A DNA stretch of 64,000 nt, taken from assembly GCA_947453885.1 (NCBI GenBank), contig CANGIF010000014.1, positions 1 through 64,000 on the forward strand, given 5' to 3'. The first letter of the stretch is position 1. The number at the start of each line of letters is the position of its first letter. A model generated the notes under the pieces. It made no database searches. It was not told the DNA's origin and worked only from the letters and a program-made list of their open reading frames with translations. The stretch comes from Flavobacteriaceae bacterium. Its GTDB lineage: Bacteria > Bacteroidota > Bacteroidia > Flavobacteriales > Flavobacteriaceae. The position numbers and the translations under genes were made by a program. Positions 1 to 64,000 of the stretch are shown here, one piece after another.

Positions 1-39
1 GATAGAAAGAAAATAAAATATCCAAAATTATGGAGCTAA
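1..39 (+). CDS. cas1: C-terminal end of Cas1 (partial)
   Basis: The window opens inside an open frame whose last twelve codons read DRKKIKYPKLWS before a stop. The stop overlaps the start of cas2 by several bases. In type II systems cas1 lies directly upstream of cas2 with this kind of overlap, so I infer that this is the Cas1 integrase C terminus. The catalytic part lies outside the window, so identity rests mainly on position. Confidence 0.6.
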   Translation, partial: DRKKIKYPKLWS

Positions 40-359
40 ACGGATACCGAATTATGTGGCTATTTGTATTTTTTGACTTACCGACAGAAACAAAGAAAGA
101 CAAAAAAAATGCGTCTGGATTTAGAAACAACTTGCTAAAAGATGGTTTCAGCATGATGCAATATTCTGTTTATGTGCGCCATTGTGCCAGTAGCGAAAGT
201 GCCGATGTCCACGAAAAACGAATACACCGATTGTTACCGCCCTTGGGCAAAGTAAGTGTCTTACGAATAACCGACAAACAGTTTGGCAATATCCTCAACT
301 TTTGGGGCAAAGCCGAAGTGCCTTCAGCGCCACAACCCACACAATTAGAATTGTTTTAA
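30..359 (+). CDS. cas2: CRISPR-associated endoribonuclease Cas2 (type II)
   Basis: A 109-residue protein, normal for Cas2. The N-terminal beta strand WLFVFFDLP carries the conserved aspartate (about residue 16), followed by the ferredoxin-like fold pattern of Cas2 (KDGFSMMQYSVYVR, then PPLGKVSVLRITDKQF). Cas2 bridges two Cas1 dimers in the integrase that adds spacers. It overlaps the upstream cas1 end, so the two are translationally coupled. It reads toward the array, and its 3' end overlaps the 3' end of the convergent toxin gene by a few bases. In most flavobacterial II-C loci cas9-cas1-cas2 form one operon. Here cas9 is on the far side of the array and on the other strand, an unusual split. 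Confidence 0.93.
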   Translation: MELNGYRIMWLFVFFDLPTETKKDKKNASGFRNNLLKDGFSMMQYSVYVRHCASSESADVHEKRIHRLLPPLGKVSVLRITDKQFGNILNFWGKAEVPSAPQPTQLELF

Positions 360-643
360 TCAAATAAAGGTTCTTGACGATTGTCCCAAAAATATAAGAG
401 TATTAAATCTTGTTTATTTATTTGGTAATAGAAAGCAGTTTTCTTGCTTACAAAAGCTATTCTAACGTTTTTTAGAAAAGGAACCGTTTTAAACATTTCG
501 GGGTTTTGGGCAACTTGTCGTAGTACTTTTTCAACCTTTTCTAAAAATTCATCGGCTATCGTTGCGCCAAATCGATATTCTACACGATCAAAAAGATGTT
601 GCAAAGTTAGTTTAGCATTGTCTGTTAAAACAATATGAAGCAT
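356..643 (-). CDS. RelE/ParE-family toxin of a type II toxin-antitoxin pair
   Basis: A 95-residue basic protein with the RelE/ParE pattern: N-terminal strand (MLHIVLTDNA), two helices (LTLQHLFDRVEYRFG and ADEFLEKVEKVLRQV), then a beta sheet ending in FYYQINKQDLILLYFWDNRQEP. Family members are ribosome-dependent mRNA interferases or gyrase poisons; the sequence does not decide between them. Its ATG overlaps the stop of the upstream antitoxin gene (TAATG), as in a coupled toxin-antitoxin operon. It lies between cas2 and the CRISPR array and reads in the same direction as the array, so array read-through could enter it. The 3' end overlaps cas2. Confidence 0.8.
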   Translation of the reverse strand: MLHIVLTDNAKLTLQHLFDRVEYRFGATIADEFLEKVEKVLRQVAQNPEMFKTVPFLKNVRIAFVSKKTAFYYQINKQDLILLYFWDNRQEPLFD

Positions 644-852
644 TATTTTCTGTGTTTTCGGGCTAACAATTCTTCTTTAACCACATCAAAATCAGTATAT
701 TTTCCTTGATTGTATTGCTCTTGACTTTCTTCAACTGTGCATTTAACTTCATCGGGTAGTTCATCATCAAAAGAAATAGTTGCTTTTAAAGCCACTGCAA
801 TTTCAATTAAAAGACCTTTATATTGTTCGCTAGTTTCAATGACTACTTTCAT
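643..852 (-). CDS. Antitoxin partner of the RelE/ParE toxin
   Basis: A 69-residue acidic protein (start chosen at MKVVIETSEQ). It overlaps the toxin start by one base in a TAATG junction. The C-terminal half (VEESQEQYNQGKYTDFDVVKEELLARK) resembles the toxin-wrapping tail of flavobacterial addiction antitoxins, with the YNQGKYTDFD segment seen in many of them. I see no clear DNA-binding domain. Inferred role: neutralise the toxin and autoregulate. An in-frame upstream start at 918 is possible, but the extension is not typical. Confidence 0.75.
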   Translation of the reverse strand: MKVVIETSEQYKGLLIEIAVALKATISFDDELPDEVKCTVEESQEQYNQGKYTDFDVVKEELLARKHRK

Positions 853-1005
853 TAGTAAATAATTTAAGCAAATATACTGTTTTTTGGAAAAATGGTTACA
901 AACAAAAAAATGCTTCAATCTTGCTTTATCAGGGCAAAAAAGAAGCCTTTTTTATTACGATATCCTCTTTTATTCTCTTGAATACTAGAAGCTAACAGCG
1001 CAACT

Positions 1006-4000
1006 AATATCGTGTTCTCTAATCTTTAATCAAACCACAACGCTTAATTCTTTTAAACTATTGTCGTCAAAAATATCGTGTTCTCTAATCTTTAATCAAA
1101 CCACAACAGTTGACCGATTTAATACCTATTAAAGCGGAATATCGTGTTCTCTAATCTTTAATCAAACCACAACTTTGCAAGTGATTTTAACACTGTCGTT
1201 CAAAATATCGTGTTCTCTAATCTTTAATCAAACCACAACAAATTGTAGATCCAACAGGAAACAACCCTAAATATCGTGTTCTCTAATCTTTAATCAAACC
1301 ACAACGTCTGCTAGTAATATTTGTGAAGAAGTACCAATATCGTGTTCTCTAATCTTTAATCAAACCACAACTGTTCACGATGGCGGAGAAACTTCTAAAT
1401 GAATATCGTGTTCTCTAATCTTTAATCAAACCACAACTTCCGAATACTTCACCATATGGTGTTGGAAAATATCGTGTTCTCTAATCTTTAATCAAACCAC
1501 AACTTCATATCTACGGTTTAACGTCATAAACATAATATCGTGTTCTCTAATCTTTAATCAAACCACAACTAGTACCTTGTCCTGCTCCTATTGCTCCCAA
1601 ATATCGTGTTCTCTAATCTTTAATCAAACCACAACCCACTTAACGCAACTCTATTCAACATCATGAATATCGTGTTCTCTAATCTTTAATCAAACCACAA
1701 CAATCATTTGGTAAGGAATACCCATATCAACAATATCGTGTTCTCTAATCTTTAATCAAACCACAACCCACTTAGTGCTATTTGATTAAGCATTAAAATA
1801 TCGTGTTCTCTAATCTTTAATCAAACCACAACGTCTAATTTTTCTAGCCAAAGTTTTTCTTTAATATCGTGTTCTCTAATCTTTAATCAAACCACAACTA
1901 AATTGCCTCAAACTCATTATAAGGGTTAAATATCGTGTTCTCTAATCTTTAATCAAACCACAACAGAAATCTTGGTCGCGTGTACCTGCACTTTAATATC
2001 GTGTTCTCTAATCTTTAATCAAACCACAACTTAATGGTCTGCCAGCATTAAAGCCATGAGAATATCGTGTTCTCTAATCTTTAATCAAACCACAACACTC
2101 CTTGAACCATTCCGTTCCATTGTTGAATATCGTGTTCTCTAATCTTTAATCAAACCACAACATCATTTGTTTTCTAATTTAAATTGACTATAATATCGTG
2201 TTCTCTAATCTTTAATCAAACCACAACAAGCATAAACAACCACATGGTCATTAACATAATATCGTGTTCTCTAATCTTTAATCAAACCACAACCCGCTTA
2301 GTGCTATTTGATTAAGCATTAGAAATATCGTGTTCTCTAATCTTTAATCAAACCACAACCCTGATCGTTATGTAGTTTCAAATATGGCTAATATCGTGTT
2401 CTCTAATCTTTAATCAAACCACAACTAGGGTTAAAGTAAGTTGAAAACTCAAATGTAATATCGTGTTCTCTAATCTTTAATCAAACCACAACAGTAAGTT
2501 CCGTTGACCTTCCAAATGTCAAAATATCGTGTTCTCTAATCTTTAATCAAACCACAACAGGTTTTGAATGTTCCTAACCGTTCAGGTAAATATCGTGTTC
2601 TCTAATCTTTAATCAAACCACAACGGTTCAAGTCCACAAACTCAATTTCAGGAAATATCGTGTTCTCTAATCTTTAATCAAACCACAACATTATAGGAGT
2701 TATATAACTTCTTTAAGTTAATATCGTGTTCTCTAATCTTTAATCAAACCACAACCATCATTGTAGGGCTGTTTAATGTTTTTAAAATATCGTGTTCTCT
2801 AATCTTTAATCAAACCACAACGCTACTTTTGAATGTACTTTGTGAGATTGAATATCGTGTTCTCTAATCTTTAATCAAACCACAACCGTTACTCCCCAGT
2901 ATTGCGACACACAAATAATATCGTGTTCTCTAATCTTTAATCAAACCACAACGAGTCTAAATCTTAATAGTTTAACTCCACCAATATCGTGTTCTCTAAT
3001 CTTTAATCAAACCACAACTGGTTTGCTCCAATTCGCTCTCCAATTTTTAATATCGTGTTCTCTAATCTTTAATCAAACCACAACTTTATATTCTATTGTA
3101 TTTATTTTTTTATTAATATCGTGTTCTCTAATCTTTAATCAAACCACAACATGTGGTTGGTATAAATGAAATCGACCAACAATATCGTGTTCTCTAATCT
3201 TTAATCAAACCACAACATAATCTATACTATTCTTCCTCCTGTTATAAATATCGTGTTCTCTAATCTTTAATCAAACCACAACAGGTTAAAGGTTTATTTA
3301 TACCTACAATGCAATATCGTGTTCTCTAATCTTTAATCAAACCACAACGTATCTTACTTTATCCCAATTTTTCTGGTTAATATCGTGTTCTCTAATCTTT
3401 AATCAAACCACAACCTTGCACAATTACAGCCTCTTGAATATTATAATATCGTGTTCTCTAATCTTTAATCAAACCACAACATATCTTATTTTATCCCAAT
3501 TTTTTTCATTAATATCGTGTTCTCTAATCTTTAATCAAACCACAACTAAGCGAAAGCGAAATTGAAGATTTTATTAATATCGTGTTCTCTAATCTTTAAT
3601 CAAACCACAACGAGCATTGTAGAGGTTGCAAAAATTAGCTAAATATCGTGTTCTCTAATCTTTAATCAAACCACAACATGTAGGAAAGTCGGCTTTATTA
3701 TCTTGCAAATATCGTGTTCTCTAATCTTTAATCAAACCACAACTTCGGCAACATTTGTATAAAGCCATTATAAATATCGTGTTCTCTAATCTTTAATCAA
3801 ACCACAACTTGAAATTCTAAACGCCAAACATAATTTGAATATCGTGTTCTCTAATCTTTAATCAAACCACAACATGCAATGCGTAAAACTTTAAAAGATG
3901 AGGAATATCGTGTTCTCTAATCTTTAATCAAACCACAACTAGCTCCTTTATTTACGCGATCATTTTACAAATATCGTGTTCTCTAATCTTTAATCAAACC

Positions 4001-4466
4001 ACAACTATTTGTTGTTTTTATGGAATTTTTCTTCAAATATCGTGTTCTCTAATCTTTAATCAAACCACAACCCAAGTACAATGGTCAATTGCAGGCTTGA
4101 AAATATCGTGTTCTCTAATCTTTAATCAAACCACAACTACCAGATACCGTCAATTAAAGTTAATTGAAATATCGTGTTCTCTAATCTTTAATCAAACCAC
4201 AACTAAATAGCACGGGATTCATTAACTGAATCTAATATCGTGTTCTCTAATCTTTAATCAAACCACAACGGTATTGGCTCGGTTCCACCGTCTTTAACTA
4301 ATATCGTGTTCTCTAATCTTTAATCAAACCACAACTACTAGACAACCAGTACCAAATTTTAGAGAATATCGTGTTCTCTAATCTTTAATCAAACCACAAC
4401 GACAATGATTACATTAACAATATCAATATCAATATCGTGTTCTCTAATCTTTAATCAAACCACAAC
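1006..4466 (-). CRISPR. CRISPR array, 53 identical 36-bp repeats, 52 spacers (type II-C)
   Basis: By eye there are 53 copies of one 36-bp repeat (plus strand begins AATATCGTGTTCTCTAATC and ends CAAACCACAAC) separated by 52 spacers of 29-31 bp. No repeat degeneracy is visible at either end. On the minus strand the repeat begins GTTGTGGTTTG, the usual type II orientation, and it matches the anti-repeat of the tracrRNA at 8.6 kb. crRNAs therefore read right to left and the leader-proximal (newest) end is near 4466. Several spacers are variants of one another: the spacers at about 1669, 1800 and 2323, and the pair near 3347 and 3479. This points to repeated sampling of related phages. Confidence 0.98.
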
Positions 4467-4575
4467 AGTCAGTTACTGCATCTTTTGCAAGGCAGATGCC
4501 ATAACTTCCAGTTGTGGTTTGGCTGTTTAAGATAATCGTTTTATGTCAATGAACTTTTGTTTGTTTTTTTTACAA
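4456..4575 (-). promoter_or_regulatory. CRISPR leader-side region with long inverted repeat
   Basis: This segment lies between the nuclease gene and the first transcribed repeat and so occupies the leader position. On the plus strand, positions 4511-4521 read GTTGTGGTTTG, an 11-bp inverted copy of the end of the adjacent repeat (4456-4466). Between the two arms is a second hairpin (4470-4505; AGTTA/TAACT and GCATCT/AGATGC). In a minus-strand transcript an anti-repeat-like stretch would precede and could sequester the first repeat. I see no clear TAnnTTTG promoter here. Confidence 0.6.
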
Positions 4576-5133
4576 TCACTTATAAATTGAAAACTGAGTT
4601 TTTCTAACCAATTCTTTTGCTTTCAAAACATCAATATTACCAAAATTAGACACATAATTTTTATAAATATGGGATCTAAAAATCATTGGAGTAACTTTTT
4701 CTTTTTTCACTTCATTAAAAACGGCAATGTATCCCATTGAAATCAACAATGGCTTTTCTTTTAATGTTGGAAATTTTTTTTTAAATTCCTCTTTTACCAT
4801 TTTACCCAATTGATAATATAATTTTAAATCTACATCATTTAATTCTATTACATCTTCAATCACTATTGAACTTTTTACTTGTATCAACATGATATGATAA
4901 AATTTTTGCCTTTTACAGATGGCATAAACATCAGCAGGAGATTGACTCCCTTTAGACAAATACACTTCATATTCTGGTTTTATTTCTTTAATATTTTTTA
5001 CCACTTCTTTTTCTGCCCAATCTCCCATTATTCTGTTGGCTGGTATGGCTAAACCTAATTGATCAATGATAGAAGGCTTTTCATTCCTCCATTTAGAAAC
5101 AATTGAATCAACAAATTCTTTAAAATCTTTCAT
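4576..5133 (-). CDS. Putative PD-(D/E)XK-fold nuclease linked to cas9
   Basis: A 185-residue protein starting 2 bp after the cas9 stop, so probably cotranscribed with it. I do not recognise it as a named Cas protein. Visible motifs fit a restriction-endonuclease-like core: an early helix with GDWAEKEV (E41), then SPADVYAI with D68, then a hydrophobic strand ending in IQVKSS (Q85, K87). This is the D...QxK variant of the PD-(D/E)XK active site. A further strand (LLISMGYIAVF) and a lysine-rich C terminus follow. It lacks the four iron-sulfur cysteines of Cas4. Possible roles are spacer processing, accessory interference, or an unrelated defence nuclease inserted here; fold assignment is inference from motifs. 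Confidence 0.6.
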   Translation of the reverse strand: MKDFKEFVDSIVSKWRNEKPSIIDQLGLAIPANRIMGDWAEKEVVKNIKEIKPEYEVYLSKGSQSPADVYAICKRQKFYHIMLIQVKSSIVIEDVIELNDVDLKLYYQLGKMVKEEFKKKFPTLKEKPLLISMGYIAVFNEVKKEKVTPMIFRSHIYKNYVSNFGNIDVLKAKELVRKTQFSIYK

Positions 5134-5135
5134 AA

Positions 5136-8100
5136 TTAAACTTTTTGTATTTTCCCTGATACAGAAATTTTTACTTTTATTGGGTTAAATGTAAACCATC
5201 CAGTTTTACCCTCGCCAAATCCTCTAATCTGTCTATAATCATCATCTGTAACTGTTGATGATTTATGTTTTCTGAAAAAATAGTCTCCCGAGGTTAATTT
5301 CTGAACTCTATATAAATTTTCATTTAATACATCATAATCTAAATTATCCCAATTGATTTCATCTTCATTAAGTCCCAATAAAAACATATCATTAATATGT
5401 AAGGTTGAAACTATTTCTACACCTCTTATAGGTAATTTATATATTGACTCTCCAGTTCTTTTTCGTTCAACAACTGTCCAAAAGGTCACAACATCTTCTT
5501 TTAATTTTCCTAATTCATCTTTATAAATTAATACATGGTGATTATTACCAGGATTTACCCATTGATTTAAATTGCTTCCGACCTGAACAGCACCTCCAAT
5601 ATTTTCTTTAATTCTAACCTTTAAAATAGGAATTGGAGCACCTTTTTTATTTGGCAAGAATATTTGTGGTTGTTTTATACCATTATCATCTACAATAAAA
5701 TAAGTATTTAGAGGAACATTACCTTTTACAAATCCACCTAATTCTTGCACTCTTTTTAAAATTAGTAATTTTATTGTTTCATCAACAATTTTATTGATGT
5801 GTTTTTCAGTTTCTCTTGTATCGATAGGTTTTCTGACATGAAATGCATTTATACCATTAAAATCTCTTTTTCCAAAAACAGTTTCTAAGTGTAATTGTCC
5901 TCTTGCTGCAACACCAACATTTTTATATTTCACACCGTTTTTTTCTGTGGTGTGTGTTCTTACTGTTATTGTATTACTAATACGTTTGTGAGAAATCAAT
6001 ATTTTATCTACTGCTTTTTCGGCATCAAATCGAAACGTTTCCCAAGGCATTGGAAAATCTTTTAAATCATAGTTTCTATTATATCGATTCCATTTAGACA
6101 ACTCTTGCAAATAACTGGTTTTGCCACAAGCCATGACTAAAGCATCAATAGCATGGTGGCGGTGGTCTTCACGTGTTTTTGCATTTTCATCATTTAATAC
6201 CGTGTTCAATCCCCATTTTTGGCGCAAATTAGCGGTCATTTGTCCCGGCGACACCGCTACTTTATTACATATTTGCGATAAATATTCTTTCGCTTCTTTA
6301 CTAATGTATCTCGTATCATTCAATTGTCTTGAAGAAAAATCATCATCAAACTTTAGCTGTACAAATCGTTTGAATTTTTGATAAGCGTTAGGATATTCTC
6401 TTGTATCTGAAAATAATTTTAAAGCACGTTCTTTAATAGCAGACCAATTTGACTCATCACTGCCATAAAATTCAAAAGGGGTTTTATCTCCTTTTCTTCT
6501 GTTTTCATTAGCCCAACACAAAGTTTTATTATTAAAACTGTCATTTAAAGAACGGCTCCAAGGATGAATATGTTCTATTTGTATTTCACCAGTAAAAAGT
6601 TTATTTACAGGAATAGCAACACCCGTGTAAGGGCAAGTTTGTTTACATTCTTCCCAAAGTTTGAACTTTAAAATATTATCGTTAGTAACTCTAATGTATT
6701 TTTCAACCTCTGCTTTTATTCTATCATTCTCCCGTTCTAAACGCTTTTGATCTCTTCTTATTTTGTTTCGTTGTGATTTGGATATTTTTAAATCACGTGC
6801 CATTTCTACTTTAATTTCATCTAATTGTCCGTGTTCCTCAATTAACTCATTTACTAATTTTCGCAACTCAAACAAAGCAGTAATAACAATGGGGTTTCTT
6901 ATAGCTTGTATTTCTTTGTCAGCTGCTGCGCCAACTGGCAATTTATCAAGCAATTCTTTTACATCTATAGTAGCCGAATGATGATACAATTTTTTCAATT
7001 GTTTATCATTTAAACCAAATTCTTTACGCAACAATTCTTTAATAGTATCTATAAAACCACCCGATATTTTAGACCTAACAATGTCATATACATTATCAAT
7101 AACATCCAATTGTTTTTGATTGTTTTCAGCAGTATCATTTTGCCATTTGTCACCAAAAACATTTTTAATACCCGCCATTACTACTGCCACATCATAAGTA
7201 TAACCTTGTTGTAAAAAAGGCAAAATAGTACCTATCGCTTTTCTACTCATACTGGCATAACCGTCTTTTACATTAAATTTAGAAATAGCTTCGGCTTGTT
7301 CTTCATTGAAGTTCCAATTCGATAAAGCATACTCTTTGACATTAGATTTACTATCAAAAAAATAGAGCACATGCCAAATATCTTCTTGCTCTTTTTCTGA
7401 AAAGTCAAACCATTGTTTACCAAAAAACTTTTTATTAGATAAGTTAGATATAGTATGAGTGCCTACAATTTTATCATCATCTTTATAATTGAACTTAAAC
7501 TCGGCGCTTTCTTTTCCAATAGCTTTTCTAAGTTTTTTAAATTCTATTTTATCATGCGTTAGCAACTGTTCTATTAACTTACTTTTTTCATCTTGAGTGA
7601 TTTTTTTTCCATTATACTCAACAGTATTTACCCATTGATATATTCGGAACAACTCTACAGGAATAGCACTTATAGGACATTTTGTTTTGCTTGGTTCAAA
7701 AGAACAATTACCAACTAAATGTTTTTGAGAACGCAAAGGGCGTTGATGAAATAAAATTCCATCTTCTTTATAACCATCTTGTTTCCTACCACCAAATAAT
7801 TCTTTTAAATCATCATTTAAAACCGAATGAAATTGACTTTGTTTGTTCCAAATCAATTCAAATTCATCAACATACATTTTTCGAGTAGTATATCGGTTTC
7901 TGATTCTTTCCAAACCGTCTTGAAAAGGTTGGTTATCTTTTGGATAAATTTCATATAGGTAAGAACCTAATGTTTTACCTTCAATGCTTTCTAATGTATC
8001 ATCAATTCCGATTTTGCCTTCTTTAGCATTTCCTTTAAAGATAGCACCATCATCAGTGCCGCCTTTACGGCTATTGCTCAAAAATCCTCTGCGCTGTATT

Positions 8101-8510
8101 AAATGGTAAAATATTCTTCCTATTTCTTCCAAAGAAAGTTTTTCATGCAATGCTTTTTGACGCAATTCATAAGGATTCAAAGCAAACCAAGTTGCTAATT
8201 TTTCAGATGGAAATTGTTTGGTCTTTTTCCAATCTTCAAAATCTTTTGCATCTATTGGACACATTTTATTTTCAGAAAGTGCTTTTAGCAATACTTTCTT
8301 TCTTAATCTTCGTCTAAAAAATTGTCTTCTTACACCTCGTGCTCCTGTTCTACTGGCATTTTTAGAAATCTCTCCGTCTCCATCACCAAGATTCTCAACT
8401 CCCATTGGAAATATTCTACTTCCAATACCTAAAATCTTATTTAATTTATCATCAATTAATGCCCACCCAATACTATTTGTACCTAAATCCAATCCTAAAA
8501 TCTTTGCCAT
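5136..8510 (-). CDS. cas9: CRISPR-associated endonuclease Cas9 (type II-C)
   Basis: A 1124-residue protein, a typical II-C length. I chose the start at MAKILGLDLGTNSIGWAL because RuvC-I normally lies at the extreme N terminus; a longer in-frame start adds an unlikely leader. Catalytic residues look intact: RuvC-I D8, an arginine-rich bridge helix (RRQFFRRRLRKK), RuvC-II E569 in IKVEMARD, HNH H647 in IEHIHPWS with the later NENRRKGDKTP, and RuvC-III HHAIDALVMA with H786 and D789. A CxxxCPYTG motif precedes the HNH histidine. It cleaves DNA guided by crRNA and tracrRNA. The tracrRNA is divergent, about 90 bp upstream. Downstream it runs into the putative nuclease gene and then the array. It is separated from cas1-cas2 by the array. 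Confidence 0.97.
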   Translation of the reverse strand: MAKILGLDLGTNSIGWALIDDKLNKILGIGSRIFPMGVENLGDGDGEISKNASRTGARGVRRQFFRRRLRKKVLLKALSENKMCPIDAKDFEDWKKTKQFPSEKLATWFALNPYELRQKALHEKLSLEEIGRIFYHLIQRRGFLSNSRKGGTDDGAIFKGNAKEGKIGIDDTLESIEGKTLGSYLYEIYPKDNQPFQDGLERIRNRYTTRKMYVDEFELIWNKQSQFHSVLNDDLKELFGGRKQDGYKEDGILFHQRPLRSQKHLVGNCSFEPSKTKCPISAIPVELFRIYQWVNTVEYNGKKITQDEKSKLIEQLLTHDKIEFKKLRKAIGKESAEFKFNYKDDDKIVGTHTISNLSNKKFFGKQWFDFSEKEQEDIWHVLYFFDSKSNVKEYALSNWNFNEEQAEAISKFNVKDGYASMSRKAIGTILPFLQQGYTYDVAVVMAGIKNVFGDKWQNDTAENNQKQLDVIDNVYDIVRSKISGGFIDTIKELLRKEFGLNDKQLKKLYHHSATIDVKELLDKLPVGAAADKEIQAIRNPIVITALFELRKLVNELIEEHGQLDEIKVEMARDLKISKSQRNKIRRDQKRLERENDRIKAEVEKYIRVTNDNILKFKLWEECKQTCPYTGVAIPVNKLFTGEIQIEHIHPWSRSLNDSFNNKTLCWANENRRKGDKTPFEFYGSDESNWSAIKERALKLFSDTREYPNAYQKFKRFVQLKFDDDFSSRQLNDTRYISKEAKEYLSQICNKVAVSPGQMTANLRQKWGLNTVLNDENAKTREDHRHHAIDALVMACGKTSYLQELSKWNRYNRNYDLKDFPMPWETFRFDAEKAVDKILISHKRISNTITVRTHTTEKNGVKYKNVGVAARGQLHLETVFGKRDFNGINAFHVRKPIDTRETEKHINKIVDETIKLLILKRVQELGGFVKGNVPLNTYFIVDDNGIKQPQIFLPNKKGAPIPILKVRIKENIGGAVQVGSNLNQWVNPGNNHHVLIYKDELGKLKEDVVTFWTVVERKRTGESIYKLPIRGVEIVSTLHINDMFLLGLNEDEINWDNLDYDVLNENLYRVQKLTSGDYFFRKHKSSTVTDDDYRQIRGFGEGKTGWFTFNPIKVKISVSGKIQKV

Positions 8511-8587
8511 AACTTGTATTTTTAAAAAAGTATTTAAAACTATTAAAAAAAAGGATAGGTTTTTCAATTAGGTTACTAATTTTTAAA

Positions 8588-8595
8588 TATATTTG
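8588..8595 (+). promoter_or_regulatory. -7 promoter box for tracrRNA
   Basis: TATATTTG matches the Bacteroidota -7 consensus TAnnTTTG and sits 13 bp before the tracrRNA anti-repeat region. No clear TTG is seen at -33. The upstream stretch at 8545-8569 resembles one upstream of the structured RNA at 19.8 kb. Confidence 0.55.
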
Positions 8596-8600
8596 CTTTA

Positions 8601-8689
8601 GATTAAAATCTCTAATCTTAATCTTATCACAATAAGGCTATATGCCGTAGATGAAAATCTTTAGTCCTGCTTCGGTGGGACTTTTTTTT
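8601..8689 (+). ncRNA. tracrRNA
   Basis: The 5' part (about 8608-8631) contains TCTCTAATCTTAATC and ATCACAA, which matches the complement of the minus-strand repeat apart from a bulge region. It therefore forms the crRNA:tracrRNA duplex. After it come a small nexus-like hairpin (AAGGCTATATGCCG), a second element (GATGAAAATC) and an intrinsic terminator (AGTCC/GGACT around TTCG, then a run of T). This layout is standard for II-C tracrRNA. It is divergent from cas9. Exact ends are estimates from the promoter box and terminator. Confidence 0.88.
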
Positions 8690-8778
8690 ATCTAAATTTT
8701 CACAAACTATTTTATGGGTAAAAAAAGGGGAGGAAAAAAAGTAGTGTACTTTGAAAAAACCCAATGGGTATAAAAGCA

Positions 8779-8809
8779 AAAAAGCTATCCCAATTAAGGG
8801 AAAGCTTTT
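8779..8809 (-). terminator. Intrinsic terminator downstream of tRNA-Asp
   Basis: Stem AAAAGCT-TCCC / GGGA-AGCTTTT with an AATTAA loop. On the minus strand it is followed by a T-rich run, suiting termination of the tRNA-Asp transcript. A second hairpin (GATGCGC/GCGCATC, 8834-8856) lies between it and the tRNA. Confidence 0.6.
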
Positions 8810-8932
8810 CATTGGTCTAACTACTAAACCGTGATGCGCTTTACAAGGGCGCATCGAAAACAACACAACTTTCTTTGATGCTTTATTGGGGCAAAAAAGG
8901 TCTTCATTTCTGAAAACCTTTTCCCAATTTAG

Positions 8933-9006
8933 CGGTCTGGACGGGACTCGAACCCGCGACCCCATGCGTGACAGGCATGTATTCTAACCAACTGAACTAC
9001 CAAACC
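8933..9006 (-). tRNA. tRNA-Asp(GTC)
   Basis: A canonical 74-nt tRNA: acceptor GGTTTGG/CCAGACC, D arm GTTC..GAAT, anticodon loop CTGTCAC (GTC), T loop TTCGAGT and discriminator G73, which is usual for Asp. No CCA is encoded. It has a normal A37, unlike the tRNA-Asp copy in the 18-kb array, and is probably the housekeeping gene. Confidence 0.95.
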
Positions 9007-9092
9007 TCTGCTTTATTGCGGTTGCAAATATACTACTGATTTTTAATTTACCAAGTGTTTTTTGATAAAAAAAAGAATATTTTTTCATCAAA

Positions 9093-10019
9093 CTATCCAA
9101 AACTTTGTTTTTCAACCAAATATGCAGTTAGAACTTTTTCAAATCCTTCTTCAACTGCTACTGGAATGTACTTGATTTTGTTTTGAGCACAGGTCAATGC
9201 AACTCTAGTAAAATAATCGGTTACATTTTTCTCGTACAGTTCTTTCACATTTTCTGCAAAAACAGTCACTTCTTCGCCTGTTTCTATATCGATAAACTTT
9301 CGAGGTGCAGCATCAAAATTAAATTGAAGCTCCGTTTTTTTATTGATTACATGAAAAACAACTACTTTGTGTTTGTTGTGTTTTAAATGTTGTAAAGCCG
9401 TAAAAAGCGCCTCTTCATTGCCCAATTGAAACATGTCGGTAAACAAAATGATCATGGAACGTCTGTGGATTTTTTCGGCTATTTGGTGTAAAAAAGTTAC
9501 GGTATCCGTAGTTTTTGTAGTTTTTGGTTGTTCCAGTAAAGTTTCTAAATAACTTAAAATCATTCTGTGGTGCCTGTCGCTCCCTTTTTCTGGTGCATAA
9601 AATTCATAGCTATCCGAATAGATGCTTAGACCTACCGCATCACGTTGTTTCTTTAACAAATTCATTAAAACTGCCGATGCCAAAACTGAAAACCCTATTT
9701 TATTTTCATAAAATGCTTGGTTGTCCGCTAGTTTAGGGTAATGCATGGAAGCGGAATTGTCAACAATCAAATGACAGCGTAAATTGGTTTCTTCTTCAAA
9801 TTTTTTGGTGTAAACACGATCTGTTTTGGCAAATAATTTCCAATCAATGTGCTTGGTACTCTCGCCTGAATTGTACAATTTGTGCTCCGCAAATTCGGCC
9901 GAAAATCCATGGAAAGGACTTTTATGCATGCCTGAAATAAATCCTTCTACTACCTGATTGGCTAGTAGTTCCAAATGTTGGAAACTAGAAATTTTATCAA
10001 TATGATCTTCAATTTTCAT
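9093..10019 (-). CDS. DUF58 family protein (von Willebrand A-like)
   Basis: A 308-residue cytosolic protein, start chosen at MKIEDHIDKI. It has the DUF58 signature near residue 65 (GESTKHIDWKLFAKTD) followed by a vWA-like fold with a MIDAS-type DNSASM motif. DUF58 proteins usually work with MoxR AAA+ ATPases in Bacteroidota membrane-stress operons (Bat cluster). No MoxR gene is present in this window, so the partner is probably elsewhere. The gene is followed by tRNA-Asp and preceded by trxA on the same strand. No catalytic activity is known for the family. Confidence 0.85.
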   Translation of the reverse strand: MKIEDHIDKISSFQHLELLANQVVEGFISGMHKSPFHGFSAEFAEHKLYNSGESTKHIDWKLFAKTDRVYTKKFEEETNLRCHLIVDNSASMHYPKLADNQAFYENKIGFSVLASAVLMNLLKKQRDAVGLSIYSDSYEFYAPEKGSDRHHRMILSYLETLLEQPKTTKTTDTVTFLHQIAEKIHRRSMIILFTDMFQLGNEEALFTALQHLKHNKHKVVVFHVINKKTELQFNFDAAPRKFIDIETGEEVTVFAENVKELYEKNVTDYFTRVALTCAQNKIKYIPVAVEEGFEKVLTAYLVEKQSFG

Positions 10020-10101
10020 GTACCAAAGATAAAGAGTTTTTTCATAAAAAAAAGGCTTAACTTTCGTCAAACCTCATTTTAATTGTAGTGTTCGTTTTTT
10101 A

Positions 10102-10419
10102 TTACAATAAGGCATCCAAGCTATCGGCATACGTTTGTTTTGGAGCTACTCCTACTTGACGACCTACAACTTCTCCATTTTGAAAAACCAAAACAGTTGG
10201 AATGTTTCTAACGCCATATTTGGCTGCAAATTCCTGATTGGCATCAACATCTAGTTTTCCAACTACTGCTTTTCCTTCATATTCTACGCTGATTTCGTCA
10301 ATGATTGGTCCAACCATTCTACAAGGACCGCACCATGCTGCCCAAAAATCAACCATTACAGGTTTGTCTGATTGTAATACTACTTCCTCAAAAGTAGCGT
10401 CTGTTATTGCTAAAGCCAT
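10102..10419 (-). CDS. trxA: Thioredoxin
   Basis: A 105-residue thioredoxin with the active-site motif WCGPC in FWAAWCGPCRMVGP and the cis-proline segment NIPTVLVF. It reduces protein disulfides in the cytoplasm using thioredoxin reductase. Start chosen at MALAITDATF, the usual thioredoxin length; the longer in-frame start would add a non-conserved extension. No signal peptide. Confidence 0.97.
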   Translation of the reverse strand: MALAITDATFEEVVLQSDKPVMVDFWAAWCGPCRMVGPIIDEISVEYEGKAVVGKLDVDANQEFAAKYGVRNIPTVLVFQNGEVVGRQVGVAPKQTYADSLDALL

Positions 10420-10583
10420 TTTATTAATTATTAGATTAGAGTACAAATTTACATTTTTATTTACTTTGTTGCTGCTTCTGAAATTAGTTTTTATTATGCG
10501 CCTATTGTGAATAATTATTGATGCTCTTTTTTAAAAAAAAGTGTACATTTGAATTTACAAATTATGTTCTAATCAAATGCTTT

Positions 10584-12083
10584 ATGAAAAAATACTACAC
10601 TTTTTTATTGCTGCTTGTTTTTGGTTTTCTATTTAGTCAAAACCACCGTTATACTACTGATTTATTTCCTGCCTCCACCGTTATACCTAATGTTGTTTAC
10701 GGAACAGCACCTTTTGTTGACGGACCTGCTTATACCATGGAAGAAAGCACAACAATTAGTGATTTACTACTAGATATTTACCAACCAACGGGTGACACTT
10801 TTGGATTGCGGCCAGCCATTATTTTTGCTCATTCAGGGGGATTTATAACAGGAAATCGTTTGGTTAACGACATGACTGCTTTTTGCGATTCGTTAGCTCG
10901 AAAAGGATACGTAACAGCTACAATTGATTATCGACAAGGTTTTGGTTTGTATGAAAATGTTGCTCTTCACTCTACAAGAGCTGTTTACAGAGGTCTTCAA
11001 GACGGCAGAGCCGCTGTTCGGTTTTTAAGAGCAAATGCTGCAACCTACGGAATTGACCCTCAAAAAATTTATTTTATTGGCAGTAGTGCCGGCTCTTTTG
11101 TTGCATTACACGCTATATACTTAGATGAACCCTCCGAAAAACCAGTAGAAGCTGGCGTTACTAACTACACCAATATTACATTTCCATTTAATCATACAGC
11201 ACCCGATTTAGGGGGCATTGATGTAGGTTCTAATCTCAGCTTTTCGGGCAAACCAGATGCTGTTGTTTCTATGTGGGGAGCGGTTCAAAGTACTAATTTG
11301 ATTACTGTTCAAAATGCAACTCCTGTACTTTTAATTCATGGAGAGGCCGACACAACCGTTCCATTTAATACAGGAAGCCCTTTTGGATATGCTTCGTTAC
11401 CACAAACGGATGGTAGCAATCCTATAAATGCAAAACTCGATTTGTTGGGGCTAACCAACAAGGAAACGTATTTTGTTCCTGGCGAAGGGCATGAATTATA
11501 CGGCACCTCTAATGGAACATGGTCAAATGGAGTTGGTGGCAATACCTATTGGCCTATTGTATTGCAAAAAATAGAACAATTTTTATGGAAACAACACCGT
11601 CCTTCTGTTGATTTTTCCAGTGTAGCCAATGACTTGTCCGTTTCGTTTATTAACAACAGTTTGGGCAGTTTGGCTTGGTGGTGGGATTTTGGAGACGGCA
11701 CTTTTAGTAACGACCAAAACCCAACGCATGTATATGCAGCTGCTGGTTCGTATAACGTAAAATTATATGTGGAAAACACTATAAAAAGTTGGAACGAAAT
11801 TACAAAACCCCTTACAGTGTCGTTGTTAGCCACAAACACAGCAGTACAAACAGCATTCAAAGTGTTTCCACTACCAACTCATGACGAGCTAACTATTCAA
11901 AATCCATTATTATCAAATGGTTTTAGATATACGCTTAGCGACATAAGTGGTAAAATTTTAAGAGAAGATACCCTTCAAACTCCTATAGCAACTATTTCTT
12001 TAAGTGCTTACACTAAGGGCTTGTATTTTTTGAAACTAACAGCCGATGAAGCGTCTTTAGTTGTCAAAATTGTTAAAGAATAG
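10584..12083 (+). CDS. Secreted alpha/beta-hydrolase (esterase) with PKD domain and T9SS sorting tail
   Basis: A 499-residue protein. A signal peptide (MKKYYTFLLLLVFGFLFSQ) is followed by an esterase/BD-FAE-like alpha/beta hydrolase: an HSGG oxyanion motif, the nucleophile elbow GSSAGS, a later VLLIHGEADTTVP acid segment and GEGHEL for the catalytic histidine. Then comes a PKD-like domain (WWWDFGDGTFSNDQNPTHVY). A type A T9SS sorting domain begins VFPLPTHDELTI and ends GLYFLKLTADEASLVVKIVKE. It is therefore exported across both membranes and held at the surface or released. The substrate is unknown; carbohydrate-ester or peptide-ester cleavage are both plausible. cobB follows after 11 bp. Confidence 0.85.
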   Translation: MKKYYTFLLLLVFGFLFSQNHRYTTDLFPASTVIPNVVYGTAPFVDGPAYTMEESTTISDLLLDIYQPTGDTFGLRPAIIFAHSGGFITGNRLVNDMTAFCDSLARKGYVTATIDYRQGFGLYENVALHSTRAVYRGLQDGRAAVRFLRANAATYGIDPQKIYFIGSSAGSFVALHAIYLDEPSEKPVEAGVTNYTNITFPFNHTAPDLGGIDVGSNLSFSGKPDAVVSMWGAVQSTNLITVQNATPVLLIHGEADTTVPFNTGSPFGYASLPQTDGSNPINAKLDLLGLTNKETYFVPGEGHELYGTSNGTWSNGVGGNTYWPIVLQKIEQFLWKQHRPSVDFSSVANDLSVSFINNSLGSLAWWWDFGDGTFSNDQNPTHVYAAAGSYNVKLYVENTIKSWNEITKPLTVSLLATNTAVQTAFKVFPLPTHDELTIQNPLLSNGFRYTLSDISGKILREDTLQTPIATISLSAYTKGLYFLKLTADEASLVVKIVKE

Positions 12084-12094
12084 CTCAATTACAA

Positions 12095-12793
12095 ATGAAA
12101 AAGAAATTGGTGGTGCTTTCTGGAGCAGGAATTAGTGCTGAAAGTGGCATTACAACCTTTAGAGATGCCGGCGGACTTTGGGAAGGACATTCGGTCATGG
12201 ATGTAGCTACACCTGAAGCCTGGCGAAAAAACCCTGCTTTGGTTTTGGATTTTTATAACCAAAGACGCAAACAACTACACTCTGTTGTTCCCAATGCAGG
12301 GCATCAGATTCTAGCAGAATTGGAACAGTATTTTGAGGTGGAAATTATTACACAAAACGTTGATAATTTACACGAAAAATCAGGGAGTTCCTCAGTTTTA
12401 CACCTTCATGGCGAATTACTAAAAGTGAGAAGTAGTGCCAATGACCATTTTATTTTGGATTGGCACACTGATTTAAACATTGGTGATTCCGATTCAAACG
12501 GCATACAGCTTAGACCACATATTGTTTGGTTTGGCGAAGCAGTTCCTGCTTTAGAAAAAGCCATACAAATTACTCAATCAGCTGCTTTTTTTGTAGTGAT
12601 TGGTACTTCCTTACAAGTATATCCAGCTGCAGGATTACTGGATTTTGTAAAGCCCAATACGCCTCTTTTTTACATTGATCCACAACCTGCTAAAATTCCC
12701 AACCTACGCAATAAACTAGAAGTTATTGATAAAAAAGCCAGTGAAGGACTGGTTCTTTTGAAAGAACGATTGTTGCATTTAATACAAAAATAG
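12095..12793 (+). CDS. cobB: NAD-dependent deacylase, class III sirtuin lacking zinc cysteines
   Basis: A 232-residue sirtuin with the full catalytic core: GAGISAESGITTFRDAGGLW for NAD, QNVDNLH, the catalytic histidine in LHLHGEL, and GTSLQVYPA. The FYNQRR segment places Tyr and Arg as in SIRT5, the signature of desuccinylase/demalonylase activity. The region that normally carries two CxxC zinc pairs has no cysteine; indeed I see none in the whole protein. Zinc-less sirtuins occur in Bacteroidota, so this is probably functional. It removes acyl groups from lysines in the cytoplasm. Possibly cotranscribed with the upstream esterase, without obvious functional linkage. Confidence 0.9.
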   Translation: MKKKLVVLSGAGISAESGITTFRDAGGLWEGHSVMDVATPEAWRKNPALVLDFYNQRRKQLHSVVPNAGHQILAELEQYFEVEIITQNVDNLHEKSGSSSVLHLHGELLKVRSSANDHFILDWHTDLNIGDSDSNGIQLRPHIVWFGEAVPALEKAIQITQSAAFFVVIGTSLQVYPAAGLLDFVKPNTPLFYIDPQPAKIPNLRNKLEVIDKKASEGLVLLKERLLHLIQK

Positions 12794-13621
12794 TGCTTGT
12801 TGAAATTGTGGTTTTTTACACTAAAACCAAATGTGTTTTGGAAAATAGGAAGTAGCTTTTCTACATACATTTCAATATTAGCTAATTTTGCTAAAGTTCA
12901 AGTCTAGTTTTTTCAAAAACAAAGCATTACCTTATATTTTACTAGTATTTACTTCGTTGCAACGAAAGTTTTTTGACTTCTATCCAACTTATAAACTCTT
13001 CATTAGTTGCTATGATTCGACTGGTGAATTTTAGTTGAAAAATTACTTAAGCATTTCATTGCTTCCAAATGAGTCCCCCTGCGATAAAAATCATTCAGAT
13101 CATTTTCGTTTACCCACATAGTCATAGTGTACCACACTTTCAAAATCCAACTTCCAGTTACTTTAAATTTTCTGCATTTTCATTTTTGTAACTCTTTATT
13201 AATTAGCGTAGTGAACTTAAAAAAACAATGATTTTTGAATAAGAATTTTATTTTAGTAACGGAAGTAATCCTATTTTTAAGTAATTTAGTAAGCAATCGT
13301 TTCATCAGTTTGTATAAAAACCAGTGTTTTACAATCAAAAAAGTATCTAAAAAAAAGTGCTACTTATCCTATTATTAACAAAGTTTGTATTTATTAGTCA
13401 CTTTAAAGGTATTCTTTAGGTATACAACTGACACTGTCTTTTTATGTTTAGATAGGTTAATGGTTGTTTTTACATGTACTATAAACTTCAAAAAACTATT
13501 TTGAAATGTTTTATTAAATAATTATTACGATTTAATTATACTATATATTCAATATAAACACGACATATATACGTTATAAATAATAGTTTATTATTATTTT
13601 TGTACTAGCAATACAATTATT
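12794..13621. other. Gene-poor AT-rich region
   Basis: About 830 bp with no convincing coding frame or RNA on either strand. It becomes very AT-rich toward the right end, just before the 13.6-kb gene. Confidence 0.5.
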
Positions 13622-14365
13622 ATGGCAACACAAAAAGGGCTCGTTTTACTTGAGGGAACTATTGGAGGGATTAATTTTTATTACAGAAAAGGCAAGGCTG
13701 TGGCTCGAAAAGCGGGTGGTGGTTTTAATGGGAAAGCGATTAAAACGAAACCGAGTATGATTAGGGTTAGGGAAAATAACTCTGAATTTGGGCATTGTTC
13801 TCGTGTGAAAAAGGAGATTCGGATGACGTTATTTCCTTTTTTTATGTATTATAAAGAGGGAACTTTGCACGGTAGAATGATGCAATTGTTTCAAGGGATT
13901 AAGAATTGTGATGCGGTTTCTGAACGAGGACAACGCACTGTGGGCAAGGGTATTATTAGCCCAGCGGGGCAAAAACTCTTTAGTGATTTTAGATTTACTC
14001 CTAAATGTTTTATTGCTAGTGATGTACCGATGAAGGCAAGTTATGATGCTATTTCTTGTGTCTATAGCGTTACGGATTTTGATATTAACGCGGTGCATTT
14101 TCCGGAGGGTGCTACTCATTTGGAATTGCAATTTGGGGTTTTAGGTACTGATTTTGATAAGGTTTATAAACTATTTACGGCTCCTGTTTTGGTGTTTGAA
14201 AAAGGGGTGCCAATAGCTTCTTTTATTATGACTCCCGCTGCTTTGCCCGAGGTTGGATTGCACCGATTTGCTTTTGTTGGGGTTACTTTTTATCAAGAGC
14301 TAAATGGGATAAAATATGTGTTGCGAGCGGATGGGAATATTGGTGTTGAGATGGTGGGGATTTAG
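13622..14365 (+). CDS. Lineage-specific protein of unknown function
   Basis: A 247-residue protein with a glycine- and lysine-rich start (LEGTIGGINFYYRKGKAVARKAGGG), then a mixed alpha/beta region. No signal peptide, membrane segment or motif that I recognise. It resembles conserved hypothetical proteins that recur in multiple copies in flavobacterial genomes. Its last about 110 bp and roughly 65 bp beyond the stop are duplicated at 19.45 kb in the same orientation, on the other side of the RNA-repair island. It looks intact and sits at the left edge of the island. Function unknown. Confidence 0.6.
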   Translation: MATQKGLVLLEGTIGGINFYYRKGKAVARKAGGGFNGKAIKTKPSMIRVRENNSEFGHCSRVKKEIRMTLFPFFMYYKEGTLHGRMMQLFQGIKNCDAVSERGQRTVGKGIISPAGQKLFSDFRFTPKCFIASDVPMKASYDAISCVYSVTDFDINAVHFPEGATHLELQFGVLGTDFDKVYKLFTAPVLVFEKGVPIASFIMTPAALPEVGLHRFAFVGVTFYQELNGIKYVLRADGNIGVEMVGI

Positions 14366-14430
14366 GTTTTAGGTATTTGGTTTTAGGTTTTGGGGTTGTT
14401 AGCTAATTGTTTAATGAAGAAATTGCATTG
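14255..14430 (+). repeat. Left direct repeat bracketing the RNA-repair island
   Basis: The 3' end of the 247-residue gene plus downstream sequence (including the repeated TTTTAGGT motifs). It matches 19454-19628 with only scattered differences. The strongest match is from CCGATTTGC to GGGGTTGTT, with weaker identity to GAAGAAATTGCATT. Confidence 0.85.
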
Positions 14431-14609
14431 TGGATGAGGTGCAATGTCTATTTTACTGCAATTAACAACTAATGAAATAGTTATCCATCGGAATATAATT
14501 GACTTTTAATATTTTTTATCCAATTGGTGATTTGGGATTTATCTAGCATGCAAAAATGCTCTATTGCTTTTTTTTAGTAGCAATAGAGCATAATGTCTTT
14601 TATTTGTTA

Positions 14610-15707
14610 TTATTTCACAAATATTTCCTTCAACTGACCAATGATGTTTCCTCCTCCAGAAATGGTAATCTCTCCAATTTTATCAGCGATTTTTTCTACA
14701 TATTCCATTTCTTTCAATTTCCACAACATTTCGTTTTCTTCCATTAATTTGGCAGTGTTCAACAAACTTCTGGTTGAAGCGGTTTCTTCTCGTCTCATGA
14801 TGCTGTTGGCTTGTGCCTTTTTTTCGGCTACCAAAACCTGATTCATGATTTCTTTCATATCACCTGGTAAAATCACATCTCGAATTCCCGCATCGGAAAC
14901 TGCCAAACCTAAAGCACGGATTTTAGTCTGAACCTCATCCAAAATAGCCGAAGCGATGGTGTCTTTTTTGCTCAATAATTCATCCAAAGTCAAGTTTCCC
15001 ACAAACGCTCTCAAAGCCAATTGCATCAAAACGTACAACTGTTTTTCGAAATCTTTGTTGGCTACCAATGCTTTTAAAATATCCGTAACCTGGTATCTTA
15101 CATAGAAATTGATTCTCAATCCTGCTTTATCTTTGGTCAATAATTCTTGACCCGAGATTTCCAATTGTTGTTGTCTTATATCTACTGTTTTGACTTCGAT
15201 TGTAATGGCGTTATTCCAAAAATAATGTGTTCCTGCATTTAATTCTTTCACGAAAGTGCCATTCACAAATAATAACGCTTTGTCGTTGCTGGCAACACTA
15301 TATTTTCTGGTAAAGAGTCTCAATTGCGCGCTTTCTAATATATTTAAAGCGACATTCTCTGTAATTTCAATTTTAGACATATCAACTGTGGTGAATTCAT
15401 TTTTCACTACACCTTTCCAGGAAGCATATTTTCCCGCCGTTAAAACGCCTTTGAAATTACCGTTTACAAATTGCAAAACAATTTCATTATCGGCCACTTC
15501 AATTACTTCCAACATGGCTGCCAAAACTTCATTTTGTATCACTATATTGAATTCATAAGGCGATTGAAAGGCGACTGTTTTTTCGTAAACCATTACTTGT
15601 TTATTCCCAAAAATCCAATGTGAACCTGCTGAGACTACTTCAACTAATTTTCTGTTTTCGAATACCAAACCTACTTGGTAGGCATCGATTGTAATTCTTT
15701 TTATCAT
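14610..15707 (-). CDS. Slipin (SPFH/band-7 family protein)
   Basis: A 365-residue protein starting MIKRITIDAYQVGLVF. The N-terminal third contains two similar beta-rich units (QVGLVFENRKLVEVVSAGSHW and, further on, KALLFVNGTFVKELNAGTHYF). The band-7/SPFH domain follows (LLTKDKAGLRINFYVRYQVTD to RDVILPGDMKEIMNQVL), then a coiled helix (AEKKAQANSIMRREETASTR). There is no strong transmembrane segment. Slipins form membrane-associated rings and are recurrent partners in bacterial RNA-repair operons (with RtcB, Ro proteins or RNA ligases). Here it is the last gene of a minus-strand cluster with a tRNA array, an Rnl2-type ligase and a Y-RNA-like RNA, which supports a role in tRNA damage. Its exact biochemical role is unknown. 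Confidence 0.85.
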   Translation of the reverse strand: MIKRITIDAYQVGLVFENRKLVEVVSAGSHWIFGNKQVMVYEKTVAFQSPYEFNIVIQNEVLAAMLEVIEVADNEIVLQFVNGNFKGVLTAGKYASWKGVVKNEFTTVDMSKIEITENVALNILESAQLRLFTRKYSVASNDKALLFVNGTFVKELNAGTHYFWNNAITIEVKTVDIRQQQLEISGQELLTKDKAGLRINFYVRYQVTDILKALVANKDFEKQLYVLMQLALRAFVGNLTLDELLSKKDTIASAILDEVQTKIRALGLAVSDAGIRDVILPGDMKEIMNQVLVAEKKAQANSIMRREETASTRSLLNTAKLMEENEMLWKLKEMEYVEKIADKIGEITISGGGNIIGQLKEIFVK

Positions 15708-16071
15708 AATTTTTATTTTTATTGGTTTCAAGTTTAAGGTTTCAAGTTGCCTAACGATGTGCCACTTGTCCTTTGTTGTGCTTTCTATTTTTTTCATTTT
15801 AATAAAAAACTGTTTTGCCTTTCTCCTCCGAGAAAAACGGGCGTACATTTTGTTGTTTGTTTACCCTATTTGTTTGCGATTCTGTTTTGAAAAGCGTTTC
15901 TGAAAACCGCTAAACAATCCAACCGAAAAGAAAAAGCGTATTTCAAAATACATTCCTGTTCGCACTGGCTTTATCATGAGTGTGAAATTTTAGATTTTAA
16001 AATCCTAGTTTCACTGACAAAGACAAATCAGTTTTCTGAGGTGCATCTTTTTAAGAGTGATGCGCTCTAGC
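15708..16071 (-). other. Structured non-coding stretch between the Y-RNA-like RNA and slipin
   Basis: No credible ORF. On the minus strand there is a GCATC/GATGC hairpin (about 16041-16063) and a GTGAAA/TTTCAC hairpin enclosing a GATTTTAAAATC palindrome (about 15979-16014). These may belong to the RNA upstream or to the slipin 5' leader. Confidence 0.4.
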
Positions 16072-16194
16072 GACAAGCCGCTGTCAAATCGAACCAAAAT
16101 CGATTGCAGGATTCGAACCTGCGAATTTTCTATTGTTCTAACCTACTGAACTATCACATTTCTGTGAGTGGGAATCGAACCCACGACCCATAGA
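16072..16194 (-). ncRNA. Y-RNA-like RNA: two tandem circularly permuted tRNA-like modules
   Basis: Read on the minus strand, module 1 (16194-16129) runs: TCTAT (anticodon stem 3' strand), GGGTC (variable), T arm GTGGG-TTCGATT-CCCAC, TCACA-GAAA-TGTGA (both acceptor strands joined by a GAAA tetraloop), TA, D arm GTTC-AGTAGGTTA-GAAC, A, ATAGA (anticodon stem 5' strand). Every arm pairs perfectly. Module 2 (16122-16072) has T arm GCAGG-TTCGAAT-CCTGC, a closed acceptor hairpin AATCGA/TCGATT and D arm GACA-GCGGCT-TGTC. T arm, closed acceptor, then D arm is the order in the tRNA-like module of bacterial YrlA Y RNAs, which bind Ro proteins. No Ro gene is in the window. The full extent of the RNA is unknown. 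Confidence 0.7.
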
Positions 16195-16407
16195 GTGGGA
16201 CCGTTTTTTGGAAAACAGCCTAAAACCTCCAAATCAAGTTGCATAGAAAAACCTAATACGCTTTCGCGAAAAGTTCCCTACAATGGTGCTATACAGAAAC
16301 ACGCAACAGGACTTGTTTGATATTTTCAGTCTATAAAAGAACTTGTTTTATTTCTTGAGCAAATATTCAAAAGGGAGTGCGAAAGGATTTTGCGTAGTGG
16401 AAATTAA

Positions 16408-17418
16408 TTACACTTTCAAAGTCATAAACTCTTCTTTAATCATTTTGATAATTGTGTTATTCAAGCGTTTTGTAATTCCTTTTTGTTCTTCTTTTTCCAA
16501 AGTGTTAAAGCTTTGAGCTTGTTCCTTCATAAAATCATTCAAAATATCTTGAGCAAACAAACCTGTAACTTTACCCATCATTTTCGGAGTGAATTCACCT
16601 TCTTTACTCAATACATTGTACAATCTATTAGTAGTAATATAAGTTTGAATATCCTCCCAAACTATTTGAGCATTCTCAGTAAAAACAACTTCTTTATGAG
16701 CCGTTTTATCTCTTTTAACTTTAGTTTTCTCTGACCATTTTTCGTTTTTATTTTTCAAAATTACTCGAGAACCATTACCGAAATACCTCACTTGCGCTGG
16801 TCTAATAATTACACCTTCTGTAATATTATCTTCCAATGCTGGCAAACCCAACCAATCTGGAATTTTAGAGTTAAACGTATTCGGATATCTCAAAGCTTCT
16901 TCCAAAGTACCTTCAAACAAAGTCTTTGCATAAAAGAAATTCATTGCTTCAAAGAAAGTAGTAGCTGTGGCTATATCTAAATAATGTGTGCCATTCAACT
17001 TAATATCAAAAGCATAAAAATCATTATCTGGATTGTAATCAATACCTTTTTGAACTTTTATAGCTTCTTTTATTGGCGCAACATCTTTATGATTGTAATT
17101 ACCACCAAACAATTCCCCGTAAATAACCAATGTTTCAATATCAGGGAATTGCTTTTTTACTTTTTCAAACAATTGCAACACTTTATCATGGTATTTTTCA
17201 GCCACTTTTTGAGCATTGTAAAAAGTCTCATTCTCTTGAATAAAGTCAGTTCGTTTAGCAATTTTAACTACTTTACCATCCGTAAAGAAAGAAAAGTTAG
17301 CGCCGTGTACTTTCTCTTGTACAACATAGATTTCTTTTTCGAAACCATGAATAATAATTTGCTCCAAAACTTCTTTTTGGTAAGCATTTTCTATTGAATT
17401 GTATTTTTTAAATTCCAT
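16408..17418 (-). CDS. T4 Rnl2-family RNA ligase
   Basis: A 336-residue protein, close to T4 Rnl2 in length, starting MEFKKYNSIENAY much as T4 Rnl2 does. The adenylation motif is EKVHGANFSF with the nucleophile lysine at residue 36. Motif III-like VIYGELFGG, motif IV EGVIIRP and motif V VILKNKNEKWSEK are present. The C-terminal nick-recognition domain is also present (LYNVLSKEGEFTPKMMGKV). Rnl2 enzymes seal 3'-OH/5'-phosphate breaks in duplex RNA. The gene begins 54 bp after the last tRNA of the array, on the same strand, and is followed by the Y-RNA-like RNA and slipin, so tRNA sealing is the likely job. No end-healing kinase/phosphatase is visible nearby. Confidence 0.92.
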   Translation of the reverse strand: MEFKKYNSIENAYQKEVLEQIIIHGFEKEIYVVQEKVHGANFSFFTDGKVVKIAKRTDFIQENETFYNAQKVAEKYHDKVLQLFEKVKKQFPDIETLVIYGELFGGNYNHKDVAPIKEAIKVQKGIDYNPDNDFYAFDIKLNGTHYLDIATATTFFEAMNFFYAKTLFEGTLEEALRYPNTFNSKIPDWLGLPALEDNITEGVIIRPAQVRYFGNGSRVILKNKNEKWSEKTKVKRDKTAHKEVVFTENAQIVWEDIQTYITTNRLYNVLSKEGEFTPKMMGKVTGLFAQDILNDFMKEQAQSFNTLEKEEQKGITKRLNNTIIKMIKEEFMTLKV

Positions 17419-17472
17419 TGTCTTTTTCTTTTTTAAATTAATCACTCTTTCAAATCAATTATTAATAATTTG

Positions 17473-17545
17473 TGGAACAGATTCGAGTTGAACGAATACC
17501 TTCAGTTCTTCAGACTGACGTGCATACCACATACACCACTATTCC
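17473..17545 (-). tRNA. tRNA-Phe(GAA), array member 11
   Basis: Last tRNA of the array. Acceptor GGAATAG/CTGTTCC, D arm GTGT..GCAC, anticodon stem TCAGT/ACTGA with loop CTGAAGA (anticodon GAA), T arm ATTCG-TTCAACT-CGAAT. All arms pair. No CCA encoded. 6 bp after tRNA-Leu. Confidence 0.88.
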
Positions 17546-17551
17546 TTTTTG

Positions 17552-17624
17552 TACAGGAAGAAGGACTCGAACCTTCAAAATTCAGATCCTAAATCTGACG
17601 CGTATACCATTCCGCCATTCCCGC
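17552..17624 (-). tRNA. tRNA-Leu(TAG) without long variable arm, array member 10
   Basis: Acceptor GCGGGAA/TTCCTGT (with wobble pairs), Leu-like D arm GCGGAATGGTATACGC, anticodon stem TCAGA/TCTGA with loop TTTAGGA (anticodon TAG), T arm GAAGG-TTCGAGT-CCTTC. The variable loop is only ATTTT, whereas bacterial tRNA-Leu is normally class II with a long variable arm. That is an odd, reduced form. Confidence 0.8.
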
Positions 17625-17630
17625 ATTTTG

Positions 17631-17703
17631 TTGATTCATCAGGACTTGAACCTGAACAAAGAGAGTCAAAGTCTCTTATGCTAACCAATTACATCATAAA
17701 TCA
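17631..17703 (-). tRNA. tRNA-Gln(TTG), array member 9
   Basis: Acceptor TGATTTA/TGAATCA, D arm ATGT..GCAT with A14 and GG, anticodon stem AGAGA/TCTCT with loop CTTTGAC (anticodon TTG), T arm TCAGG-TTCAAGT-CCTGA. 5 bp downstream of tRNA-Tyr. Confidence 0.85.
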
Positions 17704-17708
17704 GTTTG

Positions 17709-17791
17709 TGGAAGTAGTAAGATTTGCACTTACTCAGTACCTAACACTTGTTTTACAGACAAGCCCGACTCTCTAACTTCGGCGTACTTCC
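17709..17791 (-). tRNA. tRNA-Tyr(GTA), non-canonical elbow, array member 8
   Basis: An 83-nt class II tRNA: acceptor GGAAGTA/TACTTCC, D stem CCGA/TCGG, anticodon stem CTTGT/ACAAG with loop CTGTAAA (anticodon GTA), a 13-nt variable region, T arm GTAAG-TGCAAAT-CTTAC. The D loop lacks the G18G19 pair and the T loop has G55 in place of T55, so the usual elbow contacts cannot form. Confidence 0.78.
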
Positions 17792-17799
17792 AATATTTG

Positions 17800-17872
17800 T
17801 CTGAGAAACAGGACTCGAACCTGCAACCTCCTGCATCCAAAGCAGGTAAACAACCAATCGTTATCTTCCCAG
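17800..17872 (-). tRNA. tRNA-Pro(TGG), array member 7
   Basis: Acceptor CTGGGAA/TTCTCAG, anticodon stem CCTGC/GCAGG with loop TTTGGAT (anticodon TGG), T arm GCAGG-TTCGAGT-CCTGT. Position 8 is G instead of U and position 14 is G instead of A, so the universal U8-A14 pair is lost. The D stem has three pairs. Confidence 0.78.
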
Positions 17873-17881
17873 TTATTTTTG

Positions 17882-17953
17882 GGTGTTTTCGGGAATCGAA
17901 CCCTGTTCTTCGGATTCACAGTCCGAGATTTTACCTAATAAACTAAAAACACC
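17882..17953 (-). tRNA. tRNA-His(GTG), array member 6
   Basis: G-1 is encoded and pairs with C73, the hallmark of tRNA-His. Acceptor GTGTTTT/AAAACAC, D stem GTTT/AAAT, anticodon stem TCGGA/TCCGA with loop CTGTGAA (anticodon GTG). The T stem is one base short on the 3' side (GGG/CCC only), a departure from the normal 5-bp stem. Confidence 0.83.
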
Positions 17954-17958
17954 ATGTG

Positions 17959-18029
17959 CGGCTTATACGAGAATCGAACTCGTGGTTCTCGAGAGACAGT
18001 CGAGAAGGTTACCATTACCCCAATAAGCC
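17959..18029 (-). tRNA. tRNA-Asp(GTC) with U37, array member 5
   Basis: Acceptor GGCTTAT/ATAAGCC, D arm with G10:U25, anticodon stem CTCGA/TCGAG extended by two further pairs, loop CTGTCTC (anticodon GTC), T arm ACGAG-TTCGATT-CTCGT, discriminator G73. The base 3' of the anticodon is U instead of the normal purine, unlike the canonical tRNA-Asp at 8.9 kb. Confidence 0.83.
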
Positions 18030-18053
18030 AAGTTCCTTTCTAAAAAACTCTTG

Positions 18054-18127
18054 TAATTCCAGAAGGATTTGAACCTCCGACCCACTGCTTAAAAGGCAGT
18101 TGCTCTAACCATCTGAGCTATGAAATT
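18054..18127 (-). tRNA. tRNA-Lys(TTT), array member 4
   Basis: Acceptor AATTTCA/TGGAATT, D arm GCTC..GAGC, anticodon stem ACTGC/GCAGT with loop CTTTTAA (anticodon TTT), T arm GGAGG-TTCAAAT-CCTTC. Looks structurally complete. tRNA-Lys(UUU) is a classic anticodon-nuclease (PrrC) target. Confidence 0.88.
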
Positions 18128-18132
18128 AGTTG

Positions 18133-18205
18133 TGATTCTGGAAGGATTCGAACCTTCATCTATAGCTTCGTAGGCTATTACTCTCTCCAATTGAGCTACA
18201 AAATC
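18133..18205 (-). tRNA. tRNA-Arg(ACG), array member 3
   Basis: Acceptor GATTTTG/CAGAATC (same as array tRNA-Asn), D arm GCTC..GAGT, anticodon stem ATAGC/GCTAT with loop CTACGAA (anticodon ACG), T arm GAAGG-TTCGAAT-CCTTC. 5 bp from tRNA-Lys. Confidence 0.88.
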
Positions 18206-18209
18206 ATTG

Positions 18210-18283
18210 TAATTCTGGAAGGGCTCGAACCTTCAACCTTTGGTTTAGAAAACCAATACTCTATCCAATTGAGTTACGAAATT
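18210..18283 (-). tRNA. tRNA-Arg(TCT), array member 2
   Basis: Acceptor AATTTCG/CAGAATT with one mismatch, D arm ACTC..GAGT, anticodon stem TTGGT/ACCAA with loop TTTCTAA (anticodon TCT), T arm GAAGG-TTCGAGC-CCTTC. 4 bp from tRNA-Arg(ACG). Confidence 0.87.
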
Positions 18284-18289
18284 ATTTTG

Positions 18290-18361
18290 CGATTCTGGAA
18301 GGATTCGAACCTACAACCATTGGCTTAACAAACCACCGCTCTACCGTTGAGCTACAAAATC
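18290..18361 (-). tRNA. tRNA-Asn(GTT), array member 1
   Basis: First tRNA transcribed, about 16 bp after the attenuator terminator. Acceptor GATTTTG/CAGAATC, D arm GCTC-AACGGTA-GAGC, anticodon loop TTGTTAA (anticodon GTT) on a stem with one G.A mismatch, T stem GTAGG/CCTTC with one mismatch, discriminator G73 as usual for Asn. Confidence 0.87.
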
Positions 18362-18376
18362 AGTAATTATTAGGCA

Positions 18377-18404
18377 TAAAAAAAGCACCTCATCAAAGGT
18401 GCTT
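18377..18404 (-). terminator. Attenuator terminator 2, directly before the tRNA array
   Basis: On the minus strand: GCACCT - TTGATG - AGGTGC stem-loop followed by seven T. It lies 25 bp after the stop of leader ORF 2 and about 16 bp before tRNA-Asn, so it must be overcome for the array to be expressed from promoter 2. The 5' arm GCACCT can pair instead with AGGTGC inside leader ORF 2 (18452-18457), giving an antiterminator. Confidence 0.85.
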
Positions 18405-18428
18405 CCTATCATAACATTAGAATACTTC

Positions 18429-18575
18429 CTATTCCTTATGCCTGTATTTTTGCACCTGTACATTCTCAAACCCAAAGTCAAAACTCGGATACACAGTTAG
18501 TCTATCATGTTGTAAACAATCTTTCATTGTTAGTGTGTTTATATTTTGCGATTGTAAATTATAGCGTGTTCTCAT
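18429..18575 (-). CDS. Leader peptide 2 (48 residues), putative tRNA sensor
   Basis: A 48-codon ORF between promoter 2 and the terminator before the tRNA array. It starts MRTRYNLQSQNINTL and ends QKYRHKE. The A-rich region before ATG suits Bacteroidota initiation. Of 48 residues, 32 belong to the ten amino acids served by the array. Before the antiterminator segment (codons 40-42) it contains at least one codon for each of the eleven array tRNAs: AAT/AAC, AGA, CGC, AAA, GAT/GAC, CAT, CCG, TAT, CAA, CTA and TTT. It includes several codons that are usually rare in AT-rich Bacteroidota. Inference: ribosome stalling on a depleted tRNA frees AGGTGC to pair with the terminator arm and opens the operon. 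Short ORFs can occur by chance, but the position and the similar leader ORF 1 argue against that. Confidence 0.72.
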   Translation of the reverse strand: MRTRYNLQSQNINTLTMKDCLQHDRLTVYPSFDFGFENVQVQKYRHKE

Positions 18576-18655
18576 TTTTATATTGTATAATGTAAAATTG
18601 TATATTGTAAAAATTTATATTCTATTTTCTAATCTCTTTTTCTAAATTTCTGGTG

Positions 18656-18688
18656 CAAAGATAAAGTCAAAAAAAACTAACTTCCAAA
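18656..18688 (-). promoter_or_regulatory. Promoter 2 of the tRNA/RNA-repair operon
   Basis: On the minus strand TTTG (18685-18688), 21 bp, then TATCTTTG (18656-18663), matching Bacteroidota -33 and -7 boxes. It gives a leader of about 285 nt containing leader ORF 2 and the terminator. Confidence 0.65.
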
Positions 18689-18867
18689 TCTTTTTTAAAA
18701 TTATTTTATTGTTTTTCAATTAGTTAAACTAAATTTAAAACATAGAAAATCCTGTCCACTATTCTAGTAGATTCCTTATTAGTGTCAAATGACTGTCTCT
18801 CATTTGGTTACTTTTCAAGGTTATATTGCGTTATTTTTATAATTCATTAAACATTTTTTTTCATTTT

Positions 18868-18965
18868 TTTTATGCTGAACTTGTTTCAGCATCTCATTTA
18901 TTATTATTTACATCATTTATTATTCCGACTTTGTCATCCCGAACGCAGTCGAGGGACTTTTTTAG
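18868..18965. repeat. Dispersed intergenic repeat elements
   Basis: TGCTGAACTTGTTTCAGCA (a short palindrome, 18872-18890) and TGTCATCCCGAACGCAGTCG (18932-18951), both of a type scattered widely between Bacteroidota genes. They lie between the first attenuator and promoter 2. A short frame across them encodes the familiar repeat-derived peptide CHPERSRG and is not a gene. Confidence 0.7.
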
Positions 18966-18987
18966 AATACAATTTTTACTTTAAAAC

Positions 18988-19019
18988 AAAAAAACGTCCC
19001 ATTTTCATAGGACGTTTTT
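18988..19019 (-). terminator. Attenuator terminator 1
   Basis: On the minus strand: AAAACGTCC - loop - GGACGTTTT followed by further T. It lies about 30 bp after the stop of leader ORF 1. The 5' arm AACGTCC can pair alternatively with GGGCGTT inside leader ORF 1 (19077-19083), seven pairs with one G.U. The hairpin is also usable on the plus strand. Confidence 0.8.
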
Positions 19020-19047
19020 GTATTTATATTGGTGTTTTATCTAAAAA

Positions 19048-19146
19048 TCAATTCATTTTCTCATAAAAACACCTACAACGCCCAGTCATTTCAACAGGAT
19101 ATCTTCCTGCTAAACGGTCGTGATTTTGATTAAATAGTGATTTCAT
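19048..19146 (-). CDS. Leader peptide 1 (32 residues), putative tRNA sensor
   Basis: A 32-codon ORF starting 22 bp after the expected start site of promoter 1. Its first 17 residues are MKSLFNQNHDRLAGRYP. Codons 2-17 include AAA, CTA, TTT, AAT, CAA, CAC, GAC, CGT, AGA, TAT and CCT, one or more for every tRNA of the downstream array. Only Ser, Ala, Gly and one TTA codon fall outside the set. The antiterminator segment GGGCGTT follows at codons 22-24. The dense, almost one-codon-per-tRNA layout strongly suggests a leader peptide that tests charging or integrity of exactly these tRNAs, as his/trp leader peptides test one amino acid. No similarity to known proteins is expected or seen. Confidence 0.78.
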   Translation of the reverse strand: MKSLFNQNHDRLAGRYPVEMTGRCRCFYEKMN

Positions 19147-19174
19147 CTGTGTTTTCAGAATTTTTATTTCGGGG

Positions 19175-19206
19175 CAAATGTAATTGTTTTTTTTCTATTT
19201 ATACAA
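19175..19206 (-). promoter_or_regulatory. Promoter 1 of the tRNA/RNA-repair operon
   Basis: On the minus strand TTG (19204-19206), 21 bp, then TACATTTG (19175-19182), a good fit to Bacteroidota -33/-7 boxes and to promoter 2. Expected start site near 19168. Confidence 0.65.
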
Positions 19207-19296
19207 TTCCTCTATTATCTGTATTAAATTTACAATAGCTTTTTCAGCATCGGGGATTTCCAGCAGAGTTAACCTTAATAAAAAGACTGAAATATA

Positions 19297-19322
19297 AAAG
19301 CGTCCTGAATTGGGACGCTTTT
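19297..19322. terminator. Strong hairpin with T-rich flanks
   Basis: AAAAGCGTCC / GGACGCTTTT with a six-base loop. It could terminate transcription on either strand and resembles the hairpin at 18.99 kb in sequence (CGTCC/GGACG). No leader ORF was found upstream of it. Confidence 0.55.
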
Positions 19323-19453
19323 GGGGTAGACTGATAGTTGAAATTTTGAAGTAATTGTCTTTAAATTGCTTTGTTTATTCGTGTTTGTGGGCACGGTTTG
19401 AAAAAAATGCACTAACCGTTTAGGAGATACATACTGTATGTCAGAGCCATCAG

Positions 19454-19628
19454 GGGTTGCGCCGATTTGCTTTTGTTGGGGTTACTTTTTATCAAGAACT
19501 TAATGGGATAAAATATGTGTTGCGAGCGGATGGAAATGTTGGTGTTGAGGTGGTGGGGATTTAGGTTTTAGGTATTTGGTTTTAGGTTTTGGGGTTGTTT
19601 GCTTATAGTTTCACGAAGAAATTGCATT
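19454..19628 (+). pseudogene. Right direct repeat: truncated 3' copy of the 13.6-kb gene
   Basis: Carries the codons for the last about 33 residues of the 247-residue protein (FAFVGVTFYQELNGIKYVLR, then ADGNVGVEVVGI and stop) plus the same downstream sequence, with a handful of substitutions. The rest of the gene is absent. Same orientation as the left copy; together they bracket the island. It could be a recombination scar or the remnant of a paralogous gene. Confidence 0.85.
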
Positions 19629-19795
19629 AAAGTTTTTAATTTACAGAATGTGAATAGCTGAATACCTCTGGTGTTTTGGATAAAAAAGGATAGGTGTTTT
19701 TTCAATTGAAAAAACTATATTTGCTATTGAATGAAAAACAAACTATAGATATAAAATTAAAGACATATAAAAATTAGCGTTTAGCGAAAGAACCT

Positions 19796-19910
19796 GTATT
19801 CTGAAAAGTCGAAATTCATAATACCTACAGGGAAGTTTAAGCTAACGTTCACGCGTAGGTGTGGGCGTTACTTTGCTTTGTAGGTACGGGCTTCGACTCC
19901 CGCAGAATAC
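19796..19910 (+). ncRNA. tRNA/tmRNA-like structured RNA upstream of the type III RM genes
   Basis: Perfect outer stem GTATTCTG/CAGAATAC (8 bp, acceptor-like), then an unpaired D-like segment (AAAAGTCGAAATTCATAA), a long helix starting with perfect TACCTACA/TGTAGGTA (19822-19829 with 19879-19886), an inner hairpin AACG..CGTT, then a T-arm-like CGGG-CTTCGACT-CCCG just before the 3' acceptor strand. Acceptor, stemless D-like loop, long helix and T arm is the topology of the tRNA half of tmRNA, but only about 115 nt are present and no tag ORF or pseudoknots are seen. A TATATTTG box lies at 19716-19723. The RNA ends 49 bp before mod, so it may be a free RNA or a 5' regulatory element. Confidence 0.6.
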
Positions 19911-19959
19911 GAGTAAGGTAATTAGCCTGCACCTATTTTTTTGTCGCCTAGACAAAAGC

Positions 19960-21846
19960 ATGAAATTATACACAACACTAGAAAAAGTTTTAAAAACCGA
20001 ACCCAATTTTGTTACTGATGAAGGCGAACTTAAAAAATGGGTGGTTATCAGTAAAGCACAAAACTATGATGCTGAACTAATCGGTTTATTGCTTGATGAA
20101 CCTGAACTTAAAGCGCACTTTTTTATTCCTGTTAAAGATGTTTTGGTATTTAACCAAGACTTGTTTGTGGAATTTATGGAACAAAAAAACTATTTGAACG
20201 ATAGTTATACTGCTTATAAAAATAAAATAGGACTTACTATAGATGGCAAATTCTTGAACCAAAGGAACGAAGTGGCTTTGGTTTGGCCTTATAAAGATTG
20301 TGTTCTAGAAGGAGGACAAAGCCGAGAGGAAGACAAAAGAGAGGAAATTTTTTTTAATGAAGTGCTGGCACAAGACGAAATTAACCAATTGCTAGCGCCT
20401 AAAGTTTTGACTAATGCGAAAACGTTTACTGTTGATGGAGAAAAAGCATTTGAAGGTTTTACTAGAAATGAGGAAGGAACTATAACGGATAATTTGATTA
20501 TTAAAGGGAACAATCTTTTGGCTTTGCACAGTTTGAAAGAGGAGTTTACGGGGAAAGTAAAGTTGATTTATATAGACCCGCCTTATAATACTGGGAAAGA
20601 TGGGTTTAACTACAATGATAGATTTAACCATAGTAGTTGGCTGACTTTCATGAAGAACAGATTACAAATTGCAAAAGAGCTATTATCAAATAATGGAAGT
20701 TTATGGATAAATATTGATGATAGAGAAGCACATTATTTAAAAGTTTTAGGAGATGATATATTCGGCAGGGATAATTTTATAATAAATGTTGTTTGGCAGA
20801 AAAAATATGCGCCTCAAAATGACGCTAAATTTTTTACAGATAATCATGATCACATACTTGTATTTGCTAAATCCAAAGGGCATTTCAAAATAAATCCACT
20901 AAAGAGAACAGCCGAAAATAATAAGCAATATATTAACGATGATAAAGATGGGAGAGGATTATGGAGAACAGATAACATACTTGTTAAATCATTTACAAAT
21001 GACAGGGTATTTCCAATTATAAATCCAAATACAAAAAAGGAATTCAATCCACCAAAAGGTAGATGTTGGAGATATTCTCAAAGCAGCTTAGAATTGATGA
21101 TTGTTGAAAATAGGATTTATTTCGGTAAAGATGGTACTGGTGCCCCTCAAGTAAAAAGATATTTAAAAGAAGTAAAGGATGGTATAACTCCACTTTCAAT
21201 TTGGTTAAGAACAGAAGCGGGAGATAATCAAGAAGCTAAAAATGAAACGTATGCTTTTGAAAACGAAAATACTTTTGAAACACCAAAGCCAGAAAGATTA
21301 ATAGAAAGAATAATTAATATTGGTTCAAATTCAGGTGATATTGTTTTAGATTTTTTTGCAGGAAGCGGAACTACATCTGCGGTTGCTAATAAAATGGGGA
21401 GACAATTTATTACAACTGAACAAATGGATTACATAGAAAATGTAACTATTGAGCGATTAAAAAAAGTAGTTGCTGGCGAACAAGGAGGCATTTCCAAATC
21501 TGTCAATTGGCAAGGCGGCGGTTCATTTACCTACCTAGAACTCAAAAAATACAATCAAACTTTTGTAGATAGAATTCAAGAAGCTAAAGACACTAAAACA
21601 CTATTGTTAATTTGGGAAGAAATGAAAGTGAAGTCATTCATGAGTTATAATATAGCTATTCAAAAGCAAGAGGAGCATTTAGAAGAGTTTAAGCAATTGA
21701 CGTTTGAAGAGCAACAAAAGTTATTAATAACGTTGTTGGATAAAAACCAATTGTATGTGAATTTGTCTTCTATGCATGATAAAGATTTTGAGTGTAGCAC
21801 TGAAGAGGTTAAAGTGACAGAGGATTTTTATGAATTGAAGAAGTAA
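19960..21846 (+). CDS. mod: Type III restriction-modification methyltransferase (Mod)
   Basis: A 628-residue beta-class N6-adenine methyltransferase. The catalytic motif DPPYNTG (about residue 206) precedes the SAM-binding motif LDFFAGSGTT (about residue 464), the order typical of type III Mod subunits. The segment between holds the target-recognition region. Start chosen at MKLYTTLEKVL; the upstream in-frame part overlaps the structured RNA. It methylates one strand of an asymmetric site and is required with Res for cleavage. The start codon follows the structured RNA closely. No simple repeat tract that would give phase variation is visible. Confidence 0.93.
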   Translation: MKLYTTLEKVLKTEPNFVTDEGELKKWVVISKAQNYDAELIGLLLDEPELKAHFFIPVKDVLVFNQDLFVEFMEQKNYLNDSYTAYKNKIGLTIDGKFLNQRNEVALVWPYKDCVLEGGQSREEDKREEIFFNEVLAQDEINQLLAPKVLTNAKTFTVDGEKAFEGFTRNEEGTITDNLIIKGNNLLALHSLKEEFTGKVKLIYIDPPYNTGKDGFNYNDRFNHSSWLTFMKNRLQIAKELLSNNGSLWINIDDREAHYLKVLGDDIFGRDNFIINVVWQKKYAPQNDAKFFTDNHDHILVFAKSKGHFKINPLKRTAENNKQYINDDKDGRGLWRTDNILVKSFTNDRVFPIINPNTKKEFNPPKGRCWRYSQSSLELMIVENRIYFGKDGTGAPQVKRYLKEVKDGITPLSIWLRTEAGDNQEAKNETYAFENENTFETPKPERLIERIINIGSNSGDIVLDFFAGSGTTSAVANKMGRQFITTEQMDYIENVTIERLKKVVAGEQGGISKSVNWQGGGSFTYLELKKYNQTFVDRIQEAKDTKTLLLIWEEMKVKSFMSYNIAIQKQEEHLEEFKQLTFEEQQKLLITLLDKNQLYVNLSSMHDKDFECSTEEVKVTEDFYELKK

Positions 21847-21847
21847 T

Positions 21848-21932
21848 TGCTAGTTTGTCATTTCGACGAAGGAGAAATCACATCCAGTTTAAATATATAA
21901 TGAGATTCCTCCTTCGTCGGAATGACAAAAAG
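21848..21932. repeat. Imperfect palindromic repeat between mod and res
   Basis: TGTCATTTCGACGAAGGAGA (plus strand) and, inverted, TCCTCCTTCGTCGGAATGACA form a long imperfect hairpin. This is a common dispersed Bacteroidota element. A half copy occurs at 24608-24636 (CTCCTACTTTGTCGGAATGA). It could act as a partial terminator between mod and res. Confidence 0.75.
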
Positions 21933-21954
21933 GATGGAATAAATAAAAGAGGAA

Positions 21955-24522
21955 ATGGCATATTTATACGATACACTAATTGAAGAGTTTGGCAAAAGAG
22001 CCATAACTAAGGTTGAAATTCCTAACTATATTACGGATAACTTGAAACCAGGTTATGGTGAAAGAGACTATCAAAAAGAAGCTTTTCAACGGTTTATTCT
22101 TTTTTATAATGAAGATTTTGAAGGCAAGCCTAGAAAGCCTTTTCATTTGATGTATAACATGGCTACCGGAAGTGGTAAAACACTTATTATGGCTGGGTTG
22201 ATGTTGTATTTGTATGAGAAAGGGTATCGCAATTTTTTGTTTTTTGTACATTCTAATACGATATTGGATAAGACAAGAGAGAATTTTTTGAATCCGAAAG
22301 CGAGCAAGTATTTGTTTAATTCGAGTATTGACGTTAATGGTCAAAAAGTATATGTAAAAGAAGTTCGCAACTTTGACGAAGCCGATGATAAAAACATTAA
22401 TATTCACTTTACTTCAATACAAAAGCTGCATTCCGATTTGGTGCAAAGCGAAAAAGAAAATGCGTTGAGTATTGAAGATTTTAAGAATAGAAAAATAGTT
22501 TTGTTAGGAGATGAAGCACATCATTATAATGCCAATACGCAAAGTCAGACCCAATTGTTTCAGAGTTGGGAACGCTTGATTGAGGCTATTCATCAAGCCG
22601 ATTTAAACAATTTTTTGTTAGAGTTTACGGCTACTTTGGATTATGAAAGCAAGGATATTGTAAAGAAATATGAAGATAAAGTAGTGTTTAAATATGATTT
22701 GAAGCAGTTTAGATTGGATAAATTCTCTAAAGAAATCAATTTAATTCGTTCCAACTATGATGAGAAAGAACGAGTGATTCAAGCTATCATTTTAAATCAA
22801 TACCGTCAAGAATTAGCCACCAAACAAAATATTAATTTAAAGCCAGTTATTCTTTTTAAAGCCAAGCAAACGATAAAAGAATCGGAGCAAAATAAATTGA
22901 ACTTTCATTATTTGATTGACAATTTGGACGGAGCGACTATAGAAAATATTAGAAATACCTCTACGGTTGCCATTGTTCAGAAAGCATTTTCGTTTTTTGA
23001 CAGCATTCATTTATCTGATAATGAATTGGCAAGGCGATTGAAATCGAATTTTAGACCTGAAAATTGTTTGAGTGCCAATGATGATAAAGAGGCAGAAGCA
23101 AATCAAATAAGATTGAATACTCTTGAAGATGCTAACAATCCTATACGAGCGATTTTTGCCGTTCAGAAATTGAATGAAGGTTGGGATGTTTTGAATTTGT
23201 TTGATATTGTTCGATTATATGAAGGACAAAACTCAGGAGGCTCTAATAAAACATTTGGAAAAACAACCGTTGCAGAAGCGCAATTGATAGGTAGAGGCGC
23301 GAGGTACTTCCCTTTTATTTTAGATATTGACCAAGATAAATTCAGACGAAAATATGATGATGACCTTGAAAATGATTTTAAGGTTTTGGAAGAGTTGTAT
23401 TATCATACCAAAGATGAGAGTAAATATATTTCGGAGTTAAAGAAAGCTTTGGAGCATTTTGGAAGCACCGAAAAGGAAGAGGATATTGTTACCAAACAAC
23501 TGGAATTAAAATTTGATTTTAAAGCGACTGAATTCTATAAAACAGGAACGGTTCATTTTAACAAACGCAAGGAGAAAAGTTATTCTAATGTAAAATCGTT
23601 TGCTGATTTGGGTGTTGTCAAAAAGAATTATGAATATGTTTTGTCTTCTGGAAGTGGAAAAATGTCGGGCATGTTTTCTACTGATTATGAAATTACAGAG
23701 GATAAGAATATAGCAAAAGACATCAAATTAAATGAAATTTTTGACCAGCATATTATTCGATATGCTTTAGCTCAAAATCCCTTCTTTCATTTTAATTCCT
23801 TATCAAAGTATTTTCCAAATGTGCCTTCGACAAGCTTTTTTATTCAAAATGAAAACTATTTAGGAAATGTTGAAATTGCTTTTGTAGGAACAAAAAACAG
23901 ATTGGAAAACATCTCTAATAAAGATTATTTGTTAGCTATTCAAGGATTATTATCTACAATTGAAATCGAGATAAAAAGTAATTTAACTCAATATGAAGGG
24001 TCGGATTATATTCAGAAAAAAGTGCATGAGGTTTTTAAAGACAAACCTTTGCGAATAAATAAATATGACGAAAGAGCAGATGGTCAAGAGAGTTTTGTGG
24101 TCAATGAACCTTGGTATGTTTACAATGCTAATTTTGGAACAAGCGAGGAAAAAGATTTTGTAAAAATGTTTGCCAAGAGATTTGAAAGTTTGAATACCAA
24201 GTTTGATAATATCTTTTTGATAAGAAATGAACGAGAAGTAAAGATTATTGACAAATTGGGTCGTGCCTTTGAACCTGATTTCATTTTGTTTTGCAAACAA
24301 AAAGATGGTGAAGAGTTGACTTTTCAGGTTTTTATAGAACCTAAAGGAGGACATTTACTTACTCATGATAAATGGAAAGAAGATTTCTTAAAAGAAATTA
24401 AATCGGAAAAGAAAACAATAAAAATTAATACTGATAAATACCTAATTACGGGTGTTCCATTTTACAATAATAAAATAGAAAATGAATTTAGAAGTTCATT
24501 GGAGGATGTTTTAGGAATATAA
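21955..24522 (+). CDS. res: Type III restriction endonuclease subunit Res
   Basis: An 855-residue superfamily 2 helicase-nuclease. Walker A is MATGSGKT (about residue 69), the DEAH box is LLGDEAHHYN (about residue 186), helicase motif VI lies in QLIGRGARYFPF, and the C-terminal nuclease motif is FEPDFILF...EPKGG (PD-ExK, about residues 772-795). It translocates after ATP hydrolysis and cuts unmodified DNA together with Mod. Separated from mod by 108 bp holding a palindromic repeat. It looks complete. With the CRISPR locus and RNA-repair island, it makes the left 25 kb a defence region. Confidence 0.93.
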   Translation: MAYLYDTLIEEFGKRAITKVEIPNYITDNLKPGYGERDYQKEAFQRFILFYNEDFEGKPRKPFHLMYNMATGSGKTLIMAGLMLYLYEKGYRNFLFFVHSNTILDKTRENFLNPKASKYLFNSSIDVNGQKVYVKEVRNFDEADDKNINIHFTSIQKLHSDLVQSEKENALSIEDFKNRKIVLLGDEAHHYNANTQSQTQLFQSWERLIEAIHQADLNNFLLEFTATLDYESKDIVKKYEDKVVFKYDLKQFRLDKFSKEINLIRSNYDEKERVIQAIILNQYRQELATKQNINLKPVILFKAKQTIKESEQNKLNFHYLIDNLDGATIENIRNTSTVAIVQKAFSFFDSIHLSDNELARRLKSNFRPENCLSANDDKEAEANQIRLNTLEDANNPIRAIFAVQKLNEGWDVLNLFDIVRLYEGQNSGGSNKTFGKTTVAEAQLIGRGARYFPFILDIDQDKFRRKYDDDLENDFKVLEELYYHTKDESKYISELKKALEHFGSTEKEEDIVTKQLELKFDFKATEFYKTGTVHFNKRKEKSYSNVKSFADLGVVKKNYEYVLSSGSGKMSGMFSTDYEITEDKNIAKDIKLNEIFDQHIIRYALAQNPFFHFNSLSKYFPNVPSTSFFIQNENYLGNVEIAFVGTKNRLENISNKDYLLAIQGLLSTIEIEIKSNLTQYEGSDYIQKKVHEVFKDKPLRINKYDERADGQESFVVNEPWYVYNANFGTSEEKDFVKMFAKRFESLNTKFDNIFLIRNEREVKIIDKLGRAFEPDFILFCKQKDGEELTFQVFIEPKGGHLLTHDKWKEDFLKEIKSEKKTIKINTDKYLITGVPFYNNKIENEFRSSLEDVLGI

Positions 24523-24607
24523 TTTTTTATTTATCGCTGGATTGTATGTGCAAATAAAAATAGCTATTTGAGTAGGGCATTGCGAGGTGTCTTTTTTTTG
24601 GTGTTAT

Positions 24608-24636
24608 GAAGCTCCTACTTTGTCGGAATGACAAGT
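24608..24636. repeat. Half copy of the mod-res palindromic repeat
   Basis: CTCCTACTTTGTCGGAATGA matches one arm of the palindrome at 21.9 kb. The rest of 24523-24768 shows no gene. Confidence 0.6.
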
Positions 24637-24768
24637 TTGTGATGAGAAAAGTATCATTTAATTCCACAATGCTTCGATTGAAATACTATTTAAAAAATAA
24701 CTTTTATTGCAAAACAATTTATTATATTAGCACAACTTTATAATTACTAAATTTTACTTTTATTTAAT

Positions 24769-25368
24769 ATGAAAGACTTTTGGAACCAGCGCTATTCAGA
24801 AAATGAATATGCTTATGGAGTTGAACCTAATAGGTTTTTCAAAGCACAATTAAGCACAATAATCAAAGGAAAAGTACTTTTTCCTGCTGAAGGCGAAGGT
24901 AGAAATGCGGTTTATGCTGCACAACAAGGTTTTGAGGTATTCGCTTTTGACAGCAGTGTAGAAGGAAAGAAAAAAGCTGCTATTTTAGCAGCAAAACATC
25001 AGGTAACTATTGAATATAGTGTTACCGAATTGGATACTTTGAATTATCCTGAAAATTACTTTGATACTTTAGTTTTAATTTTCGCACATTTTCCGTCAAC
25101 AATACGCAAACAGTACCACCAAAAATTACTTTCTTATTTAAAACCAAATGGTTCAATACTATTTGAAGCTTTTAGTAAAGAACAAATCCACTTAAATTCT
25201 GGCGGTCCAAAACAAATTGAAATGTTGTTTTCAGAAGAAGAAATTATAACCGAGTTTCCAAACGTAGCCTTTAAATTTTTGGAAACTGTTGAAACTAATT
25301 TAGATGAAGGGCCTTTTCATCAAGGTAGTGCAAATGTAATTCGCTTTTTAGGGACAAAAAAAGAATAA
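24769..25368 (+). CDS. Class I SAM-dependent methyltransferase
   Basis: A 199-residue cytosolic protein. The SAM motif I region is FPAEGEGRNAVYAAQQGF, followed by the acidic strand FAFDSS, and the motif IV-like segment DTLVLIFAHFP. It resembles the TehB/thiopurine-like family of small-molecule methyltransferases that often start with an FWNxRY motif as here (MKDFWNQRYSE). The substrate cannot be told from sequence; tellurite, selenite or thiol detoxification are possible. Stand-alone gene. Confidence 0.85.
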   Translation: MKDFWNQRYSENEYAYGVEPNRFFKAQLSTIIKGKVLFPAEGEGRNAVYAAQQGFEVFAFDSSVEGKKKAAILAAKHQVTIEYSVTELDTLNYPENYFDTLVLIFAHFPSTIRKQYHQKLLSYLKPNGSILFEAFSKEQIHLNSGGPKQIEMLFSEEEIITEFPNVAFKFLETVETNLDEGPFHQGSANVIRFLGTKKE

Positions 25369-25572
25369 GAATTAATCCCAGTTATTTTTTAGCATTAGTA
25401 TTCAACTTCTATTTTTTATAATTTATTCTCTAATTTTAAATGGTCTGTAAGGGTTCTCATTTGATAAAAATTGTGGAAGATATCATTAAAATATACAAAG
25501 TTAAGTGAATCCAAAATTGGCAATTTAACTTCTAAAAATCAAATAAAAAGGTCTTACTTTAAAAATATTTAC

Positions 25573-26178
25573 ATGAAACTTACCTCTTCTCAAATTCAAT
25601 TTATTGATAGGTATTTGCAAAACTCAGACGTTATTTTTGTTGACGTTCGCGCTGAAATGACTGATCATATTGCTAGTGCAATTGAAGCAAAAATCACAAA
25701 TGAAAACCTTGATTTTGACGTTGCTTTTAAAACCTATATGATTCAAAACAAGAAATCACTTTTGGCGAATAACGGCAAGTTTTTTCCACAGTATTTCGCG
25801 GCAGTTATATATTTCATTAAAACACTTTATCAACCTTTCAATCTTGTTTTAGCGGCTTCGCTATTTATAATTTTTCACTATGGATTTCCGTTACTACATT
25901 CCGAAATCGTTTTTGAAACTATTAAGAAAGGGTTGTTTTTTGGGATAGTCACTTTGGCTTTTATCCAAGGAATTTATACTTTTTTCATTGACAAAAAACG
26001 CTATTTGTACGTTGAAAAGACAGGATTTATACTTGTTGTAATTTATTATCTACACCTTTTTACAAATGGATTTTATTCTGAAAAAAAGGTGTCTTTAAAT
26101 ACTCTTTGCTTGTCTGTTTTTCTTTTTTTTGCTTTTGTAATTCATTATATAAAAACGATAAAAAAGTTCAAAAATTAG
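25573..26178 (+). CDS. Membrane protein of unknown function
   Basis: 201 residues, start chosen at MKLTSSQIQFIDRYL. The N-terminal about 75 residues are soluble and helical (MTDHIASAIEAKI, acidic), followed by about four hydrophobic segments (FNLVLAASLFIIFHYGFP, GLFFGIVTLAFIQGIYTFF, FILVVIYYLHLF, LCLSVFLFFAFVIHYI). The arrangement resembles small flavobacterial inner-membrane proteins with a cytosolic head. No known function recognised. Confidence 0.65.
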   Translation: MKLTSSQIQFIDRYLQNSDVIFVDVRAEMTDHIASAIEAKITNENLDFDVAFKTYMIQNKKSLLANNGKFFPQYFAAVIYFIKTLYQPFNLVLAASLFIIFHYGFPLLHSEIVFETIKKGLFFGIVTLAFIQGIYTFFIDKKRYLYVEKTGFILVVIYYLHLFTNGFYSEKKVSLNTLCLSVFLFFAFVIHYIKTIKKFKN

Positions 26179-26257
26179 CTGTCTAAATAAACAAAAACGT
26201 ACTTCTTTTTAAACCATTGCTTTACAGTTGTAAAATTAGCTGTATGTTTCACTAGGT

Positions 26258-27550
26258 TCAGTTACTTCTGTTGTCAATAAAATGAATGGGTTTTCTACTC
26301 ATTGGGTTGAAAACAATCGGATTGAGAATTTCTTTGGTTGTAAATTCAATTTTGGGAGTTACCCTAAGTTTTGCTCTAAAATGGTCTTTTATTTCGTGGA
26401 GAAAATCGTCTGTTTGCTCTTTAACCACAAGTTTTAAGACAATTTCGTCTGTACCCAAATTGTTGGTGTATAATTCTATTAAATGGTTTTCAATGTTTTC
26501 AAAGTCATTTAAAATATCATTCATTGCCGGCGGATACAAGGTAGTGCCTTTGTACTTGATCATTTGCTGTTTTCTACCCAAAACAGGACCAACTCTTAGT
26601 GTGTTTCTGCCGCAAGGACAAGGACTGTTGTGGGTTTTTACAATATCGCCTGTTTTAAATCGAATTAATGGCATGGCTTCAATTCCAAGGGTTGTAAAGG
26701 TTAATTCGCCCGATTCGCCATCATTAACTGGTTGGTTGTTTTCATCTAACACTTCTACTATGATCAATTCCGGATGATGGTGGCCTCCAACTGCATGTTC
26801 GCACTCAGTAAAAGCAGTACTCATTTCAGTAGAAGCATAAGTAGAAAAAAGATTGATGTTCCATTTATCTGTAATTTTTTTAGAAAGTACATTGTGTGAA
26901 AAATCTTGGTTTCTGAGTGCTTCTCCAATACAAATTGCCCCTTTTATACTTGATTTGTTGTACTCAATTTGATGTGTTTCGGCATACTCAATAAGTTTTA
27001 AAAGAAAGGAAGGAACTGTGATGAGATAGGTTGGTTTGTATTTTAAAATAGAATCCCATTGTAATTCTGGAATGCCTGCTCCTACTCTAATTACCCCTAC
27101 TTTCAATTTTCGTAAACCCAAAAAATAGGCTAACCCAGCCATAAAACGACGGTCTATTGTGGTCATCAGTTGTACAATGTCGCCTTCTTTGATTCCTGCG
27201 CAGTCAAAAGAAATGGCTTCGTTATAGGCCAAGCGCTCCAAATCGTTTTCAGACAAACCAAAAGTTACGGGTTCGCCCAAAGTACCGGATGTAGTAGCAA
27301 AATCGATTATTTTTGAGGTTGGAACACACAGAAAATCGTCATTGTACCGTTGCAAATCTTCTTTAGTAGTAACTGGAAGTTGTTGTAAATCTTCTAACGT
27401 TTGAATAGCCGCTGTGTTGCAATTATGAGTTGCAAATAGTTTTTGATAAAAAGGAGAATTCGCCTGAACATAGGCTACTACTTCTTTTAATTTTTGCTCT
27501 TGAAAGCGTTTTATTTCGGAAAAAGATTGTTTTTCAATTGCTGGAATCAT
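26258..27550 (-). CDS. Phenylacetate-CoA ligase-like adenylate-forming enzyme
   Basis: A 430-residue AMP-binding enzyme of the PaaK family. It has the phosphate loop TTSGTLGEPV, the A4/A5-like region FSTYASTEM, and LIRFKTGDIVKTH followed by CPCGRNTLRVGPVLGR, typical of PaaK. It activates an aromatic or other carboxylic acid as acyl-AMP and probably transfers it to CoA or a carrier. It overlaps the upstream C45 acyltransferase gene by 17 bp, so they are cotranscribed. Similar pairs occur in flavobacterial aryl-polyene/flexirubin pigment clusters, but no other pigment gene is seen here. The exact substrate is unknown. Confidence 0.82.
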   Translation of the reverse strand: MIPAIEKQSFSEIKRFQEQKLKEVVAYVQANSPFYQKLFATHNCNTAAIQTLEDLQQLPVTTKEDLQRYNDDFLCVPTSKIIDFATTSGTLGEPVTFGLSENDLERLAYNEAISFDCAGIKEGDIVQLMTTIDRRFMAGLAYFLGLRKLKVGVIRVGAGIPELQWDSILKYKPTYLITVPSFLLKLIEYAETHQIEYNKSSIKGAICIGEALRNQDFSHNVLSKKITDKWNINLFSTYASTEMSTAFTECEHAVGGHHHPELIIVEVLDENNQPVNDGESGELTFTTLGIEAMPLIRFKTGDIVKTHNSPCPCGRNTLRVGPVLGRKQQMIKYKGTTLYPPAMNDILNDFENIENHLIELYTNNLGTDEIVLKLVVKEQTDDFLHEIKDHFRAKLRVTPKIEFTTKEILNPIVFNPMSRKPIHFIDNRSN

Positions 27551-29216
27551 GTGCTTTTTTTTTAATGGTACGGAGGTATTCTTCCACTTCTTGTTTACTT
27601 AACAGAGTAGTAATTTCTTTAGTCATCGCTTTTTCGAAATAAACTTTTGCTGCTGCATATTTTTTTTGATTGAAATAATAAACTCCCAATTTGAAATACC
27701 CCAACCAATATTCGGGATTTAACGATTGGTAGTTTTTTTCAAAGTTATCAGGCAAATCGGTTTTGGTTTTTATAAAAACATCCATTTTTTGATCTTCCTT
27801 TCTAAATTGTTCGTAATTGGCAAATTCTTCTGAATCTACAAATGGGTCTTTTGGAATGTTCAGCCTTTCAGTTGACAAAGTGGTTGTGGTTATTGGATTT
27901 TGCTTGGTATTGAAAATAGCGTTTAAGTCGTAGCACACCAACTCGCCAAGTTGGTACGGATTTGAAGAAACCCAAACTAAACGTTGTTCTGGTTTAAAAA
28001 TGACGCCATGATGCGCCAAGAGTTGGTTTAAAGCTTTTTCGTTTCCGTTTCCTAAAACAGTGTGGTTTACACCTTCCCTATTTCTTAAAATCGAAGCTGC
28101 AATTGTAGGATTTATTTTAGGATTTTGATTTAACAATTCCGTTAATTTATCAAAACGGTATTGCGAATGACTGTAGGTTATTTGGTACTTGTTTCGCGTG
28201 TCGTTTTTATATGCATCACTTTGAAAATGGTTGGAACATACTAGTTGATTGCTATTTGGTACCTCAAAAACCGACAGCTTATCGGGTGCGATTTCAATTA
28301 GTATTGCTTTTTTATCTTTTGCACTACCAATCATTATGGTTTCAGAAACAAAAACGCTTCTCTTTTTAGCTATGGCAACAGCTTCTTCAATTGTAGAAGC
28401 ATATTGTAAAATTTCTCTGGTCAGCAGTGAAATTGGCGTTTTGGCTACAAGTGGAATTTTGGATTTAGAGGCGTTAATAGTTACTGTTAAACCTTGCAAA
28501 TTCATTCCAGAAACAGCACCAATCATACCGGGCCAAGCTACTGTCATAAAAGGAATGCCCGTTTTTGGTTTGGAAAACAAAACAATTTTGTCTTGAGCAA
28601 ATTCATCTCCTGCATAAAAGTCAAAATTTCTGCCTAAAATTAACGAACCGTCTTCTGATTTATCGCCCCAAGCAGCAAACGATGAACAACCAACTAAAGC
28701 CAAATCTTGAAGTGCATGTCCAATATCGTGAGCACCATGGAGGTATAAAGCCCTTAGATAAGGCGGAGCAATTTTATTGAATTCTGCCGAAGTGTATTCT
28801 GAAACCCCAAAAATTTCTGTTTTAAATTCTTCGGGAACATTTAAGTATAATTTTCTATTGTACCATTTTAAAAACGCTCTTAAAAACTCTTGTCTTCGTT
28901 TTGAAGGTACTAGTTTTATTATTTTGGTAAAAAAAACACGCTCTTGTTTTTTTAACAAAGAATCCGTTAGTGCGCCCATATTCAAACCTCGTTCAAGTGG
29001 ATCGCCTTCAGTGTAAAGTTCCCAAAGATTTTGATTGTTTTTTAATAAGAAATTAGCACCCGCCGAGAAATGATTGAAACCTGACTTTACTACCACTGGG
29101 GGTGTTGCATTGTAATTTGCTGTAATGGCTTGATGATGGATGGACTTTGAAATTCCACATGAAAAAAGTAGAAAAGCGAGACTACCTACAAATAAAATCG
29201 TTTTTTTGGAAAGCAT
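27534..29216 (-). CDS. C45-family autoproteolytic acyltransferase/hydrolase lipoprotein
   Basis: 560 residues. The N terminus MLSKKTILFVGSLAFLLFSCG is a lipoprotein signal with the lipobox cysteine. The C45/AAT-like Ntn-hydrolase core is visible: GCSSFAAWG, where the cysteine would become the N-terminal nucleophile after self-cleavage, then DGSLILGRNFDFY and FMTVAWPGMIGAVSGMN. The family includes penicillin acyltransferases and other amide-forming or cleaving enzymes. A TPR-like tail is present (WLGYFKLGVYYFNQKKYAAAKVYFEKA). Transcribed ahead of the adenylate-forming enzyme; together they could make or break an acyl-amide or ester at the cell envelope. Confidence 0.8.
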   Translation of the reverse strand: MLSKKTILFVGSLAFLLFSCGISKSIHHQAITANYNATPPVVVKSGFNHFSAGANFLLKNNQNLWELYTEGDPLERGLNMGALTDSLLKKQERVFFTKIIKLVPSKRRQEFLRAFLKWYNRKLYLNVPEEFKTEIFGVSEYTSAEFNKIAPPYLRALYLHGAHDIGHALQDLALVGCSSFAAWGDKSEDGSLILGRNFDFYAGDEFAQDKIVLFSKPKTGIPFMTVAWPGMIGAVSGMNLQGLTVTINASKSKIPLVAKTPISLLTREILQYASTIEEAVAIAKKRSVFVSETIMIGSAKDKKAILIEIAPDKLSVFEVPNSNQLVCSNHFQSDAYKNDTRNKYQITYSHSQYRFDKLTELLNQNPKINPTIAASILRNREGVNHTVLGNGNEKALNQLLAHHGVIFKPEQRLVWVSSNPYQLGELVCYDLNAIFNTKQNPITTTTLSTERLNIPKDPFVDSEEFANYEQFRKEDQKMDVFIKTKTDLPDNFEKNYQSLNPEYWLGYFKLGVYYFNQKKYAAAKVYFEKAMTKEITTLLSKQEVEEYLRTIKKKAHDSSN

Positions 29217-29523
29217 TCTTGGAAAATAAACTAGTTAGGGACTGAATCAAACCTTTAATATATCAGTTTTCAAAGATAGTAAAACAATCTTACAATAGAA
29301 TTAGAATGTAACTAGACAAAAAAAATGTGATGCTTTTTTCTTAAAAAAATACAATGTTTTAAAAAATCCCATTTTTTGATGCGCTTTTTAATTGTTTTAG
29401 AAACGCAATTGGCATGAAATTTCATACTGGTTTGCTATAAAACAAACTAAAATAAAACCACAAAAACATCCACATTTTTCCTGCTATTTCGTACATTTGA
29501 AGTGGATTTATAAGGTAAAAAAA

Positions 29524-30618
29524 ATGAAACAAGCATCTTTGGTTGCATTAACACTTTGGATGGCACTACTAAGTTCCTGTTCCAAAAAAAACAACGACTC
29601 CCTACAGCCCAAAGTTGGAGCTGTAACTGAAAGCGTTTATGCGTCTGGCGTGGTAAAATCAGAAGACCAATACACCGTTTATGCCACTGTTAACGGTGTG
29701 CTTCAAAAAAGCGTAGCTACAGTTGGTCAAAGCATTTCGGCAGGGCAACCTCTTTTTATAATTGAAAGTGAAAAAGCAACCTTAAATACTCAAAACGCCC
29801 AATTGGCGTATCAATTAAGCAAAGAAGACAACCGCTACATTCAAAGTAAAATTGCAGAAATGGAAACAAAAGTTCAGGCTGCAAAAGACAAACTAACACT
29901 CGACACTTCCGTTTATAACCGCTACAAAAACATCAAACAATTTGACGTAATTTCCGAAGTGGATTTTGAAAAAATAGAATTGACTTACAAAAACTCCAAA
30001 ACCAGCTACGAAGCCGCCGTTAAACAGTTAGCACAATTAAACGAACAACTCAAAAACGATCAAAACCGAAATAATATCAATCTTAAAATTTCACAAAAAG
30101 CCCAAAATGATTTCACCATCAAAAGTGCTTTTTCAGGCGTTCTTTACGATGTTTTGGTAAAAGAGGGTGCCATGATTACCCCCCAAACTCCTATGGCAAT
30201 CATTGGGAAAAAAAATACTTATTTACTAGAACTTGAAGTGGACGAAAACGATATGGTTCGAGTAAAAATAGGGCAAAAACTAGTAGTATCCATGGATAGT
30301 TACAAAGGCAAAGTGTTTGAAGCACTTGTGGACAAAGTTTATCCCATTATGGACGAACGCTCACGAACTTTCAAAATAGAAGCCCACTTTAGCAAACCTC
30401 CACAAAAGCTGTATCCCAACCTAACTGCCGAAGCAAACATTGTAATTAATGCTAAAAATAACATACTCACTATTCCCAAAAGCTATTTAATAGACGGTGA
30501 ATATGTTTTGGTCAACACCAACGAAAAACGAAAAGTAAAAGTAGGAATAAACGACTATCAAAATGCAGAAATTGTTTCTGGTCTATCGGCAAACGAAACC
30601 ATTTACAAACCAAAGTAA
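29524..30618 (+). CDS. HlyD/MacA-type periplasmic adaptor lipoprotein
   Basis: 364 residues, start chosen at MKQASLVALTLW with lipobox LSSC. A biotinyl-lipoyl-like domain (YTVYATVNGVLQKSVATVGQ) is split by a coiled-coil hairpin (about residues 95-195), followed by a beta barrel (LELEVDENDMVRVKIGQKL) and a membrane-proximal domain. It would link an inner-membrane ABC transporter to an outer-membrane channel. Its stop overlaps the start of the permease gene (TAATG), and an ATPase follows, so the three genes form a MacAB/LolCDE-like exporter operon. The substrate is unknown. Confidence 0.88.
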   Translation: MKQASLVALTLWMALLSSCSKKNNDSLQPKVGAVTESVYASGVVKSEDQYTVYATVNGVLQKSVATVGQSISAGQPLFIIESEKATLNTQNAQLAYQLSKEDNRYIQSKIAEMETKVQAAKDKLTLDTSVYNRYKNIKQFDVISEVDFEKIELTYKNSKTSYEAAVKQLAQLNEQLKNDQNRNNINLKISQKAQNDFTIKSAFSGVLYDVLVKEGAMITPQTPMAIIGKKNTYLLELEVDENDMVRVKIGQKLVVSMDSYKGKVFEALVDKVYPIMDERSRTFKIEAHFSKPPQKLYPNLTAEANIVINAKNNILTIPKSYLIDGEYVLVNTNEKRKVKVGINDYQNAEIVSGLSANETIYKPK

Positions 30619-31874
30619 TGAACTTTAAATTAATTCTTAACATCGCCACACATTTGCTTCGAGCAAGACTCAAACAAACCATTGTTGCGGCAGTAGGCGT
30701 AACTTTTGGTATAGCCATGTTTATTACCTTGGTGAGTTTTATGAATGGCATGAACGACCTACTCGACGGATTAATGTTGAACAGAACCCCACATGTGCGC
30801 TTGTACAACGAAATAAAACCTTCCGAAACGCAACCCATTTCACTGTCCAATCAGTATAAAAACAGTACCAACTTTATCAGTTCTGTCAAACCAAAAGACA
30901 GAGGAAAAGCCATATACAACAGCAAAGCTATAATCAATGCACTAAAAAAAGACAACCGCATTATCGACGTTGCACCCAAAATTACCGAACCAGTGTTCTT
31001 TAATTCGGGAACAATAGAAATATCGGGTGTAATCTATGGTATAGACGTAGCCGCAGAAGAAAAATTGTTCCAACTGAGCGATTATATTGTAGCTGGAAAA
31101 GTACAAGATCTAACCCAAAACAACAGCATCATTATTGGCAAAGGCTTAGCCGATAAAATGTTGCTAAATCTAGGTGACATAATTAAAATTACATCCGCAA
31201 AAGGAAACTTAGCCTCTCTAAAAATTGTTGGTATCGTTCAAATTGGTATAGCTGATTTAGACAATTCCATGAGTTATACCTCTCTTTCTACAGCACAAAA
31301 ATTAATGGGTGCGCCAACCAATTATATCACTGACATTCAGGTAAAACTACACGACATTACCACTGCCCCAGCTTTAGCCAAAGAGTTCAAAACTAAATTT
31401 GAGGTAGATACAATAGATTATCAAACAACCAATTCGCAATTTGAAACGGGAAGCAGCATCAGAAGCATCATTTCTTATGCAGTAGGAATTGTGCTTTTAA
31501 TCGTTGCAGGATTTGGAATTTACAACATCTTAAACATGATGATTTTTGAAAAAATGGACAGTATAGCCATCCTAAAAGCTACAGGATTTTCGGGTAATGA
31601 TGTCAAATGGATATTTATTTCATTGTCGCTTATCATCGGAATTGTAGGTGGTGTTTTCGGCTTGCTGTTTGGTTACATCTTGTCCTCAATTATTGATGTA
31701 CTTCCGTTCAACACCGCTGCATTGCCTACTGTTAAAACCTACCCTATCAATTACAATCCGTTGTTTTATATAATTGGAATTACGTTTGCTTTAATTACAA
31801 CAGCCATAGCTGGATTGTTCCCAGCCCTAAAAGCAAGTAGAATAGACCCCGTTGAAATCATTAGAGGAAAATAA
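30618..31874 (+). CDS. ABC transporter permease (MacB/FtsX family)
   Basis: 418 residues. A first transmembrane helix (TIVAAVGVTFGIAMFITLVSF), a large periplasmic domain, and three C-terminal helices (SYAVGIVLLIVAGFGIYNIL, FISLSLIIGIVGGVFGLLFG, FYIIGITFALITTAIAGLF) form the FtsX/MacB topology. The last residues (RIDPVEIIRGK) are the usual C-terminal motif of this family. It works with the adjacent adaptor and ATPase in lipoprotein or antimicrobial-compound export. Confidence 0.9.
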   Translation: MNFKLILNIATHLLRARLKQTIVAAVGVTFGIAMFITLVSFMNGMNDLLDGLMLNRTPHVRLYNEIKPSETQPISLSNQYKNSTNFISSVKPKDRGKAIYNSKAIINALKKDNRIIDVAPKITEPVFFNSGTIEISGVIYGIDVAAEEKLFQLSDYIVAGKVQDLTQNNSIIIGKGLADKMLLNLGDIIKITSAKGNLASLKIVGIVQIGIADLDNSMSYTSLSTAQKLMGAPTNYITDIQVKLHDITTAPALAKEFKTKFEVDTIDYQTTNSQFETGSSIRSIISYAVGIVLLIVAGFGIYNILNMMIFEKMDSIAILKATGFSGNDVKWIFISLSLIIGIVGGVFGLLFGYILSSIIDVLPFNTAALPTVKTYPINYNPLFYIIGITFALITTAIAGLFPALKASRIDPVEIIRGK

Positions 31875-31875
31875 C

Positions 31876-32547
31876 ATGAGTCACGTTTTAGCAACAAAAG
31901 AATTGACAAAATACTTTTACGACCCCGTAAAATTTCAAGTACTGAAAGGTATATCCATGAGCATTAACCATGGCGAATTTGTTTCCATTGTAGGAAAATC
32001 TGGTTGTGGCAAATCAACTCTTTTGTACTTGCTTTCCACAATGGATACCGATTACGAAGGTCAAATATTAATGAATGACAGCCTTGTTACAGGTAAAAGC
32101 GACAAAGAATTAGCCGTTATCCGAAATGAAAAAATAGGGTTTGTGTTCCAATTTCATTACCTTCTTTCCGAATACAATGTATTGAAAAACGTAATGCTAC
32201 CGGGTATGAAACTAGGAAAACTGTCCGAAAAAGAAATTGAACACAACGCTATGGAACACCTCCGCACACTTGACATGCACGAACAAGCACTCAAAATGCC
32301 CAATCAATTAAGTGGTGGACAAAAACAAAGAGTGGCAATAGCTCGAGCATTAATAAACAATCCCTTAATCATTATGGGCGATGAACCAACAGGTAATTTA
32401 GACAAAAAAAACAGTGACTTGGTTTTTGACATATTCCAAAAACTAACTTTGGAACAAAAACAAACGTTACTTATTGTAACTCACGACAATGATTTTGCAA
32501 CAAGAACAAACAGAATAATTACTATGGAAGATGGGAAAATAATTTAA
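31876..32547 (+). CDS. ABC transporter ATP-binding protein (MacB/LolD-like)
   Basis: A 223-residue ATPase, start chosen at MSHVLATKELTK, one base after the permease stop. Walker A GKSGCGKST, Q loop VFQFHYLLSEYNVLKNV, signature LSGGQKQR, Walker B LIIMGDEPTGNLD and H-loop VTHD are all intact. The Q-loop and downstream sequence are of the LolD/MacB-N type. It powers the exporter encoded upstream. Confidence 0.92.
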   Translation: MSHVLATKELTKYFYDPVKFQVLKGISMSINHGEFVSIVGKSGCGKSTLLYLLSTMDTDYEGQILMNDSLVTGKSDKELAVIRNEKIGFVFQFHYLLSEYNVLKNVMLPGMKLGKLSEKEIEHNAMEHLRTLDMHEQALKMPNQLSGGQKQRVAIARALINNPLIIMGDEPTGNLDKKNSDLVFDIFQKLTLEQKQTLLIVTHDNDFATRTNRIITMEDGKII

Positions 32548-32563
32548 AATGTAAAACTTACAA

Positions 32564-33136
32564 TTATCGAACCACAATATCGTATTTTTCCAACAGTCCT
32601 TTTAGTCCATCAACAGAGAAAATGGCTTTTTTGATTTTGTTTTTTTCTGGATCAAACGCATAATCATAGCTTGTTGAAAAATCAGCTTTATTTGCAATAG
32701 TGTCTACAAAAACTGCTCTTCTCAAGTTACAATTGTCAAACAAAACTTCGGTTAAATCACTTCCCATAAAATCTACCGCAATCATACTGCAATTAATGAA
32801 CTGCATTTTTTTTAATTTCAATGCATAAAATTGGGCATAATCCAACAAACAATCTACAAAATGAAACTCATAAATTACTTGGTCGGTCATTGCAAAATTG
32901 ACACTTGTGAAATTACATTTCCTAAAAGAAACACCTCTTAATGAAACATAATTTACTTTTGTTTCTTGAAAATTGCACTCTAAGAAAGTACAATCAATAA
33001 ACGTAACTGTTTGAAATGTACACATTCTAAAGTCACAACGAGTAAAAGTACAATTTTCAAAATCTTTAAATTTAGTAGCTATATCATCAAAAACCAGATC
33101 AGCAAAGTTTAGATCTAAAACATAATCGGATTGCAT
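32564..33136 (-). CDS. Pentapeptide-repeat protein
   Basis: 190 residues made mostly of A(D/N)LxF-type five-residue repeats (CTFTRCDFRMCTFQTVTFIDC and similar), predicting a right-handed quadrilateral beta helix. Qnr/McbG proteins of this shape mimic DNA and protect gyrase, but many relatives have no known role. A loop interruption near residue 90 (MTDQVIYEFHFV) and a C-terminal helix (DGLKGLLEKYDI) resemble Qnr-like dimers. Function is tentative. Confidence 0.78.
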   Translation of the reverse strand: MQSDYVLDLNFADLVFDDIATKFKDFENCTFTRCDFRMCTFQTVTFIDCTFLECNFQETKVNYVSLRGVSFRKCNFTSVNFAMTDQVIYEFHFVDCLLDYAQFYALKLKKMQFINCSMIAVDFMGSDLTEVLFDNCNLRRAVFVDTIANKADFSTSYDYAFDPEKNKIKKAIFSVDGLKGLLEKYDIVVR

Positions 33137-33363
33137 AAATTTTATTTTAAGAGCGTAAAACTAATGAAAAAAGAGAGAGTTGTCATAAGATTGTGTAATG
33201 CTAAAATCAATATTCCTATAAATACTACAAACTCTGCCTAAAACAAAGGTTTTTAGTTTGATGTTTATTTTATATATTTGATAAAAATACGCTTTTTCGT
33301 AACTACTCTATACAAGTTAGCGGTCTGGCAAGCGCACAGAATAAACGAAGACAATATTTGACG

Positions 33364-33885
33364 ATGAAAAGTATTATAACATCTATTTTGACTTTTTTAG
33401 GTTTAGGACAACCAACCGAAAAAAATAACGTAAAATTGAATAGTAACAGTAATTTAAAAATGGATATAAATAGTGGTTTCAAAATTGAAAATCCAAACAT
33501 TTTTGTGCCTTGGAAAATTGAAGAGAAAACATTTACTGATTTATTTAATGGAAAAGATTTAAAATACGTTACGACTGGTTATTATACTTTGAAATGTAAA
33601 TCATTAGACAGTTTAAATTGTATGATTGGCTTTCATTTTGAGCCACGAAAAAACGGACAATTGAACGAACTCGAATTCTTCAGAATGAACTATGATAATC
33701 AACAAAAATCTTTTGACGAATTTCAAAATTCTTTTACAAACGCTTTTGGACAACCAACAAGTACAGTAAAAGGAAATGAAGGTTTTAACAACTATCAGTG
33801 GAGTTTAAACGATGTTCAAATCGAGCATTATGTTTTTGACAGATTTGGACCCGAAGAACATATGAGAATAAAAAAAATAAAATGA
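33364..33885 (+). CDS. Hypothetical protein
   Basis: 173 residues, ATG start chosen (an in-frame TTG lies 6 bp upstream). A short hydrophobic start (MKSIITSILTFLGLG) is followed by a soluble alpha/beta region (FVPWKIEEKTFTDLFNG) and an aromatic-rich C terminus. I recognise no domain. The next stretch carries the remains of another gene. Confidence 0.5.
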   Translation: MKSIITSILTFLGLGQPTEKNNVKLNSNSNLKMDINSGFKIENPNIFVPWKIEEKTFTDLFNGKDLKYVTTGYYTLKCKSLDSLNCMIGFHFEPRKNGQLNELEFFRMNYDNQQKSFDEFQNSFTNAFGQPTSTVKGNEGFNNYQWSLNDVQIEHYVFDRFGPEEHMRIKKIK

Positions 33886-33991
33886 ACCCGTTGGGTGTAA
33901 TTAAATAAAATTATAGCAAATAATGCTGAAAATGGAATTATCTTAATTTCTAATTTTATTACTCTGCATTGCAACAGATTTTCTTCTAAAA

Positions 33992-34240
33992 AATTTATTT
34001 ATTTGGAAATGAAGATACTAAATTAAAAGAATTAGTTAACAATTTGAAAAAGTACTTACTTGTTGGAAAGTTAATTGAATTCAAAGATGAAAATAAAAAA
34101 GATATAGAAATAACAATTTTGGTTTCTTTGATTTTGAAAAGCCAAAAAACAAACCTATAGCAAATAAATTCTACTATCTTTTCAACCACAAACTAAAAAA
34201 GTCAACCGATCGGCTAACTATTAAAAAGTTCAAAAACTGA
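33992..34240 (+). pseudogene. Remnant of a frameshifted gene
   Basis: Two overlapping plus-strand frames read like protein without a start. The first holds GNEDTKLKELVNNLKKYL and ends with IEFKDENKKDIEI; the second continues as NNFGFFDFEKPKNKPIANKF and ends LTIKKFKN. The switch lies near 34110. The family is unknown. Confidence 0.4.
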
Positions 34241-34252
34241 CACTTGTTTTTT

Positions 34253-36205
34253 ATGAATAAAATTATCCTTATGGTGCTTTTTACTTTTGTCTGTACAACT
34301 GTTGTATTGGCGCAAAGAGGCTATTATGACGCACCCTATACTAGGTATGAAGCGAATTTAGGCGTTTTGAGTAATGGTGCGGTGACTACTGCAAAATCAT
34401 TTTCACAAGCTGATTTGCAGTCGGAAGCCTCAGGTCAAATTTGTGTTGCATTAAATAGTATCGCAGCAGCTGTAGCATGGAATTTAACCACTACTGCCGA
34501 CGGAATGGTGGTTAGGTACAGCGTTCCCGAAGGGACAACTGCTACAATTGGCATTTACAATGGAACTACAAGAGTTGCAGGATTGAATTTAACTTCATAT
34601 TGGTCGTGGGAATATCTTGCAACAAGTGATGTTACTATTACTAATGCCAATCCAAAAAAACGATTTGATGAAGTTCGCTTCAAATTCCCAATACCAATAG
34701 CCGCAATGGATACACTTACCTTGGTTTTAGAATCCGGTACTGCCAGCATCGATTTTGTTGAAATGGAACTAATTGCCCCACCAATTGTTGCCCCTGCTGA
34801 TGCTGTAACTTACATAGGAAATGGTAGTACTTTGCAAGCTTTTATTGATGCACATAGTGGACAAAAAATTTTCATTCCAACGGGATTTTATTCCATTCCA
34901 ACCGAATTGTATTTTGGTGTAAATAGCACAAGTTTAATTGGAGCAGGAATGTGGTATACTGAAATTCATTTTTCAACAGTACTTCAAGCCAATAAAGGTG
35001 GTTTAAGGGCTGACGCCTCAGGTATTTCTTTCTCAAATTTGTATCTAACAACAAGTAATGCTTCTAGGAGCAATGCCTATAAAGGGATTAATGGGGTGTT
35101 TACCTCAACTTCTATTATTCAAAATGTGTGGGTAGAACATTTTGAATGTGGTGCATGGATAGCACAATACAACACTAATGGGCCTTCTTTTGCTGATGGC
35201 TTTTTAATTACCAATTGTAGGTTTAGGAATAATTTTGCTGATGGAATTAACCTTTGTAAAGGAACTTCCAATGCCGTTGTAGAGCATTGTAATTTTAGAA
35301 ATAATGGTGATGATGACCAAGCTATTTGGAGTGCTGATGGACTAGAATGTATCAACAACACCTTTCGTTATACCACTTCTGAAAATTGTTGGCGCGCTTC
35401 TGGAATGGCAATTTATGGTGGAAAAAACAATAAAGCACATCATTTGCTTATACGCGATAATGTAGAAGTAGGTATTCGAATTAGCAATGCCTTTCCTGGT
35501 GTTGGTTTTAATGACGTTGGTTTACATGAATTGCATGATATAACTATTAGCAATTGTGGCACTTTCAATGCTTTGTTTAGAGATAATGTTGGAGCAATTG
35601 CTATTGATTGCGGAAATGGAGCTGGTACTCAAGTAAAAAATGTTAAATTTTCACTTATTGATATTTTAGATTCTAAAAACGATGCCATTTCCTTTCAAAA
35701 ATATTCTGGTGATGGTATTTACAATTTAACTTTTGAAGCCATTACAATTAATGGAACAGGAAAAGAATTTCCTTACAATAACTTAAATAATTCAACCTCT
35801 AAGCGAGGGTATTTTATAAATTTTTCTAATTATCCAAATGGAAATGCTACCTATTGCAATATGTCATATTCGAATAGAGGAGGTAATGCTTTAACCAATG
35901 AAAATACGTTATCTATAGGAACTTTTAGTTGGACCCCAGCGGTAATTTGTTTGCCCTTAACTACTGAAATTGAAAATTTGGATTCCATTCAAGTGTTCCC
36001 AAACCCTGCTTCTACTAATATAACTATTGAATCAACAGATCAAAAAACAATAACTAAAATTACTATTTCAGATTTTACAGGAAAAATGATTCTTACCCAA
36101 CTCAATTCCACTAGTGTAAACATTGCAACTCTATCCAAAGGCGTTTATTTTCTTGAAGTATTTTCGGGAGAGGGAAAGAAGGTTTGCAAGTTTGTGAAAG
36201 AGTAA
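34253..36205 (+). CDS. Secreted GH87-like beta-helix protein with T9SS sorting domain
   Basis: 650 residues. Signal peptide MNKIILMVLFTFVCTTVVLAQ, then RGYYDAPYTRYEAN and a carbohydrate-binding-like domain as found in GH87 alpha-1,3-glucanases (mycodextranases): MVVRYSVPEGTTATIGIY, LTSYWSWEY and FDEVRFKFP. The next about 400 residues are a parallel beta helix with repeated N-G-D-rich turns (FADGFLITNCRFRNNFADGI, NNGDDDQAIWSADGLE). A type A T9SS tail begins IQVFPNPASTNITIES. It probably degrades or binds an alpha-glucan or other polysaccharide at the cell surface. Catalytic acids cannot be fixed by eye (candidates are the DDD cluster). Confidence 0.75.
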   Translation: MNKIILMVLFTFVCTTVVLAQRGYYDAPYTRYEANLGVLSNGAVTTAKSFSQADLQSEASGQICVALNSIAAAVAWNLTTTADGMVVRYSVPEGTTATIGIYNGTTRVAGLNLTSYWSWEYLATSDVTITNANPKKRFDEVRFKFPIPIAAMDTLTLVLESGTASIDFVEMELIAPPIVAPADAVTYIGNGSTLQAFIDAHSGQKIFIPTGFYSIPTELYFGVNSTSLIGAGMWYTEIHFSTVLQANKGGLRADASGISFSNLYLTTSNASRSNAYKGINGVFTSTSIIQNVWVEHFECGAWIAQYNTNGPSFADGFLITNCRFRNNFADGINLCKGTSNAVVEHCNFRNNGDDDQAIWSADGLECINNTFRYTTSENCWRASGMAIYGGKNNKAHHLLIRDNVEVGIRISNAFPGVGFNDVGLHELHDITISNCGTFNALFRDNVGAIAIDCGNGAGTQVKNVKFSLIDILDSKNDAISFQKYSGDGIYNLTFEAITINGTGKEFPYNNLNNSTSKRGYFINFSNYPNGNATYCNMSYSNRGGNALTNENTLSIGTFSWTPAVICLPLTTEIENLDSIQVFPNPASTNITIESTDQKTITKITISDFTGKMILTQLNSTSVNIATLSKGVYFLEVFSGEGKKVCKFVKE

Positions 36206-36345
36206 AAGTGTTGAAAATTATGAGTTATGAGTAGTGCTAGTGAAACATGAAATTTTTAATATCTTTCAAACCAAATTGATAACTTATAAGTTGTAATTAA
36301 AAAAAGTAAATTTGTACATTTGAAAACCAAGAAACAAATAGAAGA

Positions 36346-37386
36346 ATGAGGATAGAAACAGAATTGAAATTGGGTTTTAAAGACGTCATGATTAGACCCA
36401 AACGTTCCACTTTAAACAGCAGATCACAAGTGTCTTTAGAGCGAGAGTTTACATTCAAACACAGCACTGCTACTTGGTCTGGAGTGCCAATTATGGCCGC
36501 AAATATGGATACAGTAGGGACATTTGAAATGGCATTGGCACTGGCAACTGAAAAATTATTTTCTTGTATTCACAAGCATTATACCATTGAAGAATGGAAT
36601 ACTTTTATTGCTACTGCCCCTGAAAATATTGCTGATTTTGTAGCTGTAAGCACAGGTACAGGTACAAACGATTTAAAAAAAATTATTGCCATTTTTGATC
36701 AAAATCCTCAATTGAAATTTATTTGTATTGATGTTGCAAATGGTTATTCTGAACATTTTGTTGCTTTTTTAAAACAAGCACGAAAACACTTTCCTGACAA
36801 AGTAATTATTGCAGGAAATGTGGTAACTGGCGAAATGGTTGAAGAATTACTGTTGGAAGGTGCAGATATTATAAAAGTAGGCATTGGACCGGGTTCAGTG
36901 TGTACTACCAGAGTTAAAACAGGTGTTGGCTATCCACAACTTTCCGCCATTATTGAATGTGCAGATGCAGCCCACGGATTAGGAGGTCATATTATTAGCG
37001 ATGGTGGTTGTTCAACACCTGGAGATGTATCAAAAGCTTTTGGTGCTGGTGCCGATTTTGTAATGCTTGGCGGCATGTTGGCAGGGCATACTGAAAGCGG
37101 AGGAGAATTAATTGAAATTAATGGCGAAAAGTTCAAACAATTTTACGGAATGAGCTCTGAAACAGCAATGAAAAAACACGTTGGAGGCGTTGCTGAATAT
37201 AGAGCTAGTGAAGGAAAAACCGTTCAAGTACCTTTCAAAGGTTCCGTAATTGGGACTTTACATGATATTTTAGGAGGTATAAGAAGTACATGTACGTATG
37301 TTGGTGCTTCAAAGCTGAAGGAATTAACTAAACGAACTACTTTTATTAGAGTTTTGGAACAAGAGAACCGATTTTTTAATACGTAA
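36346..37386 (+). CDS. guaC: GMP reductase
   Basis: 346 residues of the IMPDH/GMPR TIM-barrel family without a CBS insert. It has the GMPR start ([23 protein letters not shown]), the catalytic cysteine loop [11 protein letters not shown] and the phosphate loop ISDGGC. It converts GMP to IMP with NADPH in purine salvage. Length and the MIRPKRS motif separate it from IMP dehydrogenase. Confidence 0.93.
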
Positions 37387-37508
37387 ATACAACCTATTTA
37401 CTTTAACTAATACAAATGCAAAACCGTTTGAGGGAATATAGATAAAGAAACTCTATATTTATTCATCTACTTAATCTGTAGTTTTGCAGTAAAATAAATA
37501 AAAATAGT

Positions 37509-38801
37509 ATGTTCAAAATGAAGCAAGAAAAACCTTCTTCAATTACTACTTCTGGTTTTTTCTATAAAAATCCCTCATTAAAAACAAAAGAATTTTTAGC
37601 TTTTCTACTAACTCGTTTTGGGGTTATTTTTGCGCTAAACATGCAAGCAACGATACTTTATTTTTGGGTATATCAATTAACGAATAACAAACTTTCACTT
37701 GGACTAGTAGGACTAGCCGAAGTAATTCCAGCAATTGGATGTTCGTTGTTTGCAGGTCATTTTGTAGATCAAAGCGAAAAACGAAAATTATTAATCCTAT
37801 GCTTATCCGGCTATTTGATAACTTCAATTTGTTTGGTTGCAATTGCATTACCAATTGTAAATCAAAGATTAACTATTTCGATTAGTGTTGGGTTAATTTA
37901 CTTTTTTGTATTTATAGGAGGTATATTACGTTCGTTTTTTAGTCCTTCGATGTTTTCATTATTTGGAATGGTTGTTCCTCGCGAACAATATCCAAATGCA
38001 ACAAGTTGGAGCAGTATGTCCTGGCAGTTAGGAGCTGTAATTGGGCCTCTAGTTGCAGGTGGATGCATTGCATGGATAGGAATTGCTAAAGGCCTTTTTG
38101 TTGTGTGTTGTGTATTAGTAACGATTTATTTTCCATTACTTTCAATTAGCGCAAAACCCATTTTAAAGAAAGTCAAAGAACCCGTTTTACAAAGTGTAAA
38201 AGAAGGCTTAAAATTTGTATTGAAAACCCCTACCCTTTTAGGCGCTCAAATGCTAGACATGTTTTCGGTTTTATTTGGTGGCGCTGTTGCGTTATTACCC
38301 GTTTATCAAAAAGAAATTTTACATGTAAACGAATTGGGATTTGGAATTTTAAGAGCTGCACCTGGAATTGGCGCTATTTTGACAATGGGTTTATTGGCAT
38401 TTTTACCGTTAAAAAATAAACCTGGAAAGAAATTGTTTTTATGTGTTACTGGTTTTGCTGTTTCCATAATTACATTTGGAATTTCAACTAACTTTTATTT
38501 GTCTTTTGTAATGTTATTGCTTTCAGGTATGTTTGACGCTGTAAGTGTGGTGATAAGAAGTACCATTTTACAATTAGTTACTCCGGATGCGATGCGAGGA
38601 AGAGTTTCGGCAGTAAATACTATTTTTGTAAGCTCTTCAAACGAATTTGGCGATTTTGAAAGTGGTGTAATGGCTAACTGGCTGGGTACCGTTCGGGCAG
38701 TTGTAGCTGGAGGTTTTTTAACTTTAGGAGTAATTGCAATTACTTTTTTTAAAGCACCTCAACTCAGCAACTTTTCTTTTAAAGATGAAAAAGAACCTTA
38801 A
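37509..38801 (+). CDS. Major facilitator superfamily transporter
   Basis: 430 residues with twelve hydrophobic segments and the loop 2-3 motif (GHFVDQSEKRKLL). It resembles the MFS_3/enterobactin-exporter-like group, with TSWSSMSWQLGAVIGPLVAG in TM5 and RGRVSAVNTIFVSSSNEFGDFESG near TM11. Probably a drug or small-molecule exporter in the inner membrane. Start at MFKMKQEKP or MKQEKP is uncertain. Confidence 0.85.
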   Translation: MFKMKQEKPSSITTSGFFYKNPSLKTKEFLAFLLTRFGVIFALNMQATILYFWVYQLTNNKLSLGLVGLAEVIPAIGCSLFAGHFVDQSEKRKLLILCLSGYLITSICLVAIALPIVNQRLTISISVGLIYFFVFIGGILRSFFSPSMFSLFGMVVPREQYPNATSWSSMSWQLGAVIGPLVAGGCIAWIGIAKGLFVVCCVLVTIYFPLLSISAKPILKKVKEPVLQSVKEGLKFVLKTPTLLGAQMLDMFSVLFGGAVALLPVYQKEILHVNELGFGILRAAPGIGAILTMGLLAFLPLKNKPGKKLFLCVTGFAVSIITFGISTNFYLSFVMLLLSGMFDAVSVVIRSTILQLVTPDAMRGRVSAVNTIFVSSSNEFGDFESGVMANWLGTVRAVVAGGFLTLGVIAITFFKAPQLSNFSFKDEKEP

Positions 38802-38813
38802 TTATTGCTCATA

Positions 38814-38846
38814 AAAAAACTGATTTAAACAAATAAACCAGTTTTT
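38814..38846. terminator. Bidirectional terminator between convergent genes
   Basis: AAAAAACTG and CAGTTTTT form a stem with A-rich and T-rich flanks, between the MFS gene and the DoxX-like gene, which converge here. Confidence 0.65.
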
Positions 38847-38865
38847 CGTAATTTTCTTCTATTTT

Positions 38866-39240
38866 CTAGGTAAATATTGGCTTGTATTGACGCCAATGTT
38901 TGTATATCAAAATACCATTTAGAAAAGCAACTGCAATGGCAATTCCAAGACCAGGAATGTCTAAAAACAAATGAAATAATAAAATGTTAACCGAAATTGG
39001 TGCTAGTAACAACAACCCGAAAGCTACCCATTTTTTTAACAACAACATTAAACCTACTACTACTTCTAGCAAGCCAACTGTTTGAAAAATATAACCTGTG
39101 GCTCCTAATGAAGCCATAAAATCACCTGCTTTACCTGAAGGTGGTGGTAAATGAATAAAATCATGGATCATGTTACTTCCAAAAACAACTAGCATAATTC
39201 CTAATGCAAGTCTAACAATATTTGTAAATTGTGAATTCAT
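38866..39240 (-). CDS. DoxX-like small membrane protein
   Basis: 124 residues with four hydrophobic helices (LALGIMLVVFGSNMI, FQTVGLLEVVVGLMLLL, VAFGLLLLAPISVNILLFHLF, IAIAVAFLNGILI), the size and pattern of DoxX/DoxD relatives. These proteins sit in the inner membrane; some act with redox or detoxification enzymes. Specific role unknown. Confidence 0.75.
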   Translation of the reverse strand: MNSQFTNIVRLALGIMLVVFGSNMIHDFIHLPPPSGKAGDFMASLGATGYIFQTVGLLEVVVGLMLLLKKWVAFGLLLLAPISVNILLFHLFLDIPGLGIAIAVAFLNGILIYKHWRQYKPIFT

Positions 39241-39427
39241 AAAATACTTGGTTTAAGTTAATTAATAAAGTAAAAATAACATTAATTTTTTATATTATCT
39301 ACAATTACTAATAAAAATTATTGTTAATCTGTATCTAGCATTTGCAAACTATATATTTATTTAAGCTTTATTGTAACATTATTATAAATTTACAACTTAT
39401 ATTTATTAATTTAAAAAATACAAAAAT

Positions 39428-40231
39428 ATGCAAGCTCACGAAATAGATTACCAAATTTTTGGAGAAGAAATGCAATATGTTGAAATTGAACTTGACCCAC
39501 AAGAAATAGTTGTAGCAGAAGCAGGAAGTTTTATGATGATGGACAACGGAATTCAAATGGAAACCATTTTCGGCGACGGTTCCGAACAACAAGGAAGTGG
39601 TTTATTTGGTAAATTATTGTCTGCTGGAAAACGTGTTTTAACAGGTGAAAGTTTGTTTATGACGGCTTATATCAATCAAAACTTCAATAAAAGTAAAGTT
39701 TCATTTGCGGCTCCATATCCCGGTAAAATTGTAGCTATCGATTTGATGGAATTTGGAGGACGATTTATTTGTCAAAAAAATTCGTTTTTATGTGCTGCAA
39801 AAGGAGTAGCTGTAGGAATTGAATTTTCAAAAAAACTAGGACGAGGTTTCTTTGGCGGTGAAGGTTTTATCATGCAAAAATTGGAGGGTGATGGTATGGC
39901 ATTTGTTCATTCGGGCGGTACTTTAGCCAAAAAAGAATTAGCTGCTGGCGAAGTGTTAAAAGTAGACACAGGCTGTATCGTTGGTTTTACCAAAGATGTT
40001 GATTACGATATTGAATTTATTGGCGGAATCAAAAACTCTATTTTCGGTGGTGAAGGATTATTTTACGCCACACTTCGTGGTCCCGGAACTGTATATGTGC
40101 AATCGCTACCTTTCAGTAGATTAGCAGATCGAATTATAGCTTCTGCTCCAAGAGCTGGCGGAAGTTCTCGCGAAGAAGGCAGTTTACTGGGTGGCTTAGG
40201 CAATTTATTAGACGGCGACAATCGATTTTAG
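39428..40231 (+). CDS. TIGR00266/AIM24 family protein
   Basis: 267 residues of the AIM24-like beta-barrel family, with typical [22 protein letters not shown] at the start, [21 protein letters not shown] in the middle and [15 protein letters not shown] near the end. The C terminus is Gly/Ser-rich. Cytosolic and conserved in bacteria; related to the mitochondrial biogenesis protein AIM24, with no defined bacterial reaction. Confidence 0.88.
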
Positions 40232-40240
40232 TTAAATTAA

Positions 40241-40271
40241 AACCTGACAGATTTCATAAATTTGTCAGGTT
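40241..40271. terminator. Terminator between convergent genes
   Basis: AACCTGACA / TGTCAGGTT stem, between the AIM24 gene and the TonB receptor gene, which converge. Confidence 0.7.
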
Positions 40272-40279
40272 CTAAAAAA

Positions 40280-42487
40280 CTATATTGTAAAATTAATTCC
40301 TAAAACAATAGTTCTTCCCATATTTGGAATTCCATCATTCTTTAATCTTGAAAGATGTGAAATATAGGTTTTATTCAAAAGGTTATTTGCATTCAAATTC
40401 ACATCAAAAGCAGTTTTACCCAAAGTCACTTTCCCTCCAAAACCTAGATTTAATAATGTGTAATCGCTCGATTTCGTTTCAAATTGACTCGGATTATTTT
40501 GATTAAATGTGTAAGCAATATTCAAAACTGCAAAACTTTCTTTTAGATATTTACCCGATTTGAAGTCGGTTTTAACTGTATTATTCCATTTGTTAGCGGG
40601 AATTAATGGCAAATTTTCTCCATTTTGCTTTTTACCCGTAACACTTTCAAAGCTGCTTGTTATGTGCAACCAATCGAATGGATGCGGATGAAAATGAATT
40701 CCGGCTTCACCACCAAATAAATTAGCGTTAGCTTGTATATAATCGTAGGTGTCAAATCCGTTGGTTACCATGCCGTTTGGAGCAATAAAAATATAATTAT
40801 TGATATAATTGTAAAATCCGTTGACAAATAATTCGAAATGCGAATTTCGATATTCAAGATTCAAATCGGTCTGAAAATTTTGTTCGTTTTTCAAATTGGC
40901 ATTCCCAATTTCATAGCGATTGCTGCCTTCGTGCACTCCGTTTGAAGTTAATTCGGCTAAATTAGGCGCTCTAAATCCAGAAGCTAAGTTCAATCTGAAA
41001 ATGGTATTTTCTTTCCAATTGGTTTTGAATCCCAACGACGAATTAAAACTTTGAAACGTTTTGTCAATGGCTTGAAAATAACCTTGATCTCCAAGAATTC
41101 CGTGTTCTGTTGAAGTTACATTTCTATTATCAAATCGCACTCCGGCTTGAATTACATTTTTATTCCATTCGTAATTTACCGTTCCAAAAAGGCCAAAATC
41201 ATTCGTATTTGCATCTGGAATAAGGTATTCTTGTCCAGAATTGGTATTGGTTTGATGCATGCCTTGTGTTCCAATAATCGATTCAAACTTTCCGATTTTA
41301 GGCAAATAATATTTAACATTATAATTATAGGTTTTCAATTTCATGTGCAAATTAGCTACATCGCTATCTTGAAATTCACTTCTGTCATTGGAAATATAGC
41401 CCAAATCGGCATCCAATTTCGATTTTTTAAAGAAAAAAGTGTTGTTACAACTCAGAATATTAGCATAAACTCCTTGCTTGGGAAAGGTTGTTTTTTTTGT
41501 TGATGTTTGTTCTGCAATACCATTTTCAGGAATTCCCAAATCCAGTTTGTTGAAATTATAACGCAATGTCGAAGTAAAGTGTTCATCAGAATAACCCAAA
41601 GCCGTTTTAAAATCGGATTCATTATAGCGTGTGTTGGTTACTCGATTTCCGTCTGGAATTTTATAATCAGCATGCGTATTATAACTGCCTCGAGCTAAGA
41701 ATTTCAATTTTTCAGAAGAAGCTTTAACCCCTATCGACGAATTGCTGCCGTTAGTATTGGAAAAGAATTTTTGACTAAAATTTCCCTCAACAGTATTTGG
41801 AGCCGTGAATTTTTCCGGATTAAAATACAATACACCCCCTATGGCATCTGAACCGTAAAGAAGTGAAGCTGGACCTTTGATGACTTCAACACTTTCAATT
41901 CCGGCATCGTTCAATCCTAAACCGTGTTCTTCACCAAATTGTTGATTTTCCAATCGCACTCCTTGCGAATACACCAAAATACGGTTACCACTCAAACCGC
42001 GAATGACTGGTTTTCCAATAGCAGTTCCTGTTGAAACCTGTGAAACGCCGGGAATGGTCGCCAAACCTTCTATTAAAGTTGAAGTTCCTTTTTGCGAAAG
42101 TGATTTCATACTTTGATGCTCCACTTTCATAACATTTTGCGATTGTAATTTGTTAAATACAGTTGAAACAATTATTTCATCCATTTGATGAATCGATTCT
42201 AGCAAAATTATGTTCGATACAATTCCATTTTCAGTAACTACAAATGATTTTGTTTGTATTTCATATCCAATTAAGAAATATTGAATTTTGAATGTACCAT
42301 TGGGTACATTGTTGAAACGGTAGGCACCTTTTTCATCAGAAACGGTTTCTTTGTGAAGCTCTGGAATAGTAATATTAACGCCAGAAACAGGTTTGCTTTG
42401 CTGATCTAAAACAGTACCTATGACTTTATTTTGCGCAGACGCAAGTAAAGAAAAACCTAACATTAGGGCTAATAAAAATGATTTCAT
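40280..42487 (-). CDS. TonB-dependent outer-membrane receptor
   Basis: 735 residues. Signal peptide MKSFLLALMLGFSLLASAQ; a carboxypeptidase-regulatory-like beta-sandwich (GTVLDQQSKPVSGVNITIPE); a plug domain (LIEGLATIPGVSQV, IRGLSGNRILVYSQGVRLE, VEVIKGPASLLYGSDAIGG); then a 22-strand barrel ending in the aromatic-rich GRTIVLGINFTI. It imports a ligand using TonB energy. The gene upstream on the same strand encodes a small His/Cys-rich protein, so a metal (zinc, copper) or metal complex is a likely substrate. No SusD partner is present. Confidence 0.93.
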   Translation of the reverse strand: MKSFLLALMLGFSLLASAQNKVIGTVLDQQSKPVSGVNITIPELHKETVSDEKGAYRFNNVPNGTFKIQYFLIGYEIQTKSFVVTENGIVSNIILLESIHQMDEIIVSTVFNKLQSQNVMKVEHQSMKSLSQKGTSTLIEGLATIPGVSQVSTGTAIGKPVIRGLSGNRILVYSQGVRLENQQFGEEHGLGLNDAGIESVEVIKGPASLLYGSDAIGGVLYFNPEKFTAPNTVEGNFSQKFFSNTNGSNSSIGVKASSEKLKFLARGSYNTHADYKIPDGNRVTNTRYNESDFKTALGYSDEHFTSTLRYNFNKLDLGIPENGIAEQTSTKKTTFPKQGVYANILSCNNTFFFKKSKLDADLGYISNDRSEFQDSDVANLHMKLKTYNYNVKYYLPKIGKFESIIGTQGMHQTNTNSGQEYLIPDANTNDFGLFGTVNYEWNKNVIQAGVRFDNRNVTSTEHGILGDQGYFQAIDKTFQSFNSSLGFKTNWKENTIFRLNLASGFRAPNLAELTSNGVHEGSNRYEIGNANLKNEQNFQTDLNLEYRNSHFELFVNGFYNYINNYIFIAPNGMVTNGFDTYDYIQANANLFGGEAGIHFHPHPFDWLHITSSFESVTGKKQNGENLPLIPANKWNNTVKTDFKSGKYLKESFAVLNIAYTFNQNNPSQFETKSSDYTLLNLGFGGKVTLGKTAFDVNLNANNLLNKTYISHLSRLKNDGIPNMGRTIVLGINFTI

Positions 42488-42548
42488 ATAAAATGATTTA
42501 TTGTTAAAGCTAATTGACCAAAATTATTTCGATCAGAAAAAATTCAGT

Positions 42549-42902
42549 TTAAACAATAAAACTAGGTGGTGCTCGAAGGGCAAAAAGACTGCCTCGAAAC
42601 GATTGTGTTATTTCTTTAGAATAGAAATAGGAATAGGAAACTGGAATTTCAATTTTCTTAAAAGTAAAAGTAAAAAAATCAGATTTTATTGAGGAACTGA
42701 AAGTAAATTCACAAACAAAACAATGATCGTTATTGTGATGTGCATGTGTGAATTCGATTTTATTTTTAGCGTATTTATGATGACATTCTTTGGTAGAAAG
42801 TTCTTTTTCTAAGTGGTTAAATGAATGTACAGATTGCAGCACAATTGCAAGCAAAACTGTCAATCCAAATAAAAAACTTAGTATGAGATTCATTTTCTTC
42901 AT
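42549..42902 (-). CDS. Small His/Cys-rich envelope protein
   Basis: 117 residues, start chosen at MKKMNLILSFLFG, which gives an N-terminal hydrophobic segment (LFGLTVLLAIVLQSVHS). Metal-ligand-like residues cluster in the middle: CHHKYAKNKIEFTHAHHNN then DHCFVCEF. Proteins like this precede TonB-receptor genes in Bacteroidota and probably bind zinc or copper in the periplasm. It is transcribed ahead of the receptor, 61 bp apart. I know no experimentally defined function. Confidence 0.65.
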   Translation of the reverse strand: MKKMNLILSFLFGLTVLLAIVLQSVHSFNHLEKELSTKECHHKYAKNKIEFTHAHHNNDHCFVCEFTFSSSIKSDFFTFTFKKIEIPVSYSYFYSKEITQSFRGSLFALRAPPSFIV

Positions 42903-42931
42903 TATCGCAAATGTAACCATCCTAAAATAAT

Positions 42932-42979
42932 AAACCATTTGAATTAACAAACTTTTAAATGTGCTAACTCAAATGGTTT
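42932..42979 (-). terminator. Possible terminator downstream of asd
   Basis: AAACCATTTGA / TCAAATGGTTT form a stem around a 26-base loop; on the minus strand a T-rich stretch follows. Confidence 0.45.
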
Positions 42980-42996
42980 TTAATAAAATTGAAGAA

Positions 42997-43986
42997 TTAA
43001 ACCAGTTTATTTGCCACTAAATATTCTGCAATTTGAACCGTATTGGTCGCAGCGCCTTTTCTTAAATTATCGGCAACTATCCACATGTTTAATGAATTGG
43101 GTTGGCTTTCATCACGACGAATTCGTCCTACAAAAACGTCGTCTTTTCCTTGTGCAAATAATGGCATTGGATAGGTATAAGTGTCATTGTTGTCTTGAAC
43201 CACAACACCATCGGTATGGTGCAAAAGTTCTCTAATTTCACTTACGTTAAAATCGTTCTCAAATTCTATATTTACCGCTTCACTATGTCCGCCAACAACC
43301 GGAATTCTAATGGCAGTTGCCGTTATAGCGATGGTGCTATCACCAATTATTTTTTGGGTTTCGCGAACCAATTTCATCTCTTCTTTGGTGTAACCGTTGT
43401 CTTCAAAACTATCGCATTGTGGAATGGCATTGCGGTGAATTTGGTATTTATATGCCATATCTCCTTTCACTCCTGCATATTCATTTTCTAACTGCTGCAC
43501 AGCTTTTACACCGGTGCCCGTAATCGATTGATAGGTAGAAACAATGACGCGTTTGATTTTATATTTTTTGTGTAAAGGAGCCAAAACCATCACCATTTGA
43601 ATAGTAGAACAGTTTGGATTGGCAATAATTTTATCTTCTTTAGTCAATTCGGAAGCGTTGATTTCTGGAACGATTAATTTTTTGGTTGGATCCATTCTCC
43701 AAGCCGATGAATTATCGATAACCGTTGTTCCGGCTGCTGCAAATTTGGGTGCCCATTCTAAAGACGTTTCGCCACCAGCCGAAAACAAAGCTACATCAGC
43801 TTTCATATCAACTGCCGTTTGAAGACCCACTACTTTATATTTTGCACCTTTAAACTCAATTTCTTTTCCAACTGATTTTTCAGAAGCAACAGGAATTAAT
43901 TCGGTAACCGGAAAATTTCTTTCTGCTAAAACTTGAAGCATTACTTCGCCTACCATTCCGGTAGCACCTACAACAGCGACTTTCAT
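42997..43986 (-). CDS. asd: Aspartate-semialdehyde dehydrogenase
   Basis: 329 residues. NADP-binding motif AVVGATGMVGEVML at the N terminus; catalytic cysteine in ANPNCSTIQMV; substrate-binding SITGTGVKAVQQ; catalytic histidine region RIPVVGGHSEAVN. It reduces aspartyl phosphate to aspartate semialdehyde for Lys, Met, Thr and diaminopimelate synthesis. Separated from mscL upstream by 68 bp. Confidence 0.96.
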   Translation of the reverse strand: MKVAVVGATGMVGEVMLQVLAERNFPVTELIPVASEKSVGKEIEFKGAKYKVVGLQTAVDMKADVALFSAGGETSLEWAPKFAAAGTTVIDNSSAWRMDPTKKLIVPEINASELTKEDKIIANPNCSTIQMVMVLAPLHKKYKIKRVIVSTYQSITGTGVKAVQQLENEYAGVKGDMAYKYQIHRNAIPQCDSFEDNGYTKEEMKLVRETQKIIGDSTIAITATAIRIPVVGGHSEAVNIEFENDFNVSEIRELLHHTDGVVVQDNNDTYTYPMPLFAQGKDDVFVGRIRRDESQPNSLNMWIVADNLRKGAATNTVQIAEYLVANKLV

Positions 43987-44054
43987 ATTTTTGTACTTAT
44001 TTAGTTTGTATTTAATTAAAAAGAAAAGTTAAAAATTGAACTTGTTTGGAACAA

Positions 44055-44435
44055 CTATTTCTGCTTCAACAACTCTTTGATTTCTGATAAAAGTTGTTCT
44101 TGCGACGGACCAACATTCTTAGGTTCTGTTTTAGCTTCCTCTCTTTTGGCTAAATTAATTCCTTTAATTACCAAAAAAAGCACAAAAGCAACTATTACAA
44201 AATTGATTACCGCAGAAAGGAAAACACCGTATTTTACAGATCCAAAAGCAGTTAGTTGGTTAATGTTTGATAAATGTGCAGCGTCTAAAGCTGGTTTTAG
44301 CAATAACGGTGTAATTACATCATCAATTAAGGAGCTGACAATTTTACTAAAAGCAGCGCCAATTACTACACCAATTGCAAGATCAATTACATTTCCTCGC
44401 ATGGCAAAAGCTCTAAATTCTGCTAACATACTCAT
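44055..44435 (-). CDS. mscL: Large-conductance mechanosensitive channel
   Basis: 126 residues. Typical MscL: MLAEFRAFAMRGNVIDLAIGVVIGAAFSKIV (TM1 gate, here separated by commas of sequence: MRGNVIDLAIGVVIG), periplasmic loop, TM2 (FLSAVINFVIVAFVLFLVI) and a cytosolic bundle (SEIKELLKQK). It releases solutes on hypo-osmotic shock. Downstream of murF-alr. Confidence 0.96.
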   Translation of the reverse strand: MSMLAEFRAFAMRGNVIDLAIGVVIGAAFSKIVSSLIDDVITPLLLKPALDAAHLSNINQLTAFGSVKYGVFLSAVINFVIVAFVLFLVIKGINLAKREEAKTEPKNVGPSQEQLLSEIKELLKQK

Positions 44436-44500
44436 ATTTTATTTCTGTTTAAATTGTTATTTTTAAAAGCGAATATACTTAATTTTTATTTTGACACAAA

Positions 44501-46945
44501 TTATGCTCTATAAAAAACGCGTTTTACACGTTGCGAAATACCCGTCATGACTTCATAAGGAATAGTATCTAAAGCTTGCGCCATATAAACAATTGTTGGA
44601 TTTTCACCAAAAACTATCACTTGATCGCCTTCTTGACACATTATGTCGGTACAATCAACCATTAGCATGTCCATGCAAACACTACCGATAACTGTAGCTT
44701 TTTGATTGTTAATCACAACATATCCTACTCCATTACCCCAATGTCTAGAAATTCCATCCGCATAACCTATTGGAATTGTGGCTATTTTTGTTTCTTTTTC
44801 AGCAATAAAATTACGTGAATATCCAACACTTTCCCCTTTAGAAATTGTTCTAATTTGAGAAATAATGGATTTTAATGTACCAACATTTTCCAAATATTTT
44901 TGTTCGTCAGCATCATTAGAAACGCCGTAAAGTCCTATTCCTAATCGAACCATATTGTATTGTGCTTCATTAAAATTACTTATTCCAGATGTATTAAGTA
45001 GGTGTCGAATAGGTATTATCTCTAATTTTTCTTGAAGTAAAGCTGAAATTTTTTCAAATTTCGCAATTTGATTAAAGGCAAAAGTAGTATCTTCTTTATT
45101 ATCACTAGTCGCTAAATGGGATAAAATACTTGTTACTTTAATTGCTTTGCTTTGTTTTAAAATGGACACTAATTTTTCGCAATCTTTTTCTTCAAAACCT
45201 AGTCGGTGCATACCGGTATCAATTTTGATATGAACTGGGTAATCTATAAGATTTCGTTGTTTAGCTAATTGTAAAAAAGAGTTTAAGCCTTTAAAACTGT
45301 ATATCTCGGGTTCTAAAGAATTTTGGATAAGTGCTGAATAACTCGTGCTTTCTGGGTTCATTACCATAATAGGTAATTTTATACCCGCTGTTTTTAAAGC
45401 AATTCCTTCATCAGCAAAAGCAACTCCAAGATAATCAACTTGATGATGTTCAAGCAGTTTTGCAATTTCAAAGCCGCCATTTCCATAGCTAAAAGCCTTA
45501 ACCATCACCATTAACCTAGTGTTAGGTGCTAACTTAGATTTATAAAAATTTAAGTTGTGGCTAATGGCATTCAAATTAATTTCTAAAACTGTTTCGTGGG
45601 TTTTTTCTTCTAGTAAAGCAACTATTCTTTCAAACTCAAAACTTCGAGCGCCTTTTATTAAAATTGTTTCATTACCAAACTCAACGTTTTTAAATTGCGC
45701 TAAAAACTCGTCAGTACTTTTAAAAGTGGTGCAATTAATAAACTTCGATTTGAAACTTGAAATGGTTTCGCCAATTCCAATAACTCTATTAACTTTATTT
45801 GAAATGATTAAATGAGAAACTTTAGAATAAAGGTCATCTGTTTTTAGTCCACTTTGAAAAATATCCGAAAGGATGATTGTTTTTTTCTTGTAAAGTTTTT
45901 GATTTTCAAGAAAATCCAATGCAATTTGAATAGATTGAAAATCAGAACTGTAACTGTCGTCAATCAACATGGTATTGTGTCTACCATTTTTTACTTTTAA
46001 TCGCATTTCAACTGGATACAAAAGTGTCATCCGATGCTCTATAGTTTTGGAATCGTAACCTAAATACAGTAGCAGCATCAAACAGTTAATTGCATTTTCT
46101 ATTGATGCAATATCTTGAAATGGAATTACAATTTCAAAGGTATTCCCTTCAAAACGAATATTTAAGATAGTTTTGTCTACAATTGCTTTTTTAGTAATCA
46201 ATACGTTTGCACCATCCTCTTTGCAACTCCAAGTAAATGTTTTGGTTTTAGGATGTATAAACGCATCTATAGTTTTGTTTTTATTGTAAATAAGTGTTGA
46301 TACATTTGAGAAAAGCTTCAGTTTTTCTTTAATTTTCTCAGCTATAGAAGTAAAACCTTCGTCATGTGCTGATCCTATATTTGTTAAAATACCAATCGTT
46401 GGTTGAATAATTGGTTCAAGTTTTTCCATTTCATGAACCGTAGAAATCCCAGCTTCAAAAATTCCAAAATTATTTTGTTCGTTTATTCCTAATACTGACA
46501 AAGGAACTCCAACTTGTGAATTGTAACTTTTGGGACTTCTAATGATGTTGTAATCGGGACTTAATAAAAAATTGAGCCATTCTTTTACAATAGTTTTCCC
46601 ATTGCTACCCGTAATTCCTATTACTAGAAAATCAAATAGACTTCTATAATATGCAGCTAATTTCTGTAATGCTTCTAATGTGTTTTCTACAACTAGAAAA
46701 TTAGATTTCCCACTTAATTCCTCGGGTATATGTGTTACTACAAATTGACATACTCCTTTATTTATCAGTTCAGCAATGTATTCGTGCCCATCATGATTGG
46801 GACCAACAAGCGCAAAAAATAATGTGTTGGCTCCATTTTGTAAAGAGCGGCTGTCTATTGAAATAAAATCCAATAGGGCAACATCAGAGGATCCAACAAA
46901 AGTTGCATTTATGATTGGGATGATTTTTCGTAAACTTACTGTCAT
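44501..46945 (-). CDS. murF-alr: Bifunctional MurF ligase / alanine racemase
   Basis: 814 residues. The N-terminal about 440 residues are a Mur ligase (ATP loop VIGITGSNGKTIVKEW, then SYNSQVGVPLSVLG) joining D-Ala-D-Ala to UDP-MurNAc-tripeptide. The C-terminal about 370 residues are a fold-type III alanine racemase, with the PLP lysine in VMVKAFSYGNGG, the catalytic tyrosine in VGYSRNF and MDMLMVDCTD. This fusion is usual in Bacteroidota and couples D-Ala supply to its use in peptidoglycan synthesis. tdk lies 7 bp upstream on the same strand, so both are probably cotranscribed. Confidence 0.95.
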   Translation of the reverse strand: MTVSLRKIIPIINATFVGSSDVALLDFISIDSRSLQNGANTLFFALVGPNHDGHEYIAELINKGVCQFVVTHIPEELSGKSNFLVVENTLEALQKLAAYYRSLFDFLVIGITGSNGKTIVKEWLNFLLSPDYNIIRSPKSYNSQVGVPLSVLGINEQNNFGIFEAGISTVHEMEKLEPIIQPTIGILTNIGSAHDEGFTSIAEKIKEKLKLFSNVSTLIYNKNKTIDAFIHPKTKTFTWSCKEDGANVLITKKAIVDKTILNIRFEGNTFEIVIPFQDIASIENAINCLMLLLYLGYDSKTIEHRMTLLYPVEMRLKVKNGRHNTMLIDDSYSSDFQSIQIALDFLENQKLYKKKTIILSDIFQSGLKTDDLYSKVSHLIISNKVNRVIGIGETISSFKSKFINCTTFKSTDEFLAQFKNVEFGNETILIKGARSFEFERIVALLEEKTHETVLEINLNAISHNLNFYKSKLAPNTRLMVMVKAFSYGNGGFEIAKLLEHHQVDYLGVAFADEGIALKTAGIKLPIMVMNPESTSYSALIQNSLEPEIYSFKGLNSFLQLAKQRNLIDYPVHIKIDTGMHRLGFEEKDCEKLVSILKQSKAIKVTSILSHLATSDNKEDTTFAFNQIAKFEKISALLQEKLEIIPIRHLLNTSGISNFNEAQYNMVRLGIGLYGVSNDADEQKYLENVGTLKSIISQIRTISKGESVGYSRNFIAEKETKIATIPIGYADGISRHWGNGVGYVVINNQKATVIGSVCMDMLMVDCTDIMCQEGDQVIVFGENPTIVYMAQALDTIPYEVMTGISQRVKRVFYRA

Positions 46946-46952
46946 AAACGAT

Positions 46953-47570
46953 TTAAAGTTCCTCGGACATTTTTTTTACTATACCTTCTTGGTGTTTTTC
47001 CATTGCTTTATAATAGGCCGCGCGACTTAAAGGTTCGTACTCTTCCGTTTCGCCTAATAATACCAATTTTTCACTATCAGTTTTTCTAAAACTATAATTG
47101 GCTAAATTGCCCGTTCGGGTACATACCGCATGAACCTTTGTAACATACTCAGCCGTTGCCATTAGTGCCGGCATGGGACCAAATGGGTTGCCTTTAAAAT
47201 CCATATCCAATCCGGCTACAATAACTCGAATTCCAGAATTGGCTAAATCATTGCATATTTTAACAATTTCGTCGTCAAAAAATTGTGCTTCGTCAATTCC
47301 TACAACGTCGCAACCTTGAGCAAGAATTGCAATATTAGCTGCAGCAGGTACGGGTGTTGAGCGAATTTCATTGGCATCATGAGACACTACCATTTCATCA
47401 TGGTAACGTGTGTCTATAGCGGGTTTAAAAATTTCGACTTTTTGTTTAGCAAATTGGGCTCGTTTCAACCTTCGGATCAGCTCTTCGGTTTTTCCGGAAA
47501 ACATGGAACCGCAAATTACTTCAATCCATCCAAATTGTTCTTTATGATTTACTGTATTTTCAAGAAACAT
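46953..47570 (-). CDS. tdk: Thymidine kinase
   Basis: 205 residues. P-loop [15 protein letters not shown], Walker B-like [10 protein letters not shown], lid region [16 protein letters not shown] and a substrate loop [11 protein letters not shown]. Type II (bacterial/vaccinia-like) thymidine kinase for dTMP salvage. Only one of the usual zinc-lid cysteines is seen (VCTRTG), a variation found in some Bacteroidota. Confidence 0.95.
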
Positions 47571-47673
47571 TTTTTATTTTTCTGCCTGTAAAGATGAATA
47601 GTTTTTATTACTTTGTATCGCAAACAAATTTATTAAAAAAGAGTAGCTAAACTATAGTATAATATTAAAAGTT

Positions 47674-48669
47674 ATGAAAAAAAAGTTGGAAGCCGAATTA
47701 ATCAGCATTGCACACCGAATTTTAAAGCTGAAAGGAAAATCAGATTTACATAAATTACATCTTGAAACTCAAAAGCTCTATGAAAAATTATCGGTATTGC
47801 GTTTCGTTGAAGAAAATTTTAACGAAACACAACCAACAATTGGAAAACAAGCTATAGAAGAAAAACTAGAACGATTGTTTTCTGAAACACCGAATTTTAT
47901 ATCCGAAACTATTGAAGAAGTTGTTGCACCTTATTCCATTTTGACTCCAATGGAAGAACCTATTGGCGATACTGAAGTTGAGGAAAGTGTAAATGAAAAA
48001 GTTGAAAATTCAATCCAACCAGAAAATGAAGAATTGGATTTAATGACAAAAACCCTAAATTCTACGCAGCCATTGGACGAAGTTGTCTTTGAACCTAGTG
48101 TTGAAACTATAGAAGAAGAAGCTGTGACAAATCTAAATCAATTTTCATTTGCTGATTTATTAGGACACAATTACAGTGAGCCTGTTTTTGTTAAAGTTGG
48201 AGAAGCACAGTCAGAAACACTTAATATTCCTAATCAGGAAACTTTTATTACAAGTGAAAATGAAGCAGAAAATGAAATTGATGACGAAACCGAAATAGCA
48301 ATTGTTGAGGATGAAACACTAGTAGTAGCAGTTGAGATTAAAGAAGAAGAAGTCAAAGAAATACAAGAAGAAATTGTTATAGAAGAAGAATTTACTAAAA
48401 CCTCAAAATTTGGCCCTATAACATTAAATGATCGCTTGCCAAAATTATTTTCTTTTGGTTTAAATGACCGAATCGGCTTTGAAAACCAACTTTTTGGAGG
48501 TAGTAATGAAGATTTTAACCGAGTATTATCCCAACTCAGTACCTACGACACTTTTGTAGAAGCAAAAGATTTTATCGATCAGATGGTAAAACCAGACTAT
48601 AACAATTGGGAAGGAAAAGACGATTTTGAACAACGTTTTTTAGACGGAATTGAAAAAGCATTTTCATAA
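47674..48669 (+). CDS. Conserved flavobacterial protein, acidic, function unknown
   Basis: 331 residues. A lysine-rich N-terminal helix pair (ELISIAHRILKLKGKSDLHKL) precedes a long, Glu-rich, low-complexity middle (about residues 85-245). A conserved C-terminal helical domain follows (FTKTSKFGPITLNDRLPKLF, GLNDRIGFENQLF, DFNRVLSQLSTYD). rsmI starts 12 bp downstream on the same strand. The layout suggests a scaffold-like cytosolic protein. I recognise no domain name. Confidence 0.7.
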   Translation: MKKKLEAELISIAHRILKLKGKSDLHKLHLETQKLYEKLSVLRFVEENFNETQPTIGKQAIEEKLERLFSETPNFISETIEEVVAPYSILTPMEEPIGDTEVEESVNEKVENSIQPENEELDLMTKTLNSTQPLDEVVFEPSVETIEEEAVTNLNQFSFADLLGHNYSEPVFVKVGEAQSETLNIPNQETFITSENEAENEIDDETEIAIVEDETLVVAVEIKEEEVKEIQEEIVIEEEFTKTSKFGPITLNDRLPKLFSFGLNDRIGFENQLFGGSNEDFNRVLSQLSTYDTFVEAKDFIDQMVKPDYNNWEGKDDFEQRFLDGIEKAFS

Positions 48670-48681
48670 GTAATTTATTTT

Positions 48682-49359
48682 ATGTCAAAATTATATATAG
48701 TTCCAACCCCAATTGGCAATTTAGAAGACATGACTTTTCGTGCCATAAGGGTTTTAAAAGAAGCCGATTTAATTTTGGCAGAAGACACCAGAACAAGTGG
48801 TAAATTGTTGAAACATTTTGAAATTGCTACTCACATGCACAGTCACCACATGCACAATGAGCATAAAACAGTGGACAATTTAATAGCCAGATTGAAAGCA
48901 GGAGAAACCATTGCATTGATAAGTGATGCTGGAACACCTGCTATTTCAGATCCAGGGTTTTTGTTGACAAGAGCTTGTGTTGAAAACAACATAGAGGTAG
49001 ATTGTTTACCTGGCGCGACAGCTTTTGTTCCAGCGCTTGTTAACAGTGGTTTGCCAAACGATCGTTTTGTTTTTGAAGGATTTTTGCCTGAAAAAAAAGG
49101 AAGGCAAACCCGGTTTTTAGCCTTAGCTGAAGAAAAAAGAACCATGCTGTTTTATGTTTCTCCTCATAAATTAGTTAAAACATTAGTCGAATTCAACCAA
49201 TATTTCGGAGCCGACAGATTAATTTCAGTATCACGAGAACTTTCCAAACTACATGAAGAAACCATTAGAGGTACAGCTGTAAACGTTTTGCAACACTTTG
49301 AAAACAAACCGCCAAAGGGTGAAATTGTGGTGGTAGTTTCGGGGAAAGTAAGTAAATAA
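48682..49359 (+). CDS. rsmI: 16S rRNA (cytidine(1402)-2'-O)-methyltransferase
   Basis: 225 residues of the tetrapyrrole-methylase fold. It has the RsmI hallmarks LYIVPTPIGNLEDMTFRA, LILAEDTRTSGKLL, ALISDAGTPAISDPG and LPGATAFVPALVNSG. It methylates C1402 in the ribosomal P site. Cotranscribed with the upstream acidic protein. Confidence 0.96.
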   Translation: MSKLYIVPTPIGNLEDMTFRAIRVLKEADLILAEDTRTSGKLLKHFEIATHMHSHHMHNEHKTVDNLIARLKAGETIALISDAGTPAISDPGFLLTRACVENNIEVDCLPGATAFVPALVNSGLPNDRFVFEGFLPEKKGRQTRFLALAEEKRTMLFYVSPHKLVKTLVEFNQYFGADRLISVSRELSKLHEETIRGTAVNVLQHFENKPPKGEIVVVVSGKVSK

Positions 49360-49463
49360 TGTTAATTATTGTAGTTATTCATTCGCTTTGGTGAGAAAAA
49401 AGCAATTTTTTCTGCATTTTTGAAAAATAAATTTACTTTTGCCTAACTAAAAAATTATTATTT

Positions 49464-50810
49464 ATGAAAAAACTAACTTTACAACACCTTATTTTGATGT
49501 TGATCCTATTTAGTTGTTTTACTTTATCTTTTGGACAAAATGGAACATCTATTATAAAAAGATCGCCAAGTGGCAAAATTAGATGTCAAACAACCGAGTA
49601 TGAAAACTATTTGCGTGCTCAAGATCCAAACCGTCCTACTCCTCAACAATTTGAAAGTTGGTTGGCGCCAAAAATAGAAGAAGCAAAAAAACATAGAAAT
49701 GCGCAAAGCCCAAATGCAGTAATAACAGTACCTGTTGTTATTCATATTATTAGCAATGGTGATGCTATTGGCGTTAACGAAAACATAACCGATGCACAAG
49801 CGCTTTCTCAAATAACAACTCTAAATCAAGATTTTAGAAAAATGCTTGGAACACCAGGGTACAATACAAGTGCAGTTGGTGCTGATCTTGAAATTGAATT
49901 TTGTTTAGCACAAAGGAAACCAGACAACATTACACCTACAAACGGAATAGACCGGGTTACAAAAACGGCCGCAAATTATGCTACTATGGCTGCTACAGAA
50001 GCACTTAAAACAGCCACGCAATGGGATCCTACCAAATATTTTAACATCTGGACTGTTTATTTTTCTGATGTTACTACTACCGAAATGTACGGAACCTTAG
50101 GCTACGCTCAATTTCCTAGTACTTCTGGTTTATCAGGATTAGCTTCAAATGGTGGTTCTGCTTCAACTGATGGCTTGGTAGTTGATTACCGTTGTTTTGG
50201 AAGTTCGGATATTGCATCTGGTCCATATTTTACAGGATATGACAAAGGTAGAACCGCAACACACGAAATTGGACATTGTTTTGGACTGATACACATTTGG
50301 GGCGATGCCAATTGTGGTGACGATTATTGTGCGGATACTCCAACAGCGCATACATCAAACTTTGGTTGTCCAACTGTAACCAATTGTACTAGTACAGGCA
50401 ACGAAATGGTTCAAAATTATATGGACTATACAGACGATACTTGTATGAATATTTTTACACTAAATCAAAAAGCGAGAATGATAGCCGTAATGAACAATTC
50501 GCCAAGAAGAGCTTCTTTAAAAACTTCTAATGGTTGTTCTCCAATTTTGGCTACAGGACAATTTGAGTTTTTAAATTCCATTCAACTTTATCCTAACCCT
50601 GCTCAAAACAGGTTAACTCTGGCTGTTAAAAATGGAGAGTTACCAGACAACTATACCATTTACAATGCATTGGGACAACTTATACTTAGCAAAAAAGTAG
50701 TGTCTCTAACTGATTTGGAAGTAAATACTTCTCAATTTCAAGCAGGAACCTATTACATTCAAATTTCAAAAGAAAACGATTCTAAAACCTTACAATTTGT
50801 AAAAGAATAA
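49464..50810 (+). CDS. Secreted pappalysin-type (M43) zinc metalloprotease, T9SS cargo
   Basis: 448 residues. Signal peptide (LTLQHLILMLILFSCFTLSFG), a propeptide (NAVITVPVVIHIISNGD), the zinc site HEIGHCFGLIHIWGD (HExxHxxxxxH) and the met-turn region NYMDYTDDTCMNIFT typical of M43. The C-terminal T9SS type A domain begins IQLYPNPAQNRLTLAV and ends TYYIQISKENDSKTLQFVKE. A secreted protease for protein degradation. A terminator follows. Confidence 0.92.
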   Translation: MKKLTLQHLILMLILFSCFTLSFGQNGTSIIKRSPSGKIRCQTTEYENYLRAQDPNRPTPQQFESWLAPKIEEAKKHRNAQSPNAVITVPVVIHIISNGDAIGVNENITDAQALSQITTLNQDFRKMLGTPGYNTSAVGADLEIEFCLAQRKPDNITPTNGIDRVTKTAANYATMAATEALKTATQWDPTKYFNIWTVYFSDVTTTEMYGTLGYAQFPSTSGLSGLASNGGSASTDGLVVDYRCFGSSDIASGPYFTGYDKGRTATHEIGHCFGLIHIWGDANCGDDYCADTPTAHTSNFGCPTVTNCTSTGNEMVQNYMDYTDDTCMNIFTLNQKARMIAVMNNSPRRASLKTSNGCSPILATGQFEFLNSIQLYPNPAQNRLTLAVKNGELPDNYTIYNALGQLILSKKVVSLTDLEVNTSQFQAGTYYIQISKENDSKTLQFVKE

Positions 50811-50827
50811 ACTGATTTTAACCCATC

Positions 50828-50867
50828 AAAAAAGCTGTTTCATAATTACTTGATACAGCTTTTTTTA
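50828..50867 (+). terminator. Intrinsic terminator after the M43 protease gene
   Basis: AAAAAGCTGT / ACAGCTTTTTTT stem with a T run on the plus strand. Confidence 0.8.
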
Positions 50868-50929
50868 TATTAAGCGCATCATCATTAATTTATTTTTTAA
50901 ATAAAAATAAAATTATATATTTGATCAAT

Positions 50930-52266
50930 AGCGTCCTAAACGTTTAAAAAAAGTTTAAAAAAAGAGGGTTGAATTTTGTATCTCAAATTATCTTTGAGTT
51001 GCACAACAAAAATCCACCCTCTTATGGCAAATATAACGCTGTTTTCTCAAATAATTTCAAAATTAGACCGTTCAAAATTCAATAAAATAGTAGCCAAGAA
51101 ACAAACTGACAAGCACAATAAAGGATTCAATAGTTGGAATCATTTAGTTTCAATGCTTTTTTGTCAATTCGCAAAGAGCCAGTCTGTTCGAGACATAAGT
51201 AACGGACTTCGTTCGGCTACGGGAAACTTAAACCATCTTGGAGTCAATAAAGCTCCTTCAAAGTCTTCTATTAGTTATCAAAATAAAAATCGTTCCCACG
51301 AACTCTTTAAAGAATACTATTTTTCAACTACTTCAAAGTTTAGGACAGCATCCTAGATTTAAACAAGTGAAATTCAGAATCAAGTCAAAGATTTTTTTGC
51401 TTGACTCAACAACTATTAGTTTATGCTTGAGTTTGTTTGATTGGGCAAAATACAAAAGAACCAAAGGAGCTGTCAAAATGCATACACTACTTGATTTTGA
51501 TGGTAATTTGCCTGCTTATATCAATATCACCAATGGTAAAACTGCCGATAATAAAGGAGCTTATGACATTCCTCTTTTGAAAGGGAGTGTGATTGTTGCT
51601 GACCGATTTTACAATGACTTCTCTCTTTTAAATATTTGGGACAGCAACGGAGTATTTTTTGTGATTAGACATAAGGAGAATTTACAATTTACCACTCTAA
51701 AAGAAATTGAGTTACCTGATAATCAACATCAACATATAATGAAAGATGAGTGGATTGAATTGAAAAATGAACCTTCACGAGTCAAATATCCAAATCGATT
51801 AAGGCGTATTGCGGTGTGGGATAAAAAAAACGAACAAGTTATAGAACTTATCACAAATCAGTTTAATTGGTCGCCCAACACTATTGGAGAATTATATAAA
51901 AGTAGATGGCAAGTAGAAATATTTTTTAGAGATATAAAGCAGTTACTTCATATAAAATCATTTATAGGGACATCTGAAAATGCTGTTATGATTCAAATAT
52001 GGACAGCTTTAATCACCATTCTCATTCTAAAAGCTTTAAAAGCACAATCAAAATTTGATTGGTATTTATCCAATTTAGTAGCTTTCATACGTTTGAATCT
52101 CTTCATTAAGATTGACTTGCAAAAATGGCTCGACAAACCATTTGAGGAACATATAGAGCCTCCTCCAAAAATCATACAAGGGGTTCTGTTTTAAAAAAGT
52201 GACTATTTCAATGTGTAAACTCAATGAAATGGTTGGATTTTGCATGCTTAAATTTTATTTAGGACA
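50930..52266 (+). mobile_element. IS4-family insertion sequence
   Basis: About 1.34 kb with one transposase gene. Ends carry short inverted repeats: left GCGTCCTAAACG, right (inverted) TGTCCTAAATAA. I found no convincing target duplication, so exact ends are estimates. It is inserted between two T9SS metalloprotease genes. Confidence 0.75.
51024..52194 (+). pseudogene. IS4-family transposase (DUF4372 N terminus), frameshifted
   Basis: The N-terminal frame starts MANITLFSQIISKLDRSKFN and has the DUF4372 domain (WNHLVSMLFCQFAKSQSVRD). At about 51321, in a run of five T, it leaves frame; the frame one base on continues as FQLLQSLGQHPRFKQ and carries the DDE core (FLLDSTTISLCL, DRFYNDF, YKSRWQVEIFFRDIKQ). 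Deleting one T would restore one protein of about 390 residues. No slippery heptamer typical of programmed -1 shifts is evident and the needed shift is +1, so inactivation by mutation is more likely. Confidence 0.85.
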
Positions 52267-52532
52267 GGAATGTGATGAAATCAATTATATAATAGACGGG
52301 TAGGCATTTAAGAGAAGATCAATAGTACGTTTTAAAAGACTTTCCTTACAGAAGGATAAATTTAAAATACTGTTATTTCCTTTTAATTAGTTTGGAGTAG
52401 GGTTTTTTGAGTCCAACTTGTTTCTAGTGAAGTATGAACCAAAATTGAGGCAAAAAGTATGTGAGTGTTAAATTATTTGTTTAACAAAAATATAATTATA
52501 TATTTGATGCTTCAAAAAATTAATAAACTATT
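52195..52532 (+). promoter_or_regulatory. IS right end and promoter region of the next protease gene
   Basis: After the IS end near 52266 there is no gene. A promoter is visible: TTG (52478-52480), 19 bp, TATATTTG (52500-52507), 25 bp before the ATG of the reprolysin-like gene. Confidence 0.6.
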
Positions 52533-54854
52533 ATGAAAAAACTATTACTATTGTTAGCAATTGTGTTTTCTTTTGGTCAAATAGTTGCTCAAAAAAGCAC
52601 TGCATGGCGAAAAATAACACAAGAAGATGTTTCTAAACTTCAAAGAGTACGAACCGAAGGAAACACAGAAGGTGAATTGTATTTTACAGTTAACACATCA
52701 GCTGTAAAACAAGCGTTATTAAATGCAACTGACAAATTTTCAAACACGGCTGGAATTTCGATTTACTTCCCAAATAAAAACGGCGAAATGGAACAATTTA
52801 AAGTGTGGGAAAACTCTAATATGGAGCCAAGTTTTCAAGCGCAGTTTCCAGACATTAGAGCTTATGTTGGAAAAAGTGTAACTGATAAAGGAACTGTTAT
52901 AAATTTTAGTCTTTCGCCACAAGGCATTCAAACTATTCTTTTCAGAACAGATGGATCTACTGAGTTTATAGAAGCGTATGATAAAAACGCAACAGCTTAC
53001 GTTCTTTTTGATGCATCAAATACTAAAAAAGGAGCCTTAAATTGTTCAACTGCTAACGGAGCAACTGTTCTTGAAGAAGTAAATGAATTCAGAATGAGTC
53101 AAAATGCTGCAAGATCAGATAACGCTAAATACAAAACCATGCGTTTGGCTTTGTCTTGTACTGCTGAATATTCTAACTATTTTGGGGCTACAAGTAGTGC
53201 TCAAATGAGTTTGGTGCTAGCAGGTATGAATGCTACTATGACAAGAGTAAATGGGGTGTATGAAAAAGAACTTGCTGTTCATTTAAACATGATAAACAAC
53301 GCAAGTGTAATTTATTATGACCCTGCAACAGACCCTTATGACGATGCTGCAACTGGTGCTGGTGGTAATTCACCAACTTGGAATGCTCAATTACAAGGTG
53401 CGCTAACACCAAACATAGGTGAAGCAAACTACGACATTGGACACTTATTTGGTGGCTCAGGTGGTGGTGGAAACGCTGGATGCATCGGTTGTGTGTGTGT
53501 TAATGGACAAAAAGGAAGTGGCTTTACTTCACCTAGTAATAACATTCCTGCAGGAGACTCATTTGACATTGATTATGTTGCTCACGAAATGGGACATCAA
53601 ATGGGTGGAAATCATTCTTTTACTTATAATAGCGAAGGAACTATTGCTCAGACTGAACCAGGAAGTGGCTCCACAATAATGGGATATGCTGGTATTACTA
53701 GTTATGATGTTCAAGCCCACTCAGACCCTATATTTTGTTACAAAAATATTTATCAAATCCAGAACAATTTAAATAACAAAACGTGTCCTGTTTCAACTAC
53801 AATGACAACCAATGCAACCCCAGTAGTTAACGCAGGATTGGATTATACCATTCCAATTAGTACTGCTTTTGTATTAACAGGAACAGCTTCAGATGCTGAT
53901 ACAAGTGATGTTTTAACTTATTTATGGGAACAAAACGATCAAGGATCAAGCACTACAACTAGTGCTAATAGCTTTGTTACTTCAACAAAAACCACAGGCC
54001 CTACTTTTAGAACATTTAAACCTAGTGCCAACATCATGCGTTATTTCCCTCAAATGGGTAAGATTTTAGCAGGAACAATTGCAATTACTTCAGGAACCAC
54101 CTCCAATTGGGAAACCGTTTCGTCGGTAGCAAGAACGTTAAACTTTACTTTTACTGCTAGAGACAATCATGCCGGTGGTGGACAAACAAAAACAGATCTT
54201 GCTAAAATTACAGTTAATGCTACAGGTGGTCCTTTTACGGTAACTTCTCAAGCAGCAGTTGGTATTTCTTATATGGGTTTAACGCCACAAACTGTTACAT
54301 GGAATGTAGCTAATACAACTGCTGCTCCTTTCAATACTCCTACTGTAGATATATTAGTATCAACTAACGTTTCCACTTCTTTGGAAACTTTTAATGCTAC
54401 AACACCTACCGTTCAAAATGCTACTGTGTGGACAACTATTGCTTCAGGAGTTCCTAACAACGGTTCTTATTTAGTTACTTTACCAGATGTTCCTTCTACT
54501 AAAACAACTTGTAGATTTATGGTTAAAGCGGTTGGAAATGTTTTCTTAGCTGTAAATGCTAAAAACTTTACAATTACACCTAATTTAGCAAATGAAAGTT
54601 TTAGTTTAGACAATTTCAGTTTGTTTCCTAATCCAAACAACGGAAAATTTACGGTGCAATTTGATTCTGTTTCTTCTAACACCATTGAAGTTGCTATTAA
54701 CGATATGAGAGGAAGAAGCGTGTATCAAAAACAATTTGAAAACACAGGTGTTTTTTCTCAAGAAATTCAAATGGATTCCATTCAGGCAGGAATTTATTTA
54801 GTAACTGTTAAAGATGGTGCTAGAAAAGTTGTGAAAAAAATTGTGGTAAACTAA
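52533..54854 (+). CDS. Secreted reprolysin-like zinc metalloprotease, T9SS cargo
   Basis: 773 residues. Signal peptide MKKLLLLLAIVFSFGQIVAQ; a propeptide-like N-terminal region; an M12B-like metalloprotease domain with HEMGHQMGGNHSF (HExxHxxGxxH) and a later met-turn region (STIMGYAG). A PKD/cadherin-like sandwich follows (VVNAGLDYTIPISTAFVLTG, with Gly-Thr-rich strands). The T9SS type A tail begins FSLFPNPNNGKFTVQF and ends AGIYLVTVKDGARKVVKKIV. It degrades extracellular protein. Its promoter is intact despite the IS upstream. Confidence 0.92.
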   Translation: MKKLLLLLAIVFSFGQIVAQKSTAWRKITQEDVSKLQRVRTEGNTEGELYFTVNTSAVKQALLNATDKFSNTAGISIYFPNKNGEMEQFKVWENSNMEPSFQAQFPDIRAYVGKSVTDKGTVINFSLSPQGIQTILFRTDGSTEFIEAYDKNATAYVLFDASNTKKGALNCSTANGATVLEEVNEFRMSQNAARSDNAKYKTMRLALSCTAEYSNYFGATSSAQMSLVLAGMNATMTRVNGVYEKELAVHLNMINNASVIYYDPATDPYDDAATGAGGNSPTWNAQLQGALTPNIGEANYDIGHLFGGSGGGGNAGCIGCVCVNGQKGSGFTSPSNNIPAGDSFDIDYVAHEMGHQMGGNHSFTYNSEGTIAQTEPGSGSTIMGYAGITSYDVQAHSDPIFCYKNIYQIQNNLNNKTCPVSTTMTTNATPVVNAGLDYTIPISTAFVLTGTASDADTSDVLTYLWEQNDQGSSTTTSANSFVTSTKTTGPTFRTFKPSANIMRYFPQMGKILAGTIAITSGTTSNWETVSSVARTLNFTFTARDNHAGGGQTKTDLAKITVNATGGPFTVTSQAAVGISYMGLTPQTVTWNVANTTAAPFNTPTVDILVSTNVSTSLETFNATTPTVQNATVWTTIASGVPNNGSYLVTLPDVPSTKTTCRFMVKAVGNVFLAVNAKNFTITPNLANESFSLDNFSLFPNPNNGKFTVQFDSVSSNTIEVAINDMRGRSVYQKQFENTGVFSQEIQMDSIQAGIYLVTVKDGARKVVKKIVVN

Positions 54855-54889
54855 ATCTTAAAACTTAGTTTTTAATCCTAGTGATAACA

Positions 54890-54924
54890 AAAAAAAAGAT
54901 GCAATTAATTGCATCTTTTTTTTT
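54890..54924. terminator. Bidirectional terminator
   Basis: AAAAGATGCAATT / AATTGCATCTTTT perfect stem with A- and T-runs on its two sides, between the protease gene and convergent lpxH. Confidence 0.85.
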
Positions 54925-54966
54925 GTTATACAAATTTATAAAACTGAACCATGCGTCTTTTTGATG

Positions 54967-55716
54967 TTATTTATACTCTTTTAATTCAAATTGTTCTCCA
55001 TCAAACACCCCATAAGTAAAGTATCCTATCCAGTCGCCTAAATTGATGTATTCAGAATTTTCACCAACAGTTAATTGCATTGGCAAATGACGGTGTCCAA
55101 AAACAAAATAATTGTAATGTTTTGTTTCCAATTTTCGTTTTGTATAAAGAATGAGCCATTCTTTGTCTTCACCTAAGAAATTTACGTCTTCCTCTCCAGA
55201 TATTAATTTATTTTTAACCGATAAATGTTGTGCTAACTTCATTCCTATGTCTGGATGCAACCAGCGGTACAACCACTTTGAAAAAGGATGTACAAAAATT
55301 TTTTTCATTCTTTTATACCCTAAATCGCCCGGCCCTTTTCCATCACCATGTCCAATTAAAAACGTTTTACCATTAAATGTAAATTCTTTATTATCATAAA
55401 AAACGGGAATGTCCAATTCTTTTTCAAAATAATCGTTCATCCACAAATCATGATTTCCTACAAAAAAGTAAATGGGAATACCTTTATCACGCAACTCAAC
55501 AAGTTTTCCTAATACCCTTACAAAACCTTTTGGAACTACTGTTTTGTACTCAAACCAAAAGTCAAATAAATCACCTAATAAAAAAAGTGCTTCGGCATCT
55601 TTGCTAATGGTGTCTAACCAAGAAACAAACTTTTGCTCTCTAGGAAAACTTTTTTGTGGAGTTGGAGCACCAAAATGTTGGTCTGAGGCAAAATATATCT
55701 TTTTTGAAATAACCAT
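54967..55716 (-). CDS. lpxH: UDP-2,3-diacylglucosamine diphosphatase
   Basis: 249 residues of the calcineurin-like phosphoesterase family with all metal motifs: SDQHFG (D-x-H), FLLGDLFDFWFE, FFVGNHDLWM, LIGHGDG and FVFGHRHLP. It hydrolyses UDP-2,3-diacylglucosamine to lipid X in lipid A synthesis, acting at the inner membrane. The FDFWFEY segment is typical of LpxH. Stand-alone gene. Confidence 0.9.
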   Translation of the reverse strand: MVISKKIYFASDQHFGAPTPQKSFPREQKFVSWLDTISKDAEALFLLGDLFDFWFEYKTVVPKGFVRVLGKLVELRDKGIPIYFFVGNHDLWMNDYFEKELDIPVFYDNKEFTFNGKTFLIGHGDGKGPGDLGYKRMKKIFVHPFSKWLYRWLHPDIGMKLAQHLSVKNKLISGEEDVNFLGEDKEWLILYTKRKLETKHYNYFVFGHRHLPMQLTVGENSEYINLGDWIGYFTYGVFDGEQFELKEYK

Positions 55717-56022
55717 ATTTTAAAACATTGTTGTCTGATAAAAGTCATTTTAATTTACGAGTTGTAAAAATAACGTAACGATGAGTAAAAGTAATTGTTT
55801 TTCTAGTAAATCTGTTTTAGGACCGCTGATTTCTTTACTATAATGACAAAAAATAAAAGAGTACTTTTAAAAAGTACTATTCAAATTCATGTCATACAAC
55901 GAATTAAAGTATTCCAGCCTAAAATTAGTAGGCTTTTAAAAGTACTTAGTTATATTTGACCAAATGTAATCGCCAATAAAAAGCGATACCTTGGTTGACC
56001 AGAAAAAATAAATTTTGCAACT

Positions 56023-56586
56023 ATGAAAACCGAAAAAGAAAAAATGCTAGCTGGAGAACGCTATTTTGCCAATGATAAAGAACTAGCAACAGAGCGAACC
56101 TCAGCCAAAAAACTGCTCCACAAACTAAATGTAACGGAATATGTAATGAACGGCAACGCTAAATCCATTCTTCGCCAGTTACTGCCGAATGCACACCAAC
56201 GAATGTACATTGAACCTCCTTTTCATTGCGATTATGGCTACAACATATATTCGGGTGAAAATGTGTATTTCAATGTCAATTGTGTGGTTTTAGATTCTGG
56301 TTCAATTACAATTGGCAACAACGTTTTCTTTGGTCCTGGCGTACACATTTACACTACAACACATCCAACACAGCCAAAAGAGCGCCTTAGCGTTGAATTT
56401 TCCAAACCCATAACTATTGGCAATGATTGTTGGATTGGTGGAAATACTGTACTGCTTCCCGGAGTAAAAATAGGAAATGGTTGTACAATAGGTGCGGGCG
56501 CTGTGGTTACAAAAGATATTCCAGACAACACAGTAGCCGTTGGGAATCCAGCTAAAGTAATTCGGAAGTTAGAGGAAGAAAAATAA
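56023..56586 (+). CDS. Maltose/galactoside O-acetyltransferase-like hexapeptide protein
   Basis: 187 residues. The N-terminal Maa domain (KEKMLAGERYFANDKELATER) is followed by a left-handed beta helix of hexapeptide repeats (ITIGNNVFFGPGVHIYTTTH, with the catalytic-type histidine after the threonines; ITIGNDCWIGGNTVLLPGVK, IGNGCTIGAGAVVTKDIP). It transfers acetyl from acetyl-CoA to a sugar hydroxyl. The natural acceptor is unknown. Confidence 0.92.
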   Translation: MKTEKEKMLAGERYFANDKELATERTSAKKLLHKLNVTEYVMNGNAKSILRQLLPNAHQRMYIEPPFHCDYGYNIYSGENVYFNVNCVVLDSGSITIGNNVFFGPGVHIYTTTHPTQPKERLSVEFSKPITIGNDCWIGGNTVLLPGVKIGNGCTIGAGAVVTKDIPDNTVAVGNPAKVIRKLEEEK

Positions 56587-56650
56587 GCCGCCTTAGACGT
56601 TGAGAATTGACTTACAATGTAAAGTAAGTTCAAAGTAAAAAAATGAGTAC

Positions 56651-56678
56651 AAAAAAAGTAGGCAAAACCTACTTTTTT
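56651..56678. terminator. Terminator between convergent genes
   Basis: AAAAAGTAGG - CAAAA - CCTACTTTTTT stem-loop with T runs either way. Confidence 0.85.
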
Positions 56679-56696
56679 ACAACTAAATATTTGAAG

Positions 56697-57311
56697 TTAC
56701 ACCCCGTATATAATTTCAACAATGTCGCTTGGCACACCTACTTCACTATCGTCTACTACACCAAAAGCACGGTACTCCCAATGTTCGGGTTGCCCGGCTA
56801 CTTGCAATGAAAAATTATGATCAAATGGATTTTTAGTAGCCCGTGCAACATACAACCATTCTAAAGCTCCTTTTTTTCTACGATAAATATTGATACCGTC
56901 AGCATACATCTTTTTAAATTTAATTCGTACAATTCCACCATACAACTCTACTGTTATTTTTGCTTTGTAGTTTGCAAAATCAACTGTTGGAGCATGCGTT
57001 TTGATTCCTAATTCCTCACCAATAGCATCTGTAAAATTTACAGCCGTTTTGTGTCTTCCAATTTCTGCTCGCAAAGCACCACCTTCCGATGCTATAATAG
57101 CTTTACGAGCCTCAATCGCACCTTTCAATTGACCCCGTTTGTCACTTACGTTGTTAACCGATTCAATAATCGCATCGCAATTTGCTTGCTCTGCCGCAAC
57201 CTTTTCAGGGGTTAAACCTAATAATCCTGCAAAATTACCAATTTTTGCTTTGTAATTTGCGGCCCATACAGCTAACAAAGAGTCTGTAAGAGGAAAAAAA
57301 CTTCTAGACAT
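56697..57311 (-). CDS. Lineage-specific protein of unknown function
   Basis: 204 residues. An alpha-helical N-terminal half (LLAVWAANYKAKIGNFAGLLG, then VNNVSDKRGQLKGAIEARKA) precedes a C-terminal beta-sandwich that looks fibronectin III-like (VELYGGIVRIKFKKMYADGI, WEYRAFGVVDDSEVGVPSDI). No signal peptide. Proteins like this recur in Bacteroidota genomes, often near paralogs of the 247-residue protein at 13.6 kb. Function unknown. Confidence 0.55.
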   Translation of the reverse strand: MSRSFFPLTDSLLAVWAANYKAKIGNFAGLLGLTPEKVAAEQANCDAIIESVNNVSDKRGQLKGAIEARKAIIASEGGALRAEIGRHKTAVNFTDAIGEELGIKTHAPTVDFANYKAKITVELYGGIVRIKFKKMYADGINIYRRKKGALEWLYVARATKNPFDHNFSLQVAGQPEHWEYRAFGVVDDSEVGVPSDIVEIIYGV

Positions 57312-58665
57312 ACCTACAAAATTTTAAAATTAATATTATTAAATAATTATACTACTATAACAGCAAATTAAATACCATATTGTTATTTTATATGTTAAAT
57401 TTAATTTAATAATACCTTAATAAATATTAAAAATGTAAAATATACCAATGTTTATTGACTCTTTATCGTATCTTATGCCGTTCAAATTTACTTTGAAGAG
57501 CTCTTATTATATTTTTGTGCTGTCCTAAATTACATAAGAACCGTTCTGATTTAGTTTAGAACCGTACTAATTTACTTTATATCTGTCTTTGAGCAGTTGT
57601 GCGCAATATTAATTTTGTTATGAAACGGTATTTTTTTTATAAAATACTACTTAATTTACTTTTTAGCAATTCTATATTAAAAAAAGAAGCGTTTTTTAAA
57701 AAAAAGGTATGGTATAATTTAGTCCTGCGCTTTATTTGCGCCGTTCTGAAATGCACTTTTGTAACCATGGGTTGTATTTGTGTTGTTCAAATCCATATCA
57801 GGGAGTAGTCATTAGATTGTATTAACATAAAAAAAATGCAACATTTTTTTGTAAATGAAACTTTTGTAAAAAAAATAGTTTAAAATTTATTGCAGGATAT
57901 TAATTCCTGCATATTCTCAATTAAAAAATATTTTTTGTTGGAATTTTTATGCAATAATTGTCTTTTAAGATGTGTAAATTAGTCCTACTATTCAGCTTTT
58001 TCAACAAAAAAAAGGTTTTTTGTACCATTTTCTATCTAAAAAATGAAATAAAAAAAACCTTTTATTATTCCATAATCACCACTTATTACAAAATACAACC
58101 CACTTATTTATTCAAATAAAAAAAATCAACTTTATTGCATCAATTAATAAAAAAACTCTCTATTTTAGTAAAATATTAACAATAGTTTTTAATCAATCTA
58201 TTTAAATCTTGTTTTAGGGTTACTAAAAGGCAAAAAAAATAAAATAATGAGTAAAAGAAGCAAAATATACAATTGTTAATTGAAAAAGTTGAATTGGTTT
58301 ATATATTTGAACAATATAGATGATATATGACAAATCTTTTTATAATCGAAAACCTTAAAATAAATTTAAACCAATGGGAAAAAATGAAACTTTTTATATA
58401 GTATTATCTACTCTATTATATTATTAAAAAAGTTTATTAAATTCAACTAGATTTGAAATAAAAGTCATTACAAATAGTTTTATATACCACTAGGTTTAAT
58501 TTTTAAAACTGACGATAAATAATCATAAAAAAAATATGCACAATGGGTTTTTACTTAGTAAAAATATACGATTTGAGAATATAAAAATTCTTTTCACAAA
58601 TAATGTACTACAAATGGACTTGTAGTAAAAATAGTAATTAATTAAATAGTAACAGTTTATATCTT
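57312..58665. other. Long AT-rich intergenic region
   Basis: About 1.35 kb of very AT-rich DNA with many A and T runs and no convincing gene. A short frame at 57599-57808 has a biased, low-information sequence and is not supported. A terminator for upstream genes is not obvious. Confidence 0.55.
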
Positions 58666-60156
58666 ATGAAAATCTCTAACACTAACTTGTTTATTAATTT
58701 TGCTTTTTTGGTTGTTATTAGTAACACTATTTTTTCTCAAGAAAAAAAACCTTTTAACGGAAATTTTATTTGGATTAAAGGAAATGAAATTGCTATAAAA
58801 AGTAATTCAAACATAGCGCAAGATGAAACCGAAATATTGAAAAAAACATTCAATTTCAATCCTATCGTTGATTTTTCAAAAGATAAAATTCTAAAAGAAT
58901 ATAAAAAACGAATTGAAAAACAATCGTCTTTATTTCTAGTTTTCAAATGCGCTACTTCAGATGAAAACACTTTAGTGGCTCTAGAAAGAGGAACTTATAA
59001 ATCAACTATCAGCAATAGAAAATTAGATTCTGATGGTGCAACTGCAACTTATAAAGGAGAATCTAAAACAGGTGTGATTGTTAGCTTTATTTATAATAAA
59101 AATTCACTTATTGGTAAAAAAAATGGCACTATGTCAATAAGTGATTTTTTATACAACGATAAATTATTTGAAAATCAATTGTTAGAATTAATATATATAC
59201 CTAAAAGTGTAAGTACGAAACAAAAAAATACTATTGAAAGTTATCTATCCTTAAAATACGGTATTTCATTACATGAAGATCAAAACTATTTAAACTCTAA
59301 AGGAGATACCATTTGGAATGTAAAGCAAGATAAAAATTATACTAAACGAGTAACAGGCATTGGAAAAGATTTGTTTTTCGGATTAAATCAGAAACAGTCT
59401 AAAAATACAACTCTTGATGGTTTGACTATTGGCCTAAATAAAATTAAAAGTACAAATGTTGATAATGATGTAGTGCTAAAAGACAAAAGTTTTATTCTAT
59501 GGGGTGATAATGGGAAAACAGCTGTTTTGAAAAAATGCGATGACGGAACGCAAAAAAGAATGAAAAGAATTTGGAAATTTAAATCCATTTCGGATAGTAG
59601 TGCCAAATACAAAGTACAAATAAAGATTGATAAAAAACAAATGCCTCTTGATGGTACTTTGAATGACGATGATGATATGAATAAATTTATGTGGTTGGCA
59701 ATTGACACTTCAAATTCGGCGGAATTTAATTATGCAACTGCTGAATACAGTAAAGCTACCGTCAATTCAAAGGATGAAATAGTTTTTGACAATGTTGAAT
59801 TGAATTCTAATTCTAATTGTTTGTTTACAATTGTTAAAGCAAATGAAAATCATGTAACAGCTACTGCAATGGATTCAAATAAAGTACCTAGTTACGATAG
59901 TAACTTGTCAGGGAAATATAAGCTTTACCCAAACCCAATAAGTGCAAATGATAAATTTTCCTTGCAATTCAATTTAAAGGAAACATCAAATGTTACCGTT
60001 CAAATAGTAGATGTTAATGGCAAAACCATTAAAAGTAAAAATTTAGGTTTTATAGACGATTATCTATACAGTGATAGTTTATCCGTAAGCGGTACCTATT
60101 TAATTTTAGTAACTGTAAATGGTAGAAGTGAGACCAATAAATTGATTGTAAAATAA
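58666..60156 (+). CDS. Secreted protein with T9SS sorting domain (SprB-neighbour-like fold)
   Basis: 496 residues. Signal peptide MKISNTNLFINFAFLVVISN; a central domain found in Bacteroidota surface proteins with KYGISLHEDQNYLNSKGDTI, then RVTGIGKDLFFGLNQKQS; a later sandwich (RMKRIWKFKSISDSSAKYKV); and a T9SS tail beginning KLYPNPISANDKFSLQF. The next gene starts 24 bp downstream and encodes a giant SpvB/Tc-like protein, so the two are probably cotranscribed and exported together. Function unknown. Confidence 0.78.
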   Translation: MKISNTNLFINFAFLVVISNTIFSQEKKPFNGNFIWIKGNEIAIKSNSNIAQDETEILKKTFNFNPIVDFSKDKILKEYKKRIEKQSSLFLVFKCATSDENTLVALERGTYKSTISNRKLDSDGATATYKGESKTGVIVSFIYNKNSLIGKKNGTMSISDFLYNDKLFENQLLELIYIPKSVSTKQKNTIESYLSLKYGISLHEDQNYLNSKGDTIWNVKQDKNYTKRVTGIGKDLFFGLNQKQSKNTTLDGLTIGLNKIKSTNVDNDVVLKDKSFILWGDNGKTAVLKKCDDGTQKRMKRIWKFKSISDSSAKYKVQIKIDKKQMPLDGTLNDDDDMNKFMWLAIDTSNSAEFNYATAEYSKATVNSKDEIVFDNVELNSNSNCLFTIVKANENHVTATAMDSNKVPSYDSNLSGKYKLYPNPISANDKFSLQFNLKETSNVTVQIVDVNGKTIKSKNLGFIDDYLYSDSLSVSGTYLILVTVNGRSETNKLIVK

Positions 60157-60180
60157 TTCATAATTTAATTTTTTCGCAAA

Positions 60181-63100
60181 ATGGAAAACAGAAAAAAAAT
60201 TTTTGGAGTAAACAGAAACATAGTGTTATTTTTTCATAAGATAATGCTTTTTGGTGTTTTACACATGTCGTTTGTTGCTCCTTCGCAAACCATGATTAAC
60301 GATTATTTCAATACGGAAGTTCATTTGCGTTATTTAGGTTCTAGTTTGACTCATCGCTTAGAAATTAATAATGATGTGAAAGAAGCAGGAGATAGTTCTA
60401 CTAAGAAAAGTTTTTTTAATCCAATACAATTGCAAAAAAACAAATGGTACATTCATGATGAAAAAGAAGCACCTAATTATACAATTAAATCAGACCTTGA
60501 AATTGGAGTGATAGGAGTGACTAAAGAAAATCCTTTGGATAATGCTAGCGATAATATTTTTAAATTTTCTATAGCAAAATTACCCAATTCAAAATCAAGA
60601 GTTTACTTAAGTTATGATTTGTATGGTGTTCAGGATTTTAATGCAGTTGCTAGAAGTATCAATCAACGCCTTTCAACAGGTGGTTATATTGTAAAACAAC
60701 AACAAGGATGGACTAAACAAAAAGAGGAAATCAATCCTAACTGGCTTAAAGTTGGAGAAAACATACTACTCTTTTCTATTCCAAATGGAGCTAACTACCA
60801 ATATAAAATAAAGAATTTAAAACTTGAAGTAGTTAATTATACATCAAACAAACTCACGCCTCTATTAACCCTAAACAGTCCAACAGTTACTTTTGAAAAA
60901 GACAATCAAATATATATTAAGGGGTTTGTACGAAATGATGCTGCAAAAGATATAAAAATATATGCCGAAGAACAATTACTTACTTGTAGAGACGGAGAAT
61001 TTGAAGGGTTTATTACTTTAACCGAAACGCTCAAAAACAAAAAATTTGTAGTAGTAAAAGCTATAGATGCCAAAGGTTTAATAGGACAAGAAGTGGTTAC
61101 ATTTGATTTTTTGAATGAGGCAGATAAATTGTTTCCTGTTGAAACTACAATAGATAAAGTTGTTTCTTTATTTAATCCGACAACTTCAAATACGTTACAA
61201 ACTGAGGGTGCCGCAATTACAATTAAAGAAGGTGCATTGAAAGAACCTAAAGAAATTAGTATTGTCAAATTACGCCCAGTTGATATTCCACCTATGGGAT
61301 CGGGGATGCTGAATGTTACCAAAGGGGGACTTGCCTATCGTTTTTTGCCTGATGGCACACAGTTTGAAAAACCAGTACACTTAGCTATAGGCTACGATGA
61401 AAAAAAATTACCAAAAGGATATAGTACAAAAGACATTAAAACCTTTTATTTCAATTTAAAATCAAAAAGCTGGGTAGCTGTAAAACGAGATAGCATAGAT
61501 GAAAAAGAAAAATTGATATTGGTATCTACCAATCATTTTACGGACTATATAAACGGAATCATACAGACTCCTGAAAGTCCGCAAACAGCAGGTTTTACAC
61601 CAACCATGATGAATGACATAAAAGCTGCTGATCCATCCTCTGAAATGACCATTATCAGTCCGCCAGAAGTGTCTCAAAAAGGAGATGCCAACATAAGTTA
61701 CCCAATTAATATACCATCAGGAAGAAAAGGAATGCAACCTAAAATTGCTTTACAATATAGTAATGAAGGAGGAAATGGATGGTTGGGAAAAGGTTGGGGG
61801 CTTACAACACCTTCTATCAGTATAGATACGCGTTGGGGAGTACCACAGTTAGATCCAGTTAACGAAACTGAAATTTACACATTAAATGGAGAACAATTAA
61901 TGTATCCAAAAATAGATGCTCCTAATGGTTCAAAAAATGATTGGATGCCCAATAGACATTACGATGTTCCAACTGGAAACTCTACTTTATACAATACAAC
62001 ACCTAGAGCGAGAATTACAGATGCTGTCTTTACCCCTAGAAAACAAGGAAGTTTTGCCGTTATTATTAGACATGGTGATGCTCCAACAAATTATTATTGG
62101 GAAGTAACAGGAACCGATGGTACTAAAAATTGGTATGGCGGAGATAGTAAAGGAATAAATGAAAATGCTATAATACGAGTTCCAGGAAACGTACAAAATA
62201 CAAATATTGTTCATTGGGGATTGTATAAAACAGAAGATGTTTTTGGAAACTACGTAATCTATAAGTATACAAATACATTTTTGAGTGGAGTATCAGGAAG
62301 TGATGCTAATTTAATTGATGGTAAAATTTTTAATATTGCCGAAATTTTTTATACTGGTTATGAAGATAATTATGGAAATTACTCCGTGTTTTTTAAGACC
62401 GATAATCAGATTAGACAGGATGTAACAATTAATGCCAGATTGGGTCTAAAACAAATTGAACCCTATCGATTAAATAAAATTATAGTAAACTACAAAGACC
62501 AACCTATTCGTTCCTATAGATTTAATTATAGCGAAGGTGTTTTTGGAAAATCTTTATTAAAAGACTTGAGCGAATACGAAGGAGATAGTGATGTATCGGA
62601 AATGTTTCACAAACATACTTTTGAATATTATGATGATATAGTCGATATAAAAGGAAATGTAGCAAACGCAATAAGTCCATATTCTTATGATGTACCAATT
62701 AATCCAAGTCCAAGTTATACTTTATTAAATACTAATAATTTATTACATCCATCTGCAGCTAATTCTAACGAAACAATACAATGGGATTGGGGTGTTAGAC
62801 CTGCGGTTGGTATAGATTTGTTAGAAGTATCTAATGATCCTGCACAATTGTTTACAGTAGGAACACATTTAGGAGAGTCCTATAAAAACAGTAAAGGTAA
62901 AATTACAATGATAGATATAGATGGTAATGGTCTTGAAGATGTAGTTTATAGATCTGATGATAACTTATATTATTTACCACATTTTAAAAATATTAATGGC
63001 AATGATGTATTTAATTCACAAAGAAATATATTGAATATCAATAATTTTTACAGAAACAATGGTTTAACCCAAACAATTTTTGGAGATTCATGGGATATTA

Positions 63101-64000
63101 GTTTTTTATGGGATGGTTATTTTGGATCTAAAAGATTCAAATCTTTTGAAGACACTGATATCTATTTTACAGACGGAAATGATGATGGATTACCAGATAT
63201 AGTAAACGACAACAAAGTATATTTTAATAAACCAGATAGCAATGGGAATATTGAATATGAAACTGGTAGTCAAAACACTCCAAACATGGTTATTACTGCC
63301 AATACAAACTTTATAGCTGGTACAGATTTACCTGATACCGATCCCGTGCCTGCAAATAATTATGATGTTGTTAGGGTTTGGGAAGCACCGAAAGAAGGTA
63401 TCATAAGCATTACCGATTCTGTTACTTTTGCTTCAGCTACTCCCTCAGACCAACTTACTTATAGCATTGAAACAAGACTTGGGGATTCTTGCCAACCTTT
63501 CAGAATTTATTTGAAACAATTTACAAATACAATAACTACTGACAATATTACTATTACAAATTATAGCGGTAATAATCCTGCATTAGGTTATTCGAATGTT
63601 AGTAGTTGCAATCCACAAAACAATTCGTATGGGTTGCATGTTTACGAGGGTCAAAAAATATTTTTTAGAGAACATAAAACAGCCGTTGGCAACAACCAAG
63701 TTTTGAATACTAACCCTAAAATTACCTATTTAGAAAATTATAATTCACCCTATCCAAGTAACAATATGGATGCAAATGGCAATAACTTAAATGCCATTGA
63801 ATACAACGATGCTTTTATTTTGAGTGAAAGCCAAACTGCTAATGTTGGCAAAACGGGTACTTATTCTATAAATTGGAATACCATAAATGTGGCTAATCTT
63901 TCCGATTCTATTACTTTTAAAATTGAAAAAATTAGAACTGAACCAAATCATCAAAAATTTACAACAACCATTTTTGAGAAAAAGTGTTTGCAAGGGACTA
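60181..64000 (+). CDS. Giant SpvB/Tc-toxin-like protein (N-terminal 1273 residues, partial)
   Basis: An open frame from ATG at 60181 runs without a stop to the window end. After an N-terminal hydrophobic segment (IVLFFHKIMLFGVLHMSFV) and beta-rich domains (about residues 30-440) comes an SpvB-like domain: ISPPEVSQKGDANISYPINI, GRKGMQPKIALQYSNEGGNG, WLGKGWGLTTPSISIDTRWG (about residue 498 onward). FG-GAP/VCBS-like repeats follow (MIDIDGNGLEDVVYRSDDNL; DGNDDGLPDIVNDN). This is the layout of TcdB/TcaC and SpvB proteins, which usually continue into YD/RHS repeats forming a shell around a C-terminal toxin. The toxin end is outside the window. In Bacteroidota such proteins are often large polymorphic toxins or surface glycan/adhesion proteins. 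Confidence 0.85.
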   Translation, partial: MENRKKIFGVNRNIVLFFHKIMLFGVLHMSFVAPSQTMINDYFNTEVHLRYLGSSLTHRLEINNDVKEAGDSSTKKSFFNPIQLQKNKWYIHDEKEAPNYTIKSDLEIGVIGVTKENPLDNASDNIFKFSIAKLPNSKSRVYLSYDLYGVQDFNAVARSINQRLSTGGYIVKQQQGWTKQKEEINPNWLKVGENILLFSIPNGANYQYKIKNLKLEVVNYTSNKLTPLLTLNSPTVTFEKDNQIYIKGFVRNDAAKDIKIYAEEQLLTCRDGEFEGFITLTETLKNKKFVVVKAIDAKGLIGQEVVTFDFLNEADKLFPVETTIDKVVSLFNPTTSNTLQTEGAAITIKEGALKEPKEISIVKLRPVDIPPMGSGMLNVTKGGLAYRFLPDGTQFEKPVHLAIGYDEKKLPKGYSTKDIKTFYFNLKSKSWVAVKRDSIDEKEKLILVSTNHFTDYINGIIQTPESPQTAGFTPTMMNDIKAADPSSEMTIISPPEVSQKGDANISYPINIPSGRKGMQPKIALQYSNEGGNGWLGKGWGLTTPSISIDTRWGVPQLDPVNETEIYTLNGEQLMYPKIDAPNGSKNDWMPNRHYDVPTGNSTLYNTTPRARITDAVFTPRKQGSFAVIIRHGDAPTNYYWEVTGTDGTKNWYGGDSKGINENAIIRVPGNVQNTNIVHWGLYKTEDVFGNYVIYKYTNTFLSGVSGSDANLIDGKIFNIAEIFYTGYEDNYGNYSVFFKTDNQIRQDVTINARLGLKQIEPYRLNKIIVNYKDQPIRSYRFNYSEGVFGKSLLKDLSEYEGDSDVSEMFHKHTFEYYDDIVDIKGNVANAISPYSYDVPINPSPSYTLLNTNNLLHPSAANSNETIQWDWGVRPAVGIDLLEVSNDPAQLFTVGTHLGESYKNSKGKITMIDIDGNGLEDVVYRSDDNLYYLPHFKNINGNDVFNSQRNILNINNFYRNNGLTQTIFGDSWDISFLWDGYFGSKRFKSFEDTDIYFTDGNDDGLPDIVNDNKVYFNKPDSNGNIEYETGSQNTPNMVITANTNFIAGTDLPDTDPVPANNYDVVRVWEAPKEGIISITDSVTFASATPSDQLTYSIETRLGDSCQPFRIYLKQFTNTITTDNITITNYSGNNPALGYSNVSSCNPQNNSYGLHVYEGQKIFFREHKTAVGNNQVLNTNPKITYLENYNSPYPSNNMDANGNNLNAIEYNDAFILSESQTANVGKTGTYSINWNTINVANLSDSITFKIEKIRTEPNHQKFTTTIFEKKCLQGT

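Follow-up and report, generated by a model that had tools for sequence, protein, structure and literature searches.

Two tandem leader ORFs, each closely followed by an intrinsic terminator, precede an eleven-tRNA array and an RNA ligase gene in the window (the whole stretch of 64,000 nucleotides that was analysed), and sequence comparison indicates that they are quite probably ribosome-mediated attenuators, by which any one missing tRNA would open the tRNA array and the RNA ligase gene. A more specific reading, favoured on balance and with moderate confidence, is that the leaders constitute a tRNA-inventory sensor, in which a codon is provided for nearly every isoacceptor and the loss of any would call up stand-by tRNAs and RNA repair, with leader 2 partly tuned to the array; as far as searched, this would be the first attenuator to act as a logical OR over nearly all of the tRNA pool. 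The observation made in the initial annotation was confirmed, and its interpretation (two leaders sensing the same set of tRNAs that they control) was partly supported and needs correction, as the leaders sample almost the whole tRNA set.

All features lie on the minus strand, in the order promoter-like element P1, leader ORF 1, terminator T1, a conserved element, promoter-like element P2, leader ORF 2, terminator T2, tRNA array, ligase and slipin, and both of the promoter-short ORF-intrinsic terminator modules described upstream of the array in the initial annotation were found in place. Leader ORF 1 (MKSLFNQNHDRLAGRYPVEMTGRCRCFYEKMN, 32 aa) is located at 19048-19146 and T1 at 18990-19019, and leader ORF 2 (MRTRYNLQSQNINTLTMKDCLQHDRLTVYPSFDFGFENVQVQKYRHKE, 48 aa) is located at 18429-18575 and T2 at 18380-18407, with ORF-to-terminator gaps of 28 nt and 21 nt, respectively. 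TAnnTTTG is the promoter consensus of Bacteroidetes, and elements of this kind were detected before both window leaders by pattern scan: P1 (TACATTTG, 19175-19182) precedes leader 1 by 36 nt and has a TTG at 16-26 nt on its upstream side, and P2 (TATCTTTG, 18656-18663), also with a TTG upstream, is kept in a 12-locus alignment. Because a strict -33/-7 promoter rule held in few loci (12/77 and 5/77), these elements are claimed only as promoter-like, and in the window. Between T1 and P2 lies the conserved element (GAGAGACAGTCATTT ... GGACAGG, about 18748-18809), to which no Rfam family was matched; its core, [AG]GAGACAGTCA, is present in 64/77 loci and variants of it in most of the others looked at.

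The tRNA array (17472-18361; ARAGORN and Rfam) contains, in transcription order, Asn(gtt), Arg(tct), Arg(acg), Lys(ttt), Asp(gtc), His(gtg), Pro(tgg), Tyr(gta), Gln(ttg), Leu(tag) and Phe(gaa). Ten of these tRNAs were called by ARAGORN with the default setting, and the eleventh, Pro(tgg), was obtained via Rfam (31.5 bits, cut-off 29) and also by ARAGORN with a 92% threshold. All array anticodons are also represented by a gene elsewhere in this genome; as the closest copies with the same anticodon share only 59-70% identity, the array did not arise by recent duplication. The array is followed by the genes for an Rnl2-family RNA ligase (16408-17421; PF09414 and PF18043) and a slipin/Band 7 protein (14610-15707; PF01145).

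A short ORF closely preceding an intrinsic terminator was found in the window and in the related loci, and a mutually exclusive antiterminator, formed by a late-ORF segment and the terminator 5' arm, was predicted, less clearly for leader 2 (genera g198 and g150). Codons that match the controlled function stand before the antiterminator, being of many types and not of one or few. As had been reported for the window, the segments GGGCGTT (19083-19077, leader 1 codons 22-24) and AGGTGC (18457-18452, leader 2 codons 40-42) are complementary to the terminator arms AACGTCC and GCACCT, respectively. The predicted antiterminator hairpins extend over 19089-19007 (-20.7 kcal/mol, z -4.5) and 18463-18396 (-15.0 kcal/mol, z -2.8), and the regions of T1 (18990-19042) and T2 (18380-18423) fold at -16.0 kcal/mol (z -5.8) and -14.8 kcal/mol (z -4.6), respectively.

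The contiguous complement of 6-7 nt in the window is unremarkable when taken alone (codon-shuffle P 0.17 and 0.065), and among 28 leaders of 14 representatives the segment-arm matches were singly ordinary or weak (codon-shuffle P 0.0075-0.44) and jointly strong (Fisher 3e-10, with leaders that are not fully independent). A single segment-arm match was rejected as proof, since most are ordinary by codon shuffle. Of the classical attenuation layout proposed earlier, the architecture and the predicted exclusive hairpins are kept across genera. The place of the segment is constant, starting 40 nt before the ORF end in leader 1 of 54/77 loci and 27 nt before it in leader 2 of 51/77; in genus g198 the leader 2 segment was not found at this usual place. 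Three-way covariation of segment, 5' arm and 3' arm was observed, for example from TGAGGCG/CGCCTCG/CGAGGCG to TGAAGCG/CGCTTCG/CGAAGCG, and from AGGTGC/GCACCT/AGGTGC to AGGCGC/GCGCCT/AGGCGC. Antiterminator z values against dinucleotide shuffles were below zero in 30/30 modules of 15 loci (means -3.1 and -2.5), five of them lying above -1.3 (leader 2 of L122, L124, L157 and L163, and leader 1 of L087). At equilibrium the terminator was preferred in the fold of the complete RNA in 20/20 modules, and the switch would therefore depend, as is required of a classical attenuator, on the hairpin that is first to form during transcription.

Related loci were gathered by way of the ligase, the 80 best being used out of 246 genome loci that matched (for the most part Chryseobacterium and Flavobacterium), and further locus stretches were taken from genomes of additional genera. 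The 101-locus scan, in which the window is counted, leaves out the viral loci L002-L005, the overlapping L166 and L167, small search loci, L129 and L134-L141, among which L129, L135, L137, L139 and L140 are duplicates and L134, L136, L138 and L141 are presumed duplicates that all carry both leaders. Both modules were present in 89/101 loci of Flavobacterium, Chryseobacterium and other genera (77 by the automatic rule and 12, with a broken T run after the T1 stem, GTTTCTTG, by leader homology), by which the conservation of the leader ORFs at homologous loci, proposed earlier as a check, was borne out. Among the loci with at least five array tRNAs, with the same omissions, both leaders were present in 75/76; the exception, L030, is cut 28 nt upstream of its first tRNA. 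As for the other loci without both modules, the sequence of L018 opens 700 nt ahead of its ligase, those of L075 and L089 open among tRNA genes, and no array was found at L016, L126-L128, L131-L133 and L162, which completes the twelve.

The leaders also persist where the array is absent or reduced to one or two tRNAs (L124, L125, L163, L087 and L164). In genus g150 (L124, L125 and L163) they directly precede the ligase with no array between, and one of these three loci also has an RtcB gene, some 10 kb downstream. G186, a genome belonging to the same genus as the window, gave no ligase match and still carries the two leaders, their terminators and the conserved element; the leaders are followed by two tRNAs and by genes resembling, by eye, the exonuclease and phosphoesterase of L039. 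At L039 (Chryseobacterium indologenes), the ligase has as neighbours an RNase H-like protein, a cyclic-phosphate processing receiver domain protein, an RNase T-type exonuclease and a phosphoesterase-like protein just below its Pfam cut-offs. The ligase is patchy, being found in 7/397 sampled genomes of the family and 29/395 of the order, and the closest ligases in the protein search belong to named Flavobacterium; loci close to the window have ligases of 77-93% identity. Relatives in four viral loci are distant (36-39% identity), those in phages reach at most 38.1% identity among 20 matches listed of 1382, and those on plasmids are two records of 24-26% identity. In the viral pair L002 and L003, 14 tRNAs stand after the ligase.

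The initial annotation had described leader 1 of the window as covering the eleven array tRNAs by codon 17 and leader 2 as doing so before codon 40, and this coverage was confirmed: leader 1 has all 11 array decoding boxes in codons 2-17, which was matched by 2/200,000 real coding windows (P 1e-5), and leader 2 has them all by codon 40 (P 0.018). The excess of array-box codons alone is weak in leader 1 (12/16, P 0.02), and 24/39 codons are of this kind in leader 2 (P 0.06). Distinct decoding boxes before the antiterminator amount to 19/25 in leader 1 against 12.7 expected (P 5e-5) and to 21 in leader 2 against 17.3 expected (P 0.034). Short intergenic ORFs of the same loci were used as a harder control, and the full window leaders then gave 0.047 (leader 1) and 0.27 (leader 2). 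Of the background statistics that had been called for, the comparison with coding windows was thus favourable and that with intergenic ORFs moderate for the window, and therefore the window alone is only suggestive and the comparative data decide.

Across loci, the number of boxes before the antiterminator exceeded the mean of real coding windows in 26/26 leaders, with a mean z of 2.7, taken from 13 loci that include three of Chryseobacterium. Against intergenic ORFs, 26/26 leaders were likewise above the mean, with a combined P of 3e-7 for leader 1 and 4e-4 for leader 2 when one Chryseobacterium was kept; taken singly, leader 2 of the window, L015, L163, L124 and L087 and leader 1 of L130, L087 and L163 were ordinary by this control (fraction at least 0.2). 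In 77 loci, amino acid use before the antiterminator was flattened towards equal use relative to the coding background, with Cys (3.8-fold), His (2.0), Gln (1.8), Trp (1.5) and Arg (1.5) above it and Lys (0.6) and Glu (0.7) below it. With the start Met excluded, the leader pair encodes all 20 amino acids in 49/77 loci; in the remaining 28, one or two are missing, most often Met, or else Trp (Flavobacterium-type loci) or Pro (g150). Trp codons are absent from both leaders in the window, L012, L013 and L014, and 'every tRNA' is therefore not literal there. In leader 1 of L122, L028 and L083, all 20 amino acids are encoded in the 28 codons before the antiterminator, for which real windows average 13.8.

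Isoacceptor use, counted in 11 loci, was close to even for Leu (CTN:TTR 35:36), Ser (TCN:AGY 29:29) and Ile (ATA:ATY 29:25), and was 26:44 for Arg (CGN:AGR). The balance of Ile and Ser differs from that of intergenic ORFs (P about 5e-4 and 6e-4, respectively), and that of Leu does not. The Leu balance was rejected as proof of isoacceptor sampling, since intergenic ORFs are alike (0.52 CTN).

In Chryseobacterium-type loci, with which L165 (genus g277) was grouped, leader 1 is exactly 42 codons long in 56/58 loci, and leader 2 ranges from 35 to 45 codons; L017 and L065, which have longer upstream ATGs, stand outside the 42-codon counts. Distinct boxes exceeded those of column-shuffled leaders in leader 1 (22.11 against 20.71) and in leader 2 (20.95 against 20.39, for 38 unique leaders of 41 codons), with 0/2000 shuffles for either leader. 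In leader 1, Trp at codon 26 and Trp at codon 29 replace one another (Fisher P 0.0016), 4 leaders having neither, 25 and 15 having one and 12 having both. The changes in these leaders thus look compensated, in a way that would keep the tRNA set complete; the P values are rough, because the leaders share ancestry. The pN/pS ratios were 0.72 for leader 1 and 0.52 for leader 2, against 0.71-1.07 for shifted frames, with one leader 1 frame at 0.71. As modest evidence, the kept frame and the weak constraint on the peptide would fit a translated ORF whose peptide matters little. An early His-Ile, common by eye to several leaders of different genera, is not explained by the inventory idea.

That the leaders would be array-matched test strips, carrying and sensing only the codons of their own array's tRNAs, is unlikely. 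It would account for the presence of all eleven array boxes within codons 2-17 of leader 1 in the window, and the arrays and leader 2 do covary. The pair test was done with 35 independent related pairs with arrays of at least five tRNAs, in which, for each array tRNA gained or lost, the leader was scored as changing in the same direction, in the opposite one or not at all (equal). Leader 2 and array gave 46 same, 19 opposite and 81 equal (P 0.0002 by within-pair permutation and 0.011 by sign flips), whereas leader 1 and array gave 26, 33 and 87, respectively, with no covariation (P 0.82 and 0.86), so that the covariation between leader codons and array proposed as a check was found for leader 2 and not for leader 1. 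The all-loci run gave 68 same, 36 opposite and 62 equal (P 0.002 and 0.004), the run with arrays of five or more gave 53, 35 and 58 (P 0.0098 and 0.077), and the Chryseobacterium-only run gave 34, 24 and 40, which is not significant (P 0.08 and 0.12). Over these five array-leader runs, the leader 2 result survives five-fold correction by within-pair permutation and not by sign flips. Within Chryseobacterium, 4/56 leader 1s have no Trp, and each of these stands before an array that lacks tRNA-Trp; 18 leader 1s with Trp do likewise (P 0.02). The presence of Met in leader 2 tracks tRNA-Met in the array (12/12 against 17/46; P 1e-4, uncorrected for kinship), in a comparison in which many amino acids were tried. 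Against such a strip, the leader enrichment of 19 amino acids showed no relation to their array prevalence (Spearman 0.22, P 0.37). Moreover, Ala, Gly and Val occur in 5%, 0% and 1% of arrays but in 99-100% of leader pairs, and the leaders persist without arrays (L124 and L163) and before the two-tRNA locus of G186. The earlier claim that the leaders sense the tRNA set they control is therefore not supported as worded, and a residual link between leader 2 and array is left; the comparison suggests some array tuning, mainly in the leader nearest the array, atop a pan-tRNA content.

The tRNA-inventory sensor would work as follows. Both leaders would be translated, and a ribosome that finishes a leader would favour the terminator. 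If the ribosome instead waits early in the ORF, at a codon left empty, the late-ORF segment would stay free and may then pair with the terminator 5' arm and allow read-through. Running out of any one tRNA would suffice, since completion of each leader calls for nearly all of them. In window leader 1, every array codon type is met by codon 17 and the segment begins at codon 22; by the footprint geometry of the E. coli ribosome, codon 17 is about the last stall position that leaves a codon 22 segment uncovered. Transcripts from P1 would pass two checks and those from P2 only the second. The depletion would come from tRNA cleavage or from lack of charging, and the induced tRNAs and ligase would restore the pool, in some relatives presumably together with exonuclease, phosphoesterase-like or cyclic-phosphate receiver-domain proteins.

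The degrees of confidence given to this explanation and to its rivals are not mutually exclusive. A general translation-stress attenuator, in which any slow-down of the ribosome, chiefly by antibiotics, would lead to read-through as at the whiB7 uORF and codon completeness would be secondary, is a reasonable though less probable alternative, and it overlaps the tRNA-inventory sensor because one attenuator could do both. The architecture is the same as that of whiB7, which is said to sense stalling and goes up after tRNA cleavage (PMC10287673), and the tRNA operon of Anabaena is induced by ribosome-targeting antibiotics (PMC10272220); the codon content, with its set completeness, isoacceptor balance and compensating changes, does not look incidental. 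It is very improbable that the ORFs are genes for functional microproteins, followed by ordinary terminators: the frame is kept in Chryseobacterium-type loci and the early His-Ile recurs, but the amino acid constraint is weak and a conserved competing hairpin ties each ORF to its terminator. Direct RNA sensing without translation, by a T-box-like or other riboswitch for uncharged tRNA, would suit alternative hairpins that precede tRNA genes and is hardly to be expected, given the conserved reading frames. No T-box or other riboswitch family was among the eight Rfam matches (E up to 5) in 18300-19250 on both strands, in which the second-lowest E-value, after a tRNA gene, belonged to the Phe leader-peptide model, below threshold (E 0.062, 26.1 bits, cut-off 55).

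Particular tRNAs are cleaved by toxins and defence systems, and the question is how cells could notice the loss of any one of dozens of tRNAs without a dedicated sensor for each. If the tRNA-inventory sensor is correct, the ribosome would read a checklist and the response would consist of stand-by tRNAs and an RNA ligase. The tRNA arrays of Bacteroidota would then have a concrete reason, and further sensors of this type could be sought from sequence alone by the rule that codons are complete ahead of an attenuator. RNA repair systems have reportedly been surveyed by Burroughs and Aravind in 2016. No published leader of such a kind, nor the present locus, was found in the literature searched, the coverage of which excluded most subscription papers.

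The leaders of trp, his and ilv operons are short ORFs with an upstream segment that pairs with the 5' arm of the terminator, and they carry codons for one to few amino acids, often in runs. The leaders described here are alike in the short ORF, the segment able to pair with the terminator 5' arm and the alternative terminator, and they differ in having almost all codon types, each one to a few times, and in that the output is tRNAs and an RNA ligase. The uORF of whiB7/WblC is thought to sense stalling by transcription attenuation, and the gene goes up after tRNA-Ser is cleaved by VapC5; it differs in controlling a transcription factor of resistance genes, and a leader with one codon per tRNA type is not described in the part of the source consulted (PMC10287673). 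The toiL uORF of E. coli topAI answers several translation stresses and senses ribosome-targeting antibiotics, and it differs in acting on translation and Rho-dependent termination and not on intrinsic terminators (PMC12121999). The rsr-yrlBA-rtcBA operon of Salmonella is similar in that RNA repair genes are turned on by damaged tRNA, rtcBA being activated by RtcR, and it differs in that tRNA halves are sensed by the CARF domain of this protein and not by ribosome stalling (PMC7790460). The trn array of Anabaena is similar in being an inducible tRNA array, otherwise silent and induced by translational stress as well as by ribosome-targeting antibiotics, and the regulon of TrcR includes rtcB and a slipin gene; it differs in being controlled by a repressor, as TrcR is a ribbon-helix-helix repressor of the tRNA array and rtcB, without which the slipin gene rises, and 'leader' and 'attenuat' are absent from the text of the source (PMC10272220). 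Beside the binding of tRNA halves by RtcR and repression by TrcR, the tandem leaders would, if the tRNA-inventory sensor is correct, be a third route to RNA repair and tRNA arrays.

A conserved element was located on the minus strand at window positions 18748-18809, between the terminator of the first leader (T1) and the promoter-like sequence of the second (P2), and an equivalent was present in the T1-P2 interval of related loci gathered via the ligase. The element was composed of pairing arms enclosing a GAGACAG core, then a second small hairpin and, after it, GGACAGG; the stem of this second hairpin appeared by eye to covary (CUACU/AGUGG, CUGCA/UGCGG and CCGUU/AACGG). The core was matched by a regular expression in 64 of the 77 loci where both leader modules were recognized by an automatic rule, and its exact 16-base form was found in 2 of 299 genomes of the family, in both cases adjoining these leaders. 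No consensus structure was predicted for 61 unique copies of the element by RNAalifold. The element could be a DNA operator or could act as RNA.

The leaders themselves were observed by eye to share an early His, often His-Ile, at about codons 6-8 across different genera. Such starts were carried by L122, L164, L087, L047, L031, L124 and other related loci, with MTKNYLHIAS, MKLQRIHIAG, MRKQCRHIAK and MTIQRAHINA as examples of early His-Ile.

Within the cassette, a tRNA-like sequence (minus strand, 16080-16260), which ARAGORN classed as Asn-like when its threshold was lowered, lies between the ligase and slipin genes and is possibly the Y-like RNA named in the initial annotation. The C-terminal stretch RFAFVGVTFYQELNGIKYVLRADGN of the protein encoded at 13622-14365 (plus strand) recurs almost exactly at 19457-19564 (plus strand), so that the whole tRNA-ligase cassette is flanked by near-identical pieces, perhaps the trace of an insertion. 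The cassette is adjoined by Type III restriction-modification genes (plus strand, 19861-24522).

In L013, a close relative of the window with a 92% identical ligase, little other than tRNA-Phe remains in the array; leader 2 is shortened to 32 codons, and leader 1 is devoid of a Pro codon and carries a single His codon, which lies in an upstream extension; the leaders look as though they were decaying together with the array. In the genus g198 (L122, L157, L158 and L161), a second small tRNA cluster of varying content, including Cys, Met, Val, Gly and Asp, is situated 0.2-2.5 kb upstream of the leaders. In the viral contigs L002 and L003, 14 tRNA genes are found downstream of an Rnl2 relative, and in L002 a tRNA is also preceded by a short ORF-terminator pair.
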